NCBI GenBank assembly: GCA_900177435.1
Contig: FXAI01000001.1
Location: 257,982-321,981, forward strand
DNA: 64,000 nt
Direction of reading: 5' to 3'
Source of the DNA: Alteromonadaceae bacterium Bs31
GTDB lineage: Bacteria > Pseudomonadota > Gammaproteobacteria > Pseudomonadales > Cellvibrionaceae
Of this stretch, positions 1 to 64,000 are shown piece by piece (positions within the stretch are counted from its first letter, which is position 1; every line of letters starts with the position of its first letter). The notes below the pieces were generated by a model. The model was not told the DNA's origin and did not search any database. It worked only from the letters and a program-made list of their open reading frames with translations. Position numbers and translations under genes: made by a program.

Positions 1-71
1 GTACTGGATTTGTTCCAGACAAATCTCAGCATACCCCCCATCCCTGGGGGTAAAAAAATTTAGTTTTAGGT

Positions 72-100
72 GTTGAAATCGCGAATCGGGCACCCATCTT
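72..100 (+). promoter_or_regulatory. Sigma-32-type heat-shock promoter of groESL
   Basis: GTTGAAA (72-78) is followed 14 bases later by CCCATCTT (93-100). This fits the sigma-32 pattern CTTGAA, 13-15 bases, CCCCATnT. It lies about 110 bases upstream of the groES start, so the leader would be near 100 bases. No CIRCE element (TTAGCACTC and its inverted copy) is visible, so HrcA control is not supported. The motif match is seen; use of the promoter is inferred. Confidence 0.7.
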
Positions 101-209
101 GGGCTACACGTAGACTTCTGCGGTCCTGCCGTACGCAGGGCTGCTTCTGAAAAACTTGCTCCACTTCAGGGCAACGTGCTTAAAAACGCAAATATTGGAG
201 AAATCATCA

Positions 210-500
210 ATGAAAATCCGTCCTTTACACGATCGTGTTGTGGTTCGCCGCAAGGAAGAAGAGGAAAAAACTGCCGGTGGCATCGTGCTCCCAGGCTCCG
301 CCAAGGAAAAACCAAACCAAGGTGAAGTTATAGCTGTTGGTTCTGGCCGCGTGTTGGATAACGGCGAAAATCGTCCTGTTGACGTTAAAGTTGGTGACAC
401 CGTTGTATTCGGTAAATATGCCGGCAGCGACACCATCGAAGTTGACGGCGAAGAGCTTGTCATTCTAAGCGAAAGTGACATTAAAGCGGTTGTCGAATAA
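210..500 (+). CDS. groES: Co-chaperonin GroES (Hsp10)
   Basis: This is the 10-kDa lid of the GroEL folding chamber, acting in the cytoplasm as a heptamer. The start at 210 gives 96 residues, the usual GroES length, beginning [14 protein letters not shown]. It is preceded by the ribosome-binding sequence TTGGAG at 195-200. The frame is open further upstream to 156, but that extension has no GroES similarity. The mobile loop ([16 protein letters not shown]) and the C-terminal [10 protein letters not shown] are typical. groEL follows after 65 bases, and the pair shares the sigma-32-like promoter at 72-100. Identification is secure. Confidence 0.98.
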
Positions 501-547
501 GTTTCGCACGCAAATTATTTCACTCCATTCAAGTAAACATATATTAG

Positions 548-2215
<1,668 letters not shown>

Positions 2216-2241
2216 GCAGCCCCCACGATATTTGCTATTCT

Positions 2242-2270
2242 AACGGCTCCGTTTGGGGCCGTTTCTTTAT
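2242..2270 (+). terminator. Rho-independent terminator of groESL
   Basis: AACGGC at 2242-2247 pairs with GCCGTT at 2258-2263. A T-rich tail (TTTCTTTAT) follows, 27 bases after the groEL stop. Confidence 0.7.
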
Positions 2271-2384
2271 CTTCACTATAGATTCTATTGTCACGTTAAT
2301 AGTTGTTCTTAATTTCTATTTTGTCCGTACGGCTGTAGACTTCCATCCACTAAAACGAACTATATGTTTCCAAGGAGTATTCTC

Positions 2385-2969
2385 ATGGCTTTTGAACTAC
2401 CTGCTCTGCCATATGCGCGTGACGCGCTTGCCCCCCACATTTCTGCCGAAACCATCGATTTCCATTACGGTAAACACCACAACACCTACGTGGTTAAACT
2501 TAATGGTCTGGTGCCTGGAACCGAATTCGAAGGTAAATCTCTGGAAGACGTGGTTAAAACGTCCAGTGGTGGTGTATTCAACAACGCCGCACAAATCTGG
2601 AATCACACTTTCTACTGGAACTGTCTGGCACCTAATGGTGGTGGCGAAGCGAATGGCGCGCTAGCCGAAGCAATTAATGCTGCATTTGGTTCTTTTGCTG
2701 AATTCAAAGAGAAATTTACTGCATCTGCAATTAACAACTTTGGTTCTGGCTGGACCTGGCTGGTTAAAAAAGCTGATGGCAGTGTAGCAATCGTAAACAC
2801 CTCAAATGCGGGTACACCATTAACCGACGATTCCGTAACGCCTTTGCTGACAGTTGATGTTTGGGAGCACGCCTACTACATCGACTACCGCAACGCTCGC
2901 CCTAGCTATATGGACGCATTTTGGAGCCTTGTTAATTGGGAATTTGCGAACAGCAACTTCGCCGCTTAG
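2385..2969 (+). CDS. sodB: Iron superoxide dismutase
   Basis: This cytoplasmic enzyme dismutates superoxide to peroxide and oxygen. The 194-residue product starts [15 protein letters not shown]. The start at 2385 has a strong AAGGAG at 2372-2377; an in-frame upstream start at 2364 would place that ribosome-binding site inside the gene. Metal ligands are visible in the N-terminal HYGKHHNTY region, NHTFYW and [11 protein letters not shown]. The segment [20 protein letters not shown] is of the Fe type rather than the Mn type. A good terminator follows at 2998. It is monocistronic. Confidence 0.96.
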
Positions 2970-2997
2970 TGTGTTTTTAGCAAGTTTACCGGTATTG

Positions 2998-3021
2998 AGG
3001 GTCGCATTGCGGCCCTTTTTT
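2998..3021 (+). terminator. Rho-independent terminator of sodB
   Basis: AGGGTCGC at 2998-3005 pairs with GCGGCCCT at 3009-3016 (one G-U pair) and is followed by six T residues. Confidence 0.85.
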
Positions 3022-3085
3022 GTGATGCTCCATTAAGCGGGCAAAATTGTGTAGTCTAGACCAAACCAAAATGGAGCGCATATAG

Positions 3086-4390
3086 ATGCTCAAAAAGAGC
3101 TTTGTCATTCCCTCGATAGTCTTTCTGTTGGCCCTTGCTTTTCGGCTATGGTACCTGAATGAACTTGTGATTAATGACTATATTCGGGGCGATGCCCACT
3201 CATACGTTCAATATTCGGTGAATATGGTTGACCATGGCGTATTTTCTAAATCAAGGTCGGTCCCACCAATACCTGATTCTTATTGGGCTCCGGGTTACCC
3301 CTCATTTCTTTTCGCAAGCTCATATTTGGCCAAAGTGTTCAATGTTGAAACTAATGATGCTGTGCTGCTATTGCAGGCATTGTTAGGTGCATTCATCGTG
3401 CTTTTGACGTGGTTGCTAGGTCGGAGGTTTTTAGGCGCCGCGGGCGCCGTAACTGCATCTGTCCTTACTTTATTGAGTCCGCACTTAGTGACGCTGGGAG
3501 GCTACTTTTTAACGGAAGTATTATTTTGTTTTCTTCTTGCTCTGTCGCTTCTTTTGTTTTTTGCGTTTACAAAAAAACAAAATGTTCTACTGGGTTTGGG
3601 AGCTTCTCTTGGTTTTGTGGCAACGTATTTTGTTAATCCGGTTATTTTATTTGCACCGTTTATTCTGCTTTTGGCGATGGTGTTCAAATACCCTGGGTCT
3701 TCCAAGCGATCAGTGTTGGCTTTCGTGTTTGTATACCTAATGTGTATAGGAGCATGGAGCGCTCGCGGGCTGATTTCTGTCCCGGAAAGTTCACCATCAA
3801 GTTCCGACCGAGTATTCAATAATCTCGTAATTGGTGCCCACTCTGATTATCACAGGATATGGAGAGCTAACCCTCGTAACCCCAGTAATCCAGCAACGGT
3901 TGATAAAAAGGCATTTGGCGGTTCATACGCGCTTTTTTTTAGCGCACTTGGTGAGCGTTTTGTCGAGGAGCCCATTCACTACCTGAAATGGTATTTTTGG
4001 AGTAAGCCCAAGTTATTGTGGGATTGGGATATCCTAGTAGGGCGTGGAGATATATACGTATACCCTGTGGCTTCGTCAATCTATTTCACATCACACCTTG
4101 CGATACTAACGGTTTCTTTGATGAAGGGCTTGCACCCTCTATTGTTTTTGTGTGCGCTTGGAGGCGCAGCATTGGCCTGCAGTCAAATATTTCGTTCTAA
4201 TTCTGCTTTTCTACCTGCGATTTTAGCGATAGTGGTGGTATACGTGAGTGCCGTATACGTTGTTTTACAATCAGAGCCTCGCTACTCTGTCCCTCTCAGG
4301 CCTGAAATGTACTTACTGGCGGTATACTTTATTAACAAGGCTTGGGCATACTTGTCTCAGAGGGTGCGAATCGCTCGAGCGGCGTCTTAG
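3086..4390 (+). CDS. GT39/ArnT-like membrane glycosyltransferase
   Basis: A 434-residue integral membrane protein with about ten hydrophobic segments. The first periplasmic loop carries RGDAHSYVQYS and, further on, YWAPGYPSFL. This arrangement of an acidic residue after TM1 plus a PGYP-type motif is common in GT39/ArnT-like enzymes that use polyprenyl-phosphate sugars. The substrate cannot be told from sequence. The start at 3086 has GGAG upstream. The gene is A+T-rich compared with its neighbours and lies alone between sodB and an unrelated membrane gene, so recent acquisition is possible. Assignment to the broad family is fairly safe; a specific role is not. Confidence 0.6.
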   Translation: MLKKSFVIPSIVFLLALAFRLWYLNELVINDYIRGDAHSYVQYSVNMVDHGVFSKSRSVPPIPDSYWAPGYPSFLFASSYLAKVFNVETNDAVLLLQALLGAFIVLLTWLLGRRFLGAAGAVTASVLTLLSPHLVTLGGYFLTEVLFCFLLALSLLLFFAFTKKQNVLLGLGASLGFVATYFVNPVILFAPFILLLAMVFKYPGSSKRSVLAFVFVYLMCIGAWSARGLISVPESSPSSSDRVFNNLVIGAHSDYHRIWRANPRNPSNPATVDKKAFGGSYALFFSALGERFVEEPIHYLKWYFWSKPKLLWDWDILVGRGDIYVYPVASSIYFTSHLAILTVSLMKGLHPLLFLCALGGAALACSQIFRSNSAFLPAILAIVVVYVSAVYVVLQSEPRYSVPLRPEMYLLAVYFINKAWAYLSQRVRIARAAS

Positions 4391-4456
4391 GCGTGTAATC
4401 TCTGCTTCCAGTATAATCATTGGAGGCAAATATAAATTGAAACTGAAAGAGGCCTT

Positions 4457-5095
4457 ATGGAAATCGTAGACTTTTTATTCCGTTGGATGCATGTGCTGTT
4501 TGGCGTTGTATGGGTGGGCATGCTTTATTATTTTAATTTCGTTCAAACGGAATACTTTAAACAAGCAGAGCCAGAAGCCCTTGCTGATGCCAAAGCCAAG
4601 CTTGCGCCGCGTGCGCTAGGGTGGTTTCGCTGGGCAGCGATGCTCACTCTGATAAGCGGAGTAATTTTGCTGGTGGGGGTTCATCATCGCAGTTTAATGA
4701 ATGATTACATTATTCTCGGTGCACTATTGGGTATTCTAATGTTTCTGAATGTGTGGCTGGTAATCTGGCCCAATCAGAAAATTGTCTTGGGTATGGTTGA
4801 AGGCGATGCTGCAGTAGCGGCGAAGAAAGCTGCGTTGGCCTCCCGGACAAACGTACTGTTTTCGGCGCCCATGCTGTTTTGCATGCTGGGCTCGCCGCAT
4901 CTGGGTTATGTTGCCGATTACTTGCTGGTTGCGCAGGGTGGCGGTTTGGGTTTGATCGCCGCTTTAGCGTTAACCGTGCTATTGCAGGTGAATGCTATAT
5001 TTGGAAAGTTAGGCCCAATTGCCAGTATTCGTGGTGTGATTCATATGAGCCTGGCATTAACTGCGGTATTCTTCCTATTGCTGTTATTCCTGTAA
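4457..5095 (+). CDS. Urate-oxidase-N-domain membrane protein (PuuD-like, no cytochrome)
   Basis: A 212-residue inner-membrane protein with about six hydrophobic segments, starting MEIVDFLFRWMHVLFGVVWVGMLYYFNFVQ. The WMHVLFGVVWVGMLYYFNF stretch is the hallmark of the Urate_ox_N family (PF06181). That domain forms the N-terminal half of the urate hydroxylase PuuD. Full PuuD proteins carry a C-terminal cytochrome c domain; none is encoded here. No purine-catabolic genes are nearby, so urate oxidation should not be assumed. The start at 4457 has AGAGG upstream. Confidence 0.7.
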   Translation: MEIVDFLFRWMHVLFGVVWVGMLYYFNFVQTEYFKQAEPEALADAKAKLAPRALGWFRWAAMLTLISGVILLVGVHHRSLMNDYIILGALLGILMFLNVWLVIWPNQKIVLGMVEGDAAVAAKKAALASRTNVLFSAPMLFCMLGSPHLGYVADYLLVAQGGGLGLIAALALTVLLQVNAIFGKLGPIASIRGVIHMSLALTAVFFLLLLFL

Positions 5096-5172
5096 AATTA
5101 CTGGCTACGCAGGGCTTGCTAGGCAGGCCTCTGTTCAACCACAATTAAGTTTAACCAAACCAAGTTCTAATT

Positions 5173-5901
5173 ATGAGCGAACGTAAAGAACCTACAATAA
5201 ATGCGATTCGACCCGAGCAAGACGAGATTCGTAATCGCCCAAAAGCCTCTCAAGCTCGTGCGGGTGCCGCGCAAGTACCTCCGGCTCGTCCTGTAATTGT
5301 TAAATCCCGTTTGGCGCCACTGGCCCTGTTTGTGGCTTTGGTTGGGGTCGGTCTGGCGGCATTCGCATACTGGCAATTAATGGAGGCTCAAAAACAGCTT
5401 GTAGCATCGGAAACACGCATTCTCGATTTGGAGAGCAGGTTGGAAATGTCTGGTGATGAATCTACCGCCTCTATGGCCGCCATGCAGGCCAAGTTGAAAT
5501 GGGCTGACTCGGAAATACGCAAGTTGTGGGGGGTATCCTACGACCGCAATAAAAAGTCCATTGAAAAAAATACAGAGCAACTGGCGGTACTTTCAAAAGG
5601 GGCTAAGTCAGTGGAAAAGAAAATTGCCGCTGCTCTGAAGGCACCCAATACTGAAATTAAACTGATTAATGATTTGCTGGATTCTCAGCAAAGTTCTATG
5701 TCGGCCATTGAAAGTAAAACACAGGCACAGCTAAGCCAAGTGCAGGAGCTAAGTGATAAAATGCGGCAACTGGAAAAAATGGAAGCCGAGTTTAAGCGTC
5801 GAATTACCAGCAATGAAGAGGCTATTCAGGCAATAGATGCATTCCGGCGCAGCGTCAACAAACAGTTGCTTGAGCAGAATAGCGGAGCAGCTCTGCCGTA
5901 G
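5173..5901 (+). CDS. Single-pass membrane protein with coiled coil, unknown function
   Basis: I do not recognise this 242-residue protein as a named family. It has a polar N-terminus (about 1-45), one hydrophobic segment (about 46-68, LAPLALFVALVGVGLAAFAYW), then heptad-rich, Lys/Glu/Gln-rich sequence to the end that should form coiled coils. The topology predicted is a short cytoplasmic tail and a periplasmic rod. It sits just upstream of the fumarase gene but is separated from it by a strong terminator, so the two are probably transcribed separately. Confidence 0.6.
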   Translation: MSERKEPTINAIRPEQDEIRNRPKASQARAGAAQVPPARPVIVKSRLAPLALFVALVGVGLAAFAYWQLMEAQKQLVASETRILDLESRLEMSGDESTASMAAMQAKLKWADSEIRKLWGVSYDRNKKSIEKNTEQLAVLSKGAKSVEKKIAAALKAPNTEIKLINDLLDSQQSSMSAIESKTQAQLSQVQELSDKMRQLEKMEAEFKRRITSNEEAIQAIDAFRRSVNKQLLEQNSGAALP

Positions 5902-5974
5902 CTGGTAGCCCATTATTCAAGTCGTGAGCACCGATTGCGACCTTATTTCCATAGTAAACACTCAATAACAGATT

Positions 5975-6005
5975 AAATACCGGTTAAAATAGACCGGTAT
6001 TTTTT
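5975..6005 (+). terminator. Strong Rho-independent terminator upstream of fumarase
   Basis: AAATACCGGT at 5975-5984 and ACCGGTATTT at 5993-6002 form a 10-bp perfect stem with a T run to 6005. It ends the 5173-5901 transcript just before the fumarase start. Confidence 0.85.
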
Positions 6006-6026
6006 ATTCAACATGTGGAACCGATC

Positions 6027-7541
6027 ATGACTACTGTAATTCGCCAGGAAGACATCATCGCCAGCGTGGCTGATGCACTGCAGTTCATCTCCTATTATCA
6101 CCCAAAAGATTTTATCGATGCCGTGCACGAGGCTTACCAAAAAGAAGCCAATCCTGCAGCGAAAGACGCAATGGCTCAAATCTTGATCAATTCCCGTATG
6201 TGTGCCCAAGGGCGTCGCCCCATTTGTCAGGATACTGGCATTGTGACGGCTTTCGTCAATGTTGGAATGGACACCAAAGTTGAAGGCGATATGAGCTTCG
6301 ACGATATGATCAACCAGGGGGTTCGCCAAGCCTACCTGAACACCGACAACTTGCTGCGCGCATCTATTCTGTCAGACCCTGATGGCGGCAGGCAGAATAC
6401 CGGTGATAACACACCAGCCGTTATTCACTACAAAATGGTTCCCGGCAATACCATCGATATTCACGTCGCTGCGAAGGGTGGAGGCTCTGAGGCCAAGACC
6501 AAATTTGCCATGCTCAACCCATCGGACTCATTAGTAGACTGGGTGCTTAAAGTAGTGCCAACAATGGGCGCAGGCTGGTGCCCCCCCGGCATGCTAGGCA
6601 TTGGCATTGGCGGTACGGCAGAAAAGGCCATGTTGTTGGCCAAAGAAGCCTTGCTCGACCCGGTAGATATTCAAGACTTGCGTGAACGTGGTGCCACTAA
6701 TCGCTCAGAAGAGCTGCGCCTGGAATTAATGGATAAGGTTAACGCGCTGGGCATTGGTGCTCAGGGCTTGGGCGGCTTAACCACGGTTCTGGATGTCAAA
6801 GTGAAAGACTACCCCACCCACGCAGCCAACAAAGCGGTGGCAGTTATTCCTAACTGCGCAGCCACGCGGCACACCCACTTCACTCTGGATGGTTCCGGTG
6901 CCGCCTTGCAAACGCCACCAAGCCTGGAAGACTGGCCAGAAGTGAGCTGGGAAGTGGGAGATAGCGTTGAGCGCGTAGACCTCGATACCATAAGCCCAGA
7001 GGACGTAGCCAAGTGGCAGCCCGGTCAGACCCTGTTGTTAAATGGCAAGCTACTTACCGGGCGCGATGCGGCGCACAAACGTTTGGTGGATATGATTTCC
7101 AAAGGCGAAGCGTTACCTGTGGACTTTACCAATCGCTTTATTTACTACGTTGGTCCGGTGGACCCAGTGGGCGACGAAGTGGTCGGCCCGGCGGGTCCAA
7201 CTACGGCAACGCGCATGGACAAATTCACCCGTACCGTGCTGGAGAAAACGGGCTTGATTGGTATGGTAGGCAAGGCAGAGCGTGGCCCACTGGCCATTGA
7301 TGCCATCAAGGATAACAAAGCTGTTTACCTTATGGCGGTAGGTGGTGCTGCATATCTGGTCTCCAAGGCCATTATCGCCTCCAAAGTACTCGCCTTCGAA
7401 GACCTGGGAATGGAAGCCATCTACGAGTTTGAAGTGAAAGATATGCCCGTTACTGTCGCCGTGGACAGCCAGGGTGTTTCAGTACACAAAACCGGCCCGG
7501 AAATCTGGAAAGCCAAAATCCAAGAACTCAACTTTACGTAG
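6027..7541 (+). CDS. fumA: Fumarate hydratase, class I (4Fe-4S)
   Basis: This is the iron-sulfur fumarase that interconverts fumarate and malate in the TCA cycle. The ATG at 6027 gives 504 residues starting MTTVIRQEDIIASVADALQF, matching the short (about 505-residue) class I enzymes of pseudomonads; a GTG at 6015 is the alternative start. Diagnostic segments are RRPICQDTGIVTAF (cluster cysteine), GAGWCPPGMLGIGIGG and GPAGPTTATRMDKFT. The N-terminal alpha and C-terminal beta (TtdB-like) parts are fused, as in FumA. A long hairpin follows at 7573. Confidence 0.95.
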   Translation: MTTVIRQEDIIASVADALQFISYYHPKDFIDAVHEAYQKEANPAAKDAMAQILINSRMCAQGRRPICQDTGIVTAFVNVGMDTKVEGDMSFDDMINQGVRQAYLNTDNLLRASILSDPDGGRQNTGDNTPAVIHYKMVPGNTIDIHVAAKGGGSEAKTKFAMLNPSDSLVDWVLKVVPTMGAGWCPPGMLGIGIGGTAEKAMLLAKEALLDPVDIQDLRERGATNRSEELRLELMDKVNALGIGAQGLGGLTTVLDVKVKDYPTHAANKAVAVIPNCAATRHTHFTLDGSGAALQTPPSLEDWPEVSWEVGDSVERVDLDTISPEDVAKWQPGQTLLLNGKLLTGRDAAHKRLVDMISKGEALPVDFTNRFIYYVGPVDPVGDEVVGPAGPTTATRMDKFTRTVLEKTGLIGMVGKAERGPLAIDAIKDNKAVYLMAVGGAAYLVSKAIIASKVLAFEDLGMEAIYEFEVKDMPVTVAVDSQGVSVHKTGPEIWKAKIQELNFT

Positions 7542-8164
7542 TATAAAAAGAACGGCTTCAGCCAGGCGCACGCCATCAAGTGGACAGTTTTTTCTGCCCA
7601 CTTGATGGATCGGTGAGCCAGCCTTGCCAGGTGTAGGCCCCTGTCTATTCCTAAAGACACCCCCTCCAAAAAGTGCTCTTGCTCCGCAATCAAGCACTCT
7701 AAGATCCAGCATGGGGAATACCACTTCGGTGCACTAATAACCCCACAAGTGAGTCGCAAGGTCTTCGATGTTGATAATCTTGGCCTGATCCTGCAAAAAA
7801 ATACGGTACAAATAGACAGACGCAATCAGCCGACTTCGCCCAAGTTAGAGCTTCGTTCAGCGTAGGCATGTCATATTCTTCATTAGAGCACCTTGGAGCG
7901 ATCAGAACATCGAGAGAAAGCGCGGCGCAAGGGTATAGCTTGGCAAAGCCAGAAAGCCTCCTCAGGCGGAGACAGGCTCATTATGCTGTGCCGCCAGAAT
8001 AAGGCTCGAGGGTTTTTCGCGAGGCCGAAGTGCTAAAGCGGCGGAGAGCACTAAAAAACACCTAAAAAGTCAGTACCTCCGTTTACGGCTAAACTAAAAT
8101 GCCCATATACCGGTTTATCGACGCCGCCTTAACCAGGCTAAGTTTATCTGCGGGGTATAGCCTT
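7542..8164. other. Intergenic region with a long hairpin; no convincing gene
   Basis: About 620 bases lie between fumarase and phhB. CCATCAAGTGG at 7573-7583 pairs with CCACTTGATGG at 7598-7608, with CAG/CTG extending the stem around a T6 loop. It starts 31 bases after the fumarase stop and could end that transcript, although no T tract follows. The rest shows no reading frame with recognisable similarity on either strand. Confidence 0.6.
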
Positions 8165-8524
8165 ATGAGCGTGAGCTCAGATCTACTTGTTCAGTCTTCC
8201 TGCCAAGCCTGCCGGGCCGATGCACCCTTACTTACTTCGGAGGAACTTGCGGCCTTGCTGCCCCACATTCCGGAATGGACGCTTATCCAGCAGGACGGGG
8301 TTCAACAGCTAAAACGAGTGTATCGCTTCAGTAACTTTATTGAGCCCCTGAACTTCGCCAGGCAATTAGGTGAAATGGCCGAGAAAGAGGACCATCACCC
8401 GTCTATACTGCTTGAGTGGGGGCAGCTCACAGTGAGGTGGTGGAGCCATAAAATCAAAGGCCTACACCGCAACGATGTGATTATGGCAGCCAAAACTGAA
8501 GCCGCCTTTGGCAAGCTTCCGTAG
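8165..8524 (+). CDS. phhB: Pterin-4a-carbinolamine dehydratase
   Basis: PhhB dehydrates 4a-hydroxytetrahydrobiopterin, recycling the pterin cofactor of phenylalanine hydroxylase. The start at 8165 gives 119 residues, the family size, and places the typical CxxCRADAP motif near residue 11. The in-frame start at 8099 would add 22 atypical residues. The active-site pattern KEDHHPSILLEW and WWSHKIKGLHRND is complete. No phhA lies next to it within the window. Confidence 0.92.
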   Translation: MSVSSDLLVQSSCQACRADAPLLTSEELAALLPHIPEWTLIQQDGVQQLKRVYRFSNFIEPLNFARQLGEMAEKEDHHPSILLEWGQLTVRWWSHKIKGLHRNDVIMAAKTEAAFGKLP

Positions 8525-8836
8525 CGCGCACTTATTTACAATTTTGGCGCCAAAGCCGTTCTAGACTATAAAAACATCTGGTACGAGCGACTAGGGAATG
8601 CCTCCTGAAGTAATTCTGGCCTTACCAGTAAAGGGTAAGACCAATTTCTTGTTTTTAAAATGTCATGGAAAACAACGGGTTACATTTTAGCGTTGGCGCA
8701 TCAGGCTTTTTTTTGACCTAGATTGGCCTAACAGCGTTGAGATTTTGAGAACTTTGTGTAAGCATTGCATCCGAAATATTGGTAATACCAAAAATTATTA
8801 ACCGGCCAGATAACATAAAAATAGTGGAGAACTTGT
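8525..8836. other. Leader region of the TonB-dependent receptor gene
   Basis: A 312-base gap without a gene. It holds the 13-bp palindrome described separately at 8779-8791 and a ribosome-binding site (GTGGAG) just before the ATG at 8837. Confidence 0.6.
8779..8791. promoter_or_regulatory. GntR-type operator palindrome upstream of the TonB receptor
   Basis: TTGGTA-A-TACCAA is a perfect 13-bp palindrome 46 bases upstream of the receptor start. The half-site TTGGTA/TACCAA resembles those of FadR/ExuR/UxuR-type GntR regulators, some of which control hexuronate genes. The regulator is not encoded in this window as far as I can see. The palindrome is seen; the regulator class is inferred. Confidence 0.5.
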
Positions 8837-11800
8837 ATGTTCAAACGACGTATGCTCAGCGTTATGGTGGCGCTGTCAGCCTCTGGTGTAGCTCTCGCTC
8901 AAACAGAAACCGCTGAAGAAAGCAACGAAACAGCTCTACCCGAAGAAGCATTTATCGAAGAAGTCGTGGTTGAAGGTGTGCGAGCTGCAGACCTCAATGC
9001 ACGTGCTTTAGAGAGAGATAAAGCGGCTTTCAGCTCCGTAATCGCACAGGATGACGCAGGTAACTTTGCCGATCAGAACGTAGCAGAGTCATTGCAGCGC
9101 TTGCCTGGCATCACCTTGCAAAAATCCGAAGGTGAAGGACAAAGAATTAACTTGCGTGGCCTAGGGCCTCAGTTTGTAAATGTAACTATGAACGGCAGTG
9201 AGATGGCTTCTGCTTCCCTCGGGGGGGATGGTGAAGATAGTCGCGGATTTGGTCTAGATGTTGTGTCTGCAGATATGCTTGGTGGCATTGAAGTCAATAA
9301 GACCATTTTGCCAAGCATGGATACATACAGTACCGCTGGTTCTGTGAACTTGAAAACAGTTTCTGCGTTTGATAAAGGTAGAAACACACTCAAGCTGAAA
9401 GCTCAGGTGAACAGCCAAGCATACCGTGAAGAAGCAAATCCCAAATTTGCAATAAGTGGAACCAACCTCTTCGCAGATGAGACCATCGGCGTTGGTTACT
9501 CCCTGTCTGCAGAGCAGCGCAAAACCGTTAACTACGAAAACCTGCACCACGACAAGCTTAAGCCTAGCTATATAGACCCGGAAGGCGATGGTGTACCCAT
9601 GCTAGTTCCTTACGAGTCTCAGATGCGTCAGGAAAATGCGCAGAGAACACGTTTTTCCGGCTCTCTTGACTTAGGGTGGAAGCCCACCGATAACGCCCAG
9701 TATGACCTTCAATTCAGTCACTCTGAATACGAGGATGAAGACATTGCCATCCGTGAATATTACCGCTTCTACGGTGGTGGAACTTCGTACTTTACAAACC
9801 CCAGTAATAATACTTTTGGCGTTACTGACGCGGAAGTACAGCAACAGTTCTTTATCCAAGAGTCAGAAGTGAAAACCGATATGGCTGCTTTTCAGGGCGA
9901 AAACACCTTTGACGGCGGTTGGACCCTGGATTACCGCTTAGCCTATTCAACCAGTACAAATGACAAGCCCGATGGGCGGCGTGTGCAGTTCCGCATACGC
10001 GACCTTCCAATGCTGGGTGTGTTTGGTGAGGACTTTATTAACGGCAGGCCTCTGACCAACGAGCAGCTCTCTGCGCTGTCTGGCGTACCTGAGGGTGACT
10101 TTGAAGATAATATTGGCGCTGGCCTGATTTCATACGACGCAAACAGTGTACCCACTGCTTATCAGGAGCAATTCCTGTACGACAATATCTTCTTGGAAGA
10201 TACGTCTCTTGAAGACACTATTACCTCCTTCAAGATAAACCTGCAAAAAGACTTCGAGGACGGCGCGCTTTCTTATATTAAATTTGGCCTTGCAGCAAAA
10301 GACTACGAGCGTACCAGAGACCGAAACCGCGCGAGCCTAGTGCCTGAGAACTACTCAAACTGGTGTAGCCCTGATGGCTTGCCTACCACAGAGGAAGAGT
10401 TAGAGTGCACAAGCAAAGCAACCGATACCCGCCACCGTGCTGACTATGTTGATACTTATGTACCAGGTCATCCGGACATGAATTTTGAGCACATTACTCA
10501 AGGTTCGGCTGAGGCGCTTTTGGCGTCCACACGGGCCTTGGCTGATAACTATGACCCGACTCAAAGTGAGCAGGATAGCCGTAAAGACGACTATGTGGTT
10601 ACTGAAGAGAGCGCTTCGGCTTATATTGAAGCTGAGTTCACAATTTCAGATTCTTCATCGATCATCACTGGTCTTAGATATAACACCACAGATTTCTCGT
10701 CTGAAGGTAATTTTACGCTACGTAATGACCGCTTTGAAGACGCCAGCACCAGCCCTTTGTCCGGGGATATCGTTATTCCTCTAGAGGGCACAGCTAAGAG
10801 CTACACCGATGTTCACCCCAGTATTCATTACCGCTATGAGCCTAGTGATGAATATGTGGTTCGTGCCGCTTTGTGGACTTCAGGCACTCGCCCAGGCTTT
10901 GATGAGGCCCGTGCTTACGCTCAGTTTGTGGGCCGATTGAATCTCTGCCTAACAGACGAAACCCATCCAGACTTCGGTACGGTAGACGGTTGTGGTGATA
11001 ATCCTGCTGGTGACTGGAGTTTGACAGAAGCAGATCTGGAGACAAGTACCGTAGTTGCGGCAGATAACAATATCAAATTGGGTAACACCGCACTAGATCC
11101 TATGTTTGCGGTCAATTTCGATGCATCCTTCGGCTGGTATCCAAACGACGATTTGTTTTTACAGGCCGCTTTTTTCTATAAAGATATTAAAGACTTTATC
11201 GTTGAGGTACGCGGTAAGACGAGTACAGAAGGTAACCTACCTGTAGATTTGCCGCTTGATCAAATCCCCTATTACAACTTTGATCCTAATACGGCCTATG
11301 AAGACGTTAACCTGTTTGACAATGGTGATAGTGCATCAGTTTACGGTCTTGAGCTAACGTACACTCAGTATTTTGGAAGTGGGCTGTTTGTTCAAAGTAA
11401 CGCAACCATACTGGACAGTGAGGCAGATATGGGTGCCGACTTACGAGCAGAGACTATCCGACTGCCGGATATGGCTGATACATCAGTTAACTTCACGCTT
11501 GGCTGGGAAAACGATCTTGCTTCTGTACGTTTGATCGCCAATCATACCAGCAAAATACTCGACAAAGTTGGGTCATGTACCCAGGCAGATATAGACTCTG
11601 ATGCGGGCGGTATTCCCTTTAATTGTGAGAGCTGGAATGATATCTACTACGATGCTGCAACGAATATTGATTTCAAAGCGACATACAACGTTACCGACGA
11701 CGTTCAAGTTTTCTTTGATGCAATTAACCTGACTCAGCAAGTGACGAATAGATACATGGAAGGTAACCAATATGCCGGTGGCCCGTTGATGTACCGCCAT

Positions 11801-11851
11801 GAAGATTTTGGTACAAGCGTGCAGTTGGGTGTTAATTGGCAAGTGTTTTAA
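8837..11851 (+). CDS. TonB-dependent receptor, probably for oligosaccharides
   Basis: A 1004-residue outer-membrane receptor. It has a signal peptide (about 1-22, ending GVALAQ), a TonB-box-like EEVVVEGVR at 41-49, a plug domain (about 60-190, with NVAESLQRLPGITLQ and INLRGLGPQFVNVTMNG) and a beta-barrel ending in aromatic NWQVF. The plug sequence is of the Xanthomonas/Caulobacter-type TonB receptors often found beside polysaccharide utilisation genes. It is followed by a surface-type lipoprotein and, further on, a pectate lyase, so pectic oligomers are the likely ligand; that is inference. The ribosome-binding site is GTGGAG. Confidence 0.9.
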   Translation: MFKRRMLSVMVALSASGVALAQTETAEESNETALPEEAFIEEVVVEGVRAADLNARALERDKAAFSSVIAQDDAGNFADQNVAESLQRLPGITLQKSEGEGQRINLRGLGPQFVNVTMNGSEMASASLGGDGEDSRGFGLDVVSADMLGGIEVNKTILPSMDTYSTAGSVNLKTVSAFDKGRNTLKLKAQVNSQAYREEANPKFAISGTNLFADETIGVGYSLSAEQRKTVNYENLHHDKLKPSYIDPEGDGVPMLVPYESQMRQENAQRTRFSGSLDLGWKPTDNAQYDLQFSHSEYEDEDIAIREYYRFYGGGTSYFTNPSNNTFGVTDAEVQQQFFIQESEVKTDMAAFQGENTFDGGWTLDYRLAYSTSTNDKPDGRRVQFRIRDLPMLGVFGEDFINGRPLTNEQLSALSGVPEGDFEDNIGAGLISYDANSVPTAYQEQFLYDNIFLEDTSLEDTITSFKINLQKDFEDGALSYIKFGLAAKDYERTRDRNRASLVPENYSNWCSPDGLPTTEEELECTSKATDTRHRADYVDTYVPGHPDMNFEHITQGSAEALLASTRALADNYDPTQSEQDSRKDDYVVTEESASAYIEAEFTISDSSSIITGLRYNTTDFSSEGNFTLRNDRFEDASTSPLSGDIVIPLEGTAKSYTDVHPSIHYRYEPSDEYVVRAALWTSGTRPGFDEARAYAQFVGRLNLCLTDETHPDFGTVDGCGDNPAGDWSLTEADLETSTVVAADNNIKLGNTALDPMFAVNFDASFGWYPNDDLFLQAAFFYKDIKDFIVEVRGKTSTEGNLPVDLPLDQIPYYNFDPNTAYEDVNLFDNGDSASVYGLELTYTQYFGSGLFVQSNATILDSEADMGADLRAETIRLPDMADTSVNFTLGWENDLASVRLIANHTSKILDKVGSCTQADIDSDAGGIPFNCESWNDIYYDAATNIDFKATYNVTDDVQVFFDAINLTQQVTNRYMEGNQYAGGPLMYRHEDFGTSVQLGVNWQVF

Positions 11852-11938
11852 TAGAAATGTGACACAAGAGGTGCAGTAAGCACCTCTTTTTTCATTCGAT
11901 GGAATAATAAAGACCGAAATAATACCAAATGGTGATTT

Positions 11939-14338
11939 ATGACTAATTTAAAAATTTTTTCAGCTTTAGCGCTGACGAGCATACTTGCTGCCTGTGGTGG
12001 TGAAGCAGATCGCAAAACTCCAGACGTTGTCGTACCAACGAATACTCCGACAGAGGTTCCAGTGCCTACTGAGCCCCCTGTTTCGGGAGATCATATACCT
12101 TTCGCCGAAGACTTTACTGTAAGTAGCACGGTAGACTTTTATGACCGTGCATATAAAGAATTGACGGGAGACTACCCCGAAGAGGAAGACCAGTTTTATT
12201 TCTCAACCGGTGGTGTATTTAAAGACGGAGAGCTAGATCCGACCGGAGGTAACTGGATTACCGCTGATAATGACCAATCCATGCGCTTGGGCAATTCACG
12301 TTTTTCTATAGCACAACCAGCCCGTGAACCAGGCGATGCTCGCACCAAAACTTCAATTGCGACCGATACTTCAACTTGGGGTGAACTTGATCTTTCACAG
12401 GATTATCGCTTGTCTTTTTGCGTTGTTGCGGGCTCAGAAGCCTCTTCTGGCAGTAGCCTTTTTCAGCTCTACATCGACAATAACTCCACATCTTCGTCCG
12501 CTTCTATTCATGGCGGAGCTTCCCGGGTAGTAAATATCAGCACCGCTGAATTTATTCCTGGCAAACGAGTTGTTATTAATATTCCTGGCGATATCGATTT
12601 GGATGAAGATGGAACTGGGGACGTGGTTGTTGTTTCAAATGTTGGAACCGCATCCTCATTTCTTCAAATGCGCGTAAGCAGCGGTGGTTACATTGTGCTT
12701 GACGATTTGGTTCTTGAGTATCAATCAGATACTACACTGGGTGATGCGCAAACAGGTTGTGACACCAAAACCACAGAGTGGGCAGAAGAAAATCCGTTTG
12801 TAGATGCACCAGAGCCAACTGACGTACCTTCTGTTGAGCCTACGGTTACCCCAACACAACCTCCAGTAGATGGAGACGTTGCTTGGAACATCTATGATGG
12901 TGCAGTGAGCCCGCTTACTGATGACTCATTAACGCTGGCTGATGCTTCAACGGATAAGTTTGGCGCTTCAAATGCGAAGCCAGACGGCACAGAGGATTTC
13001 TTCACTCCAAACGGTGATGGAACAGTTGCCTTCCTCACGCCTGTTGATGACATAAGTATGATGGCCAGGTATGTGTTCGAAGATTTTGCTCCTGCGGACT
13101 ACCCGCGTTACTTCACCGGTTTGATTCGTGCCAAAGGTGTGGATTCATTCAAGACTATGGATTTCGATCTCAACCTTGCTGATGGCACTGCGGGAACGCG
13201 TATTAAACTGATACTGCGTGCCGATGGTAGTAATCAAGGTGTTCAGGTTGATAAAGGTGATCCCGCTGGAGAAAAGCCTACGGCATATACTGCTGAGGCA
13301 TACACGGATTATCGTATTTATCAGATTTCAGTTGAACTGACTGCAGCACAAGAGGGTACGGCTAATGTCTACCTGGCTGGAAATGACACGCCAATTATTA
13401 CGATGACTGGTGACTCCACTACACCATTTGGTGCGAGCAAAGCTGGCGACAATTATGTTCGCATTGGTGACGGAAGTAGCTCTTTGCTGGATTACAGCAG
13501 TGAAGTCGACTGGATGATCTGGACTGACGAAGAGGCTTACGTGCCTTCCGAACTTAAGGGCAAACTCCCTGCAAACATTGGCGATATACCAGGTTACGAA
13601 GATGCTGCACCTAGCATTTCATGGAACGTGTATGACGGTACAGTGAGCCCGCTTACTGATGACTCATTAACGCTGGCTGATGCTTCAACGGATAAGTTTG
13701 GCGCTTCAAATGCGAAGCCAGACGGCACAGAGGATTTCTTCACTCCAAATGGTGATGGAACAGTTGCCTTCCTCACACCTGTCGATGACATAAGTATGAT
13801 GGCCAGGTATGTGTTCGAAGATTTTGCTCCTACGGACTACCCGCGTTACTTCACCGGTTTGATCCGTGCGAAAGGTGTGGATTCGTTCAAGACTATGGAT
13901 TTCGATCTCAACCTTGCAGATGGCACTGCTGGAACGCGTATTAAACTGATACTGCGTGCCGATGGTAGTAATCAAGGTGTTCAGGTTGATAAAGGTGATC
14001 CCGCTGGAGAAAAGCCTACGGCATATACTGCTGAGGCATACACGGATTATCGTATTTATCAGCTTTCAGTTGAACTGACAGCAGCACAAGAGGGTACAGC
14101 TAATGTTTACTTGGCTGGAAGTGACACGCCAATTATTACTATGACTGGTGATGCCACAACACCATTTGGTGCCAGTAAAGCTGGCGACAACTATGTTCGC
14201 ATCGGTGACGGAAGTAGCTCTTTGTTGGATTACAGCAGTGAAGTCGATTGGATGATCTGGACTGATGAAGACGCCTACTTACCTTCTGAATTATCCGGTG
14301 CATTGCCCAGCGCAATTGGTGACACAACGGGTTACTAA
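11939..14338 (+). CDS. Lipoprotein with tandem 246-residue repeats, probable glycan binding
   Basis: A 799-residue protein with a lipobox (ILAAC, Cys19) and Thr/Pro-rich linkers. One beta-rich module (about 52-265) contains FAEDFT, SIHGGASRV and FLQMRVSSGGYIVLDDLVLE, a pattern seen beside pectate lyases. Two almost identical 246-residue modules follow (about 316-561 and 562-799), each starting W-N-I/V-Y-D-G and ending DYSSEVDWMIW. I see no catalytic motif, so I read it as a surface glycan-binding lipoprotein partnering the receptor upstream, 87 bases away. The exact fold and ligand are unknown. A terminator follows. Confidence 0.65.
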   Translation: MTNLKIFSALALTSILAACGGEADRKTPDVVVPTNTPTEVPVPTEPPVSGDHIPFAEDFTVSSTVDFYDRAYKELTGDYPEEEDQFYFSTGGVFKDGELDPTGGNWITADNDQSMRLGNSRFSIAQPAREPGDARTKTSIATDTSTWGELDLSQDYRLSFCVVAGSEASSGSSLFQLYIDNNSTSSSASIHGGASRVVNISTAEFIPGKRVVINIPGDIDLDEDGTGDVVVVSNVGTASSFLQMRVSSGGYIVLDDLVLEYQSDTTLGDAQTGCDTKTTEWAEENPFVDAPEPTDVPSVEPTVTPTQPPVDGDVAWNIYDGAVSPLTDDSLTLADASTDKFGASNAKPDGTEDFFTPNGDGTVAFLTPVDDISMMARYVFEDFAPADYPRYFTGLIRAKGVDSFKTMDFDLNLADGTAGTRIKLILRADGSNQGVQVDKGDPAGEKPTAYTAEAYTDYRIYQISVELTAAQEGTANVYLAGNDTPIITMTGDSTTPFGASKAGDNYVRIGDGSSSLLDYSSEVDWMIWTDEEAYVPSELKGKLPANIGDIPGYEDAAPSISWNVYDGTVSPLTDDSLTLADASTDKFGASNAKPDGTEDFFTPNGDGTVAFLTPVDDISMMARYVFEDFAPTDYPRYFTGLIRAKGVDSFKTMDFDLNLADGTAGTRIKLILRADGSNQGVQVDKGDPAGEKPTAYTAEAYTDYRIYQLSVELTAAQEGTANVYLAGSDTPIITMTGDATTPFGASKAGDNYVRIGDGSSSLLDYSSEVDWMIWTDEDAYLPSELSGALPSAIGDTTGY
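12884..14335 (+). repeat. 738-bp in-frame tandem duplication
   Basis: The unit starting at 12884 (TGG AAC) recurs at 13622, a period of 738 bp or exactly 246 codons. The two copies differ by only scattered, mostly silent changes, so the duplication is recent or is kept uniform by gene conversion. Confidence 0.95.
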
Positions 14339-14391
14339 CTCCTTTAAGTTAGTCTCTAGCCCATAGCGCAGTCGCGTGGGCTGAAGCTTTA

Positions 14392-14424
14392 AAGCCGCTT
14401 CCTCTAAAGGGAAGCGGCTTTTTT
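14392..14424 (+). terminator. Rho-independent terminator after the repeat lipoprotein
   Basis: AAGCCGCTTCC at 14392-14402 pairs with GGAAGCGGCTT at 14410-14420 (11 bp), followed by a T run. Confidence 0.9.
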
Positions 14425-14771
14425 ATTTGCAGGAGGGCGTACGTATACAGAGTATGGTAGAGAGCAGTATTCAAACCGGCTTGGAATTGAATATTTTTAT
14501 ATTTGAACCCCTTCCGTACTCCCTTTCTATCTACCGTGTAAATACGCAAAACACCCCAGCTTGCACTAAGCTGTTATTAAATATAGGTATTCTTTCAAAT
14601 GCCTTACATGTTGACATGCCCTGCATGTAATGTGCTCCGATGTACCCCAATTCTCGCATTAGGCGCCCAATGTGGCAGAGCCCGCTATCGTGCTGCAGTG
14701 CACTGTAAATGCGGTGGTGATTGGAGACGATCTTTCGCACTAGGGAAATAAATGTTACCAGCAGTTTTTCG
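14425..14771. other. Intergenic region, nothing certain
   Basis: About 350 bases between the terminator at 14424 and the next gene. No gene or clear motif is supported. A reverse-strand stretch vaguely like a transposase helix-turn-helix was considered and not kept. Confidence 0.5.
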
Positions 14772-15671
14772 ATGAGATTCATTCTGATGAGAGCAAGTGT
14801 CTGGCTATTGTGTACTTTGCTAGCTTTTTCTTTGCCTGCCCTAGCGGTTGAGCAGGGCTCTCAAATGGTTTTCCGTTATTGGGACTGGGGTAAAACGCCG
14901 CAACGAGATAATTACCAGTTTCAGTTGTTGAGAGCCGTGTTAGAAAATACAAAACCAGAATACGGCGGTTATAGCTTGCAACGCGTTATGGCGAGCTTCA
15001 GCACGGCGCGAGCGCGGCGTGAGATTAACCACGGTAATCAAATAAATGTTCGCGTCGGTCCCTACCATACGCCGACATCGTTAAGTAATCCTGCCGTAGG
15101 GGCTAACCTCAGTGTCGATTTTCCCATCGCCGAAAATTTACTTGGCTACAGGCAGTTAATTATTCGCAAAGCGGATCTTGGTAAATTCGCCAGTATTAAA
15201 ACTGAAGAAGAATTAAAAAAACTGACTATGGGGCAGGGTAGGGGTTGGGAAGATGTTCGCCTGTATCGGGCGGAGGGTTATCGAGTTGACGATAGTGCAA
15301 ATATCGACACCTTGTTTCAGATGCTGGTACGAAAACGATTCGATTATATTTCTATGAGCATTATAGAGACGAGTTCCTTTTTATCTGATGATCAATTTTC
15401 GTCAGAATTAACCGTGGCACCGTCTTTATTTATTTACTATCCACTCCCGCTGGTTTACTACGTGGGAATAAATGAAAGTGCAATGGCAGAGCGGATTAAA
15501 CTTGGGCTGTTGCGGCTTGAGCAAGAGGGCATCAAGAAAAAATTGTTCGAAAGGTTTTATGCTGGCGAGGTTGAAGAGTTAAAGCGAGAGGGTAATACCT
15601 TTTTTGAAGTGGATAACGCAGTAGTACCCGCTGATTTTAAACTAAGCCCCCCCTACTTTAGGCGACCTTAA
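14772..15671 (+). CDS. Periplasmic solute-binding-like protein (SBP family 3 fold)
   Basis: The start at 14772 gives 299 residues with a signal peptide of about 26 residues (LLCTLLAFSLPALA). A TTG start at 14721 would add an implausible N-terminus. The mature part has the pattern of small periplasmic binding proteins related to amino-acid-type SBPs: an early FRYWDWGKTPQRDNYQ segment, a hinge-like region near GVGP/YHTPTSL, and a C-terminal LRLEQEGIKKKLFERFY helix. No ABC permease genes are adjacent, so it may serve sensing or a distant transporter. The fold is inferred; the ligand is unknown. Confidence 0.55.
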   Translation: MRFILMRASVWLLCTLLAFSLPALAVEQGSQMVFRYWDWGKTPQRDNYQFQLLRAVLENTKPEYGGYSLQRVMASFSTARARREINHGNQINVRVGPYHTPTSLSNPAVGANLSVDFPIAENLLGYRQLIIRKADLGKFASIKTEEELKKLTMGQGRGWEDVRLYRAEGYRVDDSANIDTLFQMLVRKRFDYISMSIIETSSFLSDDQFSSELTVAPSLFIYYPLPLVYYVGINESAMAERIKLGLLRLEQEGIKKKLFERFYAGEVEELKREGNTFFEVDNAVVPADFKLSPPYFRRP

Positions 15672-16076
15672 GCAAGGGAATAACACTTTTTTTTAGAGCG
15701 TCTATCCAGCCGTCCCGGCTCGCAGTATCTTGGTTAATGCACTTAAGTTCAAGCTATGGTCTCAGCAGGTTCGAGCTTTTTAATACTAAGGTTTCTACGC
15801 ATTTATTATTTTCATCCCTTTCCCCAGACATTTGATTTAAGCAAATTGATAGCAGAATGCTAAGGTTCTGGCATACAAGTTGGGGGAAATACTTATTCCG
15901 TTAATTGTTTATTTCTTATCTTGGGCGTATTCATTGTGAGCCTCTTGTTGCTTGATTTAATTCACAAAACCTGACTTTAGCGACAGTTTCCAGTGTGCTG
16001 ATCATAATGTTTATGGACATTGCAGATGGCGCGCGGTTATTCTTTTGTCTGTAACCGATTACCGGCTGGAATCTCA
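15672..16076. other. Intergenic region, no feature recognised
   Basis: About 400 A+T-rich bases before the pectate lyase lipoprotein. I see no gene, strong hairpin or convincing promoter motif. Confidence 0.5.
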
Positions 16077-18233
16077 ATGAATCTAAAATTAGTCTTTATC
16101 TTTTTGTTTGTTTTCTGCCTTGTCGCCTGTGGTGGCGGTTCTGGTTCTACCGGGCCTTCCGGCTCGAATAATACTGGTTCTTCTTCAAGCAGCTCTTCCA
16201 GTAGCTCATCATCGAGTGGTGAAGCGCTGAGTTCCAGTTCATCAAGCAATAGTTCAACATCCACCAGTACTTCCGGTGGTGGCAGTTCTTCCTCCTCCAC
16301 CAGTTCAAGCTCCGGTTCTTCAACAAGTTCTAGTAGCTCCTCCTCTTCTAGCTCAAGCGGTTCTGGCCTGGGGCAAAATCTTGCAATTGCCGCGGGTTCG
16401 GATGGCTCCAGCAAAGGCAGCGGCAGTAGCTATGGCAATGTGCGAGACGGCAGTTTGAGTTCTTATTGGGCTCCAGCCTCCAGCACAGCGGAGAGAATCT
16501 CTATTAAATGGGGAAGTGCCACGACTATAACTACGGTGATTATTCGAGAGCTCAATAACGCGACTAGCTCCTGGCGTTTGGTGAACAATGATAATGATGA
16601 GGTTCTTGCCTCTGGTACAAGCCTGGGTAGTGAGGTGATCCTCGATGTTGGTGCTGTAAGCTTGAAAAAGCTTAACCTGATGATCGATGGCGCCTCGTCT
16701 GCCCCGCAGATTGCTGAGATAGAGGTTTATAATGGCGGTGCGGCGATTACGCCAACGCCCACAGAGGCACCAAGCCCCGCGCCTACACCAGTGCCAACAC
16801 AAGTTCCTGATGCTACTCCCACCCCCGAGCTTTCTGATGATTGTTCGCAATTGATCTGCGACGCCGACATAAATTGGCGAGAGTCTGCATTGCAAACGGA
16901 TCAAGAATTAGTGGCTTGCCTGAAAGAGTCATTAGGTACGCCAGTGGGTTATGGTGAGGATACAACAGGGGGTTACGATGCTGGTGGTGGAAGTAATCTG
17001 GTTGTTATTACCAAGGGGGGAGCAAGCTCTCCAGAGCAGCAGATTCTGGATGCTATCAGCAGTACTGCGCACAACTGGATTGTTTTCGATAAAGACGATT
17101 TTGCTGTAGAAACTGAGTTGGCTATGTATCGCTTGGGGTGCAGTGATGGCTCGGTTTTGTCCGCGCTGGGAGGTGCCAGTACGGCGGAATGTTTAGATCA
17201 CAAGCTTTGGTGCCAAAATAATGGTATTGCTGCGGCAAGCTGTGAAGATGAATTCTTCAACGACAAAATTAACGATTCGGCTTTAAATGCCCTCAAGCTT
17301 AAGCTGATTGACTCCAATACCACTATCGATGGGCGTGGTACGAACGCTTACTTTTTGTTTAGCGGTTTTAAAATCGGTAGTGACAGTAGCGGCAGCTCTA
17401 CCCATATTTCGGAAAACGTAATTATCACCAATAACCGTTTTGTGGGAGCAGGGCATACGGAAGACCATAATCTCGACCCGGATATGATTCGCTCAACCGG
17501 CGCCTCTCACGATATATGGATTCACCAAAACACCTTTGATAACACCGGCGACTCTGCTTTCGACGTCAAGGTGGGTGCTTACGACATCACGGTTTCTTTT
17601 AACAAGTTGCTGAATGTTAAGCGCGCAGCGCTGCATGGCTCTTCAGATAGCCGAACGATAAATGAGCAAATACGCAGTACCATTCACAACAATCTGTTTG
17701 TGACTACCGATGCGGACTATGGCCTGAGCACCTACAACACAATGCGTCGTGTGCCCCTGTTGCGTCGCGGGTCTACTCACCTGTTTAACAACGTGTTCTA
17801 CGGTTACCGCAAGGATGTGATGAGCGTGCGCGTGGGCGGCAGTGCTTTGGTGGAAGACTCGGTGTTTGTAAACAATGTAACGAACAGCAAAGGTGATGAC
17901 CTGCAGGATTGGATCGATAACCTTTTCGACGAGGCTGTGGAGCAAGGAAATCTCAGTATTAGCGGTACCTATGTCTGGGAGTCTAACGCCAACTGCGAGC
18001 TTTCCGGCTCCGCTGGGGATCTAAGCCGTTCTGTTGGAACGCCGCCGAACCTCTTCGCCGATTACAATTCGGCCTCTCAGGCTGTAATTAGCAACAATCG
18101 CTTTGTCGCCGGTAGTGAACTTCGCAATTACCTCCTGGCAACGGCAGGGAAGGGCGCTATGACCCCCTACGTGTCGAGCTATAATCTGGGGGAAAATGTA
18201 ATTCTGGATTCCGCTCCTGCCAGCTGCCAGTAA
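16077..18233 (+). CDS. PL1-like pectate lyase lipoprotein with carbohydrate-binding module
   Basis: The ATG at 16077 gives 718 residues and puts the lipobox CLVAC (Cys18) after a short hydrophobic segment; a start at 16020 would bury it. After a Ser-rich linker (about 25-95) comes an F5/8C-like beta-sandwich module (about 97-218, NLAIAAGSDGSSKGSGSSYG), then a Pro/Thr linker and a right-handed beta-helix lyase domain (about 255-718). The lyase carries NTTIDGRG, VIITNNRF, SHDIWIHQNTFDNTGDSAFDVK and HNNLFVTT, the layout of family 1 pectate lyases. It should cleave polygalacturonate by beta-elimination while anchored in the outer membrane. Exact subfamily is uncertain. Confidence 0.75.
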   Translation: MNLKLVFIFLFVFCLVACGGGSGSTGPSGSNNTGSSSSSSSSSSSSSGEALSSSSSSNSSTSTSTSGGGSSSSSTSSSSGSSTSSSSSSSSSSSGSGLGQNLAIAAGSDGSSKGSGSSYGNVRDGSLSSYWAPASSTAERISIKWGSATTITTVIIRELNNATSSWRLVNNDNDEVLASGTSLGSEVILDVGAVSLKKLNLMIDGASSAPQIAEIEVYNGGAAITPTPTEAPSPAPTPVPTQVPDATPTPELSDDCSQLICDADINWRESALQTDQELVACLKESLGTPVGYGEDTTGGYDAGGGSNLVVITKGGASSPEQQILDAISSTAHNWIVFDKDDFAVETELAMYRLGCSDGSVLSALGGASTAECLDHKLWCQNNGIAAASCEDEFFNDKINDSALNALKLKLIDSNTTIDGRGTNAYFLFSGFKIGSDSSGSSTHISENVIITNNRFVGAGHTEDHNLDPDMIRSTGASHDIWIHQNTFDNTGDSAFDVKVGAYDITVSFNKLLNVKRAALHGSSDSRTINEQIRSTIHNNLFVTTDADYGLSTYNTMRRVPLLRRGSTHLFNNVFYGYRKDVMSVRVGGSALVEDSVFVNNVTNSKGDDLQDWIDNLFDEAVEQGNLSISGTYVWESNANCELSGSAGDLSRSVGTPPNLFADYNSASQAVISNNRFVAGSELRNYLLATAGKGAMTPYVSSYNLGENVILDSAPASCQ

Positions 18234-18264
18234 ACTCAAAGCGCAGCAGCGGGTATCGTTAGTA

Positions 18265-18288
18265 AAGGCGCCAAGTGGTGCCTTTTTT
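18265..18288 (+). terminator. Rho-independent terminator of the pectate lyase lipoprotein
   Basis: AAGGCGCC at 18265-18272 pairs with GGTGCCTT at 18277-18284 (one G-U pair), followed by T residues to 18288. Confidence 0.8.
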
Positions 18289-18452
18289 ATGCCCCTGAGC
18301 TTAGTAGGACTTAAAGCTACTTGCATAGGTGTGTAAGTGCGCTGATATACTGGCCCAATGAGAGTCATTGTGTGATACGTATTCGTCATGAGTTCGTAGA
18401 TATAGACACAATGGCGCGTAAAGCTGGATTAAAGTAAGTGCGAGAGCGATTT

Positions 18453-18662
18453 ATGACTGACACCAAGCAGAGTACTGCCCCAATGGACGGTGAGTTGGAG
18501 CAGAAGAAAAAAAAGAAAAGCGAACCGGATGATAAAGCCCAATGCCGCCACGGTTTTCACGACTACGTAGAAAAAGAAGGTGAGCACACAGACGAACAGG
18601 GTAAACCTGTGAAATTATTCAAGTGCAGTAGCTGTGGCAAGGAGAAAACCCAGGCAGACTAG
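18453..18662 (+). CDS. Small zinc-ribbon-like protein, unknown function
   Basis: The start at 18453 gives 69 residues. The N-terminal half is highly charged (a run of Lys). The C-terminal half has Cys and His spaced as a possible zinc site: CRHGFHDY, then FKCSSCGKEK. The role is unknown; it could be a small nucleic-acid- or protein-binding factor. It stands alone, with no obvious operon partner. Confidence 0.55.
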   Translation: MTDTKQSTAPMDGELEQKKKKKSEPDDKAQCRHGFHDYVEKEGEHTDEQGKPVKLFKCSSCGKEKTQAD

Positions 18663-18983
18663 CGCAAGGATTATTAGCCTAGTCATCCAACCAAGCCGCT
18701 ATTACACGTTTAAGCGGGTGAGCTGTAAAACTGGCCTTGGGTGTAAGCCCGGGCGCTTTGGCTTTGTGCCGCAAACTTGCTGCTTATCTATTGTTTTCCT
18801 GCTGTGCCCTGCGTAGGCAAGATGGCGCAAGGAATGCAGAGGTGAAGCTAAAAGCCGGCGTGTTGCGTTTCAGTACCAGTGCTCAAAACCAGTGCTCAAA
18901 TTAACGCTGCTCACTTTTCAGTCTCTTAGTAAACCGTGCTATCGATAAAGCACGTGGTAGCGCGCGCAGGCGCAACATTCGGG
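18663..18983. other. Intergenic region between convergent genes
   Basis: About 320 bases with no gene. CGTGCT and AGCACG (18933-18952) form a hairpin downstream of purN on the reverse strand and could act as its terminator; the T tail is weak. Confidence 0.5.
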
Positions 18984-19631
18984 CTAAAGCCGAATCTCCT
19001 CTCCATCCAAACAGGCTTTGCCCTCAATCATTTTTAGTCTGCCCCTGGCGAACCAGCCGATGGCGAGAGGGTAGATGCGATGCTCTTCACGCAGTACGCG
19101 TTCAGCAAGCCGTTCTGCGGTATCACCCTGCTGTATTGGTACTTTGGCTTGTATTACCGCCGGGCCGCCGTCCAGTTCTGCGGTAACAAAGTGCACTGTC
19201 ACACCATGTTCCGTATCTCCGGCATCTATGGCTCGTTGGTGGGTGTGTAAGCCTTGGTATTTGGGCAGAAGGGAAGGGTGGATATTGAGCATGCGTCCCA
19301 GATAGTGGGTGGTGAATCCGGGGGTGAGTATGCGCATAAAGCCGGCAAGCACCACCAGCTCGGCTTGGTATTTATCGATACAATCTTTAAGTGCGCTGTC
19401 GAAGGCGTCGCGGCTTTCAAAGCCTTTATGGCTGAGCACTTCTGTCGTGATATTGTGAGCTTGGGCGCGAGCCAAGCCTTTAACGCCATCCTTGTTGCTA
19501 ATAACGGCTTTTATGGATATCGGTATTTCACCCGCTTGCTGGGCATCAATGATGGCTTGCAGGTTACTGCCGCTGCCAGAGATTAAAACAACGGTGCGGC
19601 AGGCTTTTACTGGCGTAGTGGTTTCGCTCAC
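18984..19631 (-). CDS. purN: Phosphoribosylglycinamide formyltransferase
   Basis: PurN transfers a formyl group from 10-formyltetrahydrofolate to GAR in step three of purine synthesis. The 215-residue product contains VVLISGSGSNLQAIIDA (phosphate-binding loop), the active-site segment MLNIHPSLLPKYQGLHTHQRAIDAG and GVTVHFVTAELDGGP, whose Asp is catalytic in the family. It is second in a purMN operon, starting 25 bases after purM ends. Confidence 0.97.
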   Translation of the reverse strand: MSETTTPVKACRTVVLISGSGSNLQAIIDAQQAGEIPISIKAVISNKDGVKGLARAQAHNITTEVLSHKGFESRDAFDSALKDCIDKYQAELVVLAGFMRILTPGFTTHYLGRMLNIHPSLLPKYQGLHTHQRAIDAGDTEHGVTVHFVTAELDGGPAVIQAKVPIQQGDTAERLAERVLREEHRIYPLAIGWFARGRLKMIEGKACLDGEEIRL

Positions 19632-19656
19632 AATGGGGTTCTTCTGTAAGCCTTAA

Positions 19657-20709
19657 TCAGCTTAGGTTGCGCAGTTCAACGCGCTCTTCGCCTGGCGAGC
19701 ACGCTTCGATCTGGCCCACGATAAACGCTTGCTCACCAGCCTCGTTGAGTAATTGCAGCGTGGCATTTACCTGATCTTGCGCAACGCAGATCACCATGCC
19801 AACACCGCAGTTAAATGTGCGGTACATTTCCGCCGGTGCGACGCCGCCGTGTTCTTTTAGCCAGGCAAAAACATCCGGGAGTTGCCAGCGGCTGCACTCG
19901 ATCACCGCTCTTGCGCTTTCAGGCAGCACGCGCGGAATATTCTCGGTGAGGCCTCCACCAGTGATATGGCTTAAGGCTTTCACTTCGATACTATTGATAA
20001 GTTGCAGTAGCGGTTTGACATAGATCTTTGTCGGTTCCAGCAGGGCGCTACCCAGTGTGGTTTTGCCGAGCTTTGTGTTGAGGTCTGCACCGCTTACCTC
20101 AAGGATTTTACGAATCAATGAATAACCGTTTGAATGGGGGCCGCTGGAGGGCAGAGCGATTAACACATCGCCCGCGCTTACTTTGCTGCCATCAATAATC
20201 TTTTTCTTTTCCACAATGCCCACGCAGAAGCCTGCCAGGTCATAGTCTTCGCCCTCGTACATGCCTGGCATTTCCGCAGTTTCGCCGCCTACCAATGCGC
20301 AGCCTGCCTGGGAGCAGCCTTCTCCAATACCTTCTACTACTTGGCTGGCGACGTCTACGGAAAGCTTGCCACTCGCGTAGTAGTCGAGGAAGAACAGCGG
20401 CTCTGCACCGCCCACGATCAGGTCGTTCACACACATGGCGACCAAGTCGATACCAATGGTGTCGTGCTTATTCAGCTGCATGGCCAGCTTCAGCTTGGTG
20501 CCTACGCCATCTGTGCCCGATACCAGTACAGGCTCTTGATAGCCTGTCGGTAGCTCAAACATGGCACCGAAGCCACCAAGGCCAGCTAATACCTCGGGCC
20601 TTCTTGTGCGCTTGGCGACACCTTTAATGCGTTCAACAAGGGCGTTTCCGGCGTCTATATCAACACCAGCGTCTTTGTAGCTCAGGGAGGGAGGGTTTTG
20701 CTCGGTCAT
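19657..20709 (-). CDS. purM: Phosphoribosylformylglycinamidine cyclo-ligase (AIR synthetase)
   Basis: PurM closes the imidazole ring of AIR using ATP. The start at 20709 ([18 protein letters not shown]) gives 350 residues, the family length; the frame is open to 20760, but that extension is atypical. Conserved segments include [24 protein letters not shown] and [14 protein letters not shown]-like sequence. It is the first gene of purMN and diverges from the DUF2066-hda pair, an arrangement common in pseudomonad-type gammaproteobacteria. Confidence 0.97.
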
Positions 20710-20902
20710 AATTCTCTGTTCTGGTTCTAGCGTGTGGGAGGCCCGTGAAATGGCGTGCATTCTATCAGTTTCAGTGAGCAGGTGCAGTGTGTCTGAACAA
20801 TTTTAACGTGCTTCAAAAATTATCGCGCTGAAACCCTGTAGGCTTTTTGCCGGGCAAATTGTTGGTACAATCGCGCTTTAATATTTTAGAGATGGAGTAT
20901 TC

Positions 20903-21997
20903 ATGATTCCACAGGGTTTTAGGGCCTTTTTTTTGGTTGTCCTACTGGGCTTTTCCAGTTTCGCTGGTGCTGCCATCGATTTTTATCGCGGTGTGGTCCC
21001 CGTTAAATCACAGTCCACGCAACAGAGAGAGCGGGCGGCAAAACAAGCCTTTGCTCAGGTAGTTGTGCGCCTTTCTGGCAGCTCTCGCTCTCTGGAGCTT
21101 GATGCCATTCGTCAGGCCCAAGCCAGGGCGCTGAAGTATGTGGTGCAGTTTCAATATGTCGCACTGGACGACCCGGAGTTCCTTGCTGAAGGGTACACCG
21201 AACAGATTTCCCTGCAATTTTCGCCGGTTTCCATAAGGAAGCTGTTAATGGCGTCTGACAAGTATTGGCCCACTAACCGGCCATCCACATTGGTGTGGCT
21301 GGTGGAGGATAGCCTGGATTACGGCAAGCAGTTTGTTTCCAACGATATAGCACCAGAAGTCATGAAAGGCTTCGTGCATACCGCCGCAGAGCGGGGCTTG
21401 CCCCTTACTTACCCCTTGCTGGATCTGCAGGATCAGATGCGCCTGAGCGCCGATCAGGTTTGGCAGCTGGATGATGAAGCCATTCTTGTTGCCTCTCAGC
21501 GCTATAACGCTGATGTGGTTTTGGTGGGGCGATTTTCCTCTACATCAAAAGGCGAGTACCTGGCTACCTGGCAATTTTTTCACCGGGGAGACTCACGAGT
21601 ATACGACAGCCGTAATAATGACGCGGCCGAGCTGGGAGCCTATGCTTTGAACCCCTTGGCGGATTATCTGGGGAACCGTTATGCCATTGTGCCCACCGAA
21701 GAGCAGTCGCCAGCAGTGGTCATGCAGTTAAGTGGCATAAGCAGTTTTGCTAATTACCGGGCAGCCCTGGATTACCTGGAAAAGATGGCTGCGGTATCAC
21801 TGCTGCAGTTGAGCGCCGTAAGGGACGATACCTTGTTGTTGTCCCTGGGAACCGAGGCCAGCGTAGAGCGCTTCGTGAGTGTTGTGGCGCTGGATGGCCG
21901 AATGGAGCAGCAGGAAAGTGTGGGTGATTTACCGGCCTGGCAGCAAACAGCGCAGGGCACTCAGGAGAACCCGCTTCGCTTTCGCTGGTTGCGATGA
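20903..21997 (+). CDS. DUF2066 family exported protein
   Basis: A 364-residue protein with a signal peptide (about 1-23, ending FAGA), then the DUF2066 segment beginning IDFYRGVVPVKSQSTQQRERAAKQAFAQVVVRLSG. The function of this family is not established. It has conserved linkage between purM and hda in gammaproteobacteria, as here. It is probably periplasmic. hda follows after 69 bases, so co-transcription is plausible. Confidence 0.8.
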   Translation: MIPQGFRAFFLVVLLGFSSFAGAAIDFYRGVVPVKSQSTQQRERAAKQAFAQVVVRLSGSSRSLELDAIRQAQARALKYVVQFQYVALDDPEFLAEGYTEQISLQFSPVSIRKLLMASDKYWPTNRPSTLVWLVEDSLDYGKQFVSNDIAPEVMKGFVHTAAERGLPLTYPLLDLQDQMRLSADQVWQLDDEAILVASQRYNADVVLVGRFSSTSKGEYLATWQFFHRGDSRVYDSRNNDAAELGAYALNPLADYLGNRYAIVPTEEQSPAVVMQLSGISSFANYRAALDYLEKMAAVSLLQLSAVRDDTLLLSLGTEASVERFVSVVALDGRMEQQESVGDLPAWQQTAQGTQENPLRFRWLR

Positions 21998-22066
21998 TGG
22001 CTAATACCAAGCATGTTCGGTAATATTTAACAGGTTCAATTATTAAAGGCTGGTTTTTATCACGTA

Positions 22067-22789
22067 ATGAGCACTAGCGCCCCCCAACAACTTAGCCTGG
22101 GAGTCTCCCTGAGGGACGAGGCCACCTTCGAAAATTATTTTGTCTCTGGCGACGTAAATTCTCAGGCTATCAGTGCGTTAAAAAATCTTTCTGAAAACTT
22201 GCTGCTGGGAGCTGGGCCGCAGTTCTTGGTGATATGGGGTGCACGTGGTGCCGGGCTGAGTCATTTGGTTCAGGCGGTATGTCATTCCGTTGGTAGCAAG
22301 GCAAGCATTCAGTATTTACCTATGGCTGATGTAAGAGGCTATGCTGCAGACGACCTATGCGATGGTTTAGAGCAAATGGATCTGGTTTGCCTAGATGGTA
22401 TTGAGCATATTTGCGGGAACAGGGAATGGGAACAGGCCATTTTCCATTTGTATAATCGTCTGAAGGATGGCGGCAAGTCGCTACTTATTGCATCGCATAC
22501 CAGCCCGCCCTCACTCCCTATTTTCCTGGCTGATCTTAAATCCCGCGTGCTGGGCTGCACTATCTTTCATGTAGAAAGCCTGAGCGATGAAGCAAAAATG
22601 CAAGCACTCTCCATGCGAGCGGCTGCTCGTGGTTTCCAGTTGCCGGAAGAAGTGGCGAATTATATTTTAAAGCGCTCAGCGCGGGATATGGTTGAGCTTT
22701 TTGCGATTTTGAATCAGCTTGATGATGCGTCGCTGCAAGAGCAACGACGCCTGACCATTCCTTTTGTAAAAGACATCCTGGGGTATTAA
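22067..22789 (+). CDS. hda: DnaA regulatory inactivator Hda
   Basis: Hda binds the DNA-loaded sliding clamp and stimulates ATP hydrolysis by DnaA, limiting re-initiation. The 240-residue protein starts with the clamp-binding motif QQLSLGV (7-13) and has the AAA+ layout: Walker A GARGAGLSHL (58-67), Walker B-like LVCLDGIEHI, then WEQAIFHLYNRLKDGGKSLLIAS. The Walker A Lys is replaced by Leu64 (Escherichia coli Hda has Arg there). Purine genes and DUF2066 upstream support the call. Confidence 0.93.
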   Translation: MSTSAPQQLSLGVSLRDEATFENYFVSGDVNSQAISALKNLSENLLLGAGPQFLVIWGARGAGLSHLVQAVCHSVGSKASIQYLPMADVRGYAADDLCDGLEQMDLVCLDGIEHICGNREWEQAIFHLYNRLKDGGKSLLIASHTSPPSLPIFLADLKSRVLGCTIFHVESLSDEAKMQALSMRAAARGFQLPEEVANYILKRSARDMVELFAILNQLDDASLQEQRRLTIPFVKDILGY

Positions 22790-22892
22790 CATCATCTAGT
22801 ACTAACACCCCTCAGTGCTAATTACCTCAAGGCCTGCAGTACTCACGCTGGCAGCGCTATACCTGCGCCACTATAGATAAAAGCCAAAACGA

Positions 22893-24746
22893 TTACGGCG
22901 CATAACACTCTAGGCAGTGGGCGAAGGTGCTTGCTTGTTGGCCTTCCTCCCATTGTAGGGCTGTTTGCAAAAGCGCTTGCATACTGTCCAGAAACGGCAA
23001 TGTGTTTTGCAATTTTGCCATAAGCTTGAGTTGCTCAAGTTTTTCTGCACCCTCAAAATTTACCTGCTGCATGAGTTCAAGCATTATTTCTTCCATGGCA
23101 GACAGAGGTTGTTGAATTAATTTGATCTCGTAGTCTGCCAGGCTTTTGCTTTTTGCAACGGCTTCGATTGTGTCATGCAGTGAGCCGAGTTTATCCACCA
23201 GGCCCAGGGCTTTTGCTGTTTTACCGGTCCAAACGCGGCCGCCGGCAATTTCGTTCACGCTGGTGGGGTCGCTGCCCCTGGCATCGGCGACGATTGTTAA
23301 AAAGCGCTGGTAAACATCGTTTACGCCCGATTGAATTAAATTTTGTGCGCTTTGGGATAGCGGCCTATCGATATTATAAATATCGGAAAGCAGCCCAGTG
23401 CCTACACCGTCGGAATGAATACCCAGGCGCTTCACCGATTCGGATACATTAGGAATTAGCCCCCAAACACCAATGGACCCGGTGAGTGTTGTGGGTGTTG
23501 CCCAAATTTCCTCTGCGGCAGTGGACATCCAGTACCCGCCGGAAGCGGCCATACTGCCCATGGAGATATACACCGGCAGGCCACCTTCTTTTGCACTGAG
23601 AATTTCTTGCCTGAGGACTTCTGATGCAAAGGCGCTGCCGCCACCGCTGTTAACACGAATGATAAGTGCCTCCAGGGAATCGTCATCGCTGGCTTGCTTT
23701 ATGAGTTCGCTTAAGCTGTCTCCGCCAATTGAACCTTTATCTCTATGGCCATCGAGGATTACACCGCTGGCAACAATAAGGCCAATTTTTTTCTTTTCCT
23801 CAGCAAATGGATTTTGTGTAGCTTGGGCATATATTTTATAACTGACGGATTGAAAGGTGTCTTTATCGTCTTTGTCAGCACCTACTTGTTCTGCAAGTGA
23901 TTTTTTAATGGCATTGCGAGGCATCACCTCATCAATTAGGCCAGAGAGTAAAGCAATTTCGCTTAAGTTTTCTTTGCGTACACTTGGCGTGCTGGCCACT
24001 GCAGAAATATATTTATCAATGGCATTATCTTCCAGCCCTCGATTGTTGGTAATAACATGGGAATAGCGTCGCCACAAGTCAGCCAGCCAGCGTTGATTGT
24101 GCTCGCGGGACTGATCAGACATATCGTTTCGCATATAGGGTTCAACTGCATCTTTATAGTCGCCTACGCGAAAAACGTGAAAACGGACAGAGAGCTTTTC
24201 TGACGCCTCCAGATAATAATTGCGGTACATGCCAAAACCCGTGAGTAAAATATTACCCATGTCGGTCATGTAGATTGTGTCGGCGTAACTGGCGAGAAAG
24301 TACTGTTGTTGTGAGTAATTATCGGCGTAGGCGTAAATAGGCTTGCTGGCTTCCTTAAACAGTTTAAGGGCCTGCCCCAGCTCTTCCATTTTACTGATGC
24401 CACCGCCGGTAAAATGGTTGAGGTTTAGTACCATTGCGGTAATGCGTTTGTCCTCTGCGGCTTTGTGTATTGTGTCGATGAGTTCTCGCAGCTGTGTTTC
24501 TGGGGCTCTCTCGCTGCCAAACAGCAGGTCAGCGGCAGAGGGCGTGTAGCTTAATTCATCTACCAGAAAGCCTTCGGGTGCCACGTAAAGTGCAGTTTGA
24601 TCGGGAATGGAGTTATCTGGTGCGTTAATGATACTGGTGATAATAACCACCAATATCAATAGAAAAATCAGATTAAAAAAACTGGTTCTTAAAAACGTTA
24701 TTATTTTCCAGAATGTATTCCATATAGTGGAAATAAATTTAAACAT
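22893..24746 (-). CDS. sppA: Signal peptide peptidase SppA, 67-kDa type
   Basis: SppA is a membrane-bound serine protease that degrades cleaved signal peptides. The 617-residue product has one N-terminal membrane segment (about 22-40) and two tandem SppA domains, as in the enterobacterial form. The expected Lys/Ser catalytic pair is visible as K198 in GDYKDAVEPY and S402 in MAASGGYW. It is the last gene of a tight four-gene operon (arsC, wrbA, DUF2069, sppA), starting 3 bases after the DUF2069 gene. Confidence 0.95.
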   Translation of the reverse strand: MFKFISTIWNTFWKIITFLRTSFFNLIFLLILVVIITSIINAPDNSIPDQTALYVAPEGFLVDELSYTPSAADLLFGSERAPETQLRELIDTIHKAAEDKRITAMVLNLNHFTGGGISKMEELGQALKLFKEASKPIYAYADNYSQQQYFLASYADTIYMTDMGNILLTGFGMYRNYYLEASEKLSVRFHVFRVGDYKDAVEPYMRNDMSDQSREHNQRWLADLWRRYSHVITNNRGLEDNAIDKYISAVASTPSVRKENLSEIALLSGLIDEVMPRNAIKKSLAEQVGADKDDKDTFQSVSYKIYAQATQNPFAEEKKKIGLIVASGVILDGHRDKGSIGGDSLSELIKQASDDDSLEALIIRVNSGGGSAFASEVLRQEILSAKEGGLPVYISMGSMAASGGYWMSTAAEEIWATPTTLTGSIGVWGLIPNVSESVKRLGIHSDGVGTGLLSDIYNIDRPLSQSAQNLIQSGVNDVYQRFLTIVADARGSDPTSVNEIAGGRVWTGKTAKALGLVDKLGSLHDTIEAVAKSKSLADYEIKLIQQPLSAMEEIMLELMQQVNFEGAEKLEQLKLMAKLQNTLPFLDSMQALLQTALQWEEGQQASTFAHCLECYAP

Positions 24747-24749
24747 AAT

Positions 24750-25127
24750 TTAAACCTTTGCGAGTCTTTGTAGCCATCGAGATGCCATCATGGCAGCAAT
24801 GAATGTTGAGCTTGTAAGTGCAACGAAGATAAAGTCAGACCAGTTTGCGGTGGACATAAACGCGCCGTCGACTGCCTTCACAAAATAAATAAGCATTAAA
24901 AAACATAGCCAGCTATAACTGCGGTAGTATTTTTGCACGAGGCCGGGGAGCAGTAATAGCAAGGGTAGCGACTGCAATAAATAAACAACCCAGTTCGGCC
25001 CGCTTTCCCTGGAGAAATGCCAGAAGGTAAATAGCAGCAAAATTGCCGAATAGCTTAGCGCCGTGGCCAAAACGCCAAACTTTGTTTTAACTGCCAGGTT
25101 TTTTATTGGCTTTACTGGTTTTGACAT
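24750..25127 (-). CDS. DUF2069 family membrane protein
   Basis: A 125-residue protein with four hydrophobic segments, ending ASRWLQRLAKV. The pattern FTFWHFSRESGPNWVVYLLQSLPLLLLLPG is that of the DUF2069 family, small inner-membrane proteins usually encoded beside wrbA, as here. Function unknown. It lies 6 bases after wrbA and 3 bases before sppA in the same operon. Confidence 0.85.
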   Translation of the reverse strand: MSKPVKPIKNLAVKTKFGVLATALSYSAILLLFTFWHFSRESGPNWVVYLLQSLPLLLLLPGLVQKYYRSYSWLCFLMLIYFVKAVDGAFMSTANWSDFIFVALTSSTFIAAMMASRWLQRLAKV

Positions 25128-25133
25128 AAATCT

Positions 25134-26077
<944 letters not shown>

Positions 26078-26092
<15 letters not shown>

Positions 26093-26113
26093 GGTCATAA
26101 TATCCTGCATGGT
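26078..26113 (-). repeat. 18-bp tandem duplication at the arsC start
   Basis: CATAATATCCTGCATGGT occurs twice back to back (26078-26095 and 26096-26113). Read on the reverse strand each copy carries a start codon and an AGGAT sequence, so the second copy adds six in-frame codons (MQDIMT) ahead of the usual start. Confidence 0.95.
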
Positions 26114-26200
26114 ATGTTTATCTGATTTGTGCGGAAAACCGGTATTCTAAACTTTTTGTAGCGGGGTGGCACAGGGCAGGCTCCGATTGAGGAAATAAAA

Positions 26201-27502
26201 ATGCAACAAGCATTGGGTGAAAATACGCAAAAGCTCCGCAGGTGGCTTCACAGCCTGGGAAATTTTTTTGTAGATTTGTATCGCGAATTTATGGACAAGG
26301 GCTGCCAAAAGAGCGCGGCTGCACTCACCTACATGACACTGTTCGCGCTGGTACCACTGATGACAGTGACCTACGCCATGTTTTCAGTCATACCCGCCTT
26401 TGACGGGGTGGCGGAGGAACTGCAAAGCCTGATTTTTTCCCACCTTATACCGGCGAGTGGCGATGAAGTTACCCGCTACCTTTCCGACTTTTCGTCACAG
26501 GCTCGCCGTCTCACATCGCTGGGTATTGCCATTCTATTAGTCACAGCCTATTTAATGCTCACCAATATCGAAAAGACCTTTAACGCTATCTGGGGTGTCA
26601 AGCAATCCAGAAGCGGCCTGTTCGGCTACCTCATCTATTGGGCGATTCTCAGCGTCGGTCCCTTGCTGCTGGGCGCGGGCTTCGTGGTAAGCACCTATCT
26701 CTTATCCCTTAAGCTGGTTGTTTCCGAGCTGGAGGCACTGGGTTTGGCGACAGCTTTATTTCGTGTGCTGCCCTGGCTGCTCACCAGCATTGCTTTCACC
26801 ATGCTGTTTGTGACCGTACCCAATTGCCGGGTTCCTTTTCGCTTTGGCCTGATGGGGGGAATTCTTACTGCAATCTGCTTCGAATTACTCAAGACCCTGT
26901 TCAGCTACCTTGTGGCCAATTCCAGCTTTAAGTTGATTTATGGCGCTTTTGCGGTGGTGCCTCTGTTTTTACTCTGGATCAATTTTTTGTGGACCATCAT
27001 TCTCGCCGGGGCCGTATTTGTGCGCACGCTCGCGGAGCATAGCTACTCCAGTAAAATTATGCGCCATTCGGATATGTTGGCGGTGCTGCGCTGTCTTTCG
27101 CTGTTTCGGGATAAAACTCAAACAGGAGACACCGTGAGCGACAAAGATTGTGTTCGCCTGGGTATAGGGCTTGTGCACTGGCAGCACCTGCGGTCTATGT
27201 TGGTTCAGCAGCGCTGGATAGCGGTTACGGATAGCGGAGATTACGTGCTCAGCCGAGATCTCAAACGAGAGAGCCTGTGGACGGTAGCTCAGCTGGTAAA
27301 ACTGCCCGTGGATGAGCGTTTTCCTGATAGCGCCGGGCCAGTAAGTGAGCCGGAGCCCTGGTTGGCAAGCTTCCTTGAGGCCCACGATCGCCTGGGGGAG
27401 TTGGCGAAGGAGACATTGTCTAGGCCTCTGGAAGATATGTTTTCCACAGGTGTGGCGGCAGAATCTGCAGGTGGTGGCAAGGTGACACCGCCAAGCGGCT
27501 AA
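26201..27502 (+). CDS. YihY/RNase BN-family inner-membrane protein
   Basis: A 433-residue protein whose first 290 residues form the six-helix YihY domain: KGCQKSAAALTYMTLFALVPLMTVTYAMF, TAYLMLTNIEKTFNAIWGV and FKLIYGAFAVVPLFLLWINFLWTIILAGA. The C-terminal ~140 residues are cytoplasmic and look winged-helix-like. The family was once called ribonuclease BN, but that assignment is known to be wrong; the true function is unknown. The gene follows the divergent arsC operon. Confidence 0.9.
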   Translation: MQQALGENTQKLRRWLHSLGNFFVDLYREFMDKGCQKSAAALTYMTLFALVPLMTVTYAMFSVIPAFDGVAEELQSLIFSHLIPASGDEVTRYLSDFSSQARRLTSLGIAILLVTAYLMLTNIEKTFNAIWGVKQSRSGLFGYLIYWAILSVGPLLLGAGFVVSTYLLSLKLVVSELEALGLATALFRVLPWLLTSIAFTMLFVTVPNCRVPFRFGLMGGILTAICFELLKTLFSYLVANSSFKLIYGAFAVVPLFLLWINFLWTIILAGAVFVRTLAEHSYSSKIMRHSDMLAVLRCLSLFRDKTQTGDTVSDKDCVRLGIGLVHWQHLRSMLVQQRWIAVTDSGDYVLSRDLKRESLWTVAQLVKLPVDERFPDSAGPVSEPEPWLASFLEAHDRLGELAKETLSRPLEDMFSTGVAAESAGGGKVTPPSG

Positions 27503-27581
27503 GCAAATTAATGTGAACAGACGCTAGGTGATGTCTATACTCAAAGGGACTAATGCCTCTAAAAGCAGACTTTAACGCAAT

Positions 27582-27947
27582 ATGGCGATACCGCTACTCA
27601 TATGTGACGATTCCAACATGGCCCGCAAGCAGGTGGCTCGGGCCCTGCCCGAAAGTTGGGAAGTTAATGTTACCTTCGCTGGCAACGGTGTTGAGGCCTT
27701 ACAGGCTATCCGTGAAGGTAAGGGGGAGATGGTATTTCTGGATCTGACCATGCCGGAGCTGGATGGCTTTGGTGTATTGGAAACGGTGCGCAAGGAGGAT
27801 CTCAAAAGCGTCGTTATCGTTATCTCCGGGGATATTCAGCCGGAAGCCCACGAACGAGTCAAAGCCCTTGGGGCGCTCGCCTTTATCAAAAAACCCATCG
27901 ATAAAGAAAAGCTACACGCTGTTCTAGAAACCTACGGCTTACTGTAA
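27582..27947 (+). CDS. Single-domain response regulator (CheY-like)
   Basis: A stand-alone receiver domain of 121 residues. The acidic pocket is DD in LLICDDSNMARK, the phospho-acceptor is the Asp in MVFLDLTMPELDG, and the conserved Lys lies in FIKKPID. There is no output domain and no histidine kinase next to it. It starts at the ATG at 27582, 79 bases after the YihY gene. The partner is unknown. Confidence 0.9.
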   Translation: MAIPLLICDDSNMARKQVARALPESWEVNVTFAGNGVEALQAIREGKGEMVFLDLTMPELDGFGVLETVRKEDLKSVVIVISGDIQPEAHERVKALGALAFIKKPIDKEKLHAVLETYGLL

Positions 27948-28181
27948 AACCTCTTCCCAACAAGCTGTTACAATCCCGTCTAATCTGGATGTGGTTCCAG
28001 CACGCTAATTATTTTTTAGCGGAGAATACAAAACGTTTTTAAGTAAGGCTTTGTGCCACAGTGATGCTTGCTGATTTTTAGCTGTTCTGTACGTCTCTGC
28101 GCCCACATTAACGTGGCGAAAAAGTTAAAAATTTGTCGGTGGTAGCTCTATCCGGGCTAAACAATAAACAATGGTGAGTGA

Positions 28182-29429
28182 GTGGAACTTTCAGATTTTG
28201 GCCAGCGGTTTTGCGGGGAATCCGGCATATCTTCCTTGATGGAAGATTTGGGTGAGGCCTTGAATAATAATCCTGAGATACTCTTTCTGGGCGGCGGAAA
28301 CCCTGCCCGCATCCCCGCGTTTGAGGCTTTGCTTGCTGAGCATCTAAAGAGTATCAGTGCCGATGAAAACGCCTTGCATAAACTGCTCGGGGTTTATCAG
28401 TCACCACAGGGGAATGAGCTTTTTATATCGCAATTGGCGGATTTTTTTCGCCAGCGATATGATTGGCCCGTTAGCGAAAAAAATATTGCTATCAGTAACG
28501 GCAGTCAATCAGCTTTTTTTATCCTGTTTAATATGCTTGCGGGTGAGGGGGCTGTAAATAAAAAAGTACTTTTACCCCTAATGCCTGAGTACCTCGGTTA
28601 TAGAGAGCAGATAATATCGCCAGACGCTTTTGCTGGTACCGCGGCAAAAATCCAGCTTATTGGTGATACGCAGTTTAAATACCACATAGATTTTGATGCG
28701 CTGGCAATAAACCACAACATTTCCGCAATAGCGGTGTCGAGGCCAACCAACCCCTCGGGTAATGTTATTACCGACCACGAATTGCAAGAACTCAATCGAC
28801 TTTCAATCAACAATAATATTCCTTTGCTGGTTGATTGTGCCTACGGCCAACCGTTCCCCGGTGTTATTTACACCGAGGCAAAGCTGCAATGGCAGCCTAA
28901 TAACATCTTCGTGTTGAGCTTATCAAAATTGGGTTTGCCGGGGGCCCGTACAGGTATTGTTGTGGCCAGCGAAGAACTGATTCAGCAGTTTAGTCGGGCG
29001 AATACGGTGATGAGCCTCGCGTGCGGTAATTTGGGCCCACAGCTTGCGAGTAGCTTGCTGCAAGCTAATTCCATGAATGATATCTGCTCAACTATTATTT
29101 TGCCTTATTATCAGCAGAAACGTCAGTTGATGCTTGGCCTGTTAGCGCAACACTTTAAGGGGCTCGCATACCGAGTGCATGTTTCTGAGGGCGCCTTTTT
29201 TGTGTGGTTGTGGTTTCCTGAGCTAGCCGTTAATAGTCAGCAGCTTTATGAGCGTTTAAAAAAGCGTAATGTGCTGATAATGGCGGGAGAGCATTTCTTT
29301 TATGGGCTAGAAAAAAGTGATGTACACAGCCAGCAGTGTATACGGCTGAACTTCTGTCAGGATGAAGCTGTTTTAGACCAGGCGCTGGCGATTATTGTTG
29401 ATGAATTAAAAAAACTGCATTGCCTCTAA
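28182..29429 (+). CDS. avtA: Valine--pyruvate aminotransferase
   Basis: AvtA is a PLP-dependent transaminase exchanging amino groups between valine/alanine and their keto acids. The 415-residue protein aligns by eye with Escherichia coli AvtA along its length: FLGGGNPARIPAF, SNGSQSAFFILFN, SRPTNPSGNVITD, and LSLSKLGLPGARTG, which holds the PLP lysine. The start is GTG at 28182; an ATG at 28171 is out of frame. Its stop is 2 bases from the stop of convergent gntK. Confidence 0.95.
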   Translation: MELSDFGQRFCGESGISSLMEDLGEALNNNPEILFLGGGNPARIPAFEALLAEHLKSISADENALHKLLGVYQSPQGNELFISQLADFFRQRYDWPVSEKNIAISNGSQSAFFILFNMLAGEGAVNKKVLLPLMPEYLGYREQIISPDAFAGTAAKIQLIGDTQFKYHIDFDALAINHNISAIAVSRPTNPSGNVITDHELQELNRLSINNNIPLLVDCAYGQPFPGVIYTEAKLQWQPNNIFVLSLSKLGLPGARTGIVVASEELIQQFSRANTVMSLACGNLGPQLASSLLQANSMNDICSTIILPYYQQKRQLMLGLLAQHFKGLAYRVHVSEGAFFVWLWFPELAVNSQQLYERLKKRNVLIMAGEHFFYGLEKSDVHSQQCIRLNFCQDEAVLDQALAIIVDELKKLHCL

Positions 29430-29431
29430 GC

Positions 29432-29983
29432 TCAGTCTATTTGCGAAAGGCTTGCTAGCGCCTGATTTAATACCGCTTCCATGGGCGCGTTGGTGTCTAA
29501 TTGAATGACGTCTTGCTCCTTATGAGGTAGCTCCAGTGCTTCAAACTGACTATCCAGCAGCGTGCTGGGCATAAAATGTCCTTCTCGGGTATTCATCCTT
29601 TTAGCAATAAGTTCTTTTGGCCCATGTAAAAAAAAGAACAATACATCAGCATTGTTTATTCTTAACAAGTTTCTGTGTTGCTGTCGCAGGCCAGAAAATG
29701 CCAGCACATGACTATTGCCCGCTGCTGCTTCGTTTTCCAGATGAGCGCGAATGGCTTTTACCCAGGGTAATCGCATCTCATCGCTTAAGGGCAAGCCGCT
29801 GGCCATGTGAGCTTTATTTCCCTCACTGTGAAAATCATCTGCGTCCAGGGTAACAATTCCAAGTGCGGCGCCAAGCTCGTTGGCAAGCGTGGTTTTACCG
29901 CTACCGGATACACCCATCACAATCAATACCCTGGGCTTGTTGGTGGTGCTGTCGAACTCAGTCTTTTGTTTATCTGCGCTCAT
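29432..29983 (-). CDS. gntK: Gluconokinase
   Basis: GntK phosphorylates D-gluconate to 6-phosphogluconate. The 183-residue protein has a Walker A P-loop VMGVSGSGKTT (about 22-32), then LDADDFHSEGNKAHMASGLPLSDEMRLPW, the signature of the shikimate-kinase-like gluconokinases. It is divergent from a LacI-family regulator, with a candidate operator in between. In this locus its substrate is probably gluconate released from cellobionate by the GH94 phosphorylase; that is inference from context. Confidence 0.93.
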   Translation of the reverse strand: MSADKQKTEFDSTTNKPRVLIVMGVSGSGKTTLANELGAALGIVTLDADDFHSEGNKAHMASGLPLSDEMRLPWVKAIRAHLENEAAAGNSHVLAFSGLRQQHRNLLRINNADVLFFFLHGPKELIAKRMNTREGHFMPSTLLDSQFEALELPHKEQDVIQLDTNAPMEAVLNQALASLSQID

Positions 29984-30038
29984 AAGAATAGGCTTATATA
30001 TTAAGCGGTGGGTACCAGAAACATTATCAAGATTTGGT

Positions 30039-30054
30039 ATGATAGCGCAATCAT
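30039..30054. promoter_or_regulatory. Candidate operator of the LacI/GntR-type regulator
   Basis: ATGATAGCGCAATCAT is a 16-bp near-perfect palindrome (one mismatched pair) with a central GCGC, the symmetry expected of LacI-family sites. It sits in the 193-base gap between divergent gntK and the regulator gene, 56 bases upstream of gntK. The palindrome is seen; binding is inferred. Confidence 0.5.
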
Positions 30055-30176
30055 GATGCCTGTGATAAGGTGCATCGCACGGATTGACACGTCATTTTGT
30101 TGTGAGTGTATAGGCATTTGGTGTGCTAATCCAAGTGGTAAATAAAAATAAAGAGCTGTAGATTTAGGTCGTTCCC

Positions 30177-31190
30177 ATGAGCCGAAGAGTTACCTTGTCC
30201 GATGTGGCAGAGTTGTCAGGTGTTAGCGCTATCACAGTGTCGCGCGTGTTGAACCAGCCAGAAAAAGTTTCTGAACCTGTACAAAATAAGGTGAACGCTG
30301 CCATAAGTAAGCTTGGCTACATACCCAATCGCTCTGCCAGCGCACTTGCTTCTGCGCGCTCTGGTGTAATAGGGGTGGTAATACCCTCCCTGTCAAACAA
30401 TGTTTTTAACGATGTACTGCGAGGCGTCTACGATGTAACCGGGCCTGCAGGCTATCAAGTATTACTGGTGGATACCCACTACTCGCCTATCGAAGAAGAG
30501 CGAATGATTCGCACCCTGCTGGGGCAAGCACCGGAAGCCATGATAATTACCGGTGGTAACCAGACAGAGCATGCGCGTAAGCTGCTGGAAAAAGCCGAAA
30601 TTCCCATTGTGCAAATCATGGATAAACTGGATGAGCCCGTTGATATGAACGTAGGTTTCAGCCACCGCAAAGCTGCTTTCGAGGTGGTTGAGCGCATACT
30701 TGCAGCGGGCTATACCAAGCTGGGCTTCCTGGGCGCCCGCATGGATCCACGCGCGCAGCAGCGCTTGCAGGGTTATCGCCTTGCCATGGAACAGGCGGGC
30801 TTGCTTAATGATGACCTTGTTCTTACCACGCCCAGGCCCTCATCAATTGCCATGGGCTGCGAGCTTTTTAAGGGGCTGGTAGCCCAATCTGGTGGTCTGT
30901 GCGATGCAGTATTTTGTGTTAATGATGATTTGGCGCTCGGCACCTTGTTTGAGTGCCAGCGCATGAATATTTCTATACCGAAAGATTTGGCTATCTGTGG
31001 CTTTAATGATATAGAGGCATCAGCTTTGGTTAATCCACCCCTTTCAAGCGTGCGCGTTCCGCGCCATGAAATGGGAGTGGTGGCAACAGAAATGGTGATT
31101 AAAGCCATTAAAGGCGAAGTGATAAGTGAACGTGTTGTAGACTGTGGTTATCAAATAAAAATGAGAGAATCGACTCGCGCCGTAGCTTAG
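30177..31190 (+). CDS. LacI-family transcriptional regulator, GntR-like
   Basis: The 337-residue protein has an N-terminal helix-turn-helix (VTLSDVAELSGVSAITVSRVLNQPEKVSEP, about 5-34), the hinge (SASALASARSGVIGVVIPS) and a periplasmic-binding-protein-like effector domain ending in CGYQIKMRESTR. It most resembles the LacI-family gluconate repressor GntR, and its position beside gluconokinase agrees. It probably represses gntK and the downstream transporter and phosphorylase genes in the absence of gluconate or a related aldonate. The transporter gene starts 51 bases after its stop. Confidence 0.85.
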   Translation: MSRRVTLSDVAELSGVSAITVSRVLNQPEKVSEPVQNKVNAAISKLGYIPNRSASALASARSGVIGVVIPSLSNNVFNDVLRGVYDVTGPAGYQVLLVDTHYSPIEEERMIRTLLGQAPEAMIITGGNQTEHARKLLEKAEIPIVQIMDKLDEPVDMNVGFSHRKAAFEVVERILAAGYTKLGFLGARMDPRAQQRLQGYRLAMEQAGLLNDDLVLTTPRPSSIAMGCELFKGLVAQSGGLCDAVFCVNDDLALGTLFECQRMNISIPKDLAICGFNDIEASALVNPPLSSVRVPRHEMGVVATEMVIKAIKGEVISERVVDCGYQIKMRESTRAVA

Positions 31191-31241
31191 GCAAAATACA
31201 ATACAACAATAATAAATGTAATGGGTTTTGTGGGGGAATCT

Positions 31242-32876
31242 ATGTCAACATCAAATAATGCTGCAAACGAGCGGACGGCAAAAATCAGCCTGGCTGAAAA
31301 GCTGGGCTATGGTTTGGGTGATGCCGGGTTTAATTTTTACTGGATCATTATCGGTTCTTACCTGCTGTATTTTTACACCGATATATTTGGCCTTGCGCCC
31401 GCAGCAGCGGCTGTGATGTTTCTGGTCACCAAAATAATAGATGCCTTTACCGACCCTTTAATGGGAGCAATAGCCGACAGAACCAATAGTCGCTGGGGGA
31501 AATTCCGCCCCTACTTATTGTTTGGCGCCTTGCCTATGGCCGCTGCCGCAACACTCACCATGAGTACGCCGGACCTGAGTGATTCCGGAAAACTCATCTG
31601 GGCCTACGCCACTTACAGCATGATGATGCTGTGCTACACAATACTCAGTACGCCATACTCCTCTCTTTCCGGTGTGCTTACCGCAAACACACAAGAGCGT
31701 AACTCCATATTCGGCATACGTTTTTTCTTTGCTTATTGCACTGGCATTATTGTAGGTGCCGCAACGCCGACCCTCGCGGAGTTATTTGGCCAGGGTGACG
31801 AGGCCGCAGGATGGCGTAGCACCATGCTGTTGTATAGCTCGGTAGCAACGGTGCTATTCTGGATAAGCTTCTTATCAACTAAAGAGCGTATTCAGCCTGC
31901 CAAAGAGCAACAAAGTAATCCGCTAACGGACATTGTAGACCTGATAAACAATCGGCCGTGGATAATACTGTTTATATTGGCCATGATCATCATGGTAACC
32001 CTTACCTTACGTGGTAGCTCCTCGGCCTATTACTTCAAATACTTTGTCGAGCGGCCAGATTTAATTGGCAACTATATCGGGCTGCAAATGGCCGCCTATG
32101 CCATTGGTGCTGTATGCACACCACTGTTAACCGCACGCATGGAAAAAGCAAAGTTGCTTATTTTACTCATGACTATCGTGGGTAGTTTATCCATCCTGTT
32201 CGCCTTTGTTCCCAAGCCAGATTCAAACGGGGTGCGCACCATAAGTACAAACGAGGTAACTGTGCTAAATGCGCAGAGCCTATTGGGGCAAGAGCCTGTT
32301 CCCGGGGCTAGCTATCATTGGGCTTCTCACGAAACTATATTCTGGATAATTAAAAAGCGCGTGCCCCTTGACGAAAGTACCAACGTTTTAACACTACAAA
32401 ATGCAAAAGGTAAAGTGGTTAGTGTAAAAATGCACTACAGCGAAAACGGAAAAAGCGCAGAGCTGGATAGCGCAGATATGCCGATAGAAATTATCATAAT
32501 GTTTATTCTGAACATTCTCATCAGTTTGGCGCTCGGGCCAAAATCGCCACTCACCTGGTCGATGTATGCTGATGCAGCTGACTATAATGAATGGGAAACC
32601 GGCCGCAGGGCCACAGCCATGACCTTTTCTGCCGCAACGTTTTCCCAGAAAATTGGTGGCGCTGTAGGTTCTGCTGCAATTGGCGGCGTATTGGCGTCTA
32701 TTGGTTATGCCGCTAACCAGGCGCAGTCGGACGCGTCACAGCTGGGTATAGTGTTATTGCAGACCGCCGTACCCGGGGTGTTTGCCTTTGTTGCGGTAAT
32801 TGCACTTATGTTTTATAACCTAAGTGGCGAGAAGCTGGAGCAAATCCAGCAAGACCTCAAAGATCGTCAAACCTAA
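31242..32876 (+). CDS. GPH-family sugar:cation symporter, candidate cellobionate importer
   Basis: The ATG at 31242 follows GGGGGAA and gives 544 residues with twelve membrane segments of the glycoside-pentoside-hexuronide (MelB-like) type: KLGYGLGDAGFNFYW, DPLMGAIADRTNSRWGKFRPYLL, MYADAADYNEWETGRRATAM. An extra soluble stretch of about 90 residues (about 322-412, KPDSNGVRT to DSADMPI) interrupts the C-terminal half. It lies between the regulator and the GH94 gene, so it probably imports the phosphorylase substrate. Similar transporters also carry other glycosides, so the substrate is inference. Confidence 0.82.
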   Translation: MSTSNNAANERTAKISLAEKLGYGLGDAGFNFYWIIIGSYLLYFYTDIFGLAPAAAAVMFLVTKIIDAFTDPLMGAIADRTNSRWGKFRPYLLFGALPMAAAATLTMSTPDLSDSGKLIWAYATYSMMMLCYTILSTPYSSLSGVLTANTQERNSIFGIRFFFAYCTGIIVGAATPTLAELFGQGDEAAGWRSTMLLYSSVATVLFWISFLSTKERIQPAKEQQSNPLTDIVDLINNRPWIILFILAMIIMVTLTLRGSSSAYYFKYFVERPDLIGNYIGLQMAAYAIGAVCTPLLTARMEKAKLLILLMTIVGSLSILFAFVPKPDSNGVRTISTNEVTVLNAQSLLGQEPVPGASYHWASHETIFWIIKKRVPLDESTNVLTLQNAKGKVVSVKMHYSENGKSAELDSADMPIEIIIMFILNILISLALGPKSPLTWSMYADAADYNEWETGRRATAMTFSAATFSQKIGGAVGSAAIGGVLASIGYAANQAQSDASQLGIVLLQTAVPGVFAFVAVIALMFYNLSGEKLEQIQQDLKDRQT

Positions 32877-32889
32877 AAAACCTCTATAG

Positions 32890-32920
32890 GCTCCCGTAGT
32901 TACGCTGCGGGAGCTTTATC
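32890..32920 (+). terminator. Hairpin between transporter and GH94 gene
   Basis: GCTCCCGTAG (32890-32899) pairs with CTGCGGGAGC (32905-32914), 10 bp with one G-U pair, then TTTATCTTTA. It could terminate or partly attenuate transcription into the GH94 gene. Confidence 0.7.
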
Positions 32921-32949
32921 TTTAAAGTAAGAACTCCCGGAATGTGATC

Positions 32950-35346
32950 ATGATAAAAATCTCAGAAGACGGTGAACGTTGTTCTTTGCATAGCCCTACT
33001 GTCATGCCCAATGCCAGTGGTTTTTTATGGAACAAAAAAATGATGATCCAAGTAAGCTGCCGCGGCTATGCCATTGCCCAGCATATGCAGCCGGAGCCTT
33101 CCAAGTATACTTATCAACCCATAGTGGAAGGTAAAATATTCATGCTGCCGGAGCAGCCATTCTTTGCCAATTCGCCGGGCCGATTCTTTTTTATTAAAGA
33201 TGAAGAGACCGGCGAGTTTTTCTCCGCCCCTTACGAGCCCACAAAAGTTAAACCAGAAAAATTCGAGTTTTCTGTGGGTAAGAGTGATTTGCGCTGGAAA
33301 GTCGAACACCTGGGGATTGAGGTACAGGCGACTTTGAGTATTCCTAAAAATGAAGTGGCTGAACTTTGGCAGGTAAGTGTCAAAAATACCTCCGGCCGAT
33401 CGAGACGCATAAGCTTTTACCCCTACATACCTTTTGGCTTTATGAGCTGGATGAACCAGTCTGCCTCTTACAAGGAAGACCTGGGAGCAATGGTGGGTAA
33501 GTGTGTAACGCCCTACCAGAAACTTGACGATTACTATAAAAACAAAGATTTAAAAGATCTCACTTTTTTTATTCACGAACGCAGTCCAGACGCCTTCGAG
33601 GCTTGCCGTGATGTATTTGAAGGGGAGGGCGGCGTGCAGCATCCCAGCGGCATACAAAATGAAAGCCTGGCCAATGGCGACGCACTCTATGAAACCCCCT
33701 GCGCGGTTTTTCAGTATCGTTTGGCGCTGGAGGACACTCAGCAGGAAGAGTACCGCTTCTTGCTTGGGCCAGCATTTGATGAAAAAGAAATTCTGGCTAT
33801 ACGTAAAAAATACTTTTCTGATGAGGCCTTTAAAAGTACCCAAGCTGAATACGCCTCCTATGTCGCAGAGGGAAAGGGGGTACTGAGTATAGAAACGCCT
33901 GACAAACACTTCGACAACTTTGTAAACCAATGGTTGGCTCGTCAGGTTTTTTATCATGGAGATGTTAACCGCCTCACCACCGACCCGCAGACACGCAATT
34001 TTTTGCAAGACAGTATGGGTATGGCTTACATCAAACCTGAAGTTACCAAGCAAGCCTTTCTATGGGCGCTGGCTCAGCAGGAAGAAAACGGTGCAATGCC
34101 AGACGGTATTTTGTTAAACAAAGAAGCAGAGTTGAAATACATTAACCAAATACCTCATACAGACCACAGTGTTTGGTTACCTGTTTGTTTAAGTGCTTAT
34201 TTAAATGAAACAAACGACTATCAGCTTCTTGAGCAGCCGTTGGCTCACTGGAAAAATAAAAATGATGTAAAGACGGTGGGCGAACGCATATCCAATGCTA
34301 TGCGCTGGTTGCTTAAAGACAGAGATGCGCGCGGTTTAAATTACATTGCCCAGGGAGACTGGAACGACCCCATGAATATGGTGGGCCACAAAGGGAAGGG
34401 GGTGTCAGGATGGTTATCCATAGCCACGGTTTATGCTTTAAAAATTTGGGCCGAGGTGTGTGAGCAGATTGGAGATGCAGCTTCTGCTACCGAGTTTCGC
34501 AGTGGCGCTGCGGCTATGGATGCGACTATAAACGAGCATATTTGGGATGGCGACTGGTACGGCCGTGGCATAACAGATGAGGGCGTTTTATTTGGTTCAC
34601 ATAAAGACAAAGAAGGGCGCATATTTCTCAATCCGCAAAGCTGGGCCTTAATGGCGGGTATAAGTGAAGAACAGCAAAAACAAAAAATATTACACGCTAT
34701 AGATGCGCAGTTAGATACGCCCTACGGCGTAATGATGCTGGCACCGGCTTATACCGCCATGCGTGAAGACGTTGGCAGGCTAACGCAGAAACACCCGGGC
34801 GCTGCGGAAAACGGATCTATATACAGCCATGCTGCAGCCTTTTACGCTTGGGGCTTGTGCTGCGTCGGTGAGGCAGACAGAGCTTTTGATGTTATCCGTA
34901 AAATGATCGCAGGGCCCATCGATGAAGATTACGCCCAGCGAGGGCAAATGCCTGTGTACATCCCCAATTATTATCGCGGAGCTTATTATCAGTTTCCGCG
35001 CACCGCCGGACGCTCAAGTCAGCTGTTTAATACGGGTACGGTATCCTGGGTGTATCGGTCACTGGTGGAGGGAGTATTTGGGCTAAAGGGCTGCGCAGAG
35101 GGCTTGCAGATATCACCTTTACTGCCTTCGTCATGGAATAGCGCTCGGGTTCAAAGAGCGTTTAGGGGAGCGATGTTTGATGTGAGTTACGAGCGCTGTG
35201 AAGACGTGACAAGCATGGAAGTTTGGGTGAATGAGGTATTGCAGAGCGATGCAATTATACATGACGTGAATGCAGGGGAGCGCTATTCGGTCTTCGTCCG
35301 GTTGCCGCTGCCTAGCGGTGGCGTAACAAAATCAAGTCAGGCCTGA
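32950..35346 (+). CDS. GH94 disaccharide phosphorylase, probably cellobionic acid phosphorylase
   Basis: A cytoplasmic 798-residue enzyme (no signal peptide), from the ATG at 32950; a GTG at 32944 is possible. It has the GH94 layout: beta-sandwich (about 1-270), linker helix and an alpha/alpha-barrel with GDWNDPMNMVG, whose Asp (about 473) is the family's catalytic acid, and a C-terminal DVSYERCEDVTSMEVWV jelly roll. GH94 members cut cellobiose, chitobiose, cellodextrin or cellobionate with phosphate. Neighbouring gluconokinase and GntR-like regulator favour cellobionate (giving glucose-1-phosphate and gluconate), as in Saccharophagus and Xanthomonas enzymes. The family is certain; the substrate is inferred. 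Confidence 0.85.
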   Translation: MIKISEDGERCSLHSPTVMPNASGFLWNKKMMIQVSCRGYAIAQHMQPEPSKYTYQPIVEGKIFMLPEQPFFANSPGRFFFIKDEETGEFFSAPYEPTKVKPEKFEFSVGKSDLRWKVEHLGIEVQATLSIPKNEVAELWQVSVKNTSGRSRRISFYPYIPFGFMSWMNQSASYKEDLGAMVGKCVTPYQKLDDYYKNKDLKDLTFFIHERSPDAFEACRDVFEGEGGVQHPSGIQNESLANGDALYETPCAVFQYRLALEDTQQEEYRFLLGPAFDEKEILAIRKKYFSDEAFKSTQAEYASYVAEGKGVLSIETPDKHFDNFVNQWLARQVFYHGDVNRLTTDPQTRNFLQDSMGMAYIKPEVTKQAFLWALAQQEENGAMPDGILLNKEAELKYINQIPHTDHSVWLPVCLSAYLNETNDYQLLEQPLAHWKNKNDVKTVGERISNAMRWLLKDRDARGLNYIAQGDWNDPMNMVGHKGKGVSGWLSIATVYALKIWAEVCEQIGDAASATEFRSGAAAMDATINEHIWDGDWYGRGITDEGVLFGSHKDKEGRIFLNPQSWALMAGISEEQQKQKILHAIDAQLDTPYGVMMLAPAYTAMREDVGRLTQKHPGAAENGSIYSHAAAFYAWGLCCVGEADRAFDVIRKMIAGPIDEDYAQRGQMPVYIPNYYRGAYYQFPRTAGRSSQLFNTGTVSWVYRSLVEGVFGLKGCAEGLQISPLLPSSWNSARVQRAFRGAMFDVSYERCEDVTSMEVWVNEVLQSDAIIHDVNAGERYSVFVRLPLPSGGVTKSSQA

Positions 35347-36057
35347 GGGCGCATGTTTTAACACCAGTCACAACATCAGCACAACCCCCTTTCTACAAAC
35401 TGTACTGCACTCAGCCTTAAGCAATACGGGAGCTAAATATGGCGGATAGGCTAGAGGTAATAGAGGGTTTCTCAAACTGTCCCGCATCGCTTGTGAAAAT
35501 ATTTGAGACCGAGCTGCTTCCTGGGAAAACTGTCCGTTGGTTGGGGCAGCAGTTCGAAAAACACTGCCTGAACAGTAAGTTCTTGCTAATCCGTACTATG
35601 CCGCTAATCAATTTCTAGCAGGCTTTCTGTCGTTGGAGAATACAGGAAGTATGAGAAAGGTAGGTCTTAAGGTAGGTGCTTAGCGGGGTGTTGAATGAGC
35701 AAGATGTTACAAGTAAGCGGAATATCGTAAATAAAATATCAGCAAGAGTCTGAACGTTACTCGTAGCAGTGATTTGCTTTCATCAAGCGAAGGTTTATGT
35801 GTACCGTTAACTTTAGGCTATAGGCGTAGGCTCTTTCGATCAAAGCCATTCGGAGCTAAGAAGACAATCAAACAGACCTTAGAGATCCATTTGACTGCTT
35901 GCTCTGTAGTGCACGAAACGAATGTTGCTTGGTGCATACTAAAAGGCCTGTTAACTGTTTCCTGATTAAGCTTAATAAATCAAGCGCTTACTTCTATCAA
36001 CAGGCCTTAACTTCTCGATACCTAATATTAAATTACTTAGTAATAAATTACTTAGTA
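35347..36057. other. Intergenic region with a possible small ORF and inverted repeat
   Basis: About 710 bases between convergent genes. It contains the 59-codon reading frame listed separately and an inverted repeat AAGGCCTGTT (35943-35952) with AACAGGCCTT (35999-36008). Near 36020-36055 there are short A+T-rich repeats (ATTACTTAGTA type). Otherwise nothing is recognised. Confidence 0.6.
35439..35618 (+). CDS. Possible small protein of 59 residues, unknown
   Basis: An ATG at 35439 follows CGGGAG at 35427-35432 and opens a 59-codon frame ending TAG at 35618 (starts MADRLEVIEGFSN, ends RTMPLINF). I recognise no family. A good ribosome-binding site is the main support; the reading frame could be chance. 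Confidence 0.3.
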   Translation: MADRLEVIEGFSNCPASLVKIFETELLPGKTVRWLGQQFEKHCLNSKFLLIRTMPLINF

Positions 36058-38256
36058 TTAAATAGTATCAATGCTGTTTAGGTAATTTTCCAGCATGGTA
36101 TAACCCACTGAGTCTTTGTTGTTACGGTCACTGGCATTGTTGGGGTTCAGGCCATTTGCACGTTCCCAACTATCTGGCATACCGTCGCGATCGCTATCCG
36201 TTGGAGCTGGTGCGCTGTTCAACTGTGGCAAGTTAGTATCCGAAGGACAGCTAATAAAACCATCTCGACCCAAAGTGGAACTACCGTTACGCACGTCAGA
36301 AATAATACGCTTATCAATGTCGTCACGGCTTATGCTTGCGCCCACGTCAGCCAGTACAGCCTGGTATGCATCTTGGGCTGACTGTTGATTAATGGCCATG
36401 GCATTCCATGGTGAGTTCATCTTAACGTAATCACTGCCAGAAACGCCTTTCCAGTTGTCACTGTTAACAGAGGAGTTGCCTTCGATAATGTTTCCGGAAA
36501 CATGGAAGTTACCGATATCACCGGCACTGCGTTTTTGTGGCTTAACAATTACACCTTTAACGGCACTCTCTGTTCCTGGGCCAGGCTTGTAGTAGTTATT
36601 AACCATGTTTATCCAGAAACCGATAAAGTTGGCATTACCGACCTGCTCGCGCTCGCCGCCGTAGGAGCTTCCGTAACCCCAGTTGTAAATAACGTTATTG
36701 CGGTAGTCATTATGACCGCCACCGGATGCCCAGCGTGGGTTACGGTTTTCGTTATGCGCAATCAGGTTGTGGTGGTAGGTACTGTAATCATTACCCCAGA
36801 TGGCACCAAAGCGGTGACTGTCTGTTCCTTCGTTCGGGCAGGCTTCAGATACCAGCGACCACTGAATAGTTACGTTTTCGCCATGGTAAATGGACATTAC
36901 TTCGTCACGACTCCAGCTGGCAGAAACGTGGTCGATCATTACGTTGTTCTGGTAGCGCTTACCGAAAGCATCTTGATCGCCATTGCCATCGAAACGCACG
37001 CGGATATAACGCACGATAACGTTACTGCCATGAGTCATTTGACCGAAGATGGTAATGCCATCACCAGGCGCGGTTTGACCGGCAATAGTGGTGTTATTAG
37101 GCACATTAAAACGGCCTTTAATGGTTCCTGATACAGCGAAAACAACTGTACGGTTACCTTTGGACAGAGCATCACCGAGGCTTCCTGAACCTGAGGATTT
37201 CAGGTTGGTAACTATGTATACGTCACCACCACGTCCACCGGTGGTATTTTTTCCGTAACCTTCTGCTCCCGGGAAAGCAACCAAAGGTCCGCTTGCGCCA
37301 GAAGAGGAGGACGAAGATGAGGACGACGAAGAGGAAGATGAGCTGCTAGTGCTAGAAGTAGTACTGGAGCTACTTGAACTGCTGCTAGAGCTGCTACTTG
37401 AGCTTGTTGAACTTCCGCCCTGACAGTCTCCGGCACTGGGGCTTTCACCAATCGCTTTCAAGTAATCAATATTGGATAAGCCTGATGCGTTAGTAGCTTC
37501 CAAGCGAAGCTTATTGGTTCCGCCTTTCAGGGCAATGTTCGTTTGAACAATTGACCAGGTGGTCCAGGAGCCTGTTCCGAGGAAATCAACATTATCAGCC
37601 GTGGTGCCATTCACACGAAGATCGGCAGTGCGGTTCGCAGAGGAACCATTAGCGTAACGCCATTCCAAGATGTAATTGCCGTCGTAAGGAACGTTTACGC
37701 TCCATTCAACACCGTTGTTGATGGCATTGTCTGTATTGGCAAAGCCGCTACCGGTAAATCCTGCGTTGTTATTATCAACTGAGCCATCGACAAGACAGAA
37801 AGCTTGTGTACCTTCCTGGATTATTAATTCACTTGTGTCAGTTGAACCTGAGCTGGAGCTGCTGCTCGAACTGCTGGAAGATGAACTAGAGCTGCTCGAA
37901 CTACTTGAAGACGAGCTTGAACTGCTAGAGGACGAGCTTGAGCTTGAACTACTAGAGGACGAGCTTGAGCTTGAAGAGCTTGATGAGGAACTGGTTGTAG
38001 TGCCGCCGCAATCTCCGAGCAGTGTCCAGGAGTAGTCACTTCCCGGAACAGAATTGGTGTACCAGTTTGCCGTGTACAGGCTGTTTTGATATTGCATGCT
38101 GTCACCAGCATTCGCGTGGTTGTAGTCACCGCCCGCCCAGTCTTTTGCTGTCCAGTTGGGGTATTCATTCACACCCGCGCAGTCTAGGGCGCTTGCAGCT
38201 GGCGGTAATGCCAGTAAGGCTGCAACACCAATGGATATTAGTTTTCTTGAGAACAT
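36058..38256 (-). CDS. Modular pectate lyase (CBM5/12-like, CBM35-like, PL1-type lyase)
   Basis: The 732-residue secreted enzyme has a signal peptide (1-23, PPAASA), a CBM5/12-like module (about 25-85), a Ser linker, a CBM6/35-like beta-sandwich (about 140-280), a second Ser linker and a pectate lyase domain (about 330-690: FPGAEGYGKNTTGGRGGDVY, IAGQTAPGDGITIFG, VMIDHVSASWSRDEVMS). It ends with a DSDRDGMPDSWE calcium-binding-type segment (about 693). It should cleave polygalacturonate while bound to the cell wall. AGGAG lies before the ATG. Its catalytic domain is almost the same as in the next gene upstream, so the two arose by duplication. Confidence 0.88.
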   Translation of the reverse strand: MFSRKLISIGVAALLALPPAASALDCAGVNEYPNWTAKDWAGGDYNHANAGDSMQYQNSLYTANWYTNSVPGSDYSWTLLGDCGGTTTSSSSSSSSSSSSSSSSSSSSSSSSSSSSSSSSSSSSSSSSSSSSSSSSGSTDTSELIIQEGTQAFCLVDGSVDNNNAGFTGSGFANTDNAINNGVEWSVNVPYDGNYILEWRYANGSSANRTADLRVNGTTADNVDFLGTGSWTTWSIVQTNIALKGGTNKLRLEATNASGLSNIDYLKAIGESPSAGDCQGGSSTSSSSSSSSSSSSSSTTSSTSSSSSSSSSSSSSSSSGASGPLVAFPGAEGYGKNTTGGRGGDVYIVTNLKSSGSGSLGDALSKGNRTVVFAVSGTIKGRFNVPNNTTIAGQTAPGDGITIFGQMTHGSNVIVRYIRVRFDGNGDQDAFGKRYQNNVMIDHVSASWSRDEVMSIYHGENVTIQWSLVSEACPNEGTDSHRFGAIWGNDYSTYHHNLIAHNENRNPRWASGGGHNDYRNNVIYNWGYGSSYGGEREQVGNANFIGFWINMVNNYYKPGPGTESAVKGVIVKPQKRSAGDIGNFHVSGNIIEGNSSVNSDNWKGVSGSDYVKMNSPWNAMAINQQSAQDAYQAVLADVGASISRDDIDKRIISDVRNGSSTLGRDGFISCPSDTNLPQLNSAPAPTDSDRDGMPDSWERANGLNPNNASDRNNKDSVGYTMLENYLNSIDTI

Positions 38257-38635
38257 AAAAAGCTCCTATATTTATTGCTTTCTGATTTACGTTTGAGCGA
38301 AAGAGTGAACTTTTTCGCAGAGTGTTTAGTGTTTTATTTTTATTTCTGTTTTTTTAATGCATGTTTACTAGCTTGTGTTTAAGTGTTTATTAAAAATTGA
38401 AATTAGCGACTTTTATCCAGGATGCTTTCAGCAAATGCTTTGTGCTTAAATTACCTCGATACCGTCTTCACAGCCCTCGTATTCTAAACGAGGCAAGTAA
38501 ACCAGTGTTAATTTTTATAATCTGATCCTTACCTTTATTTATCTGGCAAAAAAATATTTAGAACTTTTGTTCGCTACGCCTTAAGATCACCTATTAACTT
38601 GGCAATAAAAATTGCCAAGTTAATAGCGTTATTTA
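38257..38635. other. Leader of the first pectate lyase gene and a palindrome
   Basis: The 379-base A+T-rich gap contains the promoter region of the downstream lyase on the reverse strand and the perfect hairpin at 38591-38626. No gene is seen. Confidence 0.6.
38591..38626 (-). terminator. Perfect 16-bp hairpin after the second pectate lyase gene
   Basis: CTATTAACTTGGCAAT (38591-38606) and its exact inverted copy (38611-38626) flank an AAAA loop. It lies 9 bases after the stop of the reverse-strand gene at 38636. It lacks a clear T run, so it may stabilise the mRNA 3' end or act with Rho. Confidence 0.7.
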
Positions 38636-40888
38636 TTAAAGGCTATCTATGCTGTTCAGGTAGTTTTCCAGCATGGTGTAACCTACTGCGTCTTTGTCAT
38701 TTCGGTCACTGGAATTGTTGGGGTCGAGGCCATTCGCAAGCTCCCAGCTGTCGGGCATGCCATCGTGATCGCTATCAGCAGGTGCTTCAGTACCATTTAG
38801 CTGAGGCAGAACGGTATCTCCAGGGCATGACAAGAAACCATTATTTCCTATAGTGGCCGTTCCGTCCCGGACTTCAGCAACGATGCGTTCGTCAATAGCA
38901 TCACGTTTTGGGACAGAAGCGCCCACATCAGCAAGTACCGCTTGATAAGCAGCGTCAGCGTCCTGTTGATTAATAGGCATTGCATCCCATGCTGCGTCCA
39001 GTTTTATGTATTCATTGCCTTTAACACCCTTCCAGTTATCGCTCGTGACAGAATCACTGCCGATAACAATATTGTCAGCAACGTAGAAACTACCTTTGTC
39101 ATCAGCGCTACGGGAACCTGGTTCCACAAGGGTATCGTCATCACTTGTACCTGGGCCCGGTTTGTAATAGTTGGCAATCATATTTACCCAGGTGCCGGTA
39201 AAATTGGCATTACCCACTTGTTGGTGCTCTCCGCCATAGGAGCTTCGGTAGCCCCAGTTATAGAGGACATTATTGCGGTAGTCATTATGACCTCCACCGG
39301 AAGCCCAGCGGGGGTTGCGGCTTTCGTTGTGCGCAATCAGGTTGTGGTGATAGGTGCTGTAGTCATTTCCCCAGATGGCAGCAAAGCGGTGACTGTCTGT
39401 TCCCTCATTCGGGCAGGCCTCAGAGATTAAAGACCACTGAATAGTCACGTTTTCACCATGGTAAATGGACATTACTTCATCTCGGCTCCAGCTAGCGGAA
39501 ACGTGGTCGATCATTACGTTGTTCTGGTAGCGCTTACCGAACGCATCTTCATCACCTTTACCATCGAAGCGCACGCGGATATAACGAATAATGACGTTGC
39601 TGCCATGGGTCAATTGACCAAAAATGGTAATGCCATCACCCGGCGCGGTTTGGCCGGCTATAGTGGTGTTGTTTGGTACATTGAAGCGACCCGTAATAGT
39701 TCCGGACACACGGAAAACAATCGTGCGGCCACCTTTGGACAAGGCATCTCCCAGGCTGCCAGCCCCTTTTGCGTTCAGGGTGGTGACTTCGTAAACGTCG
39801 CCACCACGCCCTCCCGTGGTATTTTTTCCGTAGCCTTCTGCGCCAGGGAAAGCCAATAACTCGCCCGCTCCAGAGGAGGAGCTTGTGCTGCTGGAACTAG
39901 TGCTGGAGGAGCTGCTTGAACTGCTAGAGCTTGAAGAACTGCTGGTGCTACTTGAGCTGCTAGAGCTAGTGCTGGAAGAGCTGCTGGTACTGCCTGAATT
40001 GCTGGAACTCGTTGTGGAAGAGCTGCTGCTACTTGAACTGCTGGAGCTGCTAGAACTGGAACTGCTTGATGAGCTACTGACATCATTACAGTTTCCACCT
40101 AGAACAGAGTCGCCCTCAATGCTCAGGTAGTCTATGTTCGCCAAGCCTTCGTCGCTAGCTGCGGAGATTTCCAGTATGTTGTTGCCCTGCACCAGATCTA
40201 CATCGAGGGATACTTCCTGCCAGTTATCCCAAGCGCCGGTTGCTGGCATCACCAAGGTGTATTCCCCACCACTACCACCGTTTATCGACAAGTTGCCGTT
40301 CCTCGCAGCTGCACCGCCGTTTGCCATTCTTAGGGTGAGACGGTACATCGCACTGCTAGAAGCCTCTACAGCCCAGATTATGCGTTTGCCAATGGCATTG
40401 TCTGTGTTTGCATAACCAGCACCGGTATAGCCTGCTCTAATAGATTCGCTGGCGACGCCATCAACAAGGCATAAACCTGCCTGGTTCTCTTGAATAACAA
40501 AACCTGAACCACTTGAAGAACTGCTTGAAGAACTGCTTGAAGAACTGCTTGAAGAACTGCTTGAAGAACTGCTTGAAGAACTACTTGAAGAACTACTTGA
40601 AGGGTTATCACCAGGTGACATGCCGCCAGTGCTGGAAGTGGATGAACTGTTTGAACTAGACGTGGACGAGCTGCTTGAACTGGAAGTGGACGAGCTGCTT
40701 GAACTGGAAGTGGACGAGCTGCTTGAACTGGAAGTGGACGAGCTGCTTGAACTGGAGGAAGACGAACTACTTGTAGACGAGCTATCTGAGGTGGGCAGGC
40801 CAATACCGTCAATGTCATCAATACCGCCACACGCCGTAATCATTGTAGCAATAAGAATCGTCTTTATTGTGAGAGTGGACCTAGACAT
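38636..40888 (-). CDS. Pectate lyase lipoprotein with CBM35-like module
   Basis: The ATG at 40888 gives 750 residues and a lipobox (MITAC, Cys20), predicting outer-membrane anchoring. A longer Ser/Thr linker, a CBM6/35-like module (about 130-265), a further linker and a pectate lyase domain (about 350-720) follow, ending in the DSDHDGMPDSWE segment. The catalytic domain is closely identical to that encoded at 36058-38256 (ENVTIQWSLISEACPNEGTDS). The N-terminus lacks the CBM5-type module of its paralogue, so one enzyme is freely secreted and the other cell-bound. AAGAG precedes the ATG. Confidence 0.88.
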   Translation of the reverse strand: MSRSTLTIKTILIATMITACGGIDDIDGIGLPTSDSSSTSSSSSSSSSSSSTSSSSSSSTSSSSSSSTSSSSSSSTSSSNSSSTSSTGGMSPGDNPSSSSSSSSSSSSSSSSSSSSSSSSSSSSSSGSGFVIQENQAGLCLVDGVASESIRAGYTGAGYANTDNAIGKRIIWAVEASSSAMYRLTLRMANGGAAARNGNLSINGGSGGEYTLVMPATGAWDNWQEVSLDVDLVQGNNILEISAASDEGLANIDYLSIEGDSVLGGNCNDVSSSSSSSSSSSSSSSSSSSSSTTSSSNSGSTSSSSSTSSSSSSSTSSSSSSSSSSSSSSTSSSSTSSSSGAGELLAFPGAEGYGKNTTGGRGGDVYEVTTLNAKGAGSLGDALSKGGRTIVFRVSGTITGRFNVPNNTTIAGQTAPGDGITIFGQLTHGSNVIIRYIRVRFDGKGDEDAFGKRYQNNVMIDHVSASWSRDEVMSIYHGENVTIQWSLISEACPNEGTDSHRFAAIWGNDYSTYHHNLIAHNESRNPRWASGGGHNDYRNNVLYNWGYRSSYGGEHQQVGNANFTGTWVNMIANYYKPGPGTSDDDTLVEPGSRSADDKGSFYVADNIVIGSDSVTSDNWKGVKGNEYIKLDAAWDAMPINQQDADAAYQAVLADVGASVPKRDAIDERIVAEVRDGTATIGNNGFLSCPGDTVLPQLNGTEAPADSDHDGMPDSWELANGLDPNNSSDRNDKDAVGYTMLENYLNSIDSL

Positions 40889-41924
40889 AATAACTCTTAT
40901 AAGCTTACTTCCTTCAATGCTCATCTCAAGCCTCCAAGATTTTGATAATCCGAGTTAATTAAAAAAATAGCCGCTTACAGCGTGTTTTAGCGGGCGTTCC
41001 ATCGCCTTCTGCTTCCAGAATAATATGTGCCTGTTTTCCAAGTTTTTTCGGAACGGTAAAGCTCACCCTCGTTTGGGAACTAGAATTCGAAATAGATATC
41101 TATGTATGCGCAGTGTCCGTCTGGTGGTACTGCTAACGAGTTAAGAGAAGTTAATGTCAGGACCAGAAGTAGTATCTTTTATTTGCGATATGCGACTTAC
41201 ACCAAGGTTTAAGGACGCAACATGCAAAAAATACAGGGCTATATGCACACGTTTAAAATCGAACTAAAACAGGTCTATGTCACCCCTAAAAAATTCAGGT
41301 AGCACAATATATGAATTTTTGTAAGTTTATTGGTCCTATTTTTTTATTTTATAACTACGTCCTAGTGCGGTAGGAAATATCTGACTTACGCACAGACATA
41401 TTGTTACCAGGGTCACACTATTTTTCGCTGAATTATCTCGATAATTAGCCCCAAACAGCCATTCTGGAATTGGCGAGCGTTTGTGATCCTTGCCGCTGAT
41501 GGTGGTGCAGGTCCAGGTGAGGCTAGTTGTCAATCTTAAGGTGCTTAAGTCTTCTTACTATTTGGAATAATTAAAGCCCTGATTAATGCCAGTTGGGGAA
41601 GCTTTTAATGAGTTCGCGCTGTATTTGCAGCAAACTTGGAAAGCTTGCCTTGGCGGATTATTGAGGACGATGCTTTGGCGGGCGGCGCTCGTTTCAGTAG
41701 AGAATTGTTTTTTCAGATATACAAGTATTTTTGAGGGGATGGATGCGGTATCGACAGAGAAGCTCTAAATAGGGGGTTACTCCTAAGGGCGAATTAATTA
41801 TCGTCCGCAGAATACGAACAAGGCGCTACGTGATAAAGTAGTTTTTGCTGAATAGGGGAGGGCAAACCTCCAAATCTGGCCAACACGGAATCGGAAAATA
41901 CATTCTACGAGGTACTGGAAACAC
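40889..41924. other. Intergenic region with a gene remnant
   Basis: About 1 kb. The decayed DUF1593/Sde182-like fragment at 40959-41099 is listed separately. The remainder (41100-41924) shows no frame on either strand that I can support. Confidence 0.6.
40959..41099 (-). pseudogene. C-terminal remnant of a DUF1593 (Sde182-like) gene
   Basis: On the reverse strand a 46-codon open stretch ends in TAA at 40959-40961. It reads SFTVPKKLGKQAHIILEAEG, then GDGTPAKTRCKRLFF. This matches the end of Sde182-type, DUF1593 cellulose-binding proteins, which typically read FTVP..., HIILEVTD, G-TP, LTRYRR. An in-frame stop lies directly upstream, and no start or nucleoside-hydrolase-like domain is present. 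I infer a decayed gene left beside the pectate lyases. Confidence 0.45.
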
Positions 41925-42203
41925 ATGGAAAATTGGTTAAAAAAAATATGTAAACCCATTTTGGCCTATTTTGAAGAGGGTGAGGGGGTTTACATTTATA
42001 AAAAATCCCATCGAAGTATTCTTAAGGTTGTTGGTACCTTATTGTTGGGTATTTCATTTTTCTCTCTTTACCTTTCCATTACAACGGCGTCATTTGCTGG
42101 CCTATTACCGATTATCGTTTTTTTCCTGGGTGGGCTGGTATGTTATATAGTTGCATTTTTGGGTAGCGATCGCGCCGTGGCAAGCATATGGAAGCGAAAA
42201 TAA
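41925..42203 (+). CDS. Small two-pass membrane protein, unknown function
   Basis: A 92-residue protein: a hydrophilic start (MENWLKKICKPILAYFEEGEGVYIYKKSHRSI), two hydrophobic segments (about 33-55 and 60-82), and a basic end (SIWKRK). GGAA lies just before the ATG. I do not recognise a named family, although small proteins with this FEEGEGVYIYKKSHR-like start occur in other gammaproteobacteria. Confidence 0.65.
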   Translation: MENWLKKICKPILAYFEEGEGVYIYKKSHRSILKVVGTLLLGISFFSLYLSITTASFAGLLPIIVFFLGGLVCYIVAFLGSDRAVASIWKRK

Positions 42204-42337
42204 GCAAAACTTCATAAAGCATATGCTTTACGCACATACAGCCAGGCCATCGTTGTCTCTGTGCCAGTGCCGGCATGTTCCAACGAAAACGCGCTGCACT
42301 GTATGCGCAGTTGGGTGTTAGCGGTGCTAGTTGTAAA

Positions 42338-42979
42338 TCAATAAGCTGCGGTGAATCTGCGCCTTCGATGCTTCACCTGTTCAGCCTCATCGAGCAATAC
42401 TACTGCGAAATCTTCCATTGATAGTTGGGAGATACCATCTTTATCCACAACGAGTTCGTCTGAACCCAAGCGATAGTTTCCTGTACGTGTTCCTGGCGAT
42501 AACATCGCCGGTGGGCTGATATAAGTCCAGTCGGCTTTTTTATCGGCATTACATATTTGGTGTTGGGCAAAACACGCTCGCGCAATATCAATGACCTCTT
42601 TGGGGAGGAAATTGGGAGCCGTTAATACGGTTGTATCGCCCTTGCCTGGAATCTTGAGGCTTGCTGCCCCTCCGACAATTAACACACGTACACCGGTTTT
42701 CTCCACCCCGCGCAATATTGATTGGGTAATAGGTGCGAGTAAGGCCTCGTTACCGGTGGGTGGACGCACCGCGCTGATCGCCAGATCCTGGCCTTCCGTT
42801 AGTCGTGCCACGTCGTCGATGTTTCCTGCGTCTCCGGCATAAGGATTTGCGCCTTGTGGCACCTTGCTAAATTGACTTGTGTTACGAACTACGGCGGCCA
42901 CTTGGTGACCACGGCTTAGAGCTTCTCGCACAATTCTGCTGCCGACCTCTCCCGCTGCGCCAAATATTGTGATTTTCAT
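42338..42979 (-). CDS. NAD(P)-binding NmrA/SDR-like protein
   Basis: A 213-residue Rossmann protein starting MKITIFGAAGEVGSRIVREALSRGHQ, with GxxGxxG for the dinucleotide. It continues with AVVRNTSQF and a VLIVGGAASL segment, as in YwnB/NmrA-like atypical short-chain dehydrogenases. It lacks a YxxxK pair in the usual place, so it may act as a redox sensor or as a reductase of unknown substrate. Its start overlaps the EamA stop by 4 bases, so it is co-transcribed with the exporter. Confidence 0.8.
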   Translation of the reverse strand: MKITIFGAAGEVGSRIVREALSRGHQVAAVVRNTSQFSKVPQGANPYAGDAGNIDDVARLTEGQDLAISAVRPPTGNEALLAPITQSILRGVEKTGVRVLIVGGAASLKIPGKGDTTVLTAPNFLPKEVIDIARACFAQHQICNADKKADWTYISPPAMLSPGTRTGNYRLGSDELVVDKDGISQLSMEDFAVVLLDEAEQVKHRRRRFTAAY

Positions 42980-43917
42980 TGGTCTTTCTCCTTCGTTTTA
43001 TGTGATGGATGCTTGGTTAATAACTGAGGTGTTTTGGTGGCGATAGCTGGAGCCCTCTTTGCGCCAGCAATAGGCCGGACTGCATACTGACCCAGCCAGA
43101 CGCCCATCAGCACTATGGCAACCGCAAAGAATTGGCTTGAATTAAGTCTTTGTTCCAGAAAAATCCAGCCAATCACCACCGCCGTAATTGGGCTGAGAAA
43201 GCCCAGTGTGGATACCGAATATGGCTCGAGTCGTGATAAACCCCTGAACCACAGCAAATAGGTTAGTGCTGCGCCTATAAAACCGAGATAGATGAGCCCG
43301 AGAAGGTTTGTTTGAGTTAGTGTTGGCAAAGGGGGTTCAAACCATATGGCTGCAGGCAGAAGCAACAGGCCACCAGCGAGCAGCTGCCAACTTGTATACG
43401 TTAATAGTGATACCTGTGGTTGCCAGGCACGGCTCAGAACCGTACCAAGTGCCATGGATGCTGCTCCAGCAAAGCCTGCGGCAAGCCCAATGGGATCGAG
43501 GGAGGCCTGCGGCGTGATGATTACAGCAGCGATGCCGGCGATGCTTATTACTGCGGCTACTGCAGCCAGTGGGCGAATGGATGAATTCAGCAAAATGCGC
43601 GCAAAAATAATCACAATTAATGGTTGGATTGCACCCACGGTTGCAGCGACGCCTCCTGGTAAGCGATAGGCTGAGACAAATAGCATCCACCAAAAGATTG
43701 AAAAATTGAGCGCACCCAGTAATAAAACCTTAAGCCACCACACCCCGGACGGTAGTTGACGAACCACCAGTAAAAGTAAAAGGCCTACGGGCAGGGCACG
43801 TAACATGGCCACCGTTAAGGGGTAGCCAGCGGGTAAATATTCGGTGGTTACCACATAGGTGCTTCCCCAGATTATGGGGGCCATAGAGGTAAGTAGTAGA
43901 TCAGTATTGCGTGCCAT
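42976..43917 (-). CDS. EamA (DMT) family exporter
   Basis: A 313-residue membrane protein with ten predicted helices in two EamA repeats (about 8-140 and 150-285; MAPIIWGSTYVVTTEYLP, FLSPITAVVIGWIFLEQRL). EamA/DMT proteins export metabolites or drugs. It is divergent from a MarR-family gene, with two palindromic operators in the 84-base gap; the first lies 17 bases upstream of its start. It should be repressed by that MarR protein. The substrate is unknown. Confidence 0.88.
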   Translation of the reverse strand: MARNTDLLLTSMAPIIWGSTYVVTTEYLPAGYPLTVAMLRALPVGLLLLLVVRQLPSGVWWLKVLLLGALNFSIFWWMLFVSAYRLPGGVAATVGAIQPLIVIIFARILLNSSIRPLAAVAAVISIAGIAAVIITPQASLDPIGLAAGFAGAASMALGTVLSRAWQPQVSLLTYTSWQLLAGGLLLLPAAIWFEPPLPTLTQTNLLGLIYLGFIGAALTYLLWFRGLSRLEPYSVSTLGFLSPITAVVIGWIFLEQRLNSSQFFAVAIVLMGVWLGQYAVRPIAGAKRAPAIATKTPQLLTKHPSHKTKEKDQ

Positions 43918-43934
43918 GGCACTGCCTCGCTAAA

Positions 43935-43954
43935 ATATCTTGAGGTCAAGATAT
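43935..43954. promoter_or_regulatory. MarR operator 1 (perfect palindrome)
   Basis: ATATCTTGAGGTCAAGATAT has perfect 9-bp arms around GG. It lies 17 bases upstream of the EamA start. With operator 2 at 43961 the centres are 26 bp apart. Confidence 0.8.
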
Positions 43955-43960
43955 CATTGT

Positions 43961-43980
43961 ATATCTTGATGTCAAGATAT
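43961..43980. promoter_or_regulatory. MarR operator 2 (perfect palindrome)
   Basis: ATATCTTGATGTCAAGATAT has the same perfect 9-bp arms as operator 1 around TG. It ends 21 bases before the marR-type ATG at 44002, so it can serve autorepression. Confidence 0.8.
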
Positions 43981-44001
43981 ATCTGTGTAATGATTCAATG
44001 C

Positions 44002-44490
44002 ATGGATAAAGTAGATAAGATTATTGAGCAATGGCATCGAGAGCGACCGGATCTCGATGTTACTTCTATGAGCCTGATTGGTCGCTTTAAGCAAATTACA
44101 CAGCGGCTCAGTTTAGAAATGGCGAAAACATTTACTGAGTACGGCTTGAATCCCGCAAACTTCGACGTGCTTGCGACGCTGCGCCGGGCCGGGCCTCCCT
44201 ATGCGCTATCCCCCAATGACTTAATTGCTTCCACGATGGTGACATCTGGAACAATGACTAACCGAATCGACCAATTAGTAAAAGCAGGCTTGGTTGTAAG
44301 AGTACAGAACCCCAGTGATCGCCGCAGTGTTGCGGTCTCGCTGACGGAGAAAGGCTTTGCAATTATTGATTCAGCGTTAAATGCCCACGTAGAGACACAG
44401 AACAGGCTAACGTCTGGTTTATCTGAGGAAGAGAGTCAAAAGCTGAATGCGCTGCTGCGTAAATTTCTAATGAGCCTTGAGGGGCAATAA
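44002..44490 (+). CDS. MarR-family transcriptional regulator
   Basis: The ATG at 44002 gives 162 residues (MDKVDKIIEQWHRERPDLDV). Earlier in-frame starts lie within or against the operator. The winged helix reads NFDVLATLRRAGPPYALSPNDLIASTMVTSGTMTNRIDQLVKAGLVVRVQNPSDRRSVAVSLTEKG, with the conserved wing Asp-Arg-Arg. It probably represses itself and the divergent EamA-NmrA pair through the two palindromes and is relieved by a small phenolic or similar ligand, as is usual for the family. Confidence 0.93.
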   Translation: MDKVDKIIEQWHRERPDLDVTSMSLIGRFKQITQRLSLEMAKTFTEYGLNPANFDVLATLRRAGPPYALSPNDLIASTMVTSGTMTNRIDQLVKAGLVVRVQNPSDRRSVAVSLTEKGFAIIDSALNAHVETQNRLTSGLSEEESQKLNALLRKFLMSLEGQ

Positions 44491-44637
44491 TCCTCTCAAA
44501 AAATGACGGAAAAAAGGGACGGGTTTGCCCTCAGGCAATTTGGGCTATGGCACACTCGCCCTGCGCCGCTAAATTATGCGCTCTTATGGGTGGCTATATT
44601 ACTGGCGGAAACTGAGAAGCCTGCATTAGGAGCAAGC

Positions 44638-45129
44638 ATGATTAGAGATGTTGAAAAGGCGGATTATCAAACGATTGTTGCTATCTATAACCACTATATC
44701 TGCAACACGGTAATTTCATTCGAGGAAGAGGAAATTGATTGTGGGGAAATATCTAATCGGGTCGATAAGGTACACTCCGCTGGGCTTAGTTGGCTTGTAG
44801 TCGAGCAAAACCATAAGGTGCTTGGCTATGCCTATGCTTCATTATGGAATGAGCGTGCCGCTTATCGCAATACTGTGGAGGTTTCAGTGTATCTCCATCA
44901 CCAGGCTGTCGGTAAAGGCTACGGTCGCATGCTGTATGAAGCATTATTCCATCGCCTTCGCAAAACCTCGGTTCATGTTGTAATAAGCGGTATTGCTTTA
45001 CCTAATCCAGAAAGCGTTAGGCTTCATGAAAAATTCGGAATGAAAAAAGTCGCACATTATCAAGAAGTTGGTTATAAATTTGGGCAATGGATTGATGTGG
45101 GGTATTGGCAATTACAGCTGGCGGGCTAA
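44638..45129 (+). CDS. GNAT acetyltransferase, phosphinothricin-acetyltransferase-like
   Basis: The ATG at 44638 follows TAGGAG and gives 163 residues, the family length; the longer open frame from 44503 is not needed. Sequence typical of Pat/MnaT-type N-acetyltransferases: IRDVEKADYQTIVAIYNHYI, VEVSVYLHHQAVGKGYGRMLYEAL (acetyl-CoA loop), NPESVRLHEKFGM and a C-terminal GQWIDVGYWQ. Acceptors in this group include phosphinothricin-like compounds and methionine sulfone; the one here is unknown. Confidence 0.88.
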   Translation: MIRDVEKADYQTIVAIYNHYICNTVISFEEEEIDCGEISNRVDKVHSAGLSWLVVEQNHKVLGYAYASLWNERAAYRNTVEVSVYLHHQAVGKGYGRMLYEALFHRLRKTSVHVVISGIALPNPESVRLHEKFGMKKVAHYQEVGYKFGQWIDVGYWQLQLAG

Positions 45130-45923
45130 GTGTTCGCTTAGTTTAATAAAAAACTCAGGCTAGTAGCGTTAAAGAAAAATAGAGAATATTGCATAGGCAC
45201 ACTATTGGCGGTTAATTTTTGCGGCTCGCGGCACTTTTAAGCATGGGGTCGGCATGGGGTTGGTAGACATGGAGTTGGCTTAAACCCCAAGTTTAATTCT
45301 AAAGTACGGTATTTCGACTTGAATTTAGTGGAAGGTATTTGTTGGTATTCCTGTAATTGATTCTTATTTGTGCCTGTTAACACTAACTCAATGCACTCTG
45401 TTGCCAGAAAAATTCCGCACCCTGCCTTGTTGCTCGCTTTTTTAGCCCGATTAAATTACGCTCAAAACGCGTCACAGCCCGAAGATACAGCTGGTTTACA
45501 TTAATACTAAGCGCCGCTAAATACTCGCGTTATTCGCAATAAATCATCTAATGCGGAAAAATTCAGGTGGTGCGTCACGTTAAGCCCGCTATATAAACTT
45601 GCTACGCTTATTGTGTTTTATGCTTGAGAAAATGTTTAATGAATACTTTAGTTTGAAATAGTATTTTCCCACCGATTAAAAAATCAAATGGGAACTACGA
45701 GCAAGGCTCATTTTTAAAAAAAGCTAATAAGATAACGGTTACATTTGCAGTTTTCCTGCTCGAAAGGGTGTACTCTCCGCCGCACTGTTAAGTGCGTGTC
45801 TCTTTTTTTCAAAGCACTTTTCACCATCAAAATGATAATAAGTCGAAAGTCAAAAAACTATTTAGGTAATTCGTATTAACGCGTCTTTCTAAATATCTCA
45901 CACCATTCCGAGAGGAAACTTAC
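45130..45923. other. Upstream region of the PL1-GH5 gene
   Basis: About 790 bases without a supported gene. CGCACT-GTTA-AGTGCG at 45781-45796, followed by TGTCTCTTTTTTT, looks like a small terminator or attenuator in the leader, about 120 bases before the ATG at 45924. Short GGCATGGGGT(C/T)GG repeats occur near 45245. Nothing else is recognised. Confidence 0.55.
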
Positions 45924-48900
45924 ATGTATAAAAAGTTTGTACTGAGTTGCGCTACAGTTATGGCGCTTTCGGGCTTTGCGGCAGCTACCAATGCCGCGAG
46001 CACAATCAGCATTTATGACACCGCTCCGGGTTGGGCGAGTATGAATGGCGGCACGACTGGTGGCGGCACCGATTTAAGCAAAGCCGTTACAGTAACCAGT
46101 ATGAGTGCCCTTAAAAGTGCCGTGAGCGGTTCCAGTAAAAAAATCGTATTGGTTGAACCTGGCAACTATGACGGCACCTTGTCTCCAGGCGCCAACACTA
46201 CCATTATTGGTACTGCACCCGGTGTCAGAATCTCCGGTAATATCAGTGTTAGCGGCAGTGACAAGAAAAATATCATTGTGCGTAACATCGCCGTTCGCGG
46301 AAAGCCCTGCGGCAGCAATGACGCCTGTAAAAGTGGCTCCGATGGTGTCTACATTGGCAACGGCGCGACTAATATCTGGTTTGACCACGTAGATGTTTCC
46401 GATGGCCAGGATGGTAACTTCGACGTAACTCGTTCAGGTGATTTTGTAACCTGCTCCTGGTGTAAGTTTTACTATACCTACGATAAAGACCATCGCCTCT
46501 CCAACCTCATTGCCGGTAGTGACAATGAAACGGAAAGCCGTGGCAAATTAAACATTACCTACATGAACAGCATGTGGGGAGATCGCGTTAATTCCCGTCA
46601 GCCTCGCGGACGCTTTGGCAAAATTCACATGTTAAACAACTACCACAAGAACTCGGGTTCTTTGCACGGTGTTGGTAAGGAAATGGCTTTAATTGCCGAG
46701 AATTCCTACTACGATGTACCCGGCAAAGATGTGTTCTTTAGCATGGGCAGCCCAAAAGGCTGGAAAGGTAGTGGTAACAAAGGTAGCGCTAAAAATCTGA
46801 ATGCGACCAGCGGCAGCACATTCACTATTCCTTATAGCTATAGCAAAATGTCTGCGGATGAAGCCAAGGCGGCAGTTCTCTCCTCCGACTGTGGCGCGGG
46901 GAATACCTGCCTGTTTGATCACGACGGTACAGGCTCTTCCAGTTCAAGCTCTAGCTCCTCAAGCTCTTCCAGCTCTAGCTCGTCTTCAAGCAGCTCATCC
47001 AGCTCCTCGTCTTCTAGCAGCAGTTCTTCCAGCTCCAGCGGTTCAACGGGTGGCAGTTGCAGTGGTGTAAATGAATACCCCAATTGGACTTCAAAAGACT
47101 GGTCTGGCGGTGACTATACTCACGCTAAAGCCGGTGATGAAATGGCTTATCAGGGCAAGCTGTACCGTGCCAACTGGTACACCACAACTGTTCCTGGCAG
47201 CGACTCTTCCTGGACCTTGCTAGGAAATTGCGGCTCGAGCAGCTCCTCCAGTTCAAGCTCTTCAAGCAGTTCATCAAGCAGCTCCTCGAGCTCCAGTTCT
47301 ACCAGTTCAACAAGCAGCTCTAGCAGCTCTTCAAGTTCTTCAAGCTCAAGTAGTTCTTCAAGCTCAAGTAGCTCTTCCAGCAGCTCTTCCAGCAGCTCCT
47401 CCAGTGGATCTACTGGCGGAAACTGCAGCGGTATTAATGTGTATCCGGATTGGACCGCAAAAGATTGGGCCGGCGGTGAATACAACCACGCTGAAGGCGG
47501 AGACCAAATGGTTTACCAGAGCAGTCTTTACCAAGCCAACTGGTACACTAATTCCGTTCCTGGCAGCGATGCTTCCTGGACACTGGAAGGAAGTTGTGGC
47601 GGCTCCACCAGCTCGTCCAGTTCTAGCAGTTCTTCCTCGAGCTCCAGCAGTTCTTCAAGTTCAAGCAGCAGCTCCAGCTCTTCGGGTTCAACCACATCTT
47701 CCAGCGGTGGTACCTTTAGCGTGAATGAGAATGGTCAAATCACTAAAAATGGTGAAGTGTTCCCTGTTCAGTGCGGCAGCTGGTTCGGTTTAGAAGGCCG
47801 TCATGAGCCTTCCAACGATCCAAGCAACCCCAGCGGAGCGCCTATGGAGCTCTATATTGGCAACACCTTCTGGTCAAATGACCACAGCCGAACCATGCAG
47901 CAAACCATGGATGAAATTACCCAGCGCGGTATTAATGTCATTCGTTTCCCCGTTGTGCCTCAAACCCTCGATCCAAACGATCCCCAGGGTAAAGGCTCTG
48001 TGCTGAAAAATTACGAGCCTATGCGTCAGCAAAATGCTCGTCAGGCGATGGAAGACTTCATTGTTATGGCCGACCAGAATGGCTTGGAAGTGATGCTGGA
48101 TATTCACTCCTGTTCCAACTACGTTGGTTGGCGTGCAGGCCGTTTCGATGCGCGTCCACCCTATGCGGACAACGATCGCGACAGCTATGATTTCAAACGT
48201 GAAAACTGGTCTTGTGCCGCTTCTGGCAACCCCAGCAGCGTTACTAACGTACAGGCTTACGACAAGCAAAAGTGGTTAAACGACTTGCGTGAACTGGCAG
48301 GCCTTTCTGCTCAGTTGGGTGTAGATAACATTATTGGTATCGACATTTTCAACGAGCCTTTCGACTACACCTGGGACGAGTGGAAAACTCACGTAGAAGA
48401 CGCCTACGAGGCCATTAGCGAAGTTAACCCCGACCTGTTGCTTTTCGTCCAGGGTATATCTGCAAATGCTAACGCTCAGGATGGAACGCCGGATTCCAAA
48501 GATCCGGTAGCCCACGGTGATGAGTTCTCTAACCCGAACTGGGGTGAGAACCTGTATCCCGCGCGCAATGCAATGCCGAATATTCCCAAGTCTAAATTAG
48601 TTTGGTCGCCACACACTTACGGCCCATCGGTATTTGTACAGCGCATGTTCATGGACCCTGCACAACCAGAATGTGAAGGTCTGGAAGGTGATGCAGCGGG
48701 CGATGCGAAATGTAACATCGTCATCAACCCAGATCTTCTTCGCTCAGGCTGGGAAGAGCACTTTGGTTACCTGCGTGACATGGGCTATGCGGTTGTTGTT
48801 GGTGAGTTTGGTGGACACCTGGATTGGCCAGAAGCTTCCAGTGTTCGAGATATGGCTCGCTGGAGCCACATCACCGATAACGTGGACGAGCAATGGCAGC

Positions 48901-49088
48901 AAGCGTTTGTAGGCTATATGGACGAGAAAAACATCGAAGCGTGTTACTGGTCCATTAACCCGGAGTCTGGTGATACGGGCGGCCTCTACAACAGTTCTTA
49001 CCACCCAGTGAATAACACTACCGACTGGGGTGTATGGACAACGCCAAATGAAACCAAGTGGGATATGCTGTTCCGCCTTTGGGATTAA
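45924..49088 (+). CDS. PL1 pectate lyase - CBM5 - CBM5 - GH5 endoglucanase fusion
   Basis: A 1054-residue secreted protein. A signal peptide (about 1-24, AATNAA) precedes a PL1 pectate lyase domain (about 26-330, IWFDHVDVSDGQDGNFDVTRSGDFVTCSWC, DKDHRLSNLIAGSD, NSRQPRGRFGKIHMLNNY). Ser linkers separate two CBM5/12-like modules (about 376-434 and 499-556, WTAKDWAGGEYNHAEGGDQMVYQ). A GH5 domain follows (about 595-1054) with acid/base E811 in FNEPF and nucleophile E961 in VVGEFGGH. It should cut both pectin and beta-glucan (cellulose or similar) on one polypeptide. The start at 45924 follows GAGAGG. A strong terminator ends it. Confidence 0.92.
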   Translation: MYKKFVLSCATVMALSGFAAATNAASTISIYDTAPGWASMNGGTTGGGTDLSKAVTVTSMSALKSAVSGSSKKIVLVEPGNYDGTLSPGANTTIIGTAPGVRISGNISVSGSDKKNIIVRNIAVRGKPCGSNDACKSGSDGVYIGNGATNIWFDHVDVSDGQDGNFDVTRSGDFVTCSWCKFYYTYDKDHRLSNLIAGSDNETESRGKLNITYMNSMWGDRVNSRQPRGRFGKIHMLNNYHKNSGSLHGVGKEMALIAENSYYDVPGKDVFFSMGSPKGWKGSGNKGSAKNLNATSGSTFTIPYSYSKMSADEAKAAVLSSDCGAGNTCLFDHDGTGSSSSSSSSSSSSSSSSSSSSSSSSSSSSSSSSSSSGSTGGSCSGVNEYPNWTSKDWSGGDYTHAKAGDEMAYQGKLYRANWYTTTVPGSDSSWTLLGNCGSSSSSSSSSSSSSSSSSSSSSSTSSTSSSSSSSSSSSSSSSSSSSSSSSSSSSSSSSGSTGGNCSGINVYPDWTAKDWAGGEYNHAEGGDQMVYQSSLYQANWYTNSVPGSDASWTLEGSCGGSTSSSSSSSSSSSSSSSSSSSSSSSSSGSTTSSSGGTFSVNENGQITKNGEVFPVQCGSWFGLEGRHEPSNDPSNPSGAPMELYIGNTFWSNDHSRTMQQTMDEITQRGINVIRFPVVPQTLDPNDPQGKGSVLKNYEPMRQQNARQAMEDFIVMADQNGLEVMLDIHSCSNYVGWRAGRFDARPPYADNDRDSYDFKRENWSCAASGNPSSVTNVQAYDKQKWLNDLRELAGLSAQLGVDNIIGIDIFNEPFDYTWDEWKTHVEDAYEAISEVNPDLLLFVQGISANANAQDGTPDSKDPVAHGDEFSNPNWGENLYPARNAMPNIPKSKLVWSPHTYGPSVFVQRMFMDPAQPECEGLEGDAAGDAKCNIVINPDLLRSGWEEHFGYLRDMGYAVVVGEFGGHLDWPEASSVRDMARWSHITDNVDEQWQQAFVGYMDEKNIEACYWSINPESGDTGGLYNSSYHPVNNTTDWGVWTTPNETKWDMLFRLWD

Positions 49089-49109
49089 TCAATTAATTAA
49101 TACACCATA

Positions 49110-49142
49110 AACCGGGGCCTTTCTGAGGCCCCGGTTTTTTTT
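49110..49142 (+). terminator. Rho-independent terminator of the PL1-GH5 gene
   Basis: AACCGGGGCCT (49110-49120) pairs with AGGCCCCGGTT (49126-49136), followed by eight T residues. Confidence 0.93.
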
Positions 49143-49612
49143 CGCCTGGCGTTTGCGCAGGCTAGCGGTGAACTATTTTTCCTGCCACGGCAGGCCGCGC
49201 ACAAAAGGGCTTACAGGATTTACCTCATACGGTCTTACAATGCTTCGACTGATCGTGCTGCGATCAGCAACCAGCCTGTCTATATTGCTGGCCCTGGTAG
49301 GAGAAAATCCTGTAAGTCGGAGAGACTAAGGCATTATTAATAAGTGCCTTAGCTAAACTACGCGTATCTCGTTGGAGCGGCTATCCGCTTGATGGCGACA
49401 GCGTGCATTGGATGCGTGTTAACAGGCTTAGGTAATATTAGTTGTGGAGTTAAAACAGGCTTGCAAAAAAATACGACGCACCTGAAAAGGTAGCGTCGTA
49501 TTTTTAACATTAGTAAGCGAGGCGAAAAGCTGCGGGCTTACATTATGCCCGCCAGGGCCTGGCAAAAGACTTAATCAATAAAACGCGCAGGCCTGGCGGG
49601 CAATAATGTGAG
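49143..49612. ncRNA. Highly structured intergenic element, possible RNA
   Basis: Between convergent genes lie several strong hairpins: 49144-49162 (GCCTG/CAGGC), 49181-49194, a 12-bp outer stem CTTACAGGATTT (49210-49221) with AAATCCTGTAAG (49305-49316) enclosing CTGATCG/CGATCAG (49249-49267) and CCAGC/GCTGG (49271-49291), then 49326-49352 (CTAAGGCA/TGCCTTAG). A terminator-like hairpin (49467-49505) and a 22-bp inverted repeat (49537-49613) follow. It may be a structured RNA, a small inverted-repeat mobile element, or terminator sequences; I recognise no known family. Confidence 0.35.
49467..49505. terminator. Bidirectional Rho-independent terminator
   Basis: AAAAATACGACGC (49467-49479) pairs with GCGTCGTATTTTT (49493-49505). 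T runs occur on both strands; the reverse-strand one is longer, fitting termination of the GH16 gene transcript. Confidence 0.85.
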
Positions 49613-49664
49613 CGGGCAGCATGGTCGTAATTAAGAGGCTTCCAATTGCGACCGTTTGCCGTTG

Positions 49665-51191
49665 TTAATTGCTCGTAACGGTACAGGAGGGCTCGTCAAT
49701 GTTGCCATTTGCATTGCCTTGCAGGCCGAAAGAAGCAGATTGCCCTGAGCCGAGCTGGGCATTCCAGCTTAGGTTACTGGCTGTGACCTGCTTGCCCGAT
49801 ACACCAACACTGGCATTCCAGCTACCCGTTAGGTCGGGCGCTTTGTTGAAGCTGAGCGTCAGTTGCCAGCCATTCACAGGCTGAGCACCCTCATTGGTAA
49901 TGGTGACATCCATTTGGTAGCCGGAACCCCATTGATTGAGCTGACTGACTTCACAACTTAATTCCCCACTTGGCGCCGATGTTGGCGTGGCAGTAGGTGT
50001 TGCAGTAGGTGTTGCAGTGGGTGTTGCAGTGGGTGTTGCAGTGGGTGTTGCAGTAGGCGTAGCAGTAGGCGTAGCAGTGGGCGTTGCAGTGGGCGTTGCA
50101 GTAGGCGTTGCAGTAGGCGTTGCAGTAGGCGTTGCAGTGGGCGTTGCGGTAGGAACTGGCGTTGGAGTGCTACCTCCCACTACACCAAAGGGCGCAGGTT
50201 GCCCGTTGCAGGTGTTGTAAGCAATACAACTCTGGCTGTTTTCCCAGCCCCAGCCATTGGAAGAATTGTTACACAAAGGGTAAAGGGTGCCATACCAGTT
50301 GCACTGTTCGCCAGTAGGGGCCTGAGTTGGCGTGGCAGTGGGTGTTGGTGTTGGCGCCTGAGTGGGCTCCGCAGTGGGTTCCACTGTGGGGGTTGGTGTT
50401 GGATTGCTTGTGTTGTCCTCCGGTGGAGTGCCCGTGTAACCTTCTTGCCCCTCATGGGTCATGGTTAATACCAGGTAGCCATTGCGCGTAAGCGCGTTTT
50501 GGGGAACAAAGTCGGCGCTGTTTTCGGCGAAGGTCCAATTCGCTTTACCCCAACGGCTGGAGTTTAAGGAGTTGAAGTCATCGCGCCAGGAAAGCTCAAA
50601 GTCGTTGCCGTTCCAGCGGTGGTATTCCATCCAATTCACGTACATGTGCAGCGGAAGTATGGCGTCGTTAAAGGGGCCAACCCAGCTCGGAATGTTGGCC
50701 GGCCAAAAGTTAAAGCGCGCTTGTGCTGGGTTTTTTACGTCGCTTGCCTGTCCGCCGTTGGTTTCACGAATTAATTGACCGTCAACCAACCATCTAATCT
50801 GCCCGGGTTTCCATTCAATGGTAAAGGTGTGGTAACCCTCGCCAAATGAATAGCTGGCGGTGTGTTCCTGCTCGGAGGTTATTCTATTGCCAAGCCCGGT
50901 GATAATGTTGCTTTGCCAGGTGTAGCTTTCGTCCTTGCCAAATACTTCAATGTCCACTTCTTCCCAAGACACGCCGGCCAGTTCCGAACCATCCTTCCAC
51001 AGAAAAAAGTTTGATAATACCCCGCTGCCTTTGGCTGCATGCATACGGATTACGTACTTACCATAAAGCTCGGAATCCAGTGTAAAAATTTCAGCGCTTT
51101 TATAAGGCTTAGCCGCCGCGGATAGCGAAAACGCCATTAGCAATATTGCGCAGGATGTGGCGTATGCCATAAATCGTTTGAATGTACTCAC
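49665..51191 (-). CDS. Circularly permuted GH16 beta-1,3-1,4-glucanase with CBM10 and CBM2
   Basis: A 508-residue secreted enzyme from a GTG at 51191 (GGAG upstream), with signal peptide about 1-27. The GH16 domain runs about 28-257, with catalytic motif EVDIE (E78, D80, E82). The segment usually N-terminal in lichenases ([19 protein letters not shown]-like) is instead at the end (about 198-257), as in the naturally permuted Fibrobacter succinogenes lichenase, which it closely resembles. Then follow a Pro/Thr linker, a CBM10 ([13 protein letters not shown], about 293-328), an Ala-Thr-Pro repeat and a cellulose-binding CBM2. It should hydrolyse mixed-linkage glucan at plant walls. Confidence 0.9.
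49985..50160 (-). repeat. Ala-Thr-Pro-Thr linker repeat
   Basis: About 14 copies of a 12-bp unit (GTNGGNGTTGCA on the + strand) encode the A-T-P-T linker between CBM10 and CBM2. Copies vary only at third positions, so the array can expand or shrink. Confidence 0.95.
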
Positions 51192-51541
51192 GTTGAGCTC
51201 CTTCGATAGGGATTAATTATTGTTATATAAGTGTGTAAACCTTGAGCTGGCATTGAGGGGGGAAATCAACGAATGCGCAGCAACGAGAAGGTTGCCAATC
51301 TTGCGGATTGGTCTTATGAGTGTATGCAGGCTGCTAGTGCTAACAAACCTTGCGGGCAGCAGTGTGAAGCACCCTTAATAAGGGCGTAAAGTCGCAAATT
51401 ATGCTTTTCGTAAATTGAGACACTTTTACAGCTGAATCGCGTGTCTTTGCGGAGAATAGCGCGCCAAAAGTGCGCCCATAAAGAAGAGAACACGTCAGCT
51501 GTTCCAGTTACAGTTTGTTAGCGGCTTCGTCTCGGAAGTTT
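51192..51541. other. Promoter region of the GH16 gene
   Basis: A 350-base gap between two reverse-strand genes. It holds the ribosome-binding site GGAG for the GTG start and otherwise no motif I can name. Confidence 0.5.
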
Positions 51542-52684
51542 TTAGGGTTCAAGCGTTTGGTGCTTTCGTCTGTAGTCGCTGGGGGTGGTTAATACAAACT
51601 TCTTAAAAAAGCGGTTGAATGTAGCTTTACTGTTAAAGCCTGATGCATGCGCAATGTCGTTAATATTCGCGTCATAATGCGCGGGGTTACGCAGCATTTG
51701 CTTGGCCTCATCAACCCGGTAGGCATTCACAAACTCGTGGAAATTTTGTTGAAATTTGCGATTGACAACCGTCGAGACTTCTCGAGGGTTAAGTGCAACG
51801 CTATCAGCAAATCGCTCCAGAGTTAATTGAGGGTTGAGGAATACCTTCTCAGCCTCCATCGCGTTTTGTATTCGCGCTATGTGAGCCGCATTCACCTCTA
51901 GAGATTCTACCTTTTGTTTTTCTGGCTTGGGTGAACTAGCCGCGTACTTAATCTGGTCGACAATAAGAAAAAGTACGAGCACTAAATTGAAATAGTTACC
52001 GGCAATTCCCATAAGGTCCGTTATTTTTTCGGGTAAATACAGGCCGAGAAAGTGGGTGAGGGCAACCCACAACCACATTAGAGCAAAACCGTATGCGAGA
52101 ATCGTCAGGCTGAGAGTGCTTATGGCACTGCCAGCAAGGGGCAGTTCATTCGCTTTCGCACGGCTGCGTAATAAATGAATGCAAACAATGCCATATATCA
52201 GTGGAACGAGTTTTTCAAGAGAAACATAGTGGAAGTAAAACACCTTGGCCTGGCCGTAAAGCCCAAAATTGAAGAGCAATTCTCGTTGGGTGGCAGTATC
52301 AAAGCGAAAACAAACTGTGTAGTAGTACACTGGCGCGAGTATGGCAGGTAAAAGGTGTAGCCATTGCAAGCGGCTAATACGGAAATCTTTACATGTAGTA
52401 GTACTTGTTTGCCAGTATAAGAGCGGCCCAACGGCAAAGCAGGTAAAACTTAGCAAAAGGAAAGCGTAAGGGAATGCGTCGAACACACGATAACGAATAG
52501 CCTCACCCCAATAGATGAGTGTATGCGCGCTTATCAGTGCATTGGTTAAAAAGAACAGCGCCAATAGGTACCGCAAGCGCCTTGCTAAATTGCCGAGGGC
52601 AAGGTAAAGGAAGCTGAGTAGCGCGCTTGCTCCTATAGTTAGCAGCAAAACCACATCATGCATATTGAAAAGTAGGGCTTTCAT
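51542..52684 (-). CDS. Membrane-anchored AraC-family regulator
   Basis: The 380-residue protein has about seven hydrophobic N-terminal segments (1-240) and a C-terminal AraC/XylS DNA-binding domain (about 275-376): LNPQLTLERFADSVALNPREVSTVVNR and NDIAHASGFNSKATFNRFFKKFVLTTPSDYRRK. Such 7TM-AraC proteins sense signals at the membrane. It lies just upstream of the GH16 gene in the same direction, 350 bases away, and may regulate it or the neighbouring PL1-GH5 gene. Its ligand is unknown. Confidence 0.88.
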   Translation of the reverse strand: MKALLFNMHDVVLLLTIGASALLSFLYLALGNLARRLRYLLALFFLTNALISAHTLIYWGEAIRYRVFDAFPYAFLLLSFTCFAVGPLLYWQTSTTTCKDFRISRLQWLHLLPAILAPVYYYTVCFRFDTATQRELLFNFGLYGQAKVFYFHYVSLEKLVPLIYGIVCIHLLRSRAKANELPLAGSAISTLSLTILAYGFALMWLWVALTHFLGLYLPEKITDLMGIAGNYFNLVLVLFLIVDQIKYAASSPKPEKQKVESLEVNAAHIARIQNAMEAEKVFLNPQLTLERFADSVALNPREVSTVVNRKFQQNFHEFVNAYRVDEAKQMLRNPAHYDANINDIAHASGFNSKATFNRFFKKFVLTTPSDYRRKHQTLEP

Positions 52685-54326
52685 AGGATTGCTTGCGAAT
52701 GTTTGAAGCGGATGTTCATATAAATAAGCGCTTGAACTAATGAGCTTGTTACATTAAGCCTGGTACAGGGGGCACTGGTGGGTGCCAACTATATCTTTTA
52801 TCTTCATAGTATGCCAAAGCTTCGGTAGGCGCCTATTAAGTGCGCCATAATTCTTCTTTCCCGTATGTTGCTTCAGGGTGAACTTTAAGTTTGATTGGTC
52901 CGCTCTAAATAAGTAGCCTCACTTATCGCCCTGCTGCCCTGGTTGAGATAGTCGCTGAAGAGAGTATTCGAATAGAGAGCGCAACACCCAGAAAGGCCAA
53001 AGTTAAGCGGGGGTTGTCAATAGTATTCGCTAATTTGGCGGCTCTGCTTTATTCGTTGTCGGCTTAATCATGGCCTTAGTGAGCTTAAAAAAGGTTAGCT
53101 AAAAAAATTTTGTGAAGCAGTCCACAGTAGGACGATTCAGCTACTGTTTATCCCGCAGTAAATAGCTCAGAGACGCATCCGCTATAGGATGGTCCGGTGG
53201 CCCGGATCATCGCTCCTCCTTATCACCACTTAGATTTTGGGGATAAGCTTCATAAGCCCTCCGAGCGCATAGACATAATCAAGAGGTGTTCATGAGGTGG
53301 CAGGTAATATTGGATTCATGCTTTTCAGTAGTGCGCTCAATGCCATTTGTAAGAGAAGGGCTTCAAGCAAGCACTCGTATAAAGCGGAAATCACAGAAAC
53401 GTAGCTACCAAGCAAGCGCAGGCTTGTTCTTTTAAGCGTGGGCCTATGAAATTATTAAGCGGCGGATTTAACTCTCCATTAGTTGGGGGAGATCTGTTCG
53501 GCGCTTTACTTCAGCGTGATTCCCTGTTAGCGCCCTGCGGTAACACTAATGCGCAAAAAATAATATGAGTTGATGCCTGAGTTGTGGGCTGCCACTAGTT
53601 TTAATGTAAATCTAATGCTTTATTCACCCTTTCGGGCCGCCTTGGTGATAATTATCTAACTATGCGGCACAAGAAAACGTGAACCGTTCTAGGGGAGGAA
53701 TAAAACCTGGTCATTAGCATGTCCTCTCTGTTGTATTGCATAAAAATTGCCATTGTTGATTGTCATAGCAACAAAAAAGGGGCAAAAAAGGTACAAAAGT
53801 ATTAAAAATATAAGTAGCTTTAATTCGAACTTACTATTTCATTGTTTTTCAAAGCTGCTACAATATTTTTTAAATTTATGAGAGCCGATAAAAATATTTT
53901 AAATTTTGATGTAAGCCATGTCGCTGGCTGTTAGTGAGATGGCTCTAGTGTGCAAAGCGCAAGGCTATATGCTCTCTCAATCTATTTGTACCAATAAAAG
54001 ATGTATGGATTTCTGAGCTAATAGGGATGTTTTACCTTCCTCGAATTGTAAAAAAATGTAAAGAATACGAGCGTGCACCTGGTTGTGGGCTCTTGATTTT
54101 TGTGAGGTAAGAATGTGCAGTTTTTTTATATCTGCAGAAAATAGTAGCCAAGATTTTTTCGCCTGTGTTTAGTCGGGCGGCATTCTTCAAATAGGGCTTG
54201 TGAGCAAACGCTCTCTGTGACATGGATATGTTTTCTCTTTCTATCACTCCAAGCTAATTTAACTAATGCTGAGCCATTGCCGCTCGGTGTTTTTTTGTCT
54301 GTTTTTCTAAGTAAAAGGTATAGCTA
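52685..54326. other. Long gene-poor A+T-rich region before the giant gene
   Basis: About 1.64 kb. No reading frame with recognisable similarity is found on either strand. Inverted repeats that could shape a leader RNA are GAGAGC (53880-53885) with GCTCTC (53971-53976), and AGCCAT (53914-53919) with ATGGCT (53939-53944). GGTCCGG/CCGGATC near 53190-53210 forms a weak hairpin. The 3' part is likely the long 5' leader of the gene at 54327. Confidence 0.5.
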
Positions 54327-57300
54327 ATGTTTAGTGCTTTATTATCGAGAGTCCGCAAGATTGCATCTCTTACTGCACCACGATTTTTGATGCTTGTGGT
54401 GTGTGGTGCTTCCTATGCGACTGGTACGAACGCTGAAGAAAAAGTAACTGATAACCTGGTCCTGGACTACGGTTTTGGCGTACCTGCAGCCACTGTAAGT
54501 GAAAAAATTGGTCAATTTAATGGGGCAGACCTGGCCGTTCCTCTGGACGGAGTAAGCTGGCTGTCTTGTGGTGGGATAGAAATAAAGGAACCTGCATTTC
54601 TCCCCACGCAAAGCGATGATCTCGCTCTTTCAAATGCGCTGAAGACTTCAGGCGAGCTGACAATAGACACTTGGATTAAACCATCAAGCTTTCAGCAGAA
54701 TGGGCCAGCACGTATAATTACGCTGTCGCTTGACCCCTACGAGCGGAATTTTACATTGGGTCAAGAAAAAGATGCGTTTGTAGTCAGGTTGCGTACAAGC
54801 GAATCCGACCTGAACGGCCTGGAAGCCAGCACTATCACCCCTGCCATGGCGGCAAGCAATTTGCCTATTCATGTTGCATATACGTATGACTTGAGCGGCC
54901 TTGCGAAAATCTACGTGAATGGTAATTTACTTGTAGAACAGGCACTGGGTGGAAACTTAAGTAATTGGGATGTAACGAATGTTGAATTTGGTTTAGGGAA
55001 TGAAGTCACTTTAGATCGCCCTTGGTTGGGAAGCATTTATTCGGTTTCAGTTTATAACCGGGCATTACCTCAAAATGAAATTGTACAGAACTTTAACGCG
55101 GGCTTTGATACTACCTGCCCCATAGCCCCAGTAGTGGTTGCCTCGGTTAGTGAGCCAGCAGGGTTACTGCCATTTATCGCGAGTTTTTCCGCAGCAGGTT
55201 CCCATGATATCGACGGAACGATAGAGAACTATTTGTGGGATTTCGGTGATGGTCATACCGCTGAGGGTGCGAATGTCAGCCATACGTATTCGACTGAGGG
55301 TGACTATCAGGTAAAGCTAAGCGTCACAGATAACAGTGGTCTAACGGCATCTAAAGAGCTGAAAGTAAGTGCAGTCATTCCCGGTGTAATTGACCGTTCT
55401 AGCGACTCAAATCTTAGAGCGTATTACCTTTTTGATGAAAAGGGCGGCGATTTTGTCTATGACCTTAGTGGTAACACAGTTCCATTGGACTTGAAGATAG
55501 CTGATATTGATCGAGTAGAGCGCTTGGAATGCGGTGGTCTGCGAGTTTTAGACGATACCATCATAAAAAGTTTAGAGCCTGCGCTCGATTTTACACAGAA
55601 AATAAAAAGTGCCAATCGCTTAACAATAGAAGCTTGGGTAGAAGCTGAGAACTCGGTACAGGGCGCTCTTAGCCCTGCGCGCATTGCTACTTTGTCTGCT
55701 GATCAGTCCAATAGAAACTTCACGTTTGGGCAGGCCGTCGATGAATGGAAGCTGCGCTTAAGAACCACAGATAATGGCTTAAACGGAAGTATTATTGAAA
55801 CCGACACCACGGGTATTAGTGTCTCAAGCGAATTGCAGCATGTTGTGTACACCCATGACGACAATGGTGAGTCGCGGATTTATGTGGATGGGAAGCTCGC
55901 TGAGGACGAGAATGTGTCGGGAAGTTTTGCTAACTGGAGCGAAAGTTATTATTTTGCATTAGCAAACGAGCTTGTTCAGGAGCGTTCTTTTATTGGTGAT
56001 TACCACCTTATTGCCGTCTATGACCGCGTTCTTTCATCAGGAGAAATTCTCGAGCGATATATCGCCGGTAGTCCTCACGCTGCGTGTAATTCAGGATTTA
56101 ATAACCCGCCAATAATTACGTCTCTCCCTGTAACTACTGCATATGAAGGAGACGAAAACGCCTACCATTATCTTGTCGAAGCAGAAGATGAAGATATCGC
56201 CTTTGGTGATGTATTAAGTTACAGCTTGGATAAGTTTCCCGCGACAGCCAGCATCGATGAAAGTACTGGCCTCATTAATTGGATGCCCGGTGCAGAGTAT
56301 GTTGCTAGTGTGCCTGAGTTTAATGAGCAATGTTATATCGTGCCTGCTGGATCTGTCGGCGTGCTGCAAGAAGAGATAGTGGGTTCAGAGCCCACCTACA
56401 TCGCCCCTCTTTTTCAGGACGTAAAAACAGCGCTTGAGCTGGCTGGTGACTATACTGCGCCTGAGGTTTATCAATGGAATGAGCGGAATAATTGTTTGGG
56501 TTGTCATGTGCAAACCCAAAGTCTGGTTGGCTTAGAAACATCCATGGACAAGGCCGAAATTGATGAAAGCATGACTGAATATTTGCTTCAGGAATTTCTT
56601 AACAGCCAACAGTCAGATGGTTCAATTCGGAAATCTCATCCACAGTATTCAAAAACCCAAACGTCGCTAGCGCTTTGGGCCTTAGAACATCACCCCGATC
56701 GTGCTCGCACGGCAAGTACGCGAGCAGAAGCTCTGAGGTTTTTTCAAGCAACCCAGCAGGGTAGTGCGGCTAACCTCTATTGGACAAGAGATCACGATAC
56801 AGCGTGGTTGCGAATTCCACAGGCAATTAATGCATTGGTGGCTCAAGGCCTTAGTGGATTTTTATCGGATGTAAATGGCGGCGAAATTGAATTTAACGCA
56901 GCCCAATTGGAAATGGCTGAACTTTACCTCTCGGAAGTAGACGCAATTGTTAGCAATATTATCGCGGGTAACGAAAACAACAACCTGGATTTTGCCTTTA
57001 AATTAATTGGCCTGGCTGAGCTTGCAGACTTTGTTCAAGATGAGTCATTAAAGGCTCAGGTTTTTGCAAAAATTCAACAAAGTGATGCGCGCCTGCGCGA
57101 AGAGCAAAATGAAGATGGCGGATGGCACCTGGCTTTTAGTGCTGCAACATCCGACCCTCTTGTTACAGCATGGGTAGGTTTGGCGCTGGATTACGGCAAC
57201 CCAGTAATAACCGACCCGGTTGTTATTAATGCAATTAAATATCTCTTGAGTACCCAGCAAGCGAACGGTGTATGGAGAACAAGTACCGGCTGGTTCACAA

Positions 57301-60300
57301 CCAATTATGGAACCACGAGCCTTGTAATGGCTTACCTTCCTGTGGCCTTAGACCATTTGGGAAATCCGGATTTAAGAGTGGGCGACTTCGGTTTAACTGC
57401 GAGTGAAGATGGCTCGCTGCAATTGTCTGTTGAAATTTCCAATCGTGGTATTACAGACGTAAACACCACCACCACTCTGGAGATATTTTCTGGTTTAGAT
57501 AGCACCGGTGAGCTACTTGGGCGTGTAACCGTCCCAGAAATTCCCAGCGCAATTAGTTCCACGGTATCCATTCCTCTTGCGAGCGACCAAGTACTGTCAC
57601 ACAGTGTTTATGCTCAAATCGTCGACGCCAATCATTTGGAAGAGTGTGAGATATTGAACAATTCGAACGTGGCGGCTGTATTTAAAGCAAGGGTTACGGA
57701 CAGAGCTGGGTTATTCGATACGCAAATATTCGCGGTAAACGTTGCAGACGTAAATGAAGCACCTGAATTTCAAGGTGATTCGGCGCTTGAGCTAGAAGGT
57801 GCACAGGTGCTTCGCTCTATCGTCGAAGCAGACGATGTCGATAGAGGAGATGCGCTCGCTTTCAGTTTACTTGGAGCACCTGAAGGCTTGTATATCGATG
57901 AGCGTACCGGGCAATTCACCTCAGACCCGGCAATTCTCCAGCCCGGCGACTATGTGTTCACTATTACCGTTACAGATTTGCGTGGTGCAAGTGCAGAGCG
58001 TGAAATTACCTTGAGCGTAAATGAAAACCTGCCTCCGCTGATTACGACGGCTCCCGTTCAGCAAGGTATTGAAGGTTTAGGCTACGCCTACGATGTGGAC
58101 GCTACCGATCCAAATAATGATGAATTAGGTTATGCCCTTGATCGAGTATATGAGCCTTCTGTTCTTATTGGGAATTCTACGGGTGTGATATCCGATGATA
58201 AAAAACTATTTGTAGAGTCCCTACGCAACAATAATATTTTTTGTGAAAAGCCTGCAGCAGAGCTGTCTCCTTTTAATCCAGTAGAAAAATGGCATTGGGA
58301 TGCGAGTGGTGCTGTGGTACCAAACTCTAACCAGGTTATGCATGCTCCAATAGCGGTGCCTTTATTTGATACAGATGGCAGTGGCGTAATCGATTCTAAC
58401 GATGAAATTGCAATAGTATTCGCTACCTTTACGGGTGGTAGTTATAACACTTCGGGAATATTGAGAGCTGTATCCGCTGATACCGGCGAAACAATATGGA
58501 GTAATACCGATGTGCCTGTACGAGCGGCATCTGCAATCGCTGCAGCAGACATTGATGGTGATGGGTTTGTAGAAATAATTGTCGGGCCGAGCGGACGACT
58601 CACTGGGGGGGTATATGCCTTTGAGCATGATGGTACTTTCAAGTGGAAGTCCGACTCTCAGATTGCAATGCAATGGGGTGGCGTATCAATCGCGGACCTG
58701 GAGGGAGATGGGGTAGTTGATATTGTTGCAGGCAACCATGTGATTAACCCTGATGGGACTACAAAATGGTCGGTTTCCGGTAATAGCGGAGCAAATGGGG
58801 TTGGTCCACTTTCGATAGTTGCTGACCTTGACTTGGATGGGATTCAAGAAGTGATTGCTGGTGCCACTGCATACACAAGTGCCGGGGAAGTTCTATTCGC
58901 TATGGGGGAAGGATTTCCTGCCGTTGGAAATTTTGATTCCGATGATTATCCAGAAATAGTACGTGTTTATTCTGGGTACGTATATCTCCATGATAATGAT
59001 GGAACCCAGTTGTGGTCTTCGATTATTCCAGGTGGTGGAAAAGGTGGAGCACCTACAATTGCGGATATGAACGGGGATGGTAAGCTAAATATAGGTGTAG
59101 CGGGAGCGTCCTTCTACGCTGTATATAATGCAGATGGTTCGATTTTATGGCAGGTTCCAACCTTCGACTCTTCTTCAAACGTTACAGGTTCTTCGGTTTT
59201 CGATTTTGATGGAAATGGCGCAGTGGAAGTTGTATATGGAGATCAGACTAACCTCAGAATATACAATGGCTCTAACGGAAATGTCATTTACGAAATTCCA
59301 AACCCATCCGGTACTACATATGAGTATCCTGTAATTGCGGATATTGATAGAGATGGTCATGCAGAAATTGTTGCCATTGCAAATAATTATGCGTATTCCG
59401 GTGTTCGTGGTATCCGAGTCTTTGAATCAGCGAACGATGATTGGGCGCCAACCCGATCCATATGGAACCAGCACGCCTATCACATCACCAATATTAACGA
59501 TGATGGAACTGTTCCGCAGTTCGAACAACCAAGCTGGTTGACGCACAATACTTATCGATTAAATACCTTTGCGGATAGGTCCGCGTTGTCACAGCCAGAC
59601 CTCGCGCTGTTCGAGCTGAAATACAACGATAGCGAAAATACACTTACTGCAATTCTTAAAAACCGTGGCAGTGCGCCAGTAAATGACACCGTAACGGTAA
59701 GCTTCTATACAAATGGCGACCGAGTAGATGACACCCCGCTTGGAGAGCTAAGCGTTGAGACATTGGTTGGTTTCGATGAGATACAGCTTACACTTGCAAA
59801 CGTAACTCCCGAGCAATTGGCTTCGTACGTGTATGCCTCTATTGCTACCGATGCTGATGAGTGCGATACCAGTAACAACAATCAAGGTTCTACGGTTCTG
59901 CAGGTTGGAGCCTACGACCCCCTAGGCCTGTTTGATAGGCAGACATTCTTATACAGCACAATTAACCAGAACGAAGCCCCCGCTATTTCAAGCCCAGCTT
60001 CCAGCGGTGTTGCCAGTGCCTTGGAATACGCGTTTACAGCGCAAGTACAAGATCCGGATCTCGGCGATGCTCATCGCTTCAGCTTAAGAGATAACATCCC
60101 TCAAATATCAATAAACGCCTACTCGGGGCTCATTCAAGCGCAAGCAGGAACTTTAGCGCCCGACGTTTATAGCTTCACAATTGTGGTTGAAGACTCGCAG
60201 GGATTAAAGGATGAGCAAGTGCATACCTTAACGGTCGCCGTTCCCGATAATTTACCTCCGCAATTTGAGCCAAAAACCAATGAGACTATTCCTGCTTTGC

Positions 60301-63300
60301 AAGAGTGGTCATTCACTGCTTTGGCAACAGACCCGGACGGTGATGCCATTCAATACGGCTTGGCAACTAGACCAGCAGGTATGGAAATTGATGGTATTAC
60401 CGGTGAAGTATTCTGGACACCAAGTCGTGATCAAGTGGGCTTTAATGTTGTCGATATTGTCGCTCAGGATGAGCGGGGAGAAAGCGCTCACCTGAGATTT
60501 GGCCTCGAAGTAACGGATCCATACGCGGATAATAATCCACCTCAAATTATCAGCACGCCTACAGGGGCTGTTACTGTCGGCCAGCAATTCACTTACGCAA
60601 TAGAAGCCATCGTTGAGGATGGCGAAACACTCAGTTTCGCCTTGGAAGGCGCTGCGGGCGATATGGCAATAGACACAACAACGGGTGTATTCACTTGGTT
60701 GCCTGATGTGTCGATGGTTGGTCGCACCTACACCGTAACAATTGTGGTCGCAGATAGTCGAGGAGGCGAAACCAGGCAAACATTGGCGCTGCCGGTGAAT
60801 GAGAGTTTCAATAATCCGCCGCTCATTGTGAGTGAACCGGAGCAATCAGCAACGGTTGGCGTGCCTTACCAGTACAGCGTAGTCGCAACCGACAGTGATG
60901 GCGATACAGTCACAATTAGCCTTGGAGAGAAACCCAATGGCATGAACATCTCCCCTACCGGAGTAGTAAGCTGGACACCCGCACAAGAGCAAACAGCACA
61001 AGTCTTTAATGTGGACGTTATTGCTACCGATGCAAGGGGAGCAAGCAGTGTTCAAACCTTTGGCATTGCAGTGAATATGCCTGTAGAGCCGAATGAGATT
61101 CCCTACTTCACCAGTGTGCCAACGTCGCCTGCGATTATTGGAGAGCAGTATCAATATCAAGCCCTAGCAGAGGACCCGGATAACGACCCGCTTGTGTATT
61201 CACTAGTAAGCCCGCAAGCAGCAGGCATAGAGCTATCCAGCAACGGCCTGTTTGCTTGGACGCCGGTTGCCGGTGACCAGGGTGAGTACACCGTTGCCAT
61301 TAAAGTGTCCGACGGTAAATCCTCGGTCACTCAGTCCTACTCCTTAGCTGTGGAAGTTGCGCCGCAAGATACCGGAGCAGGAGTCAATAACTACCCAGAA
61401 ATTACCAGTCAGCCGCTTACCGAAATAGTCGCCGGTGGCGAGTACAGCTATCAGGTGGAAGCCTCAGACCCAGACGGCGATACGCTCAGCTATCTACTGT
61501 TAAGCAGCAGTGCAAGCAGCGCAAGCTTGTCCCCCGAAGGAATGCTTGTTTGGACCACCTCCGCTGCAGAAACGGGTCTACAGGATTTTCGTGTACAGGT
61601 TTCCGATGGCCAATTAAGCGTGGTGCAAACCTGGACCGTGAAAGTGTGGGATGAGTATCCACCGTTGCGCCTCTTCCTGGGCGTCACGCCAGCAACAGCC
61701 AGCGTCGGCGACGAAGTGACCTTATCGCTTGCCACCACAGGTGGTAGCAGCGAGAGCAGCCTAGCTTTGTATATTGATGGTTTGCCTATAGAGCTTGATG
61801 CATTTGGGCAGGCAAGCATTGTCGCCAGTGAGTACGGTTTACATGATGTTGTTGCCACCGCAAGCGCGGGAGAAGAATATCAGGAAGAAGCTGGCAGCTA
61901 TTTAGTACTTAACCCAAGTGATACAAGCGGGCCGATTGCAAGTATTGCAACACCGGAGCAGGCGGCCATTGTTACTGCACCAACCAGTATTGTTGGTACT
62001 GTGAAAGACGACAATCTGGTGTCCTATGAACTTTACGTTTCCCCTAAAGACCAGGCCAACTGGCAGCTAATGGCCTCTGGCAATAGCGAAGTGGAAAACG
62101 CTGAGCTGGGAGTGTTCGACCCCACCATGTTGTTAAACGGCACCTACGCCGTTGTGCTTCTTGCTACCGATGTGAATGGTCAAACAGCGCAAGATTCCAC
62201 AACAGTCATTGTGGATGGTGATATGAAGGTAGGGCACTATTCCATCACTTTCGAAGATGTGAGTGTTGATCTTGCGGGCATTCCGGTGCGGGTCACCCGT
62301 ACCTACGATACTCGCCGCAAGTCAGAGAAACTGGATTTCGGCTACGGCTGGAGTGTGGATTACCAAAATGTTCGCATCCAAGAATCTCGCACACTGGGTT
62401 TCAGTTGGCAGCTTAACTATTACCGCAACGGTTTCTTTGGCGACTACTGTGTAGAGCCCAATGGTAACCCCATCGTTACCATAACCTTGCCCGATGGCAG
62501 CATTGAGAAGTTTAAAACAGTAGCCTCCCCGGATTGCTCCTACCTGGTACCCACTATTGATGTGCAAGTGAGCTTCGAGCCGCTTGCGGGAACCTACTCC
62601 AGCCTGGAGCAAACGGACTACGGCTTACTGCGCCTGGCTAACGGCAATATTATCGATATGGGGGATATCGATACCCAACAGTATGGTGTAGACCCTGATG
62701 CCTACAAACTAACCACCAAAGACGGCATGGTGTACTACCTGGATCAAAGCTTTGGTATTCGCAGGGTAGAAGAGCCCGGTGGGCAATATGTTACCTACAG
62801 TGATAGCGGTATTGTTCATAGCCTGGGTTATGCCATCGATTTTGAACGCGATTCACAAAACCGCATTGTCGCTCTGGTACTGCCCGATGGCCGCCGTATT
62901 GATTACAGCTACACCCTCGAAGGTGACTTGGCGCAACTGGCCGACTTCTCTGGTGATGTGACAGAATTTGAATACCTGTCCCGTATTCCGCACTACCTCG
63001 ATGAAATTATCGATCCGAACGGCGTATCTGCCACACGCATGGAATACGACGATGATGGCCGCTTAACGGCTATTATCGATGCCGAAGGTAACCGCATCGA
63101 ATACGATCACAATATCGAAGGTCGTACATCCATCGTTGCAGACGCGCGTGGTAATCAAACCATCTACATCTACGACGATAACGGTCGCGTATTAAGCGAA
63201 ACCAACGAACTCGGTGAAACCACCACCCGAACCTATAACCACGTGGGTGATGTGCTAAGTGAAACTAACGACCTGGGTGAAACACGCAGTTGGACCTACG

Positions 63301-64000
63301 ATGAGCGTGGCAATACCCTCACAGAAACTGACGCGTTGGGTAATGTAACAAGCTACACCTATACCGAACAGGAACTGGAAGAGAGCGCCACAAACGCCCT
63401 CGGAATCGTGGAATACCAAAATACCTACGATACCCGTTCGCGCAAGCTCACCAGCCTTACGGATGCAATGGGGAACGTGACCAAATTGCACTGGGATATT
63501 GGCGTAGGTGGAAATGAGTCCTGTTCAACCGGTGCAAGCAAAGGCTTTACCGACGCATTGAACAATGTTCAAAAAAATCATATTGCCTGCTTTGGCCCCT
63601 TGGCGGGAACCCAAACAGGTATGACCGATGCCAATGGCGTGCATACGTCCTATGGTTTGGACTCATCGGGCCGCAGAGTTAGCGAAACCACCACCCGCAC
63701 AGACCTGCAAGGCAATGTTATCTCGCTAGTTACCCGTTACGAGTACGACGCAGAAGACCGTGTAATTCGCACCGTGCACCCAGACGGCACAGAGAGCACC
63801 ACAGAATACAACGCCGTGGATCAAGTGTTAGCAGAAGTGAATGCCTTGGGCCAGAGAACGGAGTATGAATATGATGTGCGTGGCAAGCAGATACTGGTGC
63901 GCTACGCCGATGGCAGTGAGGAAAGCAAAGCTTACGATGCTGCGGGTAACCTAACGGAACAAACGGACCGGGAAGGCAATGTAACTCTCTTTGAATACGA
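54327..64000 (+). CDS. Giant exported multidomain RHS-repeat protein (incomplete)
   Basis: One frame stays open from the ATG at 54327 (AAAGG upstream) past the window end: over 3,224 residues. Order: signal peptide (about 1-36), LamG-like (39-265), PKD (267-348), LamG-like (358-588), Ig/cadherin-like (593-668), CLGCH heme-type motif (723-727) with an alpha/alpha-toroid (squalene-cyclase-like, to about 1008), CARDB (about 1012-1125), seven FG-GAP repeats (about 1330-1690; DIDGDG, DMNGDG, DIDRDG), CARDB, at least six putative-Ig repeats (about 1880-2440), an Ig-like module, and an RHS domain with YD repeats (from about 2630). It is probably surface-exposed; the toxin or effector end is not in view. 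Confidence 0.85.
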   Translation, partial: MFSALLSRVRKIASLTAPRFLMLVVCGASYATGTNAEEKVTDNLVLDYGFGVPAATVSEKIGQFNGADLAVPLDGVSWLSCGGIEIKEPAFLPTQSDDLALSNALKTSGELTIDTWIKPSSFQQNGPARIITLSLDPYERNFTLGQEKDAFVVRLRTSESDLNGLEASTITPAMAASNLPIHVAYTYDLSGLAKIYVNGNLLVEQALGGNLSNWDVTNVEFGLGNEVTLDRPWLGSIYSVSVYNRALPQNEIVQNFNAGFDTTCPIAPVVVASVSEPAGLLPFIASFSAAGSHDIDGTIENYLWDFGDGHTAEGANVSHTYSTEGDYQVKLSVTDNSGLTASKELKVSAVIPGVIDRSSDSNLRAYYLFDEKGGDFVYDLSGNTVPLDLKIADIDRVERLECGGLRVLDDTIIKSLEPALDFTQKIKSANRLTIEAWVEAENSVQGALSPARIATLSADQSNRNFTFGQAVDEWKLRLRTTDNGLNGSIIETDTTGISVSSELQHVVYTHDDNGESRIYVDGKLAEDENVSGSFANWSESYYFALANELVQERSFIGDYHLIAVYDRVLSSGEILERYIAGSPHAACNSGFNNPPIITSLPVTTAYEGDENAYHYLVEAEDEDIAFGDVLSYSLDKFPATASIDESTGLINWMPGAEYVASVPEFNEQCYIVPAGSVGVLQEEIVGSEPTYIAPLFQDVKTALELAGDYTAPEVYQWNERNNCLGCHVQTQSLVGLETSMDKAEIDESMTEYLLQEFLNSQQSDGSIRKSHPQYSKTQTSLALWALEHHPDRARTASTRAEALRFFQATQQGSAANLYWTRDHDTAWLRIPQAINALVAQGLSGFLSDVNGGEIEFNAAQLEMAELYLSEVDAIVSNIIAGNENNNLDFAFKLIGLAELADFVQDESLKAQVFAKIQQSDARLREEQNEDGGWHLAFSAATSDPLVTAWVGLALDYGNPVITDPVVINAIKYLLSTQQANGVWRTSTGWFTTNYGTTSLVMAYLPVALDHLGNPDLRVGDFGLTASEDGSLQLSVEISNRGITDVNTTTTLEIFSGLDSTGELLGRVTVPEIPSAISSTVSIPLASDQVLSHSVYAQIVDANHLEECEILNNSNVAAVFKARVTDRAGLFDTQIFAVNVADVNEAPEFQGDSALELEGAQVLRSIVEADDVDRGDALAFSLLGAPEGLYIDERTGQFTSDPAILQPGDYVFTITVTDLRGASAEREITLSVNENLPPLITTAPVQQGIEGLGYAYDVDATDPNNDELGYALDRVYEPSVLIGNSTGVISDDKKLFVESLRNNNIFCEKPAAELSPFNPVEKWHWDASGAVVPNSNQVMHAPIAVPLFDTDGSGVIDSNDEIAIVFATFTGGSYNTSGILRAVSADTGETIWSNTDVPVRAASAIAAADIDGDGFVEIIVGPSGRLTGGVYAFEHDGTFKWKSDSQIAMQWGGVSIADLEGDGVVDIVAGNHVINPDGTTKWSVSGNSGANGVGPLSIVADLDLDGIQEVIAGATAYTSAGEVLFAMGEGFPAVGNFDSDDYPEIVRVYSGYVYLHDNDGTQLWSSIIPGGGKGGAPTIADMNGDGKLNIGVAGASFYAVYNADGSILWQVPTFDSSSNVTGSSVFDFDGNGAVEVVYGDQTNLRIYNGSNGNVIYEIPNPSGTTYEYPVIADIDRDGHAEIVAIANNYAYSGVRGIRVFESANDDWAPTRSIWNQHAYHITNINDDGTVPQFEQPSWLTHNTYRLNTFADRSALSQPDLALFELKYNDSENTLTAILKNRGSAPVNDTVTVSFYTNGDRVDDTPLGELSVETLVGFDEIQLTLANVTPEQLASYVYASIATDADECDTSNNNQGSTVLQVGAYDPLGLFDRQTFLYSTINQNEAPAISSPASSGVASALEYAFTAQVQDPDLGDAHRFSLRDNIPQISINAYSGLIQAQAGTLAPDVYSFTIVVEDSQGLKDEQVHTLTVAVPDNLPPQFEPKTNETIPALQEWSFTALATDPDGDAIQYGLATRPAGMEIDGITGEVFWTPSRDQVGFNVVDIVAQDERGESAHLRFGLEVTDPYADNNPPQIISTPTGAVTVGQQFTYAIEAIVEDGETLSFALEGAAGDMAIDTTTGVFTWLPDVSMVGRTYTVTIVVADSRGGETRQTLALPVNESFNNPPLIVSEPEQSATVGVPYQYSVVATDSDGDTVTISLGEKPNGMNISPTGVVSWTPAQEQTAQVFNVDVIATDARGASSVQTFGIAVNMPVEPNEIPYFTSVPTSPAIIGEQYQYQALAEDPDNDPLVYSLVSPQAAGIELSSNGLFAWTPVAGDQGEYTVAIKVSDGKSSVTQSYSLAVEVAPQDTGAGVNNYPEITSQPLTEIVAGGEYSYQVEASDPDGDTLSYLLLSSSASSASLSPEGMLVWTTSAAETGLQDFRVQVSDGQLSVVQTWTVKVWDEYPPLRLFLGVTPATASVGDEVTLSLATTGGSSESSLALYIDGLPIELDAFGQASIVASEYGLHDVVATASAGEEYQEEAGSYLVLNPSDTSGPIASIATPEQAAIVTAPTSIVGTVKDDNLVSYELYVSPKDQANWQLMASGNSEVENAELGVFDPTMLLNGTYAVVLLATDVNGQTAQDSTTVIVDGDMKVGHYSITFEDVSVDLAGIPVRVTRTYDTRRKSEKLDFGYGWSVDYQNVRIQESRTLGFSWQLNYYRNGFFGDYCVEPNGNPIVTITLPDGSIEKFKTVASPDCSYLVPTIDVQVSFEPLAGTYSSLEQTDYGLLRLANGNIIDMGDIDTQQYGVDPDAYKLTTKDGMVYYLDQSFGIRRVEEPGGQYVTYSDSGIVHSLGYAIDFERDSQNRIVALVLPDGRRIDYSYTLEGDLAQLADFSGDVTEFEYLSRIPHYLDEIIDPNGVSATRMEYDDDGRLTAIIDAEGNRIEYDHNIEGRTSIVADARGNQTIYIYDDNGRVLSETNELGETTTRTYNHVGDVLSETNDLGETRSWTYDERGNTLTETDALGNVTSYTYTEQELEESATNALGIVEYQNTYDTRSRKLTSLTDAMGNVTKLHWDIGVGGNESCSTGASKGFTDALNNVQKNHIACFGPLAGTQTGMTDANGVHTSYGLDSSGRRVSETTTRTDLQGNVISLVTRYEYDAEDRVIRTVHPDGTESTTEYNAVDQVLAEVNALGQRTEYEYDVRGKQILVRYADGSEESKAYDAAGNLTEQTDREGNVTLFEY
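56493..56507 (+). other. CxxCH heme-binding-type motif within the giant protein
   Basis: Codons for Cys-Leu-Gly-Cys-His (residues 723-727) directly precede toroid repeats (LNSQQSDGSIRK, GGWHLAFSAATSDPLVTAW). The motif is the attachment site of c-type heme; only one is seen. Confidence 0.6.
58500..59400 (+). repeat. Seven FG-GAP/VCBS-type repeats (beta-propeller)
   Basis: Seven Asp-rich calcium-loop repeats at about 50-65-residue spacing: ADIDGDGFVEIIVG, ADLEGDGVVDIVAG, ADLDLDGIQEVIAG, GNFDSDDYPEIVR, ADMNGDGKLNIGVAG, FDFDGNGAVEVVYG and ADIDRDGHAEIVA. Seven repeats fit a closed propeller as in integrin alpha chains. Confidence 0.8.

Follow-up and report, generated by a model that had tools for sequence, protein, structure and literature searches.

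The gene cluster

The source bacterium is kin of shipworm symbionts. Within the window, the whole stretch of 64,000 nucleotides that was analysed, positions 29432-35346 hold a GntK-type gluconokinase gene on the minus strand and, on the plus strand, genes for a GntR-type regulator of the LacI family, a symporter of the GPH family and a GH94 phosphorylase (Table 1). Profile matches and open reading frames place all four genes where an earlier note on this DNA had put them, and the palindrome that it had reported in the divergent gap is also present, as ATGATAGCGCAATCAT, and is kept in relatives. GntK matches TIGR01313 (157.8 bits, cut-off 113.75) and stays below the cut-offs of the narrower equivalog models NF007336 and NF008583. 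The regulator passes NF052440, the NCBIfam model of Pseudomonas-type GntR, narrowly (407.4 bits, cut-off 400). The symporter matches TIGR00792 (376.6 bits, cut-off 231.35), and the GH94 protein matches PF17167 (219.8 bits, cut-off 27) and none of the NCBIfam profiles. The symporter frame opens at 31221 and the GH94 frame at GTG 32944; starts at 31242 and at ATG 32950 are preferred, as suggested by the relatives and by GGGGGAA three bases 5' of the ATG.

Table 1. Features of the cluster, with positions in the window
Feature	Position	Strand	Basis
gntK, gluconokinase for the gluconate half	29432..29983	-	TIGR01313
Predicted GntR operator ATGATAGCGCAATCAT	30039..30054		conserved in relatives; core like Pseudomonas GntR operators
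gntR-type LacI-family regulator	30177..31190	+	NF052440
GPH-family symporter, probable cellobionate importer	31242..32876	+	TIGR00792; model matches MelB
Beta domain of about 92 residues, TM9-TM10 insertion in importer	32205..32489	+	alignments A2, A3; models
Terminator-like hairpin, importer/phosphorylase gap	32888..32916	+	13-pair stem
Predicted GH94 cellobionic acid phosphorylase	32950..35346	+	4ZLE match, tree, Q190/R610/K614

A predicted phosphorylase of the cellobionic acid type

The best structural match of the GH94 protein is the cellobionic acid phosphorylase (CBAP) of Saccharophagus degradans, SdCBAP (PDB 4ZLE), with 1170 bits and 61% identity; the next one, ChBP, reaches 205 bits. 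In a tree of 33 rows, both proteins fall into one branch of 28 rows with a support of 100/100 (a bootstrap that had not settled), and SdCBP and the cellobiose phosphorylase of the same genome lie outside it. The carboxylate-binding residues of SdCBAP are reportedly Q190, R609 and K613. They align with Q190, R610 and K614 of the present enzyme, and their equivalents are kept in all 88 CBAP-like rows (87 distinct), while each of four cellobiose- or chitobiose-type GH94 proteins lacks at least two of the three. The check that the earlier note had called for, whether the protein groups with cellobiose or chitobiose phosphorylases, gave the same answer from structure matches, key residues and tree: it does not. 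The idea that it is nevertheless one of these enzymes draws on the Pfam domains, which are the same in all of them, but is hardly credible and was rejected. The protein is 24-25% identical to SdCBP and to the genome's own cellobiose phosphorylase, from which it branches separately; its key residues are unlike those of either type; and the genome has separate genes for both kinds, one for a cellobiose phosphorylase (1344 bits to 3QDE) and one for a chitobiose-type enzyme (764 bits to 8BOU). By its kinship, the GH94 enzyme would convert cellobionate and phosphate into glucose 1-phosphate and gluconate.

The neighbourhood of the enzyme in relatives points in the same direction. Among 80 named CBAP loci, a GPH gene (at least 40% identity) was found in 57, a LacI regulator (40% identity) in 44, GntK (35% identity) in 38, and the three together in 31. 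All three partners are missing from 19 loci, 18 of them from Bacillota; the remaining one, L027, is truncated by a contig end. The enzyme thus seems to work in other settings as well. The same partners surround the characterised enzyme of S. degradans, and their repeated linkage supports the use of cellobionate that had been proposed for this locus.

The probable importer and its inserted domain

The model of the symporter matches MelB in fold (E 2.4e-16; top matches 9OLI and 7L16). Between TM9 and TM10 the symporter carries an additional beta domain, which is probably periplasmic. None of three sequences of this domain that were tried has a Pfam match, its fold has no match in the PDB at E 0.001 or better, and the best E value of its sequence against the PDB is 0.76. 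A class-level match of the domain profile to G530 (22.5 bits, weak and partial) was taken as chance. The inserted domain occurs in 35 of the 100 family genomes, all of which also carry the phosphorylase, and in 33 of them the GPH gene with the insertion lies directly upstream of the phosphorylase gene; another 13 genomes have the phosphorylase without the insertion.

It could be argued that this carrier imports gluconate (or cellobiose) and that cellobionate enters otherwise, since the regulator and the kinase alone would form a gluconate operon, as in Pseudomonas, and the GPH carrier is not known for any particular transport substrate. This is unlikely, however, because the GPH gene is the immediate upstream neighbour of CBAP in 56 of the 80 loci, the inserted domain is confined to genomes with CBAP, and the cargo of GPH carriers consists, by the family name, of glycosides, pentosides and hexuronides. 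The symporter is a probable importer of cellobionate, and its transport would be coupled to a cation. It may be speculated further that the inserted domain is a new, dedicated module for aldobionate recognition or gating, by which a secondary transporter would have acquired its own counterpart of a binding protein for fragments of oxidised cellulose, and that the GntR switch was rewired from gluconate to cellobionate use; this proposal is a doubtful one.

Regulator and predicted operator

The palindrome ATGATAGCGCAATCAT lies in the 193-bp gap between gntK and gntR, where it overlaps a minus-strand -10-like TATCAT. A promoter scan gave 7 hits against 8.8 expected, which is at chance level and no evidence. 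The core reads AGCGCA in the window and AGCGCT in several relatives. Its significance cannot be drawn from the window alone: ATGATWGCGCWATCAT with up to three mismatches has two matches there against 0.90 expected, a count reached by 22 of 100 shuffles. The weight of the operator comes instead from its conservation. In relatives, the operator pattern has 35 sites in 32 kb upstream of the regulator, gluconokinase and GPH genes versus 5 in 1.66 Mb elsewhere, and five control palindromes have no site inside the upstream regions. This predicted operator resembles those of gluconate-responsive GntR. In the P. aeruginosa system, the effectors of GntR are gluconate and 6-phosphogluconate, and the operator cores of two Pseudomonas species are alike (PMC12195362, PMC5902321). 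By analogy, GntR of the present locus is probably a repressor released by either compound.

In the 5.0-Mb genome, ATGATNNCGNNATCAT occurs in two places. The one other strict site (C40:95920) lies near genes without an evident link, and a wider regulon was rejected. A possible internal operator in gntR (30220-30235) coincides with skewed codon choice, but 9 of 15 distinct orthologues no longer have its central CG.

Probable source of the substrate and fate of gluconate

The genome has one gene for an AA10 lytic polysaccharide monooxygenase (LPMO), close to TtAA10A and on another contig than the locus. According to the TtAA10A paper, the products on Avicel include C1 aldonic acids; in this genome the LPMO is a likely source of oxidised cellulose. 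AA10 genes are present in 41 of 48 CBAP genomes versus 21 of 52 others, a co-occurrence that is not significant at the genus level (p 0.076). For the secreted glucanases mentioned in the earlier note, one GH5 protein with a CBM (45924-49088) was found as a candidate. The two nearest downstream neighbours of the locus (36058-38256 and 38636-40924) have CBM matches and look pectate-lyase-like by eye.

AA10 is missing from 7 of the 48 CBAP genomes, and SdCBAP reportedly accepts glucuronic acid besides gluconate as an acceptor. Both speak for another acidic beta-glucoside as the natural substrate, for example glucosyl-glucuronate derived from a hemicellulose or an exopolysaccharide, with cellobionate as a side activity. 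Set against this are the gluconokinase and the GntR-type regulator with its GntR-like operator, which are linked to the enzyme and both fit gluconate as the product, so that a different natural substrate appears very unlikely.

As for 6-phosphogluconate, no Edd over the cut-off was found in the genome. The sole edd match (254.9 bits, cut-off 708.25) falls in a 626-aa frame that was taken for IlvD by eye, and the Entner-Doudoroff route was rejected on these grounds; the edd model has matches in all 14 control genomes and passes the cut-off in two. A gnd gene is present, unlinked to the locus, and 6-phosphogluconate is therefore probably routed through it.

A proposed pathway

Computed gene identities, kinship to SdCBAP, synteny and operator together suggest, with high probability, that these genes form a unit for cellobionate catabolism, whose enzyme activity, transport, effector and substrate origin would be as follows. 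Cellulose would be oxidised outside the cell, and cellulases would free cellobionate, which may cross the inner membrane through the GPH symporter with its extra domain. The GH94 enzyme, presumably cytoplasmic, would cleave it with phosphate; GntK would then convert gluconate into 6-phosphogluconate, which could enter the pentose phosphate pathway via the unlinked gnd. GntR, bound at the divergent-gap operator, is predicted to repress both gntK and gntR-GPH-CBAP until gluconate or 6-phosphogluconate releases it. The earlier claim that all steps from import to central metabolism sit here does not take in how the substrate passes the outer membrane or how glucose 1-phosphate is converted, and the probable entry point for 6-phosphogluconate lies elsewhere in the genome.

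Several observations count against a cellobionate unit. The terminator-like hairpin (fold z-score -2.81; 2 of 200 shuffles equally good) separates GPH from CBAP. The operator was detected in only part of the upstream regions in relatives (28 of 44 for LacI, 15 of 38 for GntK and 6 of 58 for GPH). A genome of the same genus (G353) has gntK-GPH-CBAP without regulator and operator. The absence of AA10 from some CBAP genomes, its lack of significant co-occurrence with CBAP at the genus level and the 19 loci without any of the three partners belong here too, as does the assignment of some TtAA10A product peaks to C4 oxidation in that paper.

In our judgement, LPMO oxidation of cellulose is well studied and bacterial use of the released acids less so. 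Among the kin of shipworm symbionts, the locus gives a regulated, testable route for cellulose-derived acids; its GntR and operator could serve as a sensor, and its GPH carrier is a candidate for the import of cellobionate. Both would help in biomass conversion, in which carbon can be lost as aldonic acids.

Comparison with known systems

The GH94 enzyme is of a known kind; new, testable detail comes from the conserved operator and the importer's extra domain. In open-access titles and abstract openings, no report of a bacterial GPH-GntK-GntR-CBAP cluster was noticed; Nihira 2013 and Nam 2015 may describe the neighbourhood. The closest system is the SdCBAP (Sde_0906) locus of S. degradans, VPT-gntK-gntR-CBAP-GPH, the same five-gene neighbourhood with valine-pyruvate transaminase, gntK, gntR and a GPH carrier with the inserted domain. 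There, both promoters carry operator sites: GPH-CBAP run toward gntR and have a site of their own ahead of GPH, in addition to the gap between gntK and gntR, whereas here gntR-GPH-CBAP share one strand and one strict operator. MelB, the melibiose symporter of the GPH family, has the same fold as the importer at 22% identity, but is about 90 residues shorter and, judged from the lengths, has no room for the inserted domain.

In Neurospora crassa, import, phosphorolysis and gluconate phosphorylation are likewise combined (CBT-1, CAP and gluconokinase). Unlike here, the transporter CBT-1 is a fungal MFS protein and an extracellular beta-glucosidase is added; the genes have scattered NCU numbers, and the excerpt of the paper mentions no GntR-like switch (PMC4537572). 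E. coli without ascB reportedly no longer grows on cellobionate. The gntR-gntK-gntP system of Pseudomonas resembles the present one in its LacI-type GntR divergent from gluconokinase and in an operator with an AGCGCT core; its transporter is the gluconate permease GntP, and the excerpts mention no phosphorylase (PMC12195362, PMC5902321). In contrast to that gluconate system, the gene set described here would handle a disaccharide acid.

Identity of the phosphorylase

The genes for a gluconokinase (gntK), a GntR-type LacI-family regulator (gntR), a GPH-family importer and a GH94 phosphorylase were recovered by gene calls and profile matches where the earlier note had placed them, as was the palindrome it had seen in the divergent gap. 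Its reading of the locus as one for cellobionate utilisation holds, as far as sequence can tell. According to the available text of PMC4537572, earlier publications already cover the cellobionic acid phosphorylase (CBAP) family and the reaction it catalyses, as well as the fungal pathway; what is added here, with no claim to priority in print, is the gene set conserved in bacteria, the operator that goes with it and a phosphorylase-linked domain of the importer.

In structure-sequence comparison, the top solved relative of the window's GH94 protein is the characterised Saccharophagus degradans enzyme SdCBAP (1170 bits; PDB 4ZLE, given as cellobionic acid phosphorylase Sde_0906 in a published table seen in the accessible part of PMC8950772), and the second-best structure is chitobiose phosphorylase 1V7V (205 bits). 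The genome has two further GH94 genes, one a cellobiose phosphorylase (1344 bits to 3QDE) and the other nearest to diacetylchitobiose phosphorylase (764 bits to 8BOU). Trypsin-like and FHA genes separate the latter from a second GPH gene, which is about 2.6 kb away. A GH94 phylogeny had been proposed as a check, and in a tree of 33 rows the window protein groups with SdCBAP, apart from cellobiose and chitobiose types. Both fall within one branch of 28 rows (the window and SdCBAP, with 20 CBAP rows drawn from the 80 named ones and 6 from the 7 unnamed), whose internal order is poorly resolved; the five rows outside include the S. degradans cellobiose phosphorylase and both paralogues, the chitobiose-type one on a very long branch, and bootstrap values are unsettled.

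In SdCBAP, the carboxylate is bound by Q190, R609 and K613. These residues align with Q190, R610 and K614 of the window protein, and no CBAP-like row lacks any of the three (88 of 88: 80 named, 7 unnamed and the window; 87 distinct sequences). The same positions hold H, E and Y in three cellobiose-type proteins, and H, R and F in the chitobiose-type protein.

Features of the locus and of compared loci (window coordinates unless a locus is named)
Feature	Position	Remark
Locus	29432-35346	gntK (-); gntR, GPH, phosphorylase (+)
Palindrome ATGATAGCGCAATCAT	30039-30054	divergent gap
Operator-like GTGTTAGCGCTATCAC	30220-30235	within gntR coding region, over HTH (GVSAIT)
GPH importer start	31242	preferred from comparison with relatives
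Inserted domain	32205-32489	
Terminator-like hairpin	32888-32916	between importer and phosphorylase
Phosphorylase start	32950	preferred from comparison with relatives
Poly-serine-linked proteins	36058-38256, 38636-40924	adjacent; CBM6-like matches (one also CBM_5_12_2)
Chitobiose-type paralogue	L020:8264-10657	own genome, G000 C40:706497
Sole other strict operator palindrome in genome	L131:7921-7936	G000 C40:95920; 5' of a 328-aa protein, then a response-regulator-like gene (by eye)
Joined run	L018:3002-11068, L019:6299-13164	cellobiose-type GH94, GPH, CBAP, GntK, same strand
ABC-type locus	L017:7868-12945	genome G184

Gene neighbourhood and distribution

In 80 named CBAP loci, where counts are non-independent because the set is the best 80 of at least 501 and is rich in close relatives (Duganella, Massilia, Paenibacillus), a GPH relative (at least 40% identity to the window's) occurs in 57, and in 56 of these it directly precedes the phosphorylase gene and shares its strand. 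LacI is found in 44 of the 80 at 40% or more and in 14 at 58% or more, GntK (at least 35%) in 38, and the three together in 31. None of these partners was found in 19 loci, 18 of them from Bacillota and one ending at a contig end, as some others of the 80 also do.

Counted at E 1e-100 or better and with the own genome in each figure, the phosphorylase is patchy (48/100 family, 8/293 order and 5/369 class genomes). All eight sampled genomes of the window's genus, the own included, have it, and gntR adjoins it in seven; G353, of the same genus, is without gntR. The genome encoding SdCBAP (G318; exact 23-residue match) has the order valine-pyruvate transaminase, gntK, gntR, CBAP, GPH. Thus, the locus of the window is this one with GPH and CBAP inverted as a pair.

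Several other arrangements were seen. Two genomes from another family of the order join cellobiose and cellobionate use in one run (L018, L019). In G184, genes for a solute-binding protein and an ABC permease lie 3' of the phosphorylase, and GPH was not found in its 15.9-kb contig; import is solved differently there from the GPH loci. The two poly-serine-linked proteins of the window have similar, pectate-lyase-like C-terminal parts (by eye); in two congeners scanned (L014, L134) a glycosyltransferase and DUF2298 take their place 3' of CBAP, together with ALG10-like genes in L014.

Importer and its inserted domain

The importer model (mean pLDDT 84.3) has MelB structures as best matches and contains about 92 extra residues between TM9 and TM10, which form a beta domain; a model of this domain by itself shows seven strands, the whole-protein model six. 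The N-terminus of MelB is cytoplasmic, and from this analogy and the modelled helix count the inserted loop would be periplasmic. The importer-phosphorylase spacer varies from 5 to 312 bp in nine relatives.

The insert is spanned by 25 of 71 GPH-like ORFs of the compared loci (15 of 57 in named loci) and is present in Vibrio loci L024-L026. The window importer was aligned with 25 of the 71 ORFs, of which 21 carry the insert and 4 do not, and whole genomes were searched with a profile that combines the window sequence with 21 GPHs linked to the phosphorylase. The domain was found in 35 of 100 family genomes, one copy each, and every one of these genomes also has the phosphorylase. The two matches share a strand in 33 of them, with the domain ending 411-1052 bases 5' of the phosphorylase match; in the remaining two they are on different contigs. 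Thirteen of the 48 family genomes with the phosphorylase are without the domain, and the 369 class genomes gave the own genome and one weak partial match (G530). This linkage suggests that the domain may serve cellobionate uptake. Three domain sequences had no Pfam match, the best match to PDB sequences reached only E 0.76, and the domain model (pLDDT 78.7, pTM 0.67) had no fold match at E 0.001.

Probable source of the substrate and probable fate of gluconate

The genome encodes one AA10 LPMO, which carries a CBM and whose catalytic domain scores 353.6 bits to TtAA10A (6RW7). On Avicel, product peaks of TtAA10A were assigned to C1 aldonic acids and some to C4 products (PMC6767633, accessible text), and T. 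turnerae on cellulose secretes a homologue (PMC12055684, accessible text). With chitin-active and other AA10 enzymes pooled, AA10 and CBAP occur together in 41 of 100 family genomes, CBAP only in 7, AA10 only in 21 and neither in 31 (Fisher test: p 4e-6 over genomes, 0.076 when each genus counts by its majority). The genome has gnd, and no Edd above the profile cut-off; therefore, the pentose phosphate pathway is the most likely route for the gluconate half.

Operator

With the window-derived ATGATNNCGNNATCAT and at most one mismatch, the 80 named loci gave 35 putative operator sites in the 250 bp preceding GntK, LacI or GPH (32,187 bp) and five elsewhere (1,664,108 bp), one of these about 150 bp 5' of the CBAP ORF in Marinimicrobium (L034); five control palindromes gave 0 sites inside the upstream regions and 0 to 3 outside. 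Counting related loci one by one, sites are found upstream of LacI in 28/44, GntK in 15/38 and GPH in 6/58 regions, the last including one 24% match (L088). In all five Gilvimarinus loci with GPH-CBAP away from gntR-gntK (L046, L048, L049, L051, L057) a second copy lies 5' of GPH, as it does in S. degradans, which connects the phosphorylase operon with the regulator. At the site inside gntR, 15 distinct orthologues show a codon choice biased towards the motif, but 9 of the 15 lose the central CG; this site could be an auxiliary operator.

In the accessible parts of PMC12195362 and PMC5902321, Pseudomonas GntR operators are given as AG-N2-AGCGCT-N-TCT and AC-N-AAG-N-TAGCGCT, and gluconate and 6-phosphogluconate cause release of P. 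aeruginosa GntR. The window operator and these published operators have their core in common.
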